Source: Thermodesulfobacteriota bacterium
GTDB lineage: Bacteria; Desulfobacterota; Deferrisomatia; Deferrisomatales; JACRMM01
DNA: 32,786 bases
Direction of reading: 5' to 3'
Assembly (NCBI GenBank): GCA_040756475.1
Contig: JBFLZB010000031.1
Location: 1 to 32,786 of the forward strand
The notes beneath the pieces are model-generated. The model was not told the origin of the DNA. It did not search any database and saw only the letters and a list, made by a program, of their open reading frames with translations. Numbering within the stretch: the stretch's first letter is position 1; each line of letters starts with the position of its first letter. Positions 1 through 32,786 of this stretch are shown here, piece by piece. The position numbers were made by a program, and so were the translations under genes.

Positions 1-786
1 CTGCGGGAGGGCGGGCAGACTCGCGACGTGCCGGTCCGGGCCGTCTCCGACCCGGCGGCCGCCGGGCCCGCGGACCTCGTGCTCGTGATGGTGAAGGCCC
101 CCCACACGGCCTCGGCGGCGGGCTCCCTGGGTCCGCTCCTGGGGCCCCGCACCGCGGTCCTCACCCTCCAGAACGGCCTGGGGGCCGCGGACGTGCTCGC
201 CCGGGCCCTGGGGGCGGAGCGCCTCCTGGTGGGGGTCACCGCCCAGGGGGCGACGCTCCTCTCCCCCGGCGAGGTCCGCCACGGGGGCACCGGCGAGACG
301 CTGCTCGGACCCTTCGGCCCTCAAAGCCCCGACCCGGAGCCCTTCGCCGCGGCCCTCTCCGGCGCCGGGCTTCCTGCCCGGGCCGTGGCCGACCCCTGGC
401 CCGCCGTGTGGCGCAAGCTCGCGGTGAACTGCGGCATCAACGCGGTGGCCGCCCTCACGGGGCACCGCAACGGCCGGATCCCCGAGATCCCGGAGGCCGC
501 CGCAGTGCTCTCCGACGCGGTGCGCGAGGCGGCGGCCGTGGCCCGCGCCGCCGGGGTCAACCTAGGGGACCCCACGGCCCTGGTCGAGGCGGTCCTCGCC
601 GTAGCCCGGGCCACCGGCGCCAACCGCGCCAGCATGGGCCAGGACGTGGACGCCCGGCGCCCCACCGAGATCGACTTCATCAACGGCGCCGTGGTCCGGG
701 AGGGAGAGCGCCGCGCCGTCCCCACCCCCGTCAACCGCACTCTGACCCGGCTCGTGAAAGCCCTGGAAGCGGGGTTTCGGGGTTAG
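1..786 (+). CDS. panE: 2-dehydropantoate 2-reductase (ketopantoate reductase), 5' truncated by window edge
   Basis: This is the C-terminal part of a ketopantoate reductase, which reduces 2-dehydropantoate to pantoate with NADPH in pantothenate and CoA synthesis in the cytoplasm. The frame is open from the first base, so the start codon and the N-terminal GxGxxG Rossmann motif lie upstream. About 45 residues are missing compared with a family length near 300. Visible family signatures are the LTLQNGLG loop after the nucleotide fold, the WRKLAVNCGINAVAALTG helix carrying the catalytic lysine, and the substrate-binding EIDFINGAVV stretch near the C-terminus. The gene ends in TAG and is followed by a strong GC hairpin. 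The downstream minus-strand maturase frame overlaps its last 56 bases in antisense. Broader 2-hydroxyacid or opine-type members share this fold, so the exact substrate is likely rather than proven. Confidence 0.88.
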   Translation: MREGGQTRDVPVRAVSDPAAAGPADLVLVMVKAPHTASAAGSLGPLLGPRTAVLTLQNGLGAADVLARALGAERLLVGVTAQGATLLSPGEVRHGGTGETLLGPFGPQSPDPEPFAAALSGAGLPARAVADPWPAVWRKLAVNCGINAVAALTGHRNGRIPEIPEAAAVLSDAVREAAAVARAAGVNLGDPTALVEAVLAVARATGANRASMGQDVDARRPTEIDFINGAVVREGERRAVPTPVNRTLTRLVKALEAGFRG

Positions 787-1621
787 TGTCGGGTTGAAGG
801 CCCCCTGACATCAACCCTCTCCCCCGCTCGGGGGAGAGGGGGTGCGGATCGGAGCCCCGCGGCTCCCACGGTGCTTCCCCCCTCCTGATTTGCGCGTAGT
901 TGCCCCCGATCCCGAGGGGCACCGCACCGGCTACTTCCTTGAGGTTGCGCAGGATCGCCCCAAAGCTCCCCCTTCCGGACCGCAGGGGGCGGCTTCGGTC
1001 GTGGACAGGGGGCGGGCCGTCGAGGGTGACCTTTGCCGAGGCGAGGCCCAGGGGCCGGAGCTCCTCCACCACCTGTCGGGTAAGGAGCGAGCCGTTGGTC
1101 ACGAGGGTGAAGCGGAACCGGGCTCCCCGGGCAGCGGCGCCCGCCTGGAGCGCCCGGGTGATGCGGCGGAGCAGGGGCAGGTAGAGGAGCGGCTCTCCGC
1201 CGTAGAAGTCCACCGTGAGGAGCTTCTTGCCGGGGCGGAGCCGCCCGAGGAGGAAGTCGCACAGCCGTTCGGCGGTGGCCTCTTCCATGGCTCCGGCCCG
1301 GCCCAGGGGCTTCTCGTAGCAGTAGGGACAGGCGAAGTTGCAGGCGAGGCCGAGGAAGACCGCAGCGGTCACCCCGGGATCGGCCAGGTTCACGGCTTCC
1401 AGGTAGCCGAGCACCCGGCGGCGCTCTGCTTCGGCGTCGGCCACGAGGATGCCGGCCCGCGCCAGGGGCTCAGCCGCCGCTTCCGGAACCTCTCCGCCCC
1501 GGAGACGCCGCCACAGGTCCTGCGACACCCGCACCGGCGCTCCCTTGCGCGTGGCGAAGAGGAGGCAGCGATCCGGTCGGCCCGGATCCGGAAGCGGCAC
1601 CACGTAAGGGGATAGGACCAC
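731..1621 (-). CDS. Radical SAM peptide maturase (geopeptide type), C-terminally truncated
   Basis: Radical SAM enzyme probably acting on the small peptide encoded just upstream. The 4Fe-4S motif CNFACPYC has cysteines at residues 94, 98 and 101, and the SAM-binding GGE motif is at 141-143. The N-terminus (PYVVPLP, LFATRKGAPVRVS) looks like the wing domain of peptide-modifying SPASM enzymes, and I recall this pattern from geopeptide maturases of Geobacter. Such enzymes normally run to about 400-450 residues with a cysteine-rich SPASM end. Here family-like sequence stops near residue 243 (LGIGGNY, about base 893). The remaining 53 residues are Pro/Arg/Gly-rich, pass through the intergenic hairpin and end antisense to the neighbouring gene. 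The GTG start at 1621 has an in-frame TAG four codons upstream and no clear ribosome site. It is probably a pseudogene or, less likely, a core-only enzyme. Confidence 0.75.
   Translation of the reverse strand: MVLSPYVVPLPDPGRPDRCLLFATRKGAPVRVSQDLWRRLRGGEVPEAAAEPLARAGILVADAEAERRRVLGYLEAVNLADPGVTAAVFLGLACNFACPYCYEKPLGRAGAMEEATAERLCDFLLGRLRPGKKLLTVDFYGGEPLLYLPLLRRITRALQAGAAARGARFRFTLVTNGSLLTRQVVEELRPLGLASAKVTLDGPPPVHDRSRPLRSGRGSFGAILRNLKEVAGAVPLGIGGNYAQIRRGEAPWEPRGSDPHPLSPERGRGLMSGGLQPDTNPETPLPGLSRAGSECG
815..840. terminator. 11-bp perfect GC hairpin between convergent genes
   Basis: CCCTCTCCCCC (815-825) pairs perfectly with GGGGGAGAGGG (830-840) around a 4-base loop. It lies 29 bases after the ketopantoate reductase stop and could end transcription from that side. 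There is no T-run on either strand, so it may act as a hairpin barrier rather than a classical intrinsic terminator. The truncated minus-strand maturase frame reads straight through it, which supports the view that the frame here is not original coding sequence. Confidence 0.55.
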
Positions 1622-1677
1622 CGCCGAGCGCTAGCTCGATACGGAATGACGCACGGCCCGATGTGCCTGCGCTTCCG

Positions 1678-1794
1678 TCACGTTTCCGGCCCGGTCTTGA
1701 ACGCCGAGGGACCGGTCGAACAGCAGGCAGCCGCCTGGGCTACCTCCTCCACCTCCAGCCCTTCCTCCAGAATTTCGACCACGTCCTCTCCCAT
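1678..1794 (-). CDS. Small Cys-Cys peptide, putative RiPP precursor (geopeptide-like)
   Basis: A 38-residue peptide encoded immediately upstream of the radical SAM gene on the same strand. The ATG at 1794 is chosen because AGGAGG sits 6 bases before it; an upstream in-frame ATG at 1824 has GGAGG only 2 bases away. The first 26 residues are acidic (DVVEILEEGLEVEEVAQA), as in many leader peptides recognised by modifying enzymes. The last part (AAACCSTGPSAFKTGPET) holds the only two cysteines, adjacent to each other, and is the likely core. This layout is typical of ribosomally made, radical-SAM-modified peptides. What the peptide does is unknown. Its partner enzyme appears truncated, so it may no longer be matured from this locus. 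Confidence 0.7.
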   Translation of the reverse strand: MGEDVVEILEEGLEVEEVAQAAACCSTGPSAFKTGPET

Positions 1795-1925
1795 GTCGTT
1801 CCTCCTTCTGGCAAGGGTCGCCATCACCTCCGAATGTGAGGTGGATCGGCAGGTGCTCTGGAAAACCGGAGAGAGACTGGAACCTCCCCACGAGATTGCC
1901 GCCTGCTGCGCTGATCGCTCTCGTG

Positions 1926-3845
1926 TCAGAAACGCACGCGGGCCCCGGCTTCGACCCACCGGCCGGTGGTCTCCCGATCGGTGTCGGTCTCCTGATCCCC
2001 GTCGAAGAGGTTGTGCACGGTGAGGAAGAGGTCGGTCTCGATGCGCGAAAGGAAGACGAACGTCTTGGAGGCGTTTAGGTCCCAGAGGAAGTCATTGTGC
2101 CTTCCTTCCTCGAAACCCGGCCCAAGGTCCCACCACACGTAGTGGCCGAACAACTGGGCCCTCCAGGATGCCGCCCGGTAGTGGAGCCCCAGGTTGACCT
2201 GGTGCTGGTCCTGCTCTCCCCCCACCCCCGACTTCTCGATGCGCACGAACGCAAATCCGGCCTGGCTGGACAAGCCGCGCCAGGCGGCGGTCTCCGCTTC
2301 GGCCTCGAAGCCGGTGCGCCAGACCCGGCCTCGATTCACGAAGATGAGGTTCCCGGGGGTAATGGGGGACTCATCGAGCTCCATGGAATCCTTCGCTTCG
2401 TGCCGAAAGACCGTGGCCTTCAACCAGGCGAAGCCGGACATCGCGGTCTCGGCGCCGGCCTGATAGGACCAGATCTGTTCGGGATCCAGGTCGGGATTGG
2501 GGTCGAGAGCCAGGCCTCCACCGGACAGGGCGGCCAAGGGGGGGCTCGCAAAGCCGCGAGCGACGGAGGCCCGAACCACCGTGCCGGGGGCCGCCCGCCA
2601 GGCAGCGCCCAGGCTGGGGCTGGTGAACGAACCGGACCGGGTGCTGTCGTCGAAGCGGACGCCCGGGGTGACCGCCACCGGCCCGAGGCGAATCGTGTCG
2701 TTGAAGTACACCCCCCAGAGGTCGATGGTGGGGTCTACCCGAAAGCCGCCGCCGTCCAGGAACTCGCCAAAGCGGTCGCTCACCGTGAGCTCGCCTCGGC
2801 GGTAGTCCGCCCCCAGCACCAGCGCATGGCGGCCCACCGCCCAGGCCAGCCGCCCCTGGACTCCATACTGGGTCTCGTCATTGACCCTTTCCAGGAGGAA
2901 CTCGCCTTCGGGCGCCCACGTGCCGTCACCCCAGGCCAGCTGGCCCTGACGGTAATCGCGGCGAAAAGCAGAAACGTGCAGGCTGGCGTCGTTGGCAAGC
3001 TGAGCATCGGCAGCGACCCTCCCAAAGGCGGAACGAAACTCGTCCCGAGCGAGGACACCGTTGCTTTCGAGCCGCCCCAGATCCACCTCGGGTTCCGTGT
3101 AGGCGCCGCTCACGGTCAGGTGCGCCCGGGGCCCAAGCTGAGCCTGGACCTTACCAAACCCGTTTCGGGACTCGAAGCCCCCCGTCTTGGGCCAATCCGC
3201 CCGCTGCCGTTGACCCTGGAAGTAGTACCCCGTGGGGCCGAGCCCCCCGGCCACCTCCGCCCGGCCGTCGAAGGCGTCGCGCTCTCCGTAGGACGCCGCG
3301 ACTTCCCCCGAGGGCACGGCCGAGCCTCCCGCTCTCTTGGTGAACACATTGATGACCCCGCCCAGCGACGAGCCCCAGGAGGAGGATGCAGGACCCTTGA
3401 TGATCTCGATCCGCTCGATGATGCCGACGGGGATCGCCTCGACGGCCGATCCGCCATTGAGGGCGTTCCAGGGGACGCCGTCCACGACCACGGTCACATG
3501 GCGCTCGTCCAGGAGAGGTGGGCGGCTGCCCCCCGACCCCTGGATGTGGGGCAGCACGATGGTTCCGAAGTGAACACCGAAGGGCTGCACGAACACCCCC
3601 GTAACCCGGTTTAGCACCTCCGCCAGGGTGTGGGCGTTCATGTCGCGGATCTCGGCGGCGGTGACCACCGCCACGTTCTCGGCCACCTGGGAGAGGGGCT
3701 TGGGGCTGCGGGTGGCCGACTCCACGAGCTCGTCGCCGGAGAAGTAGAGGTGCTCGAAGGGGTCGCCGGGCGCGGCGAAAGCAGGCGCCGGGAGGCACAG
3801 GAGGGCGAAGAGACAGGCGGCGCGCAGGGAGCGCAAAGGCGTCAC
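1926..3845 (-). CDS. TonB-dependent outer membrane receptor
   Basis: A 639-residue outer membrane beta-barrel receptor of the BtuB/FepA class, powered by TonB-ExbBD. Residues 1-24 form a signal peptide ending AFA. A TonB-box and plug domain follow (about residues 40-170), with the plug hallmarks AEVLNRVTGVFVQPFG, VVVDGVP and IERIEIIKGPASSSWG. The rest shows alternating barrel strands and the chain ends in phenylalanine, as expected for barrel insertion. The GTG start at 3845 follows AGGAGG with 5 bases spacing. The ligand cannot be read from sequence: no transporter, siderophore or cobalamin gene is adjacent. The only close same-strand gene downstream is the small peptide gene (131 bases away), so a link between receptor and peptide is possible but speculative. 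Confidence 0.93.
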   Translation of the reverse strand: MTPLRSLRAACLFALLCLPAPAFAAPGDPFEHLYFSGDELVESATRSPKPLSQVAENVAVVTAAEIRDMNAHTLAEVLNRVTGVFVQPFGVHFGTIVLPHIQGSGGSRPPLLDERHVTVVVDGVPWNALNGGSAVEAIPVGIIERIEIIKGPASSSWGSSLGGVINVFTKRAGGSAVPSGEVAASYGERDAFDGRAEVAGGLGPTGYYFQGQRQRADWPKTGGFESRNGFGKVQAQLGPRAHLTVSGAYTEPEVDLGRLESNGVLARDEFRSAFGRVAADAQLANDASLHVSAFRRDYRQGQLAWGDGTWAPEGEFLLERVNDETQYGVQGRLAWAVGRHALVLGADYRRGELTVSDRFGEFLDGGGFRVDPTIDLWGVYFNDTIRLGPVAVTPGVRFDDSTRSGSFTSPSLGAAWRAAPGTVVRASVARGFASPPLAALSGGGLALDPNPDLDPEQIWSYQAGAETAMSGFAWLKATVFRHEAKDSMELDESPITPGNLIFVNRGRVWRTGFEAEAETAAWRGLSSQAGFAFVRIEKSGVGGEQDQHQVNLGLHYRAASWRAQLFGHYVWWDLGPGFEEGRHNDFLWDLNASKTFVFLSRIETDLFLTVHNLFDGDQETDTDRETTGRWVEAGARVRF

Positions 3846-4016
3846 GGGGTCCTCCTGGCAAGGAAGGGAACGTTCCGTCGGGGGCAGTTCCCCGGCAACA
3901 CGGGCGGGAAACTTAACAGACTTCCGGGGCCGGAATCAATCCAAACCGAGAGATGCAATAGGCGGCTCGTCTGCCGCGGTACCCCCAGGGCAGGCGTGGG
4001 GCACGTGGACACGCGG

Positions 4017-4079
4017 TCCAAATCGAAATCGATATCGAAATCGACGTCGAGTCCGATCGCGATTTCGATGTCGATTTGG
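4017..4079. repeat. Hexamer-rich imperfect inverted repeat (tcgaaa/tcgata units)
   Basis: About 63 bases built from six-base TCGATN/TCGAAA-like units. The tract begins CCAAATCG and ends CGATTTGG, so it is also an imperfect inverted repeat that could fold as a hairpin. It is much less GC-rich than its surroundings. It lies in the 296-base gap between the response regulator stop and the TonB receptor start. A related tract lies at 7426-7503, on the other side of the same three-gene signalling operon. Apart from this tract I see no gene in the gap. Confidence 0.8.
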
Positions 4080-4141
4080 AAGGGAAGCCGCAACGGGGAG
4101 CCGTTCGTCACTTGCCTGTGGCCCGGGGTTCGCGAGGGTAC

Positions 4142-4696
4142 CTACAGCTTCCGTGCGCACTCGGCGCAGCAGCCGTGGGAGACCTGGACCCCCGCCTTGC
4201 GCACCAGGTACTCCTCCAGGGGCATCCAGGGGCCGGAGCCGGGTTCGACGCCGGCGTCGTCGCGGATGCGGCGGCAGCCGGCGCACACCGGGAGGATGTC
4301 TTCGTAGAGCTTGAGCTTGCGGCGCAGGTCGCGCTTCTCGGCGCAGCGGGCCACCCGCAGGAGGAGCTCGTCGTAGTCGAAGGGCTTGGCCAGGTAGTCC
4401 TCGGCCCCCAGCCGCAGGGCGTCGATGGCCGAGTCCACGTCGCAGTACCCCGAGACGATGACCACGCAGGCGTCGGGGTCGCGCTCCTTGGCCTCCCGGA
4501 GCACCGCGACGCCCCCCACCTCCTCCATCACGAGGTCCGTGACCACCACGTCGAAGCGCTCCCTCCGAAGCCTCTCCACGGCCTCGGCCCCGCTCTCCAG
4601 GGCCGTCACCTCGTACCCCGCGGCGGCGAGCACCCGGGCCAGCGTGCGCAGGGCCAGGGGCTCGTCGTCCACCAGGAGGATCTTCTTTCGCGTCAC
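4142..4696 (-). CDS. Response regulator with C-terminal Cys4 (zinc-ribbon-like) domain
   Basis: A 184-residue response regulator, last gene of a signalling operon. The receiver domain (about 1-122) has the acidic pair D10/D11, phosphoacceptor D54 in VVVTDLVM, S82 in VIVSGY and K104 in LAKPF. There is no DNA-binding or enzyme output domain. Instead residues 134-184 carry CxxC at 138/141 and CxxC at 177/180, with the motifs LPVCAGCRRIRDD and SHGCCAEC. This is a short cysteine domain known at the ends of many receiver and PAS proteins, where it may bind a metal; its role is not established. The GTG start at 4696 overlaps the kinase stop by 4 bases (GTGA), so the two are translationally coupled. 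It probably receives phosphate from the kinase and acts through protein contacts. Confidence 0.92.
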   Translation of the reverse strand: MTRKKILLVDDEPLALRTLARVLAAAGYEVTALESGAEAVERLRRERFDVVVTDLVMEEVGGVAVLREAKERDPDACVVIVSGYCDVDSAIDALRLGAEDYLAKPFDYDELLLRVARCAEKRDLRRKLKLYEDILPVCAGCRRIRDDAGVEPGSGPWMPLEEYLVRKAGVQVSHGCCAECARKL

Positions 4697-6291
4697 GGCT
4701 GGCTCGCTCCCTCGATGGGCAGGGTGACGGTGAAGGCCGCGCCCCTGCCGGGCTCGCTTGCGACCTCGATCCGGCCCCCGTGGCGCCGGACGATGCCGTA
4801 GGAGACCGAGAGGCCCAGGCCGGTGCCCTTGACCGCCGGCTTGGTGGTGAAGAAGGGGTCGAAGATCCGCTCCCGGTGCTCCGGAAGGATGCCCCGGCCT
4901 GTGTCCTCCACCCGCAGCGCCACCTCGGCGCCCCGCCGCTCGGCCCGGACGCGGACGGTCCCCCCCTCGTCCCCCACGGCGTCCCCCGCGTTGGTGAGCA
5001 GGTTCAAGACCACCTGCTTGAGCTGATCTTCTACCCCACGCACGGGGGGTACGTCATGGGCGAAATCGACCTCCACCGCGATCTTCTTCCGGCCGAACTC
5101 CTTGGCGCACAGCAGCACCATGGCATCCACGGCGCGCCGCAGGTCCACGGGCTCGGCGCGCCCGGAGGAGGGCCGGCTGAAGCTCTGGAGGTCGCGCACC
5201 AGCCGGCGCAGGCGGTCGCATTCCGCCACGGCCATCTCGGCGAGCTCCCGGTCCTCGGTGCCCAGGGCGGGGGAGGCCAGAAGCCCCCGGAGCACGTTTC
5301 GGATGCCGAAGACCGGGTTGTTGAACTCGTGGGCCACCGAGGCAGCCAGGCGGCCTGTGGCGCTGAGCTTTTCAGCATGGACAAGCTGGCGGTAGGTCTC
5401 TTCGAGCTGGGCCGTGCGCTCGGCCACCCGCTCCTCCAGGCGGTCCCGGGCCTCCCGGAGCTCGGCGGTGCGGGCCTCGACCCGCTGCTCCAGGTCCTGG
5501 CGCAGGGACTGAAGGTCCCCGAAGGCCCGGTCGAGGGACTCCACCAAGCCCGAGTAGGCGCCCCGGAGCAGGCTCACGTCGTCTCGGGGCTCGCTCACCG
5601 GAACCCCCCGGGCCCGCACGGTCTCGGTGAGCTCCCGCAGGGGCCGGGTGGCCGCCCGGATGAGCCGGTGGGCCACCGCCGCCCCCAGGAGGAGGAAGAC
5701 GATCCCCGCCAGGGCGGTTCGCACCAGGATCTGGTGCATACCCTCGCGCACCGGCGCCTTGGAGAAGCGCACGGCGGCGTACCCCACCACGGCCCCCGGG
5801 GGCTCGGGCTCCGGCGGGTAGTAGAGCGCGTCCTCGGACCCGGGGGGAACGGCCGTGAGCACCGGCGCCCAGAAGGTGAACGAATCCGGGCCCTCGAGGC
5901 GCCCGGGACGCTCCGGGGGATCCAGGACCGACGCGGGTTTCGGACCCAGGCCGCAGGCCGCCTCGGCTGCCTCGGCCCGGCCCACCCGGGCCAGGAGCCC
6001 CCCGCTCCGGTCCAGGGCGCAGGCCTCCAGCACGTAGTCGTGGAGCAGGGCCTCCGCCAGCTCCCGGCGCAGCCCGGCGCGGTCTTCCGCGAAGAGGGCC
6101 AGGCGAGCGCCCTGGGAAACGAGGGCCGCTACCACCTGGCCGGCGTCCTGCGCATGGTACAGAAGGAGACTGCGCTGGGCCTGCACCGCGAGGGCCCCCA
6201 GGCAGACCGTGAGGGCCGTCAGGAGCGCCGCGACGGACAGCGAGATGCGAAGCCCCAGATCGGGGCCGGCCCGGAGGCCCAGTGGTTTCAT
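4693..6291 (-). CDS. Membrane sensor histidine kinase
   Basis: A 532-residue sensor kinase. Two membrane helices (about 14-38 and 188-210) frame a periplasmic region of about 150 residues, followed by a HAMP-like linker and a long coiled coil (about 258-310). The HisKA domain has phosphoacceptor H321 in SVAHEFNNP. The ATPase domain shows the N box (NLLTNAGDA, N434), G1 (DTGRGI from 463) and G2 (GTGLGLS from 489). The EFNNP H-box and KPAVKGTGLGL loop are usual for kinases paired with regulators lacking DNA-binding domains. The ATG at 6291 lies 1 base after the stop of the binding-protein gene, and the kinase stop overlaps the regulator start. The arrangement suggests the periplasmic binding protein presents a ligand to this kinase. 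Confidence 0.95.
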   Translation of the reverse strand: MKPLGLRAGPDLGLRISLSVAALLTALTVCLGALAVQAQRSLLLYHAQDAGQVVAALVSQGARLALFAEDRAGLRRELAEALLHDYVLEACALDRSGGLLARVGRAEAAEAACGLGPKPASVLDPPERPGRLEGPDSFTFWAPVLTAVPPGSEDALYYPPEPEPPGAVVGYAAVRFSKAPVREGMHQILVRTALAGIVFLLLGAAVAHRLIRAATRPLRELTETVRARGVPVSEPRDDVSLLRGAYSGLVESLDRAFGDLQSLRQDLEQRVEARTAELREARDRLEERVAERTAQLEETYRQLVHAEKLSATGRLAASVAHEFNNPVFGIRNVLRGLLASPALGTEDRELAEMAVAECDRLRRLVRDLQSFSRPSSGRAEPVDLRRAVDAMVLLCAKEFGRKKIAVEVDFAHDVPPVRGVEDQLKQVVLNLLTNAGDAVGDEGGTVRVRAERRGAEVALRVEDTGRGILPEHRERIFDPFFTTKPAVKGTGLGLSVSYGIVRRHGGRIEVASEPGRGAAFTVTLPIEGASQP

Positions 6292-6292
6292 G

Positions 6293-7294
6293 CTACTCTA
6301 GCCACTCGAAGTGCAGGGAAGCCGGGCGGACCAGCTCGAGGCCGAGTTTGGCCGCCACGGCGCGGTTTGCGGTCACCGACAGAAGAACCGGCGCCTCGGG
6401 AACGGCCCTCCGGGGGGACTCCCCGGCCAGGAGGCGCCGGGCGAGCCGCGCGGCCTGGGCGGCCATGCCCCCGGGCTCGGCGGCAATGGTCAGGGTCGCC
6501 CCCCGCTCCGCGTAGGGCCGGGAGAAGGCCAGCACCGGGACGCGGTGACGCTGGGAAATCTGGACGAAGGAGGCCGTCCCATCGGGGGTAGCAACGGTGA
6601 GGTCGGGCAGGAGCCACAGCAGGTCCACCCGGCCGGCGAGCTCGCCCAGGCGGGAGGGCACCTCGCGGCTCTCCCCCACGGGGAGGGCCGTGAGCTCGAG
6701 CCCCGCCTCCCGGGCGGCCGCCCGAGCCTGGTCCACCAGAGCGCCGGTGCGTTGGGGATCGTAGACGAGGCCCACCCGGCGCAGGTTGGGGAGGATCGTG
6801 CGCAGGACCGCCAGGGTGGCGGCCGGGGCGACGTCGAGGTCGACGCCGGTCACGTCGGGCCGGGCCCGCACCTCGGGGGGCACCCCGGGAGCCAGAAGAT
6901 GGAGGAGCGGCGTGGGGGGGCGCTGGGGCAGTTCGGCGGCGGCCAGGAGCGCGCTGCGCCCGAGGGCCAGGACCAGCGCGGGCCGCCGGTCCCGAAGGGC
7001 ACGGGCCAGCCCCTGGGGGCCGGCTTCCGTGAGGACGAGCTCGGTGTAGGTGTGGGGCTCGATGGCCTTGGGCCCGGCGGCCGGCAGGCGCGAGAGCTGG
7101 GTGCGGAACTCCGCCAGGGCCTGCTCGTAGGGGGGCAGCCGGGCGCTGAGCACGGCGAGGATCTCGGCGGCCCGGGCGGGCACCGCCGACAGCGCGAGGA
7201 CCGCGAGGGCGCAGACCAGCAGGCGCAGCGCCCGAAGGGCGCTCGCCCCCGCGAGCCCGTGCCCCTGCCTCCCTGCGGTCTTGCGCTGCGCCAT
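6293..7294 (-). CDS. Periplasmic binding protein (ABC_sub_bind-like), probable sensor partner
   Basis: An exported protein of 333 residues with a signal peptide ending ARA (about residue 42). It resembles the uncharacterised ABC substrate-binding family (ABC_sub_bind): an N-terminal lobe (EILAVLSARLPPYEQAL), LVLALGRSAL, the NLRRVGLVYDP hinge at mid-protein, and a C-terminal VTANRAVAAKLGLEL helix that is common in this family. No permease or ATPase gene is nearby. It is the first gene of an operon with a histidine kinase and regulator, so it more likely senses a small molecule than serves uptake. I chose the ATG at 7294, which gives a normal signal peptide after a GGGGGA stretch. A GTG at 7324 would add ten Arg/Gly-rich residues. 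The ligand is unknown. Confidence 0.82.
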   Translation of the reverse strand: MAQRKTAGRQGHGLAGASALRALRLLVCALAVLALSAVPARAAEILAVLSARLPPYEQALAEFRTQLSRLPAAGPKAIEPHTYTELVLTEAGPQGLARALRDRRPALVLALGRSALLAAAELPQRPPTPLLHLLAPGVPPEVRARPDVTGVDLDVAPAATLAVLRTILPNLRRVGLVYDPQRTGALVDQARAAAREAGLELTALPVGESREVPSRLGELAGRVDLLWLLPDLTVATPDGTASFVQISQRHRVPVLAFSRPYAERGATLTIAAEPGGMAAQAARLARRLLAGESPRRAVPEAPVLLSVTANRAVAAKLGLELVRPASLHFEWLE

Positions 7295-7425
7295 CCGTCC
7301 CCCGCCGCCGTTTCTCCGCCTCACCCGGGCAATTCAGGTCCCCCGGAACCGCGAACCCTCTGGGCTTCCGGACTCGCGGCGCTCCTCCCAAACCCTCGAA
7401 GCGACGCTCCTCCTCCTGCCATTCC

Positions 7426-7503
7426 TCGATCGGGATCGGGATCGATTTCGATTTCGATAGCGATTTCGATTTCGATAGCGATCCCGATAGCGATAGCGAT
7501 TTT
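7426..7503. repeat. Hexamer tandem repeat tract (tcgatt/tcgata/gcgata units)
   Basis: About 13 consecutive six-base units, mostly TCGATT, TCGATA, GCGATT and GCGATA, occupy the middle of the 262-base gap between the aminotransferase stop and the binding-protein start. The composition is far less GC-rich than flanking genes. It resembles the tract at 4017-4079 in unit sequence but is organised as direct repeats. No gene or clear promoter was recognised in the rest of the gap. Confidence 0.85.
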
Positions 7504-7556
7504 CTTGGGGACTCTGGGCTGCCCTGGGGGGGGACCGCGGACCCGCCCTCCCCTCC

Positions 7557-8912
7557 TCAGCGAAGCTCCGCCGCGAGCGCGTGGGCAGCCCGCTCGTAGG
7601 CGTCGAGGAGGGCGGCCATCTCCTCGTCGCCGTGGGCGGCCGAGAGGGCCCCGCCCCCGTGCACGGCGAAGACTCCCTGGTTGAGCAGCGCGATCCGAAG
7701 CTCCCGGTCCTTGACCTCGGAGCGGGTCTTGGCAGCCACGTCCGCGGAGCTCTCGAGGAGGCCGTCGTCGCCCCGCAGGACGTGGGTCATGACGAGGCTG
7801 CCTGCGCCGGTGCACGCGGCCGGGAGACCTGCCGCCCGGAAGCGCTCCTCGATGCCCCGGCGCAGCGCCTCGCCCCGGCGCTCCAGTGTGGTGTAGAACC
7901 CCTCGCCGGCCCGGGAGAGGGCTTCCAGGGTAGCCAGGCTCGCGGCCATGGAGAGGGGGTTGCAGGAAAAGGTTCCCCCGCCCACCAGCACCGGGCGATC
8001 CGGGAGAGGGGCCTGGCCCGGTTGGGGATACGCCTGGGGGTTGGCGACCTCGAGGATCTCCCGCCGGCCGCCGTACACCCCCAGCGGAAGCCCGCCGCCG
8101 GCGATCTTCCCCAGGGTGGTGAGGTCGGGCCGCACGCCGTAATGGTCGGCCAGGGTACCGTAGCGAAAGCGGAAGCCCGTGATGATCTCGTCGAAGATGA
8201 GGACCGCCCCCTCCTCGTCGCACACCTCGCGAAGCGCCGTCAGGTACTCGGGCCGGGCGGGCAGGAAGCCCCCGGCGCCCAGGAGGGGCTCCACGATGAT
8301 CCCCGCGAGCTCCCCCCGGTGGCGCTCCGCCACCCGGAGAGCCCCTTCCACGTGGTTGAAGGGGATGACGTCGACCCCCTGCTCCCGGGGGGCCCGCTGG
8401 CCCGGGCCCTCCGGACCCAGGAAGGGCGCGCTCCCCGCGTAGGAGAGGTCGGTGGAGGCCCCGTGCCACCCCCCCTCCGCCTTGAGGATCCACGGGCGCC
8501 CCGTGAAGCCCCGGGCCAGGCGCACGGCGTACATGGCGGCCTCGGTGCCGGTGGTGCAAAAGCGCATCTCCTCCAGGGAGGGGGAGGCGTCCCGGAGGCG
8601 CTCGGCGAGCGCGATCTGGAGCTGGGAGGGCATGCCCCAGTGCCACCCCCCCTCCAGGGTGCGCGCCAGGGCTTCCCGCACCTCGGGGAAGGCGTGCCCG
8701 AAGATCAGGGCGTAGTGCCCCATCCACAGGTCCAGGTAGGTATTGCCGTCCACGTCGGTGAACCGGGCCCCCGCCGCCCGGGCCGGGTACACGGGATGGG
8801 GCCGAAACGCCCGGACGTTGTGGCAGATGCCCCCCGGAAAGAGCTCCGAGGCCCTCCGGTGCAAGGCCTCGGATGTGGGGGTGAGGCGACGGTAGGTCTC
8901 GAAGAGGTTCAT
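7557..8912 (-). CDS. Class III aminotransferase, glutamate-1-semialdehyde aminomutase-like
   Basis: A 451-residue PLP enzyme of the class III aminotransferase family. The PLP lysine is K269 in TTLGKIAGGGLPLG, and the cofactor-binding aspartate is D241 in FDEIITGFR. The phosphate-binding TTGTEAAMYAVRLAR segment (120-134) matches GSA aminomutases, and the N-terminal SELFPGGICHNVRAF is also aminomutase-like. True HemL, however, belongs with heme genes and is usually near 430 residues. This protein sits alone, with an extra segment near 280-305, so it may act on another amino acid or ketone. The ATG at 8912 is the start giving a family-like N-terminus; the preceding sequence is a repeat-derived leader with no good Shine-Dalgarno site. 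The specific substrate is uncertain. Confidence 0.88.
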   Translation of the reverse strand: MNLFETYRRLTPTSEALHRRASELFPGGICHNVRAFRPHPVYPARAAGARFTDVDGNTYLDLWMGHYALIFGHAFPEVREALARTLEGGWHWGMPSQLQIALAERLRDASPSLEEMRFCTTGTEAAMYAVRLARGFTGRPWILKAEGGWHGASTDLSYAGSAPFLGPEGPGQRAPREQGVDVIPFNHVEGALRVAERHRGELAGIIVEPLLGAGGFLPARPEYLTALREVCDEEGAVLIFDEIITGFRFRYGTLADHYGVRPDLTTLGKIAGGGLPLGVYGGRREILEVANPQAYPQPGQAPLPDRPVLVGGGTFSCNPLSMAASLATLEALSRAGEGFYTTLERRGEALRRGIEERFRAAGLPAACTGAGSLVMTHVLRGDDGLLESSADVAAKTRSEVKDRELRIALLNQGVFAVHGGGALSAAHGDEEMAALLDAYERAAHALAAELR

Positions 8913-8919
8913 GGGTGGT

Positions 8920-9042
8920 CCGTTGCGGGTTGCGCGTTGCTCGTTGGAGAAGAAGCCGGGGGGGTTCTCGCGAGTTGCGTTCGCGATCAACCGACCCACG
9001 CGAGTGTACTACAACGTGCAACCCGCCACGCGCAACGCGCCC
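8920..9042. repeat. Pair of inverted GTTGC-rich repeat tracts in aminotransferase leader
   Basis: Two short tracts built from GTTGCGN/GTTGCTN seven-base units lie at about 8924-8946 and, in opposite orientation, at about 9015-9042. About 70 bases separate them, including a CTCGCGAGTT...GTTCGCGA stretch. Together they fill the 134-base gap between the CopD-like gene and the aminotransferase. The same sort of low-complexity unit is familiar from intergenic regions of many environmental bacterial genomes. No gene is seen in the gap. Confidence 0.7.
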
Positions 9043-9046
9043 ATCC

Positions 9047-9943
9047 TCATCCCCACCGCCACAGGGAGATGATGATCAGCACGCCCAGGGCGACGAAGAG
9101 GTTGACGTAGGCCATCACGTAGAAGACGCGCACCACGGGCTCGCTGGCCCGGTCGCCCTCCTCCCCCTGTGCGGGGTGCGCGGGGAAGCCATCGAGCTTC
9201 TCGGCACCGTGGGGGGCTCCGGCCAGGGCCTCTTCCAGGTCCTGCCCGGCCTGGTGGCGGCGAAAGTGGCTTCCGTCTTTCCAGCGCGGGCTCTTGGTGA
9301 CGTCGTAGATCCGGTCGCCCACCTTGACCCAGGAGGGCCGGCCTTCGCGCCCGTCATTGGCCTGCCACCCCGCCCGAAGCTTCTTCAACCTGGGACTGAT
9401 GACGAGGGTGGCGACCGCGGCCGACGCCACCAGGAAGAGGAACAGCCCGATCTTGACCAGGAGGAGCTGCCCCGACGCGCTCGCGATGAGGTTGGCGGGG
9501 GTCTGGAAGCGCAGTTTCGTCAGGGGCACCCCGGTTGCCGCCAGGAGGAGCACCGACGCCCAGGCGATGCGCATCTCGGTGCGGGGCAGCCCTCCCAAGG
9601 CATACTTGGGCCGCAGCACCACGTGCACGTAGAAGATGGTGCCGAACCACATCACGGCGGTGGTCAGGTGCACGAAACCGAGAAAAAAGCGAAGCACCTT
9701 GGTTCCGGCGGAGAGCGAGCGCACCCGCACGGTCTCCGGGATCGGCCACTGGCCTCCCCCTGCGGCAAAGGCCTCGCCCAGGGGAGTCAGGGGGCCCCCG
9801 CCGGAGGGGTCTCGGTGGCACGCGTCGCAGTCCTGGCCCGTGCGGTCGGCGTACTCGTCCGTGGCGGAGGAGACGCCGGCCCCGGCAGACAGCAGGAGGG
9901 CGCAGACGAGCAGCGCGAAGAGGAGCGGCGGGAGCCTTCCCAT
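9047..9943 (-). CDS. Membrane heme protein: c-type heme motif, CopD-like core, cytochrome b5-like domain
   Basis: A 298-residue envelope protein with three parts. A signal peptide or anchor (1-27) is followed by a c-type heme site CDACH (C39, C42, H43), placed outside the membrane. The core has three helices (about 85-107, 126-142, 157-182) with motifs of the CopD-like family, such as HLTTAVMWFGTIFYVHVVLRP. A domain of about 55 residues (205-256) then matches small cytochrome b5-like heme/steroid-binding proteins: WVKVGDRIYDVTKSPRW, H227, H230 and APHG (H245). A final helix (273-295) closes the chain. The ATG at 9943 follows GGAGG with 4 bases spacing. The gene diverges from the crotonase gene. 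A redox or heme-relay role is likely, but no partner is adjacent. Confidence 0.82.
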   Translation of the reverse strand: MGRLPPLLFALLVCALLLSAGAGVSSATDEYADRTGQDCDACHRDPSGGGPLTPLGEAFAAGGGQWPIPETVRVRSLSAGTKVLRFFLGFVHLTTAVMWFGTIFYVHVVLRPKYALGGLPRTEMRIAWASVLLLAATGVPLTKLRFQTPANLIASASGQLLLVKIGLFLFLVASAAVATLVISPRLKKLRAGWQANDGREGRPSWVKVGDRIYDVTKSPRWKDGSHFRRHQAGQDLEEALAGAPHGAEKLDGFPAHPAQGEEGDRASEPVVRVFYVMAYVNLFVALGVLIIISLWRWG

Positions 9944-9970
9944 GATGCCTCCGTCGAGAATGACCGCCGA

Positions 9971-9999
9971 CTTGTAGCACTTGGACGTTCCGGTCGCAA
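9971..9999 (-). promoter_or_regulatory. Possible sigma-70 promoter for the CopD/b5 gene
   Basis: On the minus strand TTGCGA and TACAAG are separated by 17 bases, each matching four of six consensus positions. The -10 lies about 28 bases before the ATG at 9943. The only support is position and match to consensus. Confidence 0.35.
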
Positions 10000-10010
10000 C
10001 CGTGGGCCGG

Positions 10011-10040
10011 TTTACGCATCCCGAGGCGCCGTGGTAGCTT
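10011..10040 (+). promoter_or_regulatory. Weak possible promoter for the crotonase gene
   Basis: TTTACG and TAGCTT are separated by 18 bases, 34 bases before the ATG at 10074. Matches to consensus are partial (four and three of six), so this is a weak call. Confidence 0.25.
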
Positions 10041-10073
10041 GCCGGCATGTCCCGCTTTCCCCGAGGAGGCGCC

Positions 10074-10850
10074 ATGAGCTATGCCGATCTGACCCTCGAC
10101 CGCGACGGCGAAGTGGCCGTCCTCACCCTGAACCGCCCCGCCAAGCGCAACTCCCTCTCGCTCCACCTGATGGAGGAAGTCCTGGCCGCCCTGGCCGAGG
10201 TGGGGGCTGACCCGGGGGTGGGGGCGCTGGTCATCCGGGGCGCTGGGCCAGCTTTTTGCGCCGGACACGACCTGGGGGAGATGACCGGGCGCGACCTTCC
10301 AGCCTACCGCCGCATCTTCGACACCTGCACCCGGATGATGGACGCCGTGCAGGCGCTTCCCCAGCCGGTGATCGCCCAGGTGCACGGCATCGCCACAGCC
10401 GCGGGGTGCCAGCTCGTGGCCACCTGCGACCTCGCGGTAGCCGAGGAGGGGGCCCGGTTTGCCACCCCCGGCGTGAAGATCGGCCTCTTCTGCTCCACCC
10501 CCATGGTCCCCCTGACACGGGCCGTGGGGCGCAAGAAGGCCCTGGAGATGCTGCTCACCGGCGAGTATCTCGACGCCCACGAGGCCCGGGCCTTCGGCCT
10601 GGTGAACAAGGTGGTCTCCCCCGCGGCCCTGGCCGACGACACCCTGGCCCTGGCCCGCAAGGTCGCGGCCGCGAGCCCGCTGGTGCTCGGCCTCGGCAAG
10701 CAGGCCTTCTACGCCCAGGCCGACCAGCCCCAGCCCCAGGCCTACGCCTACGCCAAGGAGGTGATGAGCCTCAACGCCCTGGCCGCCGACGCCCAGGAAG
10801 GCATCTGCGCCTTCCTGGAGAAGCGAAAGCCCGAGTGGAAGGGGCGGTGA
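10074..10850 (+). CDS. Enoyl-CoA hydratase/isomerase family protein, ECHDC3-like
   Basis: A 258-residue crotonase-fold protein. The acyl-CoA oxyanion-hole segments are present (FCAGHDL at 61-67; HGIATAAGCQLVATCDLAVA at 104-123). The two glutamates that catalyse hydration in classical enoyl-CoA hydratase are replaced: Q113 stands where GGGCE has Glu, and G133 (TPGVKIGL) where the second Glu is expected. The GLFCST motif and the C-terminal EGICAFLEKRKPEW match the vertebrate ECHDC3 type as I recall it. The protein probably binds an acyl-CoA, but ordinary hydratase activity is doubtful. The ATG at 10074 follows GAGGAGG with 4 bases spacing; an ATG 27 bases upstream lacks that site. Its stop overlaps the next start by 4 bases (GTGA). 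Confidence 0.92.
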   Translation: MSYADLTLDRDGEVAVLTLNRPAKRNSLSLHLMEEVLAALAEVGADPGVGALVIRGAGPAFCAGHDLGEMTGRDLPAYRRIFDTCTRMMDAVQALPQPVIAQVHGIATAAGCQLVATCDLAVAEEGARFATPGVKIGLFCSTPMVPLTRAVGRKKALEMLLTGEYLDAHEARAFGLVNKVVSPAALADDTLALARKVAAASPLVLGLGKQAFYAQADQPQPQAYAYAKEVMSLNALAADAQEGICAFLEKRKPEWKGR

Positions 10851-11287
10851 TCCCCGGCCGCCTTCGGCGCTGGAAGCCCGCCGCCCGGGCCCGCACCCAG
10901 GTCTTCCTGGCGGCGGCGCTCTGGACCGGGGTGGGGGCGGGGCTCACCGGGGCGGGGGTGGTCTGGTCGCTCCGGGCGCCGGCCCTGTGGCCCGCGGCCA
11001 TTCTGGCGGCTGCCCTGCTCCTGGGGTTCTTCAAGGGGCGGTTCGCCCTGGAGGCGACGGCCCGCCGGATCGCCCGCCGAATTGCCGTGCGGGGCGACGG
11101 TACCTGTCTGGGGGGGTTCCTCTCGTGGAAGACGTGGCTCTTCGTCCTCGCCATGATGGGCCTGGGCGTGATCCTGCGGCGCAGCGAGGTGCCTCGGGCT
11201 ATGCTCGGGCTCCTCTACTGCTCGGTGGGAGTGGCGCTCCTGTGGGGCAGCCGCGTCTTCTGGGCCGAGTGGAGGGCCGCGCGGTGA
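10847..11287 (+). CDS. Hypothetical four-helix membrane protein
   Basis: A 146-residue protein with four predicted membrane helices (about 19-40, 46-62, 93-110 and 117-135). A basic amphipathic stretch lies between helices 2 and 3 (EATARRIARRIAVR), and the N-terminus is basic, suggesting it faces the cytoplasm. I do not recognise the family with certainty. The GTG at 10847 overlaps the crotonase stop (GTGA), and its own stop overlaps the next GTG in the same way. The three frames therefore form a coupled operon. No catalytic motif is visible. Confidence 0.72.
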   Translation: MIPGRLRRWKPAARARTQVFLAAALWTGVGAGLTGAGVVWSLRAPALWPAAILAAALLLGFFKGRFALEATARRIARRIAVRGDGTCLGGFLSWKTWLFVLAMMGLGVILRRSEVPRAMLGLLYCSVGVALLWGSRVFWAEWRAAR

Positions 11288-11409
11288 GGGTCCTGGCGGG
11301 CCTTCTGCTTGCGGTCCTCCTCGCCGCTGCTTCGCAGGCGGCCGACGTGCCCCTCCTCGCCATGCCCCACGGAAAGGCCCTCGTGGTGGAGGCCACCTTC
11401 GAACGGTAG
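11284..11409 (+). CDS. 41-residue secreted stub, probably truncated gene
   Basis: This short frame starts with a GTG overlapping the previous stop by 4 bases. It encodes a clear signal peptide (MRVLAGLLLAVLLAAASQAA) and only about 20 more residues (DVPLLAMPHGKALVVEATFE) before TAG. The stop is 18 bases from the end of the convergent gene. The coupled start and intact signal peptide suggest a real exported protein whose 3' part was lost. A genuine micro-peptide is possible. No family could be assigned from the remaining residues. Confidence 0.45.
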   Translation: MRVLAGLLLAVLLAAASQAADVPLLAMPHGKALVVEATFER

Positions 11410-11427
11410 GTTCCCCGACGGCGCGGC

Positions 11428-12090
11428 CTACGGGCCCAGCGCCGCCAAGAAGCACCGAACCGAGACGAAGCCCGTGGTGCGGTCCTCGGGAAACGGAGGA
11501 AACGGCCGGTCGGTGTCGGCCTCCACGAGGGTTTGGAACGGGAGGTCCGCGCGCGGGCCCAGGGGCAGCCACCCGGAAGGACCCAGGGCGCGGTCCTGGA
11601 AGACGGCCTCCCCGCCCGGGTAGGCGTCGCCCAGGGGGCCCGCCGCCACCTCGCAGGTGCCGGTGGAGCGGAGAACCAGGGCAAACCGCTCCCCGGCCTC
11701 GAAAAACGGCGTGCCGGGTATGGCGATGGTGCGAAAGCCCACCTCCGGCGGCGGGGGCGGCAGGCTCGCCGCGGGGAGGGACTGGGAGGCCACCGCGGCA
11801 CCCGAGGGCAGGCCGGCGCTCACCTCCTGCACCTGGAGGGTGAGGGTGCCCGAGAGGCATCCCACGGGCAGCCGCACGGCCGAGAGGCGGGCGGAAACCC
11901 CCGCGGTGACCGTCTGGGACAGCACCTGGTTCGTTGGGCCGCCCACCACGAAGGGGAGCGCGCTGCGGTCCGTCACGGGCTGGGACTGGTCCACGACGGC
12001 GGCAGCCGCCGCAGCCGCGACGGCCACGAGCAGGGCGGCCGCCGCCAGCCGAACGTGCACCCCACGGCATCCCCTCTGCCGCGTCCTCAC
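11428..12090 (-). CDS. Exported protein of unknown function
   Basis: A 220-residue protein with a basic N-terminus, a strongly hydrophobic Ala-rich signal segment (about 15-32) and a predicted beta-rich mature part. Motifs such as SQTVTAGVSARLSAVRLP and GTLTLQVQEV suggest a jelly-roll or carbohydrate-binding-like sandwich, as in exported hypothetical proteins with 'choice-of-anchor' tails, though no anchor is visible here. Four cysteines (one in the n-region, then PVGC, TGTC and RCF) could form disulfides. The GTG at 12090 overlaps the acyltransferase stop (GTGA), favouring it over a GTG at 12060. The coupling suggests co-expression with the acyltransferase. Function is unknown. Confidence 0.62.
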   Translation of the reverse strand: MRTRQRGCRGVHVRLAAAALLVAVAAAAAAAVVDQSQPVTDRSALPFVVGGPTNQVLSQTVTAGVSARLSAVRLPVGCLSGTLTLQVQEVSAGLPSGAAVASQSLPAASLPPPPPEVGFRTIAIPGTPFFEAGERFALVLRSTGTCEVAAGPLGDAYPGGEAVFQDRALGPSGWLPLGPRADLPFQTLVEADTDRPFPPFPEDRTTGFVSVRCFLAALGP

Positions 12091-12875
12091 CGGTCCTCCA
12101 GACCGCCCCACGCGGCCAGGTTTTCCTCGATGAACCGGACCACCGCCGCCTGGGTGCCCTTGTCTTCCGGGGGCAGGGGAGCCCCGAACCGGAAGCGCAC
12201 CGGCAGGGAAGGGTCCACACGGCCGAAGTCCTTGAGCCAGCGCCCGCTGCCCCAGGCATCGGTGCGCAGCGCCAGGGGCACCACCGGCACCCCGGCCCGG
12301 GCGGCGAGCTTGACCCCAATGGAGTTGAACTGCGCCGGATCGAAGGCCGGGGAACGAATCCCTTGCGGGAAGATGATGATCGAGATCCCCCGGGAGAGCC
12401 GGTCCCGTCCCCCGTCGAGCACGGCCCGCAGGTCCTCCCGGGGGTTGTCCCGGCCCACCGCGATGGGGTCCCGCGAGCGCAGGACGGGCCCGAACACCGG
12501 GTAGCGCAGCAGGGTGTCCTTGACCACGAAGGTGACCGGGCGCACCGGCTGGAGAATGGAGGGGAGGACGAAGGTCTCCAGGGTGCTCATGTGGTTGCCC
12601 ACGAACACGGCCGGGCCGCCGAGCCCGCGCACGTGGTCCATCCCCTCCACCGTGAGTCGCATGCCCACCGCTTCCATCGCCCGTACGATTCCCAGACTCG
12701 CCCGTACCCAGGCCTCGGCGTCGTACGCCCCCCGAACCGCCTGGCGTCCGGAGCGCAGCACGATCCGGAGCACCGGCGGGTAGAAGGCGAGCTCGGGCCA
12801 CGGCGACAGCCGCGCCAGGAGCGAGCGCGGGCGGTCTGGCGGGGTCCGATAGGTGTCGTGGTCGGCCAGGGCCAT
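12087..12875 (-). CDS. PlsC-like 1-acyl-glycerol-phosphate acyltransferase family protein
   Basis: A 262-residue acyltransferase of the PlsC/LPLAT family, transferring an acyl chain from a carrier to a lysophospholipid or related acceptor at the inner membrane. The catalytic block is NHMSTLE (94-100), an HX4E form instead of the usual HX4D. The second block is FPQGIRS (169-175), matching FPEGTRS, followed by GVPVVPLALRT. The Asp-to-Glu change is conservative but worth noting. I chose the ATG at 12875 (MALADHD...). An ATG at 12959 would add 28 residues and has no better ribosome site. It is coupled downstream to the exported protein gene. Substrate is not evident. Confidence 0.88.
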   Translation of the reverse strand: MALADHDTYRTPPDRPRSLLARLSPWPELAFYPPVLRIVLRSGRQAVRGAYDAEAWVRASLGIVRAMEAVGMRLTVEGMDHVRGLGGPAVFVGNHMSTLETFVLPSILQPVRPVTFVVKDTLLRYPVFGPVLRSRDPIAVGRDNPREDLRAVLDGGRDRLSRGISIIIFPQGIRSPAFDPAQFNSIGVKLAARAGVPVVPLALRTDAWGSGRWLKDFGRVDPSLPVRFRFGAPLPPEDKGTQAAVVRFIEENLAAWGGLEDR

Positions 12876-12981
12876 GCGGGTGGTCCCGGGGAGGGTTGCG
12901 GGAAGCGGCAGGCAGTATACACCAACGAGGCTGCGCCCCAGACCATCCAGGCGTGTCATCCCCTACCCCGTACCCAATCTC

Positions 12982-14058
12982 TCACGCGCGCTCCTCCCGG
13001 GACATGGTGCGAAAGAACCACCCGGCGGTGAGCAGGGTCGCCGCCAGCCGGCCCGGCGGCGAGGTGACCACCGGCGAGCCCCAGCGGTCGTAGCGCTCCA
13101 GCCAGGGGGTGGGGCCTTGGCCGGGCTCGAACCCCTTTCTCCGGTTTCGCCGGCAGTCCAGGGCAAAGGCGAGCTGCCAGGCGTTGGCGGCCACGTAGCC
13201 GCCGGTGCCCCACCAGTACCCCAGGAACCGCCGCCAGCCCTGGGCGCGGCTCGCCCGATGGGCGAGGCGGGCAAACGGGCCGAGCTCCAGGCGCCCGGTG
13301 CCGGCCTGGTCCCGATAGGCCTGCGCAGCCCCTTCGAAGAAGCCCGGCAAGCCGATGGCGTCGAAGTTCTTGAGGAGCGCGTTCAGGGTCTGGCGTGCCC
13401 CCAGCCCCTCGGCCTCGAGACGCCGGGCCGAGGTCACCAGGCGCCCCGGCAGGGTCACCCACGCCCCCGTGGCGAAGACGCGGCGGGCAAGACGGGCGTC
13501 CTCCAGGTAGGGGAGCGACTCGTCGAACCCGCCCAGCTCGTCGAAGTACGCCCGCGAGAGCCAGAACCCCTGGTCCCCGTTCACGCACTCCGGGCGTCCG
13601 AGGAGGGTCTTGGCCTCGTAGAAGTAGTAGCCGGCTTGCGTGCGGGGCGTGCCCGGGAGAGCGCGGGCGAAGCGCAGCCCGAAGTGACCCGCCACCCGCC
13701 CGCTGCCCCGGCGGGTGCGGGCGGCCTGCATGTGGGCCCGGCCCTCCGCCAGGAGCCGGTGGTCCTCGATTCTGGTATCCGCGTGGAGGAAGAGGAGGTC
13801 CGGGGCCCGGGCGGCCGCAGCCCCCGCGTTGAGCTGGCGGCCCCGGCCCGGGGGCGCGGCGAGAACCCGGACGGGGAGGCCGCGGGAGGCAAAGGCCGCC
13901 GCAGCGCCCGGCGTGCCGTCCGCGCTCCCCCCGTCCGCCACGATCACCTCCAGGCACACCCCTTCCTGGCCGGCGAGATCGGCCAGGAGGGTGGGCAGGG
14001 TCCCCGCCTCGTTGCGGGTGGGAACGACGAGCGAGAGCTCGGGAACCGGGGCGGACAC
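12982..14058 (-). CDS. Family 2 glycosyltransferase (TIGR04283-like)
   Basis: A 358-residue GT-A glycosyltransferase. VPTRNE (12-17) begins the nucleotide-sugar fold, ADGGSADGT (41-49) follows, and HADT (92-95) stands at the DxD position. NGDQGFWLSRAYFDELGGFDE and YLEDARLARR match the acceptor and catalytic region of the 'rSAM/selenodomain-associated' transferase 2 group. That group is normally near 230 residues; this one carries a C-terminal extension of about 120 residues (FARLAHRASRAQGW, then WGTGGYVAANAWQLAFALD). The GTG at 14058 begins the conserved fold and avoids overlap with the protoglobin gene; no strong Shine-Dalgarno precedes it, so the start is uncertain. Donor and acceptor are unknown. 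Confidence 0.87.
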   Translation of the reverse strand: MSAPVPELSLVVPTRNEAGTLPTLLADLAGQEGVCLEVIVADGGSADGTPGAAAAFASRGLPVRVLAAPPGRGRQLNAGAAAARAPDLLFLHADTRIEDHRLLAEGRAHMQAARTRRGSGRVAGHFGLRFARALPGTPRTQAGYYFYEAKTLLGRPECVNGDQGFWLSRAYFDELGGFDESLPYLEDARLARRVFATGAWVTLPGRLVTSARRLEAEGLGARQTLNALLKNFDAIGLPGFFEGAAQAYRDQAGTGRLELGPFARLAHRASRAQGWRRFLGYWWGTGGYVAANAWQLAFALDCRRNRRKGFEPGQGPTPWLERYDRWGSPVVTSPPGRLAATLLTAGWFFRTMSREERA

Positions 14059-14083
14059 GGCGCGAGGCAAAGGGCCGAAGGGC

Positions 14084-14983
14084 TCAGCCCCGGGACCGGG
14101 GTTCCGCTCGGACCATGAGGAAGAAGATGAGGCCGAGCACCAGGAGCGATCCCAGGAGCAGGGCAAAGGTGATCGGGTCCGGATGGTCCAGGGCGGCGAT
14201 GAAGAGCTTGCGGATGAACGCCACCAGCGCGAGCTCCAGGAAGAGCCGCACGTGGAACGACCCGCCGCGCAGGTGCTCGATCTCGGCCTGGAGGAGCTCG
14301 ATCATCATCCACAGGATCAAGAGCGACCCTAGGGCCTGGATGACGCCGCGCTCCAGGTTGGTGCCGAAGGCGTGAACGACGTCGGAGACGAAGAGGCTCA
14401 GGACCCCGGCGGCCATGGCCAGGAGCCCCACCATGAGGAGCAGGTTGAGCCCGTGGAGGAGGCGCTCGGCCCACCGGACCAGGGCCGTCTCGAAGCGCTT
14501 GGAGAGGAAGACGTTCTTGAGCTCCTCCTCCCGATAGGAGCTGGTGAGCACGTCCAGGTGGATGTCGAGCACCTTGTCCAGGGTGCCGAGCAGCGCTTCC
14601 CGCTCGCTGCGGTCGGGGGCCTGGGCCACGACCTGGCGGCGCCCGAAGTCCCGCACGAAGTGCATGGCGGCGTTCACGAAGTGCCCCGGCAGGCCGATCT
14701 TCACGTGCACCTTGCCGATGCGCTCGAGCCGGCGCAGGAGCCGGTTGTCGTAGGGCTGGGAGAGCAGATCGCCGAGCCATCCCTTGATGGTGGCCTTGCG
14801 CCGCTCCACGGCCTGGGGGGTCTGGAAAAAGCGCGCGGTCTGGGGCTCCGCCGCCAGGTAGTCGTAGAACTCCTCCGCCAGCGTGTCCGCCAGGGGAAGC
14901 AGAAGCTGCGCCAGCCGCGGCAGGTTCTCCTCGTCGTCGGGTCCGAACCGGTAGTGCCTGAGGATGTCCTTCATCGTCTCCAT
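14084..14983 (-). CDS. Protoglobin (globin-coupled sensor) domain fused to PsiE-like membrane domain
   Basis: A 299-residue protein. Residues 1-160 look like a protoglobin/globin-coupled sensor domain: ADTLAEEFYDYLAAEP in the B-helix region, and IGKVHVKIGLPGHFVNAAM with H93 as the expected proximal heme ligand. A linker follows, then four membrane helices (about 179-201, 214-234, 245-265, 271-291). ELALVAFIRKLFI is the pattern seen in PsiE phosphate-starvation-induced proteins. The usual globin-sensor outputs (methyl-accepting, GGDEF or kinase domains) are absent. The protein probably senses oxygen, NO or CO through heme in the cytoplasm and signals to, or gates, the membrane part. The ATG at 14983 is chosen because GGGGAG lies 6 bases before it; a GTG at 15010 is the alternative. 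Confidence 0.85.
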   Translation of the reverse strand: METMKDILRHYRFGPDDEENLPRLAQLLLPLADTLAEEFYDYLAAEPQTARFFQTPQAVERRKATIKGWLGDLLSQPYDNRLLRRLERIGKVHVKIGLPGHFVNAAMHFVRDFGRRQVVAQAPDRSEREALLGTLDKVLDIHLDVLTSSYREEELKNVFLSKRFETALVRWAERLLHGLNLLLMVGLLAMAAGVLSLFVSDVVHAFGTNLERGVIQALGSLLILWMMIELLQAEIEHLRGGSFHVRLFLELALVAFIRKLFIAALDHPDPITFALLLGSLLVLGLIFFLMVRAEPRSRG

Positions 14984-15090
14984 CGGATGCTCCCCTGCCC
15001 AGGACCCCACCGTGGCCGTAGGTTGCCGCCGACCCGGATTCTAGCGGCATCGGCGCGTCGGGGCCAGCCCGGCGCCGGGAAGACCGCGGC

Positions 15091-15124
15091 GCAAGAGAAA
15101 CGGGCCGACCCGAAGGTCGGCCCG
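15091..15124 (-). terminator. Intrinsic terminator of the two-heme lipoprotein gene
   Basis: On the minus strand a perfect 10-bp GC stem with a TTCG tetraloop is followed by TTTCTCTT, a textbook intrinsic terminator. It lies about 70 bases after the lipoprotein stop and separates that gene from the protoglobin gene. Confidence 0.9.
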
Positions 15125-15194
15125 CTCTCATCTGCGTTTCCTGACCCCGGGGAGGCGGCCGAGACCGACTCCGAAGGGGCACGGTGGCGCTAGA

Positions 15195-16544
15195 TCACGG
15201 GCACGTCCCGCCGGTAGCCCAGACAGAGACCTCCTGGTACTGGGCGGCCGTGGTGCTCCGCGACCCGTCGTGGCGGGGCCACTGGGAGTTGGTGCAGGAG
15301 ACCCTGCTCGAGTAGTCATCGTGACAGTTCTGACAGGTGGTATCGAGGATGGCCGGCCGGGTCGGTGTTACCACGGGGCAGCCGTCCGCGCCGTCGCCGG
15401 CCACGTCCGGGCAGGCATCCAGGTCATCGGTCACACCGTCGCCGTCCGTGTCCACCGGCGGCAGGGGACAGCCGTCGGCCGTCGCTGCCGCTACGTCCGG
15501 ACAGGCGTCCAGATCGTCGGGCACACCGTCGCCGTCGGAGTCGATCGGGGGCAGCGGGCAGCCGTCCGCACCGGCTCCGGCCACGTCCGGGCACGCATCC
15601 AGGTCGTCGGTCACACCGTCGCCGTCGGAGTCCGTGGGCGTCGGTAGCGGACACCCGTCGGTACCTTCGCCGGCCACGTCCGGGCACGCATCCAGGTCGT
15701 CGGGCACGCCGTCGCCGTCGGTGTCGGTCGGCGGCGACAGGGGGCAGCCGTCAGCCCCCTCACCGGCCACGTCCGGGCAGGCGTCCAAGGCGTCGGATAC
15801 GCCGTCTCCGTCCGTATCGGTGGGAATGACCGGGTTCTTCAGGTAAGCGGAGAGGTCGGCTGCGTTGGGCGCCAGCTCGGGGAAAGCCGGCATGTCGTCG
15901 TCACCTTCCCGGAGGACATCGGCCATCTCGGCCACCGAAGTTTCTTCCAGCCCGTTCGGGTGGCAGCCGGCGCAGTAGACCTCCCACAGCTCGGCGCCCA
16001 CCGCGGCGTCCCCCGGCCCCATACCGTCGTCGTCCGAGTCGTCATCGTCGTCATCACCATCGTCGTCCCCCTTCGGCGGCTTCACCTTCCGCGGGTCCTT
16101 GAGCCGGACCGTGCGACTCTTGGGGTCTATGACGATCTGGCCCAGGTCCAAGACCAGGACGCCCGGTTCCACGCTGAACCGGCTCTGTTCCTTCCTTCCA
16201 TAGACCATGGCGCCCAGGAGCCCCTCGGCGTCGGCGAAGATGAGGACGTAGTCGCGGCCCCAGGGCAGCTCGAGGGAAAACGACTCGGTCACTCCCAGCG
16301 CCTCGTCCACCTTGTTCCCGTGGTGGTCCACGGCTGCCACGTCCAGGGGGGTGAGTTCCTGGTTTCGGGTTCTCTTGGCGGCGGTGCTGCTCTCGATCCC
16401 GGCGGTTACCCTGGCCACCCCGCGGGTGGAGGGGGAATCGCCGGCGTCGGCCCCGCTCCCCCCGTCGGAACTGCAACCGAACACCCCGGCCACGAGGCCG
16501 GCCAGCGCAAGTCCTACGAAAACCCTGTGTCTGAAGCTTCTCAT
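15195..16544 (-). CDS. Two-heme c-type cytochrome lipoprotein with five thrombospondin type 3 repeats
   Basis: A 449-residue lipoprotein. The signal peptide ends in VFGC, placing the lipidated cysteine at residue 24. Residues 40-150 form a predicted beta-rich domain of unknown type. An Asp-rich run (160-173) follows. A cytochrome c domain has CAGCH (C191, C194, H195) and a likely axial Met at M218 in MPAFPELAP. Five repeats of about 30 residues (242-390; [19 protein letters not shown]...DGCP) match calcium-binding thrombospondin type 3 repeats. A second heme site CQNCH (C404, C407, H408) lies near the C-terminus. The ATG at 16544 follows GGGAGG with 8 bases spacing. It is probably on the outer membrane or cell surface, with a calcium-stiffened rod between two hemes. 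An electron-transfer role is inferred. The gene is transcribed alone. Confidence 0.88.
15375..15821 (-). repeat. Five DNA repeats encoding thrombospondin type 3 units
   Basis: Five copies of about 84-96 bases encode the DSDGDG...DACPDVA...DGCP units of the lipoprotein. They are in frame, with near-identical GCATCCAGGTCGTCGG-like blocks, so copy number could change by recombination without breaking the frame. The periodicity is coding, not a CRISPR array. Confidence 0.85.
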
Positions 16545-16917
16545 GTTCCGTGCCTCCCTCTGTCCGAAAGGACCCTGGCCGGCTCGCCGGCGGGGTCGGT
16601 TGGGGAACGCGGGGAGAGCAGAGCAACAAGCGGGCCGGGGGCCCCCTTCACGCCGGACGGGACGACTTTCGGCTGTCACGCCAAGTGGTTGCGAAGAGTC
16701 TCGCCAAGGGCGAAGGCCGCAGGAGAAGCCCCTGGGTGTCACGGAAGGGAGACAGGGGAGGGATCGTTCTGAAGGCGTTAGCGGTGACCGGCCTCAGCAG
16801 ACGGCACCGCGAGCTCTCCAGACGCGCAGCGGGGGCCGCTTCGGGGCCGGTTTCCGGCGGCGTCGCGGACTGACGACAGTGACGCCGCGCGAGCCGTCAG
16901 GAGTGGCAGTTGCCAAG
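16545..16917. other. 373-base intergenic gap with no recognised gene or RNA
   Basis: This gap separates the kinase gene stop from the lipoprotein start, both on the minus strand. It must hold the lipoprotein promoter and leader, but I could not pick a convincing -35/-10 pair. A cyclic-di-GMP riboswitch was looked for, because such switches precede cytochrome genes in relatives, and was not found by eye. Short GC inverted repeats occur but none is distinctive. Confidence 0.5.
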
Positions 16918-18504
16918 TCACGACAGTCCCTCCCTGCGCAGCACCTCGAGTGCCTCTTCCAGGGTCGCCGTTGCGTCCGGCTGGGAGGGGATCTGCCGCA
17001 GGGCGGGCAGGGTCTGTACTCCGGGCTCCTCCCAGGCCGCGGCAGCCCGGAGATAGATCTCCCAGTCCGCGTCCGAGGGCCCCCCCCGGCGGCGGCCGAG
17101 CCGGCGGCGCACGTCGTCGGCACCGGCCTCGCAGAGCAGCAGCATCCCGGGGACGCCCCACGCCCGGGCCCGGTCCAGGAGCTCGCGGCGCCGGCCGTCC
17201 TCCCGGAAGCTCGCGTCCACCAGGGCCCTCCCCCCCCGGGCGAGGATCTCCTCGGCCCGCCCCAGGCACGCGGCGTAGGTGCGCTCGTTCCACTCGGGCG
17301 TGTAGAGCCCTTCTCCGAAGGCGGCCCCCGCCGGGGCTTCGGCCGACAGGCCGGCCAGCTCCTTGCGCACCCGGTCGGCGACGACGACCTCGAACCCGGC
17401 CCGCTGCGCCAGGCCTCGGGCCAGGGTGGACTTGCCGGCTCCGGGCAGGCCGCCCACCCCCAGGAGGCAGGGCCGGCTGGGCGGGGCTTCGAGGGTGCCC
17501 AGGCCCAGGAGCCAATGGGCCCGTGCGTTCTTGCGGGCCGCTTCCCGGTCCTTCGCGGGCACCTCGCCCTCCCGAGCCCGCACGCCCTCCACCTTGGCCC
17601 GCACCGCGGCCCGGTAGGCCTCGTAGAGGGGGAAGAGCGCCGCTCCCTCCGGGTCTCCCGCCGCTTCGGCGTAGGCCTCCCGAAACCGGGCCGCCAGGTC
17701 GCGCCGGCCCCGAAAGGCCAGGTCCATGGAGAGGAACGCCGCGTCGGCCACGGGGTCGGCGTACCGGAACCGCTCGCTGAACTCGATGCAGTCCACCACG
17801 GCCAGATCGTCCGGGGTGGGCCGCTGGGGAAAGACGTAGACGTGGTCCAGGTGCAGGTCGCCGTGGGTGTCCCGGGCCGTGCCCCGGGCGGCACGGCCCT
17901 CCACGAGCTCCCGCCGCTCCCCCAGGGCCGCCTCGGTCAGGGCCCGAAAGCGCGAGAATGCCTGGGCCGTCACCGTACCGCCTACCTGGGCCTCGGACTG
18001 CTCGAAGTTCTCCCGGGCGTTGCGGGCCACGATCTCCCAGCACGCCAGGGCGTCCACGTGGGGACCCGCTTCGGCGCGCCGGTGGAACGCGGCCACCCGG
18101 GCGGCGACGGCGGCCAGGAGCTCCCCCGTGACCTCCCCCCGTCCCAGTCGGGAGGCCAAGGTGGCCTCCGGGAGCAGGCGCTCCATCCACACCGCCCACT
18201 CCACCACCTCGCCCTCCCCCCCCACCGCCAGCCGCCCCCCGTGCAGAGCGACCGGCACTACTCCAAGGTACACCGAGGGGGCGAGCCGGCGGTTCAGGCG
18301 CACCTCCTCCAGGCAGAAGTGGCGCCGGCGCCCCAGGGTCGTGAAGTTGAGAAACCCCAGATCCAGGGGCTTCTTCACCTTGTAGGCATAGGGCCCGGCG
18401 AGGAAGACCGCCGAGATGTGGGTGTGGTGCACCTCGACCGGGCCGCAAGGGTGGGGATAGGCCTCAGGCTGGGAGAGGAGGTCGAGCAGGCAGGCCGGGT
18501 CCAC
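16918..18504 (-). CDS. Two-domain kinase: aminoglycoside-phosphotransferase-like domain plus P-loop kinase
   Basis: A 528-residue cytoplasmic protein with two phosphotransfer domains (COG2187 + COG0645 architecture). Residues 1-330 resemble an aminoglycoside phosphotransferase fold, with the catalytic loop HGDLHLDHVYVF (214 onward) and a metal-binding IEFSERFRYADPVADAAFL region. Residues 345-528 form a P-loop kinase with Walker A GLPGAGKST (352-360). VVVADRVRKEL and ALVDASFRED match the zeta-toxin/gluconate-kinase-like group. The substrate of this family is not known to me, and the name implies no resistance role. The GTG at 18504 is chosen for a good GGAGG site 5 bases before it; an upstream in-frame start would run into the small membrane gene. 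It is the last gene of the dapA-dapB-folK cluster. Confidence 0.88.
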   Translation of the reverse strand: MDPACLLDLLSQPEAYPHPCGPVEVHHTHISAVFLAGPYAYKVKKPLDLGFLNFTTLGRRRHFCLEEVRLNRRLAPSVYLGVVPVALHGGRLAVGGEGEVVEWAVWMERLLPEATLASRLGRGEVTGELLAAVAARVAAFHRRAEAGPHVDALACWEIVARNARENFEQSEAQVGGTVTAQAFSRFRALTEAALGERRELVEGRAARGTARDTHGDLHLDHVYVFPQRPTPDDLAVVDCIEFSERFRYADPVADAAFLSMDLAFRGRRDLAARFREAYAEAAGDPEGAALFPLYEAYRAAVRAKVEGVRAREGEVPAKDREAARKNARAHWLLGLGTLEAPPSRPCLLGVGGLPGAGKSTLARGLAQRAGFEVVVADRVRKELAGLSAEAPAGAAFGEGLYTPEWNERTYAACLGRAEEILARGGRALVDASFREDGRRRELLDRARAWGVPGMLLLCEAGADDVRRRLGRRRGGPSDADWEIYLRAAAAWEEPGVQTLPALRQIPSQPDATATLEEALEVLRREGLS

Positions 18505-18566
18505 GGGTTCCTCCGGTGCGGGGCACCGCCCGAGCCTACCCGCCGGCACCCCGGCGTCAAGGCGGG

Positions 18567-18707
18567 CTACCCGCCGAGGCAGCTCTTTCCCACCAGGAGC
18601 ACGGTGAGCACGAGGACCATGCCGAGGAAGATGGCTCCCCACACGTGGCCGAGCTTCTCGGCGGTGGTGAGGGGGCGGGCGGTCCGGAGGCGGGGCTTGC
18701 CGGGCAT
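18567..18707 (-). CDS. Small single-helix membrane protein (46 residues)
   Basis: The ATG at 18707 with GGAG 6 bases upstream starts a 46-codon frame. It has a basic N-terminus (MPGKPRLRTARP), a short amphipathic part (LTTAEKLGHVWG) and one membrane helix (AIFLGMVLVLTVLLVG), ending KSCLGG. It sits between the YHS-like gene and the kinase gene on the same strand, with gaps of 46 and 62 bases. The charge pattern, ribosome site and operon position support a real gene. No family was recognised. Confidence 0.55.
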   Translation of the reverse strand: MPGKPRLRTARPLTTAEKLGHVWGAIFLGMVLVLTVLLVGKSCLGG

Positions 18708-18753
18708 GGGAGCTCCGAGGTCGAGAGGGGGTCCGCTCCGGGAGACGCGCGGC

Positions 18754-19002
18754 TCAGCGCTTTCCCCGGGCGTCGCGGCAGGCCTCGCTGCAAAAGTACT
18801 CTCCGGCCGCGTTGCGCAGGGCCGTGGTCTTGGGCACGTACACGCCGCACACCGGGTCCTGGACGAGCTCTCCCCCGTCGAGGCGGCCCCCCGAGGGCGT
18901 TGGGCCCGACGGGGCCGGGCGGGACGCCGGCAGGAAGCCCCGGATCAGACGATAGAAGAGCCACAGTAGCGCCCCATAGAGCAGGAGCCGGAAGATTCCC
19001 AT
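18754..19002 (-). CDS. PP0621/YHS-like metal-binding membrane-anchored protein
   Basis: An 82-residue protein with an N-terminal membrane helix (4-20), a Pro/Ser-rich linker and a compact C-terminal cysteine domain. LVQDPVCGVYVPK (C52) and EYFCSEAC (C71, C75) match the YHS-like PP0621 family, which probably binds a metal ion. Its start ATG shares one base with the folK stop (TGATG), so it is translationally coupled to folK. The role is unknown; the position after folK is common for this small protein in related bacteria, as far as I recall. Confidence 0.8.
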   Translation of the reverse strand: MGIFRLLLYGALLWLFYRLIRGFLPASRPAPSGPTPSGGRLDGGELVQDPVCGVYVPKTTALRNAAGEYFCSEACRDARGKR

Positions 19003-19526
19003 CAGCACCGCGCTCCTTCGAGGTCGTCGGCCCACGCGGGACGGCCCGCGCATCGCACGTCGGGCATCGGCCCGAGGGCTTCGCGCAGCTCGGCCACCGT
19101 GCGCCCCAGGCGCGGGTGCACGGCTCCGGGGGCGATCTCCGCCAGGGGTACGAGCACGAACCCCCGCTCGTGCATGCGGGGATGGGGCACCTCGAGCCCC
19201 TGGGCCTCGACCACCCGGTCGCCGTAGAGCACCAAGTCCAGATCCACGGTGCGGGGGCCCCAGCGCTGCTCCCGCGTGCGGCCCAGGCTCGACTCGATGC
19301 GCAGAAGCTCGTCCAGGAGGGCGCTCGGGGAGAGCGTCGTCTCCACCTCCAGGGCGCCGTTGACGAACTCCGGCTGCTCGGTCACCCCCACGGGTGCGGT
19401 GCGGTAGAGGGACGACACCCGGACGATCCGCGTGCCTTCGAGAGCCCCCACCGCCCCGAGCGCCCGGCGCAGGTTGGCCTCCACGTCTCCCAGATTGCCG
19501 CCGAAGGCGATGTGGGCCCGGGGCAT
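19002..19526 (-). CDS. folK: 2-amino-4-hydroxy-6-hydroxymethyldihydropteridine diphosphokinase
   Basis: A 174-residue HPPK, which moves pyrophosphate from ATP to 6-hydroxymethyl-dihydropterin in folate synthesis. Family motifs are HIAFGGNLGD at the start, VSSLYRTAPVG, QPEFVNGALEVET, and the Mg/ATP-binding block RWGPRTVDLDLVLYG. HPRMHERGFVLVPLAEIAP follows near the C-terminus. Length is normal for the family. The start lies 15 bases after the dapB stop, and a GAGGAG site overlaps that stop. Linkage of folK with dapAB is simple operon sharing; there is no metabolic connection. Confidence 0.95.
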   Translation of the reverse strand: MPRAHIAFGGNLGDVEANLRRALGAVGALEGTRIVRVSSLYRTAPVGVTEQPEFVNGALEVETTLSPSALLDELLRIESSLGRTREQRWGPRTVDLDLVLYGDRVVEAQGLEVPHPRMHERGFVLVPLAEIAPGAVHPRLGRTVAELREALGPMPDVRCAGRPAWADDLEGARC

Positions 19527-19541
19527 CTGCCGCAGGGCTCC

Positions 19542-20342
19542 TCAGATCCCCAGGAGGTCGGTCATGCCGTAGAAGCCCCTGGGCTGGGCGGGGAGCCACA
19601 GGGCGGCGCGCAGCGCCCCCCGCGCGAAGGTCTCGCGGCTCGATGCCCGGTGGGTGAGCTCGATGCGCTCTCCCAGGCCCCCGAAGAGCACCGTGTGGTC
19701 CCCCACCACGTCGCCCGCCCGCACGGCGTGCAGGCCGATCTCCCGGGGCTTGCGCTCCCCCACGAGCCCTTCCCGGCCGTGGACCGCGTCGGCGGCGAGG
19801 TCGCGTCCCAGGGCCCCGGCCGCGGCCTCGGCCAGGGCAAGCGCCGTACCAGAGGGAGCGTCCTTCTTGAAGCGGTGGTGGGTCTCCACGATCTCCACGT
19901 CGTAGGCTTCCCCCAGGAGCCGGGCCACCTCCGTCACGACCTGGAGGAGCACGTTGACCCCCACGCTCATGTTGGGGGCCTGGAAGATCCGCGCCTCAGC
20001 GCCCCGGCTGCGCACGAGCTCGCGCTCCTGGGGGCTGAAGCCCGTGGAGCCGATGACGATGGCCTTGCCGGCCCGGCACACGGCGTCCAGGTGCGCGAGG
20101 GACGCCGCGGCGCTCGTGAAGTCGATGACCACGTCGGCGGAAGGCAGGGCCTCGGAGAGCACGGAGGTCACCGGCACCCCCAGGGGGCCGATGCCGGCCA
20201 CCTCCCCCGCATCTCGCCCTAGCGCCGGGTGGCCCGGCCGCTCCAGGGCGGCAGCCAGGGCGAGGCCCCCGGTCTCCTGGAGGAGGCGGACGAGCTGGGT
20301 GCCCATCCGGCCCGCCGCGCCGGTAACGGCGGCCCGGATCAC
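19542..20342 (-). CDS. dapB: 4-hydroxy-tetrahydrodipicolinate reductase
   Basis: A 266-residue NAD(P)H-dependent reductase making tetrahydrodipicolinate, the second dap-specific step toward diaminopimelate and lysine. The Rossmann motif is VTGAAGRMG (6-14), DFTSAAA (74-80) and STGFSP lie at the active-site edge, and the signature ETHHRFKKDAPSGTA (153-167) has catalytic H155/H156 and K159/K160. The GTG at 20342 overlaps the dapA stop by 4 bases (GTGA). Product passes to DapL (28.6-29.8 kb), which aminates tetrahydrodipicolinate directly. Confidence 0.97.
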   Translation of the reverse strand: MIRAAVTGAAGRMGTQLVRLLQETGGLALAAALERPGHPALGRDAGEVAGIGPLGVPVTSVLSEALPSADVVIDFTSAAASLAHLDAVCRAGKAIVIGSTGFSPQERELVRSRGAEARIFQAPNMSVGVNVLLQVVTEVARLLGEAYDVEIVETHHRFKKDAPSGTALALAEAAAGALGRDLAADAVHGREGLVGERKPREIGLHAVRAGDVVGDHTVLFGGLGERIELTHRASSRETFARGALRAALWLPAQPRGFYGMTDLLGI

Positions 20343-21223
20343 GGCCTGCCCCCCAGGAGCCCGTAGTCCCGCAGGACGGCGGCGAGCTTGGCGGCGTTGC
20401 CCTCCTGGAGAGGAGACAGGGGCAGCCGCAGCTCCGGGCCGATGCGGCCGAGCAGCGCCAGGGCCGCCTTCACGGGGATGGGGTTGGTCTCGAGGAAGAG
20501 GGCCCGGGCCACGGGCATGGTGCGGTAGTGGAGCTCCCGGGCGCGGGCCAGGTCGCCCGCCGCGAAGGCGCTCACCATGGCAGCCACGTCTGCCGGGACG
20601 ACGTTGGAGAGCACCGAGATGACCCCCTGGCCCCCCAGGGCGAGCAGCGGCAGCACCGTGAAGTCGTCCCCCGAGAGCACGGCGAGGCGGTCGCCGCACT
20701 TCTCCAGCACGTCGCTCACCTGCTTGAGGTCGCCGGTGGCCTCCTTGATCCCCACCACCTCCGGGAGCTCCGCCAGGCGGGCCACGGTCTCGGGCAGGAG
20801 GTTCACCCCCGTGCGCCCCGGCACGTTGTACAGCACGAGTGGAAACCTGGCTTCTTCGGCAACGGCCCTATAATGCCGGTAGAGGCCCTCCTGGGTGGGC
20901 TTGTTGTAGTAGGGCGTGATGAGGAGCGCCCCGTCGGCACCCGCCTCCTTGGCGTGGCGGGTGAGGCGCACGGCTTCGGCGGTGGAGTTGGACCCCGTGC
21001 CGGCAATCACGGCGACCCGTCCCTGGGCCTCCTCCACCGCGATGTCGATGACCCGGTTGTGCTCCTCGTGGCTCAGGGTGGCCGACTCCCCCGTGGTGCC
21101 ACAGGGCACCACCCCGCTCACCCCCTGCTCGATCTGCCAGTCGATGAGTTGCCGGTAGGCGTCTTCGTCCACCCGGCCGTCGCGAAACGGGGTGACCAGG
21201 GCGGTAATCGTGCCGCGAAACAT
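20339..21223 (-). CDS. dapA: 4-hydroxy-tetrahydrodipicolinate synthase
   Basis: A 294-residue TIM-barrel aldolase condensing pyruvate with aspartate semialdehyde. GTTGE (42-46) binds pyruvate carboxylate, Y132 (LVLYNVPGRTG) is the proton-relay tyrosine, and K160 (VVGIKEATGD) is the Schiff-base lysine. The ATG at 21223 follows AGGAGG with 5 bases spacing. This is the first gene of a cluster running dapA-dapB-folK-YHS-small membrane protein-kinase, read from the promoter at 21327-21355. Related N-acetylneuraminate lyases share the fold, but linkage to dapB settles the assignment. Confidence 0.97.
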   Translation of the reverse strand: MFRGTITALVTPFRDGRVDEDAYRQLIDWQIEQGVSGVVPCGTTGESATLSHEEHNRVIDIAVEEAQGRVAVIAGTGSNSTAEAVRLTRHAKEAGADGALLITPYYNKPTQEGLYRHYRAVAEEARFPLVLYNVPGRTGVNLLPETVARLAELPEVVGIKEATGDLKQVSDVLEKCGDRLAVLSGDDFTVLPLLALGGQGVISVLSNVVPADVAAMVSAFAAGDLARARELHYRTMPVARALFLETNPIPVKAALALLGRIGPELRLPLSPLQEGNAAKLAAVLRDYGLLGGRP

Positions 21224-21326
21224 CTTCTCCTCCTGGCAGGGCGTTACTTCGGGGTCGAACGGCCCGTTTCGGGTCCGGCTGGAGGGGGTCTCCCGCTGGA
21301 CTGGGCTCCGCAGCCCGGGCGGGCGC

Positions 21327-21355
21327 ATCCTAGCAACGGAACCCGGCCCCGTCAA
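21327..21355 (-). promoter_or_regulatory. Sigma-70 promoter of the dapA operon
   Basis: On the minus strand TTGACG and TAGGAT are separated by exactly 17 bases, with five and four consensus matches. The -10 ends about 104 bases before the dapA start, leaving a leader of about 95 bases. No attenuator or lysine riboswitch is recognisable in that leader. Confidence 0.7.
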
Positions 21356-21410
21356 AAGCTGGAACCCCCCCGCGACGTAGGCTATAAGGGCCCTTGGCCT
21401 GCGCCGGGAA

Positions 21411-21447
21411 CGAACGAGGGGAGGCCGGCGGCCTCCCCTCGGGTTCG
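21411..21447 (-). terminator. Hairpin terminator after the FmdB-family gene
   Basis: An 11-bp perfect stem (GAGGGGAGGCC / GGCCTCCCCTC) with a 3-base loop, extended by CGAAC/GTTCG, lies 15 bases after the FmdB stop. There is no T-run, so termination may depend on the GC stem alone. It insulates the dapA promoter from upstream transcription. Confidence 0.65.
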
Positions 21448-21461
21448 AATCGGGAGCGGGG

Positions 21462-21737
21462 TCAGGCGCTGGCGCTGGGGCACGAGGCGCACGCGGACTT
21501 GGAGCCGCTGGCGCCGCAGGACGGGGCGGCATCGCCCTTGGGCTTGTCCGAGCCCGACTTGCGGGCATAGTCCGTCGCGTACCACCCGGAACCCTTCAGG
21601 ACGAAGGAGCTCTGGGAAATGAGCTTCTCCACCGGGCCGGCGCACTTGGGGCACGCCGCCAGCGGCGTGTCGGTGATCTTCTGGGTGACCTCGAATGCGT
21701 CGTGGCAGCTTCGGCACTGGTACTCATAGATGGGCAT
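21462..21737 (-). CDS. FmdB-family zinc ribbon protein
   Basis: A 91-residue protein with the FmdB/CxxC zinc-ribbon start MPIYEYQCRSC. Two metal-binding pairs are C8/C11 and C29/C32, and the conserved FVLKGSGWYATDY segment follows at about 45-57. The tail is low-complexity, with further cysteines (PSCGAS, ACASCPS). The family is linked to regulation of formamidase/amidase or unknown housekeeping roles; no partner is adjacent here. GGAGG lies 9 bases before the ATG. A perfect TATAAT on the minus strand at 21787-21792 could be its -10, but no good -35 matches. Confidence 0.92.
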   Translation of the reverse strand: MPIYEYQCRSCHDAFEVTQKITDTPLAACPKCAGPVEKLISQSSFVLKGSGWYATDYARKSGSDKPKGDAAPSCGASGSKSACASCPSASA

Positions 21738-21808
21738 GGGATCTCACCTCCGTCGGATAGACCTCCCCCTTCCGGGGAGGGACGCGATTATATAACACCG
21801 GAGGTTTC

Positions 21809-22990
21809 GTGAGGCAACCGGAAGGTGCGGCCATGGGGAAGGGCGAGGAAGGGCAGCCTGCCCACATCACCGGCGAGGGGGTGACCCTGGGCGGGAGCCT
21901 GGTCAACCTCGTCCTCGTCCTGGTCAAGGTGGCGGCCGGGGTCCTGGGCCATAGCGCGGCCCTGGTGGCCGACGCGCTCCACTCCCTCTCGGATCTCGCC
22001 AGCGACATCGTGGTGCTCCTGGGGTACCGGGTGGGCCGAAAGCCCGAGGACTCGACCCATCCCTACGGCCACGGCAAGGTGGAAACTCTCTCCACGGCTC
22101 TCGTGGGGGGTCTCCTGGTCGCGGTGGGACTGGCCATGGGCGCCGGCGCCCTGCGCTCGCTGACCGCGGCGGACCCCCTCCCCCTGCCCGGGCGGGTTGC
22201 CCTCTGGGCCGCGGGGCTCTCCATCCTCGCCAAGGAGCTCCTCTACCGGTGGACCGCCCGGGTGGCCCGCAGCGAGGACAGCCGGCTCCTCCTGGCCAAC
22301 GCCTGGCACCACCGCTCCGACGCCCTCTCCTCGGTAGCGGCCCTGGTGGGCGTTGCGGGAGCCCGCTGGGGCGCCCCCTGGATGGACCCGGCGGCGGCGC
22401 TCTTGGTGTGCTTCTTCGTGGTCAAGGTAGGGTGGGATCTGGGGTGGCAGGCCGTCCGAGAGCTCGTGGACACCGCTCCCGATCAGGGGCTGTTGGAGCG
22501 CCTGGGGGCCGTGGTGTCCGGGGTGCAGGGGGTGAGGAGCCATCACGGGCTGCGCGCCCGGCGCCTGGGCAAGGACATCCTGGTGGACGTGGACATCGAG
22601 GTCGACCCCGAGCTCAACGTGGTCCAGGGCCACGACCTGGCCCGGGCCGTGCGGGAGGCGCTGCTCAAGAAGGTCCGGGGCGTACGCGACGCCATGGTGC
22701 ACGTGGAGCCCCTGGGCGCCCGGGAAGGGGGCCTCTACGCACCCTCCGCCCGAGAGGGCGTGGCGGAGTCCGCAGAGGAGCTCGCCCGCCGGACCCCGGG
22801 CGTGCTCGGCGTCCACGGCACCCGCATCGTCCCCCTGGAGACCGGCTACCTCCTGAACATGGACGTCGAGGTGGACCCCGACCTCACCATCCGCGACGCC
22901 CACGCCATCGCCCACCGCCTCAAGGAAGCCGTGCGCGTCCTCCCCGGCATCGCCGACGCCGTGGTCCACGTGGACGTGCATGGGGAATAG
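21809..22990 (+). CDS. Cation diffusion facilitator (CDF) metal transporter with two C-terminal domains
   Basis: A 393-residue inner-membrane proton-coupled metal efflux protein. Helix 2 has the family motif GHSAALVADALHSLSDL, HPYGHGKVE is the conserved loop, and helix 5 has the metal-site HHRSDALSS. After six helices, two consecutive cytoplasmic ferredoxin-like domains follow (about 210-295 and 310-393), each with an internal LVDVDIEVDP or LNMDVEVDP strand and an HxxAxxV helix. Most CDF proteins have one. The GTG at 21809 follows GGAGG with 4 bases spacing; an ATG at 21833 is a possible alternative. Substrate could be Zn, Mn or Fe(II); it cannot be told from the motifs. Confidence 0.92.
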   Translation: MRQPEGAAMGKGEEGQPAHITGEGVTLGGSLVNLVLVLVKVAAGVLGHSAALVADALHSLSDLASDIVVLLGYRVGRKPEDSTHPYGHGKVETLSTALVGGLLVAVGLAMGAGALRSLTAADPLPLPGRVALWAAGLSILAKELLYRWTARVARSEDSRLLLANAWHHRSDALSSVAALVGVAGARWGAPWMDPAAALLVCFFVVKVGWDLGWQAVRELVDTAPDQGLLERLGAVVSGVQGVRSHHGLRARRLGKDILVDVDIEVDPELNVVQGHDLARAVREALLKKVRGVRDAMVHVEPLGAREGGLYAPSAREGVAESAEELARRTPGVLGVHGTRIVPLETGYLLNMDVEVDPDLTIRDAHAIAHRLKEAVRVLPGIADAVVHVDVHGE

Positions 22991-23041
22991 ATGCGGGCGA
23001 CCGGGAAGGCGGTGGTACTCGACGTGGGGCACCAGAGCTGC

Positions 23042-23079
23042 TACTCAGCCATTGAGTATGCTTACTCAGTGGCTGAGTA
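23042..23079. promoter_or_regulatory. Nested palindromes upstream of the ATPase gene (operator or hairpin)
   Basis: Two copies of TACTCA-N5-TGAGTA (23042-23058 and 23063-23079) are separated by TGCT. The copies are also inverted relative to each other, so the whole block can form a 17-bp stem with one G-T wobble and a 4-base loop. It ends 5 bases before the -35 of the ATPase promoter and is followed by TTTCTTT. It could be a double operator for a dimeric repressor, an intrinsic terminator of the CDF gene, or both. Confidence 0.7.
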
Positions 23080-23084
23080 TTTCT

Positions 23085-23112
23085 TTGTACCGCGCGCCGA
23101 GGCCCGTATAAT
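23085..23112 (+). promoter_or_regulatory. Sigma-70 promoter giving a probable leaderless ATPase mRNA
   Basis: TTGTAC, a 16-base spacer and a perfect TATAAT. The -10 ends only 6 bases before the ATG at 23119, so transcription should begin at or next to the start codon. No Shine-Dalgarno site is present. Confidence 0.7.
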
Positions 23113-23118
23113 GGCGTC

Positions 23119-24306
23119 ATGACCGCAATCGACCGGGCCGTTACCGACCGCCTCTGGAACCGCCTGACCAGCCCCCCCGAGCTCATTCAGGTGCTCGTGG
23201 GACCGCGACAGGTGGGGAAGACGACCGCCGCCCGCGCCATCGAGGCGCGCTGGGATGGGCCGGTGCGATATGCGGCAGCCGATCTTCCGCTGCCTCCGGG
23301 GCCCGAGTGGATCGAGACCCAGTGGCAGCTCGCCCGGACCCACATCGGCGACCGCCCGGTCCTGCTCGTTCTGGATGAGGTCCAGAAGGTCTCCGGCTGG
23401 AGCGAGGTGGTCAAGGCGTACTGGGATGCCGATCGGGCCGCCGAGAGGTCGCTCAAGGTCCTGTTGCTCGGCTCGTCAGCGCTCCTGCTCGCCCGCGGGA
23501 CGACCGAGAGCCTTGCAGGACGCTTCTTCCTGCACCGATGCCCCCATTGGACCTTTCCCGAGTGCCGGGCGGCGTTCGGCTGGGACCTGGACCGGTGGCT
23601 CTACTTCGGCGGCTACCCTGGCGCGGCGAAGCTCGCCGACGACGAAGAGGCGTGGCAGGCCTATGTACGCGACTCCCTGATCGAGGCCGTCCTCGCGCGG
23701 GACGTGCTGGCCCTACAGCCGGTCGCGAAGCCGGCGCTCCTTCGCCACCTGTTCGCCCTGGCAGCCCGGTTTCCCGCTCAGATCCTCTCCTACAACAAGA
23801 TGCTCGGCCAGCTCCAGGACGCCGGCAACACTACCACGCTCGCTCACTACCTGCGGCTCCTCGAAACCGCGTACCTCATCACCGGCCTCGAGCGGTTCTC
23901 CGCCGGCGAGGCGCGCAGCCGAGGCTCGAGCCCCAAGCTGGTTCTCTGGAACAACGCCCTCGTCTCCGCCCTCGGCCACCGGAGCTTTGCATCGGCCAGA
24001 GGAAATTCGGCGGCGTGGGGACGGCTCGTGGAGAACGCGGTGGGGGCACACCTGGTGAGCCAGTTGCAGGGCCTGGCCCACGAGGTCACCTACTGGCGCC
24101 ACGCCAACGACGAGGTCGACTACGTGGTGCGGTCGGGAGAGACCCTGTGGGCCCTCGAAGTCAAGAGCGGCCGCCCCGATCGCCCCCCCGGCATGGCCGC
24201 CTTCCGACGCCGCCACCCCGCCGCCCTGCCCCTCGTCGTCGGCTCGGGGGGAATGTCCCTGGAAGAGTTCTTCAGCGAGGACCCGCGCCACTTCCTGCAG
24301 CCATAA
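23119..24306 (+). CDS. P-loop ATPase with C-terminal DUF4143 domain
   Basis: A 395-residue ATPase of the AAA/DUF4143 group. Walker A is GPRQVGKTT (28-36), Walker B VLLVLDEVQK (81-90), and a sensor-like LLLGSSA is at 115-121. The winged-helix middle part (about 190-260) is followed by a C-terminal DUF4143 domain. There D334 (DEVDYVV) and E347-x-K349 (LWALEVKSG) fit a PD-(D/E)xK nuclease-like core. Such genes are usually solitary and patchily distributed, and their function is unknown; horizontal transfer is common. Here the gene stands behind a palindromic element and a leaderless promoter. Its GC content looks slightly lower than that of its neighbours. Confidence 0.88.
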   Translation: MTAIDRAVTDRLWNRLTSPPELIQVLVGPRQVGKTTAARAIEARWDGPVRYAAADLPLPPGPEWIETQWQLARTHIGDRPVLLVLDEVQKVSGWSEVVKAYWDADRAAERSLKVLLLGSSALLLARGTTESLAGRFFLHRCPHWTFPECRAAFGWDLDRWLYFGGYPGAAKLADDEEAWQAYVRDSLIEAVLARDVLALQPVAKPALLRHLFALAARFPAQILSYNKMLGQLQDAGNTTTLAHYLRLLETAYLITGLERFSAGEARSRGSSPKLVLWNNALVSALGHRSFASARGNSAAWGRLVENAVGAHLVSQLQGLAHEVTYWRHANDEVDYVVRSGETLWALEVKSGRPDRPPGMAAFRRRHPAALPLVVGSGGMSLEEFFSEDPRHFLQP

Positions 24307-24362
24307 CCCTGCCCGCTCGCACTCCCAGAGACACCGAGTGGCGCCCGTAGAAGCCTACCCCG

Positions 24363-25130
24363 TCACTCCTGCCCCCGCCCCGCTTCCCGCGCGACGCGCA
24401 GGGTGAGGAAGGCCAGGACGGCTACGGCGACGGCCAGGGCGAGCCACAGCAGCGCCCGCTGGGGGCCGCCGCCCGCCCCGAGGCGGGCCCGGGCGCGGTA
24501 CTCCGGGTTTGCAGCCACCGGCCCGGGGAAGGCGAGCGCGCTGTCGAGGGCCAGTACCAGGTCCCGCGTCCGGCCGAGCTCGTACTTCGGCGGGTCGGCG
24601 TCGGGGTTTCCGAGGAGGAGCGCGTAGGCCCCCGCGGGGGCGGCGACGAAGAGCTCCGGGGAGGGGAAGCGGGCGGCGGCCCGCAGCAGGAGCACCGCGG
24701 CCCCCCGCACGCCCATCCACTGCTCCCAGTGGACTCGGGCCCGAGGGGGCGGGGCGGGAACCGATGGCGGGATCGGGAGGGGCAGCGGTTGGGCTGGCTT
24801 GGGGGGAGGTGGCACCGGGGGGGGAGCCTGGGCCGGGGCCGAGAGCCGAGTCTCGGACCGGACGAAGGGGGGCGGGGGGGCCTCGTCCTGCGCGCGGGCG
24901 GCCGGAGTCTCTGGTTCTCCGGCGGGACGGGTGGTGGCCGCCGCAAACTCCGCCAAGCGCCGTTCCAGGCTCCGCGTCCGGACTCGAAACTCGGCCTCGA
25001 TCTGCTCGAGCTTCGCCTCCAGCCATTCGAGCCGCCGCCGATTCGCCCGATGACCGGTGAGAGCCAGCCCGGCCAACACCGCCGGAGCCACCAGGAGGAC
25101 GACCGCCAGAAGGATGATCAACCCGTCCAT
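24363..25130 (-). CDS. Chimera of DUF2339 N-terminus and DUF3999 C-terminus (deletion scar)
   Basis: A 255-residue protein joining ends of two different families. Residues 1-147 match the start of large DUF2339 membrane proteins: an N-terminal helix, a coiled coil (32-60), a Pro-rich linker and HWEQWMGVRGAAVLLL, which normally opens a set of twenty or so helices. Residues 152-255 match the end of DUF3999 proteins: SPELFVAAPAGAYALLLGN, YELGRTRDLVLALDS, NPEYRARARL and a final helix. These two genes are usually neighbours. An in-frame deletion joining them near base 24685 would give exactly this product. The protein is probably nonfunctional, though it remains open. The ATG at 25130 has GGAG 8 bases upstream. 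Confidence 0.72.
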   Translation of the reverse strand: MDGLIILLAVVLLVAPAVLAGLALTGHRANRRRLEWLEAKLEQIEAEFRVRTRSLERRLAEFAAATTRPAGEPETPAARAQDEAPPPPFVRSETRLSAPAQAPPPVPPPPKPAQPLPLPIPPSVPAPPPRARVHWEQWMGVRGAAVLLLRAAARFPSPELFVAAPAGAYALLLGNPDADPPKYELGRTRDLVLALDSALAFPGPVAANPEYRARARLGAGGGPQRALLWLALAVAVAVLAFLTLRVAREAGRGQE

Positions 25131-25196
25131 GCCATGCGCTCCGTTTGCAGAAGTCTCGGCTCGACGTCCCCACGCCACCCGGTCCCAGCGATGGCG

Positions 25197-27398
25197 TCAC
25201 GGTCGGAGTTGGGACCACCCCTCGTCCCGGCGGAGAAACCTCGCGTACTCCCACAGCCTCGCCAGCACCCTGGCGGCGCGCTCGGGGGTGGGGAAGGCGA
25301 GGATGCGGCGGTCGGTGCCCTCCGCGTCGAGGAGCGTGCGGCCTCCGGGCTCGGGCAGCAGGGTCACCCCCACTACGGGCTTGTCGCTGCCGGCGGCCAA
25401 CCGGGCGATGCCGGCACGGGCCCCGGCCTCGTAGCGGGCGGCCTGTGCTTCGGCGGCGTCCAGGAGCTCGGGGGGCTGTTCGGGGTCCACGGCCCGGGCC
25501 GATTCCACCGTGGCCCGCAGGAAGCGCTCGCGGCCCAGGACGCCCAGGTGGATGACCGCGTCGGCACCATCCCACGCCAGGAGCTCCTCCAGGATGCGGG
25601 CCGGGAGGTCCGCGCCGGGCTCACCCACCAGGTCTACGGGGTTGGTGCGGCTCCAGTAGGGGGGCAGGAGCCGGTCGAGACGCCCGCGGACGGCCTCGTC
25701 CAGGGCAGGCACCGTGAGGCCGAGCTCGGCGCACAGGTCCGAGGCCACCACCCCCCACCCGCCGCCCCAGGTGAGGATCGCCACCCGGGGCCCCCGGGGG
25801 AGCGGCAGGGCGGTAAAGGCGGCGGAGGCGTCGAGGAGGTCGGTGGGCTGGTCCACCAGGACGACCCCGGCCTGGCGGCACGCGGCCTCGAAGACCCGGG
25901 CGTCGGAGGCGAGCGCCCCGGTGTGGCTCGCGGCGGCCCGCTGGCCGGCAACCGTGCGCCCTCCCTTGAGGGCCACCACGGGCTTGCGGCGCGACAGGCG
26001 CCGTGCCGACTCGAAGAACCGGCGCCCTTCCTTGACCCCTTCGAGGTAGAGCACCACCGTGCGGCTGCGGTCGTCCTCCTCCAAGGCCTCCAGGAAGTCC
26101 TCCACCGCGGCCATGGCCTCGTTGCCCGTTCCGCAAAACGCCCGGATCCCGATCCCCTGGGCGGCGGCAAAGGCCAGGAGCTGTACCCCCATGTTGCCGG
26201 ACTGGGAGAGGAGCATGGTGTCCCCCGGCTCGGGGCGCACGTGGGCGCCGGTGCCGTAGAAGCGGGCGTGGGGGTTCAAGATCCCCATGGTGTTGGGCCC
26301 CACCAGGGTGACCCCGGCGCGCCGGGCGGCGGCCACCAGCGCCTCTTGCAGGCGCGGCCCCTCACCCCCCGCCTCGCCGAACCCGGAGGAGACGATCACG
26401 GCACCCCGCACCCCCCGGGCCCCGAGCCGGGTCACCGTGTCGGCCACCGCGGCCGCGGGCACGGTGACCACCGCCAGGTCCACGCCGTCGGGCAGGTCCT
26501 CGACGGCAGCCAGCGCCGGACGCCCGGCCACCGTGCCCCCCTTGGGGTTCACCGGATACACGGGCCCCGGGAACCCGCCGGCGAGGACGTTGGTGAAGAG
26601 CAGGTGACCCCACTTGCCCAGGGTCCCCGTGGCACCCACGAAGGCCACGGAGCGCGGGTAGAAGAGCCGGGCCAGGGCGCCGGGGGCCACCCGCTCCCGA
26701 AGGGTCCGGGGTGCCTCGCGGCCGAGCACCACGAGGGCGTCCACCGCCAGGACCGACCCGTCCGGGCGCACCCGCACCGGGTTCACATCCACCTCGGCCA
26801 CCCCCGGATGCTCCTGGGCGAGGCGGGAGAGGCCCAGGAGCGCCCGGACCAGGGCGGCCCGGTCCACGGCCCCCTCGCCCCGGAAGGGTCCCAGGAGAGC
26901 CCGGCTCTTCAGGCGCTCCAGGAGCTCTTCTGCGTCCGCGGTGCCCAGGGGCGCCAGGGCTAGGGCCACGTCACCCAAGCCCTCGGCGAGCACGCCGCCC
27001 AGGCCGAAGACCACGACGGGCCCGAACTCCGGGTCCCGGGCGAGCCCCAGGAGGAGCTCCCTCCGGCCCGGCACCTGGGGCTGGACGAGATAGCCGCGCA
27101 GGTCCGCCCCGGCGGCTTCGGCAATCGCCCGAGCGGCCTCGGCCACCTCGGCCTCGCCGCGCATCCCCAACCGCACCAGCCCCCGCTCGGTCTTGTGGGC
27201 CAGCGCGGGCCCCAGCCCCTTCAGGACCACGGGAAAGCCGAGCCCCCGAGCAGCGCCGGCAGCCTCCTCCGGCGTCGCCGCCGTGCGCTCTTCCACCACA
27301 GGGAGGCCGTAGTGGGCCAGGAGCCCCTTGGACTCGGCCTCGTCGAGGTTTCGCCGGCCCTCCCGCCGGGCGCGATCCAGGAGCTCGGTGGGGGTCAT
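25197..27398 (-). CDS. ADP-forming acyl-CoA synthetase (acetate--CoA ligase family), fused beta-alpha form
   Basis: A 733-residue fusion enzyme that interconverts acyl-CoA + ADP + Pi with acid + CoA + ATP, used for ATP formation from acetyl-CoA or other CoA esters. Residues 1-225 are an ATP-grasp (beta) domain (PVVLKGLGPALAHKTERGLV). Residues 240-365 form a CoA-binding Rossmann domain (FYPRSVAFVGATGTLGKWG). The remainder is ligase-like, with LLSQSGNMGVQ (397-407) and the phospho-histidine-type loop SHTGALASD (H492). This beta-alpha order is the reverse of the alpha-beta form. The ATG at 27398 follows GAGG with 6 bases spacing. Acid specificity (acetate, propionate, aryl acids) is not readable. 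It appears monocistronic. Confidence 0.92.
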   Translation of the reverse strand: MTPTELLDRARREGRRNLDEAESKGLLAHYGLPVVEERTAATPEEAAGAARGLGFPVVLKGLGPALAHKTERGLVRLGMRGEAEVAEAARAIAEAAGADLRGYLVQPQVPGRRELLLGLARDPEFGPVVVFGLGGVLAEGLGDVALALAPLGTADAEELLERLKSRALLGPFRGEGAVDRAALVRALLGLSRLAQEHPGVAEVDVNPVRVRPDGSVLAVDALVVLGREAPRTLRERVAPGALARLFYPRSVAFVGATGTLGKWGHLLFTNVLAGGFPGPVYPVNPKGGTVAGRPALAAVEDLPDGVDLAVVTVPAAAVADTVTRLGARGVRGAVIVSSGFGEAGGEGPRLQEALVAAARRAGVTLVGPNTMGILNPHARFYGTGAHVRPEPGDTMLLSQSGNMGVQLLAFAAAQGIGIRAFCGTGNEAMAAVEDFLEALEEDDRSRTVVLYLEGVKEGRRFFESARRLSRRKPVVALKGGRTVAGQRAAASHTGALASDARVFEAACRQAGVVLVDQPTDLLDASAAFTALPLPRGPRVAILTWGGGWGVVASDLCAELGLTVPALDEAVRGRLDRLLPPYWSRTNPVDLVGEPGADLPARILEELLAWDGADAVIHLGVLGRERFLRATVESARAVDPEQPPELLDAAEAQAARYEAGARAGIARLAAGSDKPVVGVTLLPEPGGRTLLDAEGTDRRILAFPTPERAARVLARLWEYARFLRRDEGWSQLRP

Positions 27399-27437
27399 GG
27401 ATTCCTCGGTTGATGCAGGTGGGGGGGTTGGCGGGTG

Positions 27438-27491
27438 ATGGGACCTATGGGACCTATGGGACCTATGGGACCGATGGGACGGATGGGACGG
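27438..27491. repeat. Six tandem 9-base repeats (atgggacct)
   Basis: Three ATGGGACCT units are followed by ATGGGACCG and two ATGGGACGG units, giving 54 bases with no interruption. They sit in the 236-base gap between the acyl-CoA synthetase and ferredoxin genes. The unit length is a multiple of three, so the tract stays open in every frame and should not be mistaken for coding sequence. Confidence 0.9.
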
Positions 27492-27518
27492 ATGAACCCC
27501 GGGCTCACAGCACCCGCG

Positions 27519-27550
27519 CACGCTTCACGCTTCGCGTCTCACGCCTCACG
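27519..27550. repeat. Short tandem 7-base repeats (cacgctt)
   Basis: CACGCTT twice, then CGCGTCT, CACGCCT and CACG, immediately after the 9-base tract and 12 bases before the ferredoxin promoter. A unit of this type is familiar from intergenic regions of many environmental genomes. Confidence 0.65.
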
Positions 27551-27561
27551 TAACCCCCTCT

Positions 27562-27589
27562 TTGACACCCGGCGCATCGCCGTTAGCCT
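27562..27589 (+). promoter_or_regulatory. Sigma-70 promoter for the ferredoxin gene
   Basis: A perfect TTGACA, 16-base spacer and TAGCCT (three of six matches). The -10 lies 45 bases before the ferredoxin ATG. Confidence 0.55.
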
Positions 27590-27634
27590 GGGTCCCCTGC
27601 AAGACGCCGCAACACGCGCTGGGAGGGCCAAGCC

Positions 27635-27829
27635 ATGAAGGTGCGCATCGACTACGGGCTGTGCATGGGGGACGGGAACTGCCACAAGGTGTGTCCCGAG
27701 GTGTTCGACTACGACGACGACCAACTGCGGGGGGTCGTCCGCAACCCGGCCGTGCCCGAGCACCTGGAGGCCAAGGTGCGCCAGGCCGCCGAGGAGTGCA
27801 ACCCCCAGGCCATCGAGATCGAGGAGTAG
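27635..27829 (+). CDS. Single-cluster ferredoxin (D-type, 3Fe-4S or 4Fe-4S)
   Basis: A 64-residue ferredoxin with one cluster site. The pattern CxxDxxC is C10, D13, C16, then C20 in CPEVF and C55 in CNPQAI. Aspartate holds the second ligand position, as in Pyrococcus furiosus ferredoxin, so the cluster may be [3Fe-4S] or an Asp-ligated [4Fe-4S] that interconverts. GGGAGG lies 8 bases before the ATG. It is monocistronic and convergent with queC. Its partner enzyme is not known from context. Confidence 0.93.
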   Translation: MKVRIDYGLCMGDGNCHKVCPEVFDYDDDQLRGVVRNPAVPEHLEAKVRQAAEECNPQAIEIEE

Positions 27830-27856
27830 GTCCCGGCTCCGTGCGCCACGCCGGCC

Positions 27857-28576
27857 CTACCCCGCGTAGGGAGTCGGGTCCGGCAGCCCGGCCGCCTCGA
27901 AACCCCTCCTGCGCAGGATGCAGCTATCGCACCGGCCGCACGCCCGCCCCTCGGCGTCCGGGTCGTAGCAGGAGCGGGTGAGGCCGTAGTCCACCCCCAG
28001 GGCCGCGCCCCGGCGGATGATCTCGGCCTTGGTCAGGTGCAGCAGCGGCGCGTGGACCCGGAATCGGCTCCCCTCGACCCCGGCCTTGGTCCCCAGGTTC
28101 GCCACCCGCTCGAAGGCCTCCAGGAACTCGGGGCGGCAGTCCGGGTAACCCGAGTAGTCGAGGGCGTTGACCCCGATGAAGAGGTCCCGGGCACCCAGGA
28201 CCTCGGCCCAGGCCAGGGCGAAGGACAGGAAGACCGTGTTTCGGGCGGGCACGTAGGTAACCGGGATCCCCCGGCCGATCTCCTCGGGGGAGGCCGGCCT
28301 GGGAACCGCGATGTCGCCGGTGAGGGCCGAGCCCCCGAAGGCCCGCAGGTCGATGGTGGCCACGTGGTGGGCGGCGGCGCCCAGGGCCCGGGCCACGCGG
28401 CGGGCCGCGTCGAGCTCGGCGGCGTGCCGCTGGCCGTAGGCAAAGGACAGCGCGTAGGTCTCGTACCCCTGGGTCCGGGCGATGGCCAGGCAGGTGGCCG
28501 AGTCGAGCCCGCCGCTCAGGAGGACGACGGCTCTGCGCGCTGTGGGCTCGTGGCTGTTGGCCATCGGGGTGTCCAT
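27857..28576 (-). CDS. queC: 7-cyano-7-deazaguanine synthase
   Basis: A 239-residue ATP-dependent enzyme converting 7-carboxy-7-deazaguanine to preQ0 in queuosine synthesis. The ATP-pyrophosphatase loop SGGLDS is at 21-26. The FAYGQRH and [10 protein letters not shown] motifs follow. The C-terminal zinc site is C203, C213, C216 and C219 ([17 protein letters not shown]). The start at 28576 lies 7 bases after the dapL stop; a second ATG four codons later is possible. Co-transcription with dapL is likely. Other queuosine genes are not in this window. Confidence 0.96.
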
Positions 28577-28583
28577 TGCGCGG

Positions 28584-29819
28584 TCAGCTGCCCCACCTCT
28601 TGCGGATGCGCGCCACCGCCTCCTCCACGTGGTTCCGGTCCCCGAAGGACGAGAGCCGGAAGTACCCCTCTCCGCTCGGGCCAAAGCCGCTGCCCGGCGT
28701 GCCCACCACGTGGCACTCTCCCAGGAGCACGTCGAAGAACTGCCAGCTGGTGAGCCCCGCCGGCACCTTGAGCCAGAGGTAGGGCGCGTTGACCCCACCG
28801 TAGCACGCGAACCCCGCGGCGGTGAGCCCCTCGCGGATGATCCGGGCGTTCTCCTGGTAGTAGCGGATCACCTCCTGGTTCTGGCGCCACCCCTCGTGGG
28901 AATAGACCGCGGCCGCGGCCCGCTGGACGGGGTAGGAGACCCCGTTGAACTTGGTGGTCTGGCGGCGGTGCCAGAGCGGATTCAGGGAGACCCGCCGGCC
29001 GTCGGCGGTGCGGGCCTGGAGCGCCTCGGGCACCACGGTGAGGCCGCAGCGCACGCCGGTAAAGCCCGCGGTCTTCGAGAAGCTCCGAAACTCGATGGCG
29101 CAGCGCTCGGCGCCGGGAATCTCGTAGATCGAGTGGGGGATGCCGGGCTCGGTGATGAAGGCCTCGTACGCGGCGTCGAAGAGGAGCACGGCTTCCTGGG
29201 CCAGGGCGTACTCCACCCAACGGGCCAGCTCGGCCCGGGGGGCCACGGCCCCGGTGGGGTTGTTGGGGTAGCACAGGTACACGAGATCCACCCGCTCCCG
29301 GGGGAGCGCGGGGAGGAAGCCGTTCTCCTCGCTGCACGGCAGGTACACGATGCCCCGGTAGTAGCCCTTCTCGTCGGCCTCCCCCGTGCGCCCCACCATC
29401 ACGTTGGTGTCGTTGTACACGGGGTAGACGGGGTCGCAGATGGCCACGGTGTTGCCCAGGTCGAAGACGTCGAGGATGTTGGCCACGTCGCACTTCGACC
29501 CGTCCGAGACGAAGATCTCGGAGGGCTTGACGTCGGCGCCCAGGGGGCGGTAGGCCTTCTCCGCAATGGCCTCCAGGAGGAAGTCGTACCCCTGCTCGGG
29601 CCCGTACCCGCGGAAGGTCTCCGCCCGGGCCAGGTCGTCGACCCCGGCGTGGAAGGCCTCGATCACCGCCGGCACGAGCGGCAGGGTGACGTCGCCGATC
29701 CCCAGCCGGATGATCTTGGCGCCGGGATTGGCCTGGGCAAAGGCCTTCACCCGCCGGCCGATCTCCGGGAAGAGGTAGCCGGCCTTCAGCTTGAGGTAGT
29801 TCTCGTTGACACGGGCCAC
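28584..29819 (-). CDS. dapL: LL-diaminopimelate aminotransferase
   Basis: A 411-residue PLP class I/II aminotransferase that converts tetrahydrodipicolinate to LL-diaminopimelate in one step, using glutamate. It replaces the succinylase or acetylase routes. The start [26 protein letters not shown] (39-48), [15 protein letters not shown] and YPNNPTGAV are DapL hallmarks. The PLP lysine is K249 in [10 protein letters not shown]. The GTG at 29819 has AAGGAG 6 bases upstream. A TTGACG -35-like box lies at 29890-29895 on the minus strand, but the -10 is poor. With dapA and dapB 7 kb away, the route is complete to LL-diaminopimelate. Confidence 0.97.
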
Positions 29820-30093
29820 GGGGAGCTCCTTGGGTGAGCGGTCGCGGTTTGCAGAGCCAGGCCTCTGCTTAGCAGAGCCCTCTCGGGGGCGTCAAGCCGG
29901 AGCCGCTTCGAGCTCGCGCTGTCGGGCCCCGGAACACCCAGGGAGGTTCACTGGCGTCACCCCGATGCTCCGTCGGGTTGACGCACCACCGGATCCGGGC
30001 AAGCTGTGCCCTGGACTCGTTTCCCCTCAGGAGGCGACCGGCTGCGATCTCGCTGACGGTATAGGGCGCGCCCCATAGCCCTGGCCCGGGACC

Positions 30094-30384
30094 CCCCTCC
30101 TCTGGGTCCTGCGGGAACACCTGGGCCTCACGGGCACCAAGTACGGGTGCGGCGTGGGCCGGTGCGGCGCCTGTAGGGTGCACCTGGACGGGGAGCCCGT
30201 GCGCTCCTGCGCAGTCCCCCTGGGGCGGGCCGCGGGCCCGGTGGTGGTCACCATCGAGGGTCTTGGGGGCGGGAAGCCCCACCCCGTGCAGCGGGCGTGG
30301 GTTCTCGAGGACGTGAGCCCGTGCGGGTACTGCCAGCCCGGCCAGATCATGGCGTTGGAGCGGATGCGCCAGGCCGGCGCCCGC
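30094..30384 (+). pseudogene. Remnant of a molybdenum hydroxylase [2Fe-2S] small subunit
   Basis: In one frame this stretch encodes the middle of a xanthine dehydrogenase/isoquinoline oxidoreductase-type iron-sulfur subunit. It contains [17 protein letters not shown], the first-cluster cysteines in CGVGRCGAC and [16 protein letters not shown] and the second-cluster start [12 protein letters not shown]. It has no start codon: an in-frame TAG lies at 30076-30078, just upstream of the first homologous residue. The N-terminal 25 or so residues and everything after QIMAL, including the CRC cysteines, are missing. The large molybdenum subunit is absent. It is a fragment left by deletions, wedged between dapL and GAPDH. 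The rest of the 29820-30407 gap holds no other gene. Confidence 0.82.
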
Positions 30385-30407
30385 GCCTGGCGTGTCTCCC
30401 GAGCTGC

Positions 30408-31877
30408 CTACGGCAGGTCGTCCGCCGGGAGCTCGGGCAGGTCGATGCCGGCCATGCGCTGCACCAGGCGCATCACCTGGCAGGCGTACCCGAACTCGTT
30501 GTCGTACCAGACGTAGAGCACGGCGTTGCGGGGGTCCGACGGACTCACGATGGTGGCTTCGCCGTCCACGACCCCGGCGTGGCGGGACCCGATGATGTCG
30601 GAGCTCACGATGTCGGGCGAGGTGGTGAAGTCGATCTGGTTCTGAAGGGGGCTGTTCACCGAGATCTCCCGCAGGTAGTCGTTGAGCTCGGCCTTGGAGG
30701 TGGGCCGGTCGAGCCGCAGCTGGAGGATGGCCAGGGAGACGTCGGGGGTGGGCACCCGGATGGCATTGCCCGTGAGCTTGCCCGCCATCTCGGGCAGCAC
30801 CTTGGCCACGGCGCTCGCCGCGCCGGTCTCGGTGATGACCATGTTGAGGGGGGCCGACCGGCCGCGGCGGGCCTTCTTGTGGAAGTTGTCGATGAGGTTC
30901 TGGTCGTTGGTATAGGCGTGCACGGTCTCCATGTGGCCCGAGACGATCCCGAAGCGCTCCCCGACGACCTTGATGACGGGAGCAATGGCGTTGGTGGTGC
31001 AGGAGGCGGCCGAGACGATCCGCTCCGCCGGGTCCAGGTTCCGGTGGTTGATGCCGTACACGATGTTGGGGATGTCTCCCTTGCCGGGGGCCGTGAGGAG
31101 CACGCTCTTCACCCCCTTGGCCTGTAGGTGCCTCCCCAGCCCCTGGCGGTCCCGCCACTTGCCCGTGTTGTCGATGACGATGGCGTCCTCGATCCCGAAA
31201 GCCGTGTAGTCCACGTGTTCGGGTGCTTCGGCGTAGAGAACCCGCACGAGGTTTCCGTTGGCGACGATGGCATTGTCTTCCTCGTCGATCTGGGTCGTGC
31301 CGGCAAAGGGGCCGTGCACCGAGTCCATCCGAAAGAGCGCCGCGCGCTTCTTGAGGTCTCCTTCGGACCCCTTGCGCACCACAGTGGCGCGCACCCGGAT
31401 CTTGTCGCCCCGCCCGGTCTTGTCCACCAGGATCCGGGCCAGGAGCCGCCCGATGCGGCCGAAGCCGTAGAGCACCACGTCCTGGGGCCTGCCCAGCACC
31501 GCCTGGCGCCCCGTGGTGACCGGGGCAAGCTCCTGGGCCACGAAGGCGTCCAGAGTGTCCATGCTTTCGCCCCGGGCCTGGAACTTGACGGTGAGCTTTC
31601 CCAGGTCGATGCGGCAGGGGCCCAGGTCGAGCCTGCCCACGGCCTGCAGCACGGGAAAGGTCTCCTGGACCGTGAGATCGCGGCCCAGCACCAGACGCGC
31701 GTGCCGGTGCACTTTGAGGATCTCCACCGAGCTCACCTTGGCGATGGAGCGCCCGTACACGTGCCCCAGCACGCCCCGCTCCACCCGCAGCGCGTTGAGG
31801 ATGGAGAGCATCTTGACGGTGACGGCTTCCGAGTCGTTCCAGAGCTGAAAGCAGCGTTCCGCTTTGGTCGGATCCAT
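30408..31877 (-). CDS. Glyceraldehyde-3-phosphate dehydrogenase, long form
   Basis: A 489-residue GAPDH of the long class, with an N-terminal extension of about 130 residues before the usual fold. The NAD-binding YGFGRIGR is at 137-144, the catalytic cysteine is C293 in [12 protein letters not shown], and the substrate loops [12 protein letters not shown] and [10 protein letters not shown] follow. [15 protein letters not shown] is the C-terminal signature. The extension ([31 protein letters not shown]) is typical of this long form rather than of a fusion. AAGGAGG lies 7 bases before the ATG. Its stop lies about 24 bases from the pseudogene fragment. It could work in glycolysis or gluconeogenesis; the cofactor preference is not settled by eye. 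Confidence 0.94.
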
Positions 31878-31978
31878 GTCCGCGCCTCCTTGTGTGTTCG
31901 GAGTAGGAGATGCCTCCCGGCACGCCGGGCGCGGCCGAAAGATAGCACGTTTGCCCCGGGGGAAGAAGGTGCCCCGCC

Positions 31979-32007
31979 TTGTAATGCCCCCCCCGTCCTC
32001 CTATACT
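31979..32007 (+). promoter_or_regulatory. Sigma-70 promoter for the TPR gene
   Basis: TTGTAA, 17-base spacer and TATACT (four and five of six matches), placing the transcription start near 32014, about 42 bases before the ATG at 32056. GAPDH is divergent from here; its own promoter could not be picked with confidence. Confidence 0.75.
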
Positions 32008-32055
32008 GACTGCTCGTCGCATGACTGAGCGGCCGGGAAGGCCCCGGGAGGTTTC

Positions 32056-32786
32056 GATGAGGCGCTCCAGCGCGCTGGTGGCGGTGCTGCTCGCGGCAGG
32101 AGCGGCCCTGGCCCAGCCCCCGAAGGAGACGGAGCTCCGGAAAGAATCGGGGAACCACTACCTGAAGCTTCGCCAGTACGAGGCCGCCCGCGACCAGTAC
32201 CTGGCCGCCCTCCAGCTCGACGAGACCTACACCGACGCCCACTACAACCTGGGGGTAGTATACTTCTTTCGCCTCCAGGACTACCCCCGGGCACTCTACC
32301 ACTTCGTCCGGTACGCCCAGCTCAAGCCCGACGCCTCCGACCTCGACCAGGTCCGCGGACTGAGCCTCCAGGCCCTGGACCGTATCGAGGCGGCAGAGCG
32401 CACTGCCTACGCCCAAGCCCTGGAGCAGGCCACGCCCCAGGCCCTGGAGGGGTTTCTGGCGGCCCACCCCCTGAGCTCCTACGCGCCCGACGCCCGAGAG
32501 AAGCTGCGGATCCTCCGGGAGCGGGAGGAGGGGGCGCTGCGGCTGCGCCGAGACACCGAAGCGGCCTACGAGGCGGCCGTGGCGAAGGCAACCCCGGAGG
32601 CCATGGACCACTTCCTCGCCTCGTACCCCCAGGCCCCCCAGGCCGAGGAGGGCCGCCGCCTGCGCGACCTCTGGGCGAGCCGGCGCGCGGAGGACCGCCA
32701 GGCCCTGGATCGGGCCCTGGCGGCCCAGTCCGCCGAAGCGCTGGAGGAGTTCCTCCGGGACCGGCCCCGGAGCCCCCTGGCCAGCG
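32056..32786 (+). CDS. Exported TPR/helical-repeat protein, 3' truncated by window edge
   Basis: The first 243 residues of an exported protein. A signal peptide ends in ALA (residue 19). TPR units follow (about 30-95; GNHYLKLRQYEAARDQYLAAL and the next DAHYNLGVVYFF). A different set of repeats of about 45 residues then starts near 125, each with an A..Y..AL..AT.EAL..FL...P core: QALEQATPQALEGFLAAHP, AVAKATPEAMDHFLASYP and RALAAQSAEALEEFLRDRP. These look like helix-turn-helix scaffolding repeats of periplasmic proteins. No lipobox cysteine is present. GGGAGG lies 5 bases before the ATG. Function and full length are unknown because the gene runs off the window. Confidence 0.8.

Follow-up and report, generated by a model that had tools for sequence, protein, structure and literature searches.

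The 32,786-nucleotide stretch of Desulfobacterota DNA analysed here (the window) encodes a 38-residue peptide that belongs to the geopeptide family in the broad sense, next to a truncated copy of the family's radical SAM maturase and within a conserved set of peptide, maturase, receptor, binding protein and kinase. What is new here is the recurrent module itself, in which a geopeptide is found with a TonB-dependent receptor, a PF04392 periplasmic binding protein and a histidine kinase. From the sequence evidence laid out below, it seems somewhat probable that a geopeptide-type peptide is made, exported, recaptured by its own receptor and sensed, in the manner of methanobactin.

The geopeptide-type precursor

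The precursor and its signals are laid out as follows.

1678–1794, minus strand: geopeptide-type precursor of 38 residues, from translation and profiles (TIGR04229, 17.7 bits against a cut-off of 30)
1726–1794, minus strand: leader, residues 1–23
1681–1725, minus strand: core, CCSTGPSAFKTGPET
1678–1680, minus strand: stop codon of the precursor
1801–1807, minus strand: Shine–Dalgarno sequence AAGGAGG, 6 nt from the ATG, read from the sequence

A preliminary description of this DNA had proposed a 38-residue Cys-Cys frame with an acidic first part and an excellent ribosome site, directly upstream of a radical SAM gene on the same strand, and on each of these points it agrees with what we find. 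Translation of 1678–1794 on the minus strand gives the stop-terminated 38-residue MGEDVVEILEEGLEVEEVAQAAACCSTGPSAFKTGPET, in which the first part is acidic and the adjacent cysteines are residues 24 and 25. The DNA preceding the start reads ...GCCAGAAGGAGGAACGAC-ATG, with AAGGAGG at 1801–1807 and a spacing of 6 nt, and the radical SAM frame (731–1621, minus strand) follows after a gap of 56 nt, against a family median of 62 nt. The same frame is open farther 5', to 93 residues counted from a GTG; the ATG at 1794 is the sole start that both has a ribosome site and is aligned with the starts of the homologs.

As an independent test, an HMM was built from 37 other geopeptide-like peptides located close to the maturases of relatives, and the window peptide was excluded from it. 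With this profile the window peptide reaches 31.1 bits (E=2.4e-7). Across the context loci as a whole, the profile returns 84 matches at E<0.01, most of which are the seed peptides themselves, and none in the same sequences reversed. When the peptide is included in the profile, the whole of its own genome yields two places only, this locus and contig C276. Although the frame is nested in a longer open one, and G+C-rich DNA such as this often contains long frames by chance, the independent profile match, the ribosome site, the family-typical distance to the maturase and the lack of any match in reversed DNA make an untranslated chance frame extremely improbable. We are highly confident that the peptide is real and of the geopeptide type.

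The NCBIfam definition of the family is stricter. Against TIGR04229 the window peptide scores 17.7 bits (E=0.0023), short of the curated cut-off of 30 bits; this model is a narrow one, and at E≤1 it matches 22 of the 38 seed homologs. Alignment shows that G12 and C24–C25 are invariant across the 38 homologs. In the core the conserved part is CC, joined by TGP in the window's own subgroup, and the preliminary suggestion that AAACCSTGPSAFK might be conserved as a whole fails beyond these residues. By the broader profile built here, the peptide carries the (V/I)L(D/E)EG leader, the invariant G and CC, matches with its own sequence excluded, and lies 56 nt upstream of a truncated TIGR04280-type gene. 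The conserved homologs beside radical SAM genes, on which the preliminary description had staked its proposal, are also found: a geopeptide lies within 3.5 kb for 80 of 93 maturases, and 77 of those 80 are upstream on the same strand.

The window peptide thus resembles the TIGR04229/TIGR04280 pair in its acidic (V/I)L(D/E)EG leader, its adjacent cysteines and its place just upstream of a TIGR04280-type gene; it departs from the pair in scoring 17.7 bits where the cut-off is 30, and in having an adjacent maturase that is truncated, at 264 bits where the cut-off is 400. Compared with the Geobacter geopeptides, the spacer between leader motif and CC is longer and the core is CCSTGP. Judged by its sequence, the window peptide is a diverged geopeptide, one expected to work like the others while failing the curated definition. 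At locus L133 of genome G010 (about 8250–8600), tandem geopeptides CCKTGPEALRTPGD and CCKTGPENLRTTGGG stand ahead of one maturase, and L176 carries several near-identical geopeptide copies beside two maturases. In the viral contigs searched, radical SAM matches were distant only (29–31%).

The truncated maturase and the second system of the genome

The maturase end of the locus contains the following elements.

890–1621, minus strand: N-terminal 244 residues of a TIGR04280-type radical SAM/SPASM maturase, with an RRE-like N-terminus and a CX3CX2C barrel as far as strand 5
731–889, minus strand: non-homologous tail of the truncated maturase frame, beyond the alignment break after GIGGNY
815–840: 26-nt palindrome CCCTCTCCCCCGCTCGGGGGAGAGGG at the maturase's broken end, found at three places in the genome, one of them mismatched
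1–786, plus strand: 2-dehydropantoate 2-reductase (PanE/ApbA), convergent and cut by the contig start; outside the system

The local maturase is certainly truncated in this assembly. Its frame matches TIGR04280 with E=2.3e-78 and 264.1 bits, over positions 1–244 of 428 only; membership calls for at least 400 bits over the full length with the SPASM part, a level that the window copy fails to reach and that a paralog on contig C276 passes with 521.9 bits. The radical SAM neighbour of the preliminary description is present on the same strand, but its incompleteness had been missed. The geopeptide-like RiPP layout proposed there likewise stands in part: the precursor does lie beside a TIGR04280-type maturase, as do its homologs in many genomes, but an intact two-gene system is absent here.

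In an alignment with 13 relatives, the window maturase ends after GIGGNY, and a tblastn search with the C-terminal halves of eight relatives gives no significant match in any frame of the window. In the structure predicted for L036, a full-length relative (mean pLDDT 83), the point of the break falls after barrel strand 5. The last barrel unit is lost, together with the entire SPASM part and its conserved cysteines (positions 325, 344, 380, 383, 389, 393 and 409 of relative L017). The remaining 244 residues are stop-free and keep CX3CX2C. Past the break, the frame continues into unrelated sequence that contains the 26-nt palindrome, next to the convergent panE. The genome's other copies of the palindrome are on contigs C100 and C156, and C100 has a longer partial match. 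A frameshift in place of a truncation is out, as tblastn finds no C-terminal half in the window, whereas the frameshifted maturases at L267 and L268, both beside receptors, show both halves. A split gene with its other half elsewhere is out for this assembly, in which no contig carries the missing half.

The genome of the window (G000) has one full-length maturase paralog, on a contig of 4281 bases.

C276 (L002/L126), 1177–2475, minus strand: full-length TIGR04280 maturase, 521.9 bits, with a divergent MFS gene
C276, 4155–4256, minus strand: geopeptide, just inside the contig end

This paralog is 53% identical to the window maturase over their common part, its geopeptide is MEHLDIVVLDEGVEELEIAGPTATCCYTTVSILRA, and the MFS gene lies between the two. 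The receptor expected for the C276 system is absent from the own-genome assembly. The same two systems are found in the related genomes G004, G008 and G010, in which the type A cores are CCKTGP and the type B cores are CCFTS-like. In system B of these three genomes, peptide and receptor are 96–97 nt apart, with the G004 maturase 1.6 kb further off; the system B peptide therefore stays with its receptor. The L015 and L016 maturases (L124, L125) have frames of ~700 residues, in which the SPASM part is followed by an additional C-terminal domain of ~270 residues.

Two accounts of the truncation have to be weighed, each of which we consider unlikely. In the first, the truncation is an assembly artefact: two unrelated stretches were joined at the palindrome, and the maturase is intact here in the living organism. 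The assembly is a draft of 369 contigs (96% complete), the junction repeat has its other copies on C100 and C156, and the receptor expected beside the C276 system is missing as well, all of which are in keeping with a misjoin. However, the common repeat is only about 26–45 nt, short for such an event, and the missing maturase half is on no contig. In the second account, which we regard as no less doubtful, the locus is decaying. The maturase would be a pseudogene in this lineage and the peptide would go unmatured, with the receptor, binding protein and two-component system capturing the geopeptides of others, or similar compounds. Loss of the C-terminal half at a palindrome-bearing junction fits this account, as do the receptor loci without peptide or maturase that are frequent in Geobacter-side genomes, and locus L170 (genome G178), where a truncated maturase lies beside a degenerate peptide with CTC in place of CC. 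Set against this, the peptide frame, its ribosome site and its CC/TGP core are all intact, the 244 leftover maturase residues are free of stops and keep CX3CX2C, and the full-length C276 paralog, at 53% identity over the common part, could act in trans.

With respect to chemistry, the nearest solved relative of the maturase family by sequence is CteB (5wgg, E=9.8e-34), and by fold it is CteB followed by TigE. In the full-length maturase model the N-terminus forms three strands and then helices, as expected of an RRE, the fold comparison having been made with the whole model. CteB, which makes Cys thioethers, combines a radical SAM barrel with an RRE and a SPASM domain (PMC8172795). The likeness to CteB and SCIFF ranthipeptide maturation extends to the full-length relatives, which have all three parts; the differences are another precursor, two cysteines here against six, and a window copy without its SPASM half. 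On the strength of this enzyme kinship, a thioether modification of the geopeptide core, of the sactipeptide or ranthipeptide kind, is most likely. We know of no TonB receptor system for CteB and SCIFF.

The receptor, binding protein and kinase

Four further genes of the module lie upstream of the peptide, all on the same strand.

1926–3845, minus strand: TonB-dependent receptor of the geopeptide-linked subfamily
4142–4696, minus strand: response regulator with a receiver domain and a short Cys-rich tail
4693–6291, minus strand: membrane histidine kinase (HisKA and HATPase_c), overlapping the response regulator by 4 nt
6293–7324, minus strand: periplasmic binding protein, PF04392 (ABC_sub_bind), 1 nt upstream of the kinase

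A TonB transporter (1926–3845) and a periplasmic binding protein (6293–7324) are thus encoded together with the peptide; no DNA-binding domain was found in the response regulator at 4142–4696. The same partners recur elsewhere. Among 89 TIGR04280-type maturase loci, a window-type receptor is present in 81, a PF04392 protein in 74 and a kinase in 69, the last being the softest of these counts because kinases are common. Gene orders vary: the receptor gene may point away from that of the maturase or run in its direction, and the kinase and binding protein may lie on either side. Such variation speaks for a link in function and against the inheritance of a single operon. Among the maturase loci no dedicated exporter or protease is conserved, and an MFS protein is found in only six. 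The idea that the PF04392 protein simply serves an ABC transporter was considered and set aside: the recurrent neighbour families that were examined included no recognisable ABC permease or ATPase. The window also holds intergenic imperfect repeats of the type ATCGAAATCGATATCG (4018–4080 and about 7400–7470), which appear as ID/EI-rich runs in open frames. A CopD copper-resistance-domain protein and an AAA_14/DUF4143 ATPase are encoded at 9047–10075 and 23119–24306, and no test linked either to the geopeptide module.

Co-occurrence was examined in 59 genomes around that of the window by comparing three independent searches: for maturases above the TIGR04280 cut-off, with the geopeptide profile, and for the receptor subfamily at E≤1e-30. 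All three return the same ten genomes (G000, G001, G002, G004, G008, G010, G014, G035, G037 and G043), and each of the 13 receptors in the sample lies about 90–1900 nt from a geopeptide. The window's own genome, at 5.0 Mb, holds four TonB plugs and two PF04392 proteins, so that chance adjacency of receptor and peptide is unlikely.

On the Geobacter side the association is looser. Of 293 genomes around a Geobacter-side one, 108 have the receptor, 102 the maturase and 96 both, a set for which a Fisher p-value overstates the evidence because the genomes are related. Among the Geobacter-side receptors listed, 85 of 111 are within 6 kb of a maturase and 26 are more than 6 kb from any. When 20 such maturase-distant receptor loci were examined, 17 had no geopeptide match and most of these keep the binding protein; one of the other three (L260) is doubtful. 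The pairing of receptor and binding protein is therefore not exclusive to geopeptides, and confinement of the receptor to geopeptide loci, true in the 59-genome sample, is refuted in the Geobacter-side one. The receptor-only loci fit either piracy of a peptide made by others or another ligand.

The receptors nearest to that of the window (51%) belong to CCxTGP or CCxQGP peptides, with the type B receptor next at 46%. Similarity of core and receptor, allowing for the maturase, gives a weak partial correlation (r=0.22, p=0.002); the leader correlates nearly alike (r=0.17, p=0.001), so the core is not singled out as coevolving with the receptor.

The best solved matches of the receptor, by both sequence and fold, are the B12 transporter BtuB and Cir, with which it shares the plug and barrel at about 20% identity. 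These matches, and the receptor–binding protein pairs that occur without a geopeptide, would suit a receptor whose cargo is an unrelated nutrient, for instance a corrinoid or a metal complex, with the geopeptide as an accessory (a regulator, periplasmic chaperone or metal donor) rather than the ligand. We consider this improbable. Besides the low identity to BtuB, the receptor reaches 105 bits against the B12 receptor model, whose cut-off is 599.7 bits, and it falls in a separate, geopeptide-linked subfamily, every member of which adjoins a geopeptide in the own 59-genome sample.

A proposed model for geopeptide capture and sensing

Methanobactin provides a precedent for a peptide with a TonB transporter (MbnT) and a periplasmic binding protein (MbnE) (PMC7558416). 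The geopeptide module resembles it in tying a small ribosomal Cys peptide to proteins of these two kinds, a likeness drawn here from gene linkage and co-occurrence. It differs in its modifying enzyme, which is a radical SAM protein here, in its binding protein, which is PF04392 rather than the OppA-like MbnE, and in its linked histidine kinase and response regulator.

In the model we favour, the maturase of intact relatives, a radical SAM/SPASM enzyme with an RRE-like N-terminus, would bind the acidic V(V/I)L(D/E)EG leader and modify the core, most likely through radical formation of a thioether at one of the two cysteines. The mature product would then leave the cell, possibly metal-bound, and once exported it would be recaptured by its own TonB-dependent receptor. 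In the periplasm, the PF04392 binding protein would report the product to the histidine kinase and response regulator. At the window locus itself, the peptide would either be matured in trans by the C276 paralog or be the leftover of a decaying locus. Metal binding by the two adjacent cysteines is an attractive, putative function that we infer along with the export, re-uptake and sensing. That Geobacter-side receptors occur, and so can work, without a local peptide, most of them keeping the binding protein, counts against this model; in its favour is another locus, L269 (G232:C252), where the maturase is broken by an internal deletion and the peptide, receptor and binding protein are intact.

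Tentatively, we extend the model to the family as a whole. A dedicated outer-membrane receptor and a binding protein–histidine kinase circuit may have geopeptides as their ligands. The whole would be a metallophore or pheromone system, similar to methanobactin and made by radical SAM enzymes, that is widespread among Desulfobacterota (Geobacter and relatives). Every paralogous system would come with a core type and a receptor of its own, and at some loci receptor and sensor would be kept while the peptide or the maturase is borrowed from elsewhere.

A literature search found no paper on geopeptide or TIGR04280, and one combining radical SAM, RiPP, TonB receptor and Geobacter found none either; most subscription journals were outside the reach of both searches, which makes this absence a weak sign of novelty. 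It is the receptor linkage, on which no paper was found, that gives the finding a worth beyond one more member of a named family. The link between geopeptide, receptor, binding protein and kinase yields a testable hypothesis as to what the peptide binds, how it is taken up and what is reported. If geopeptides are metallophores or pheromones, they would be relevant to how Geobacter and other metal-respiring bacteria acquire metals and communicate.
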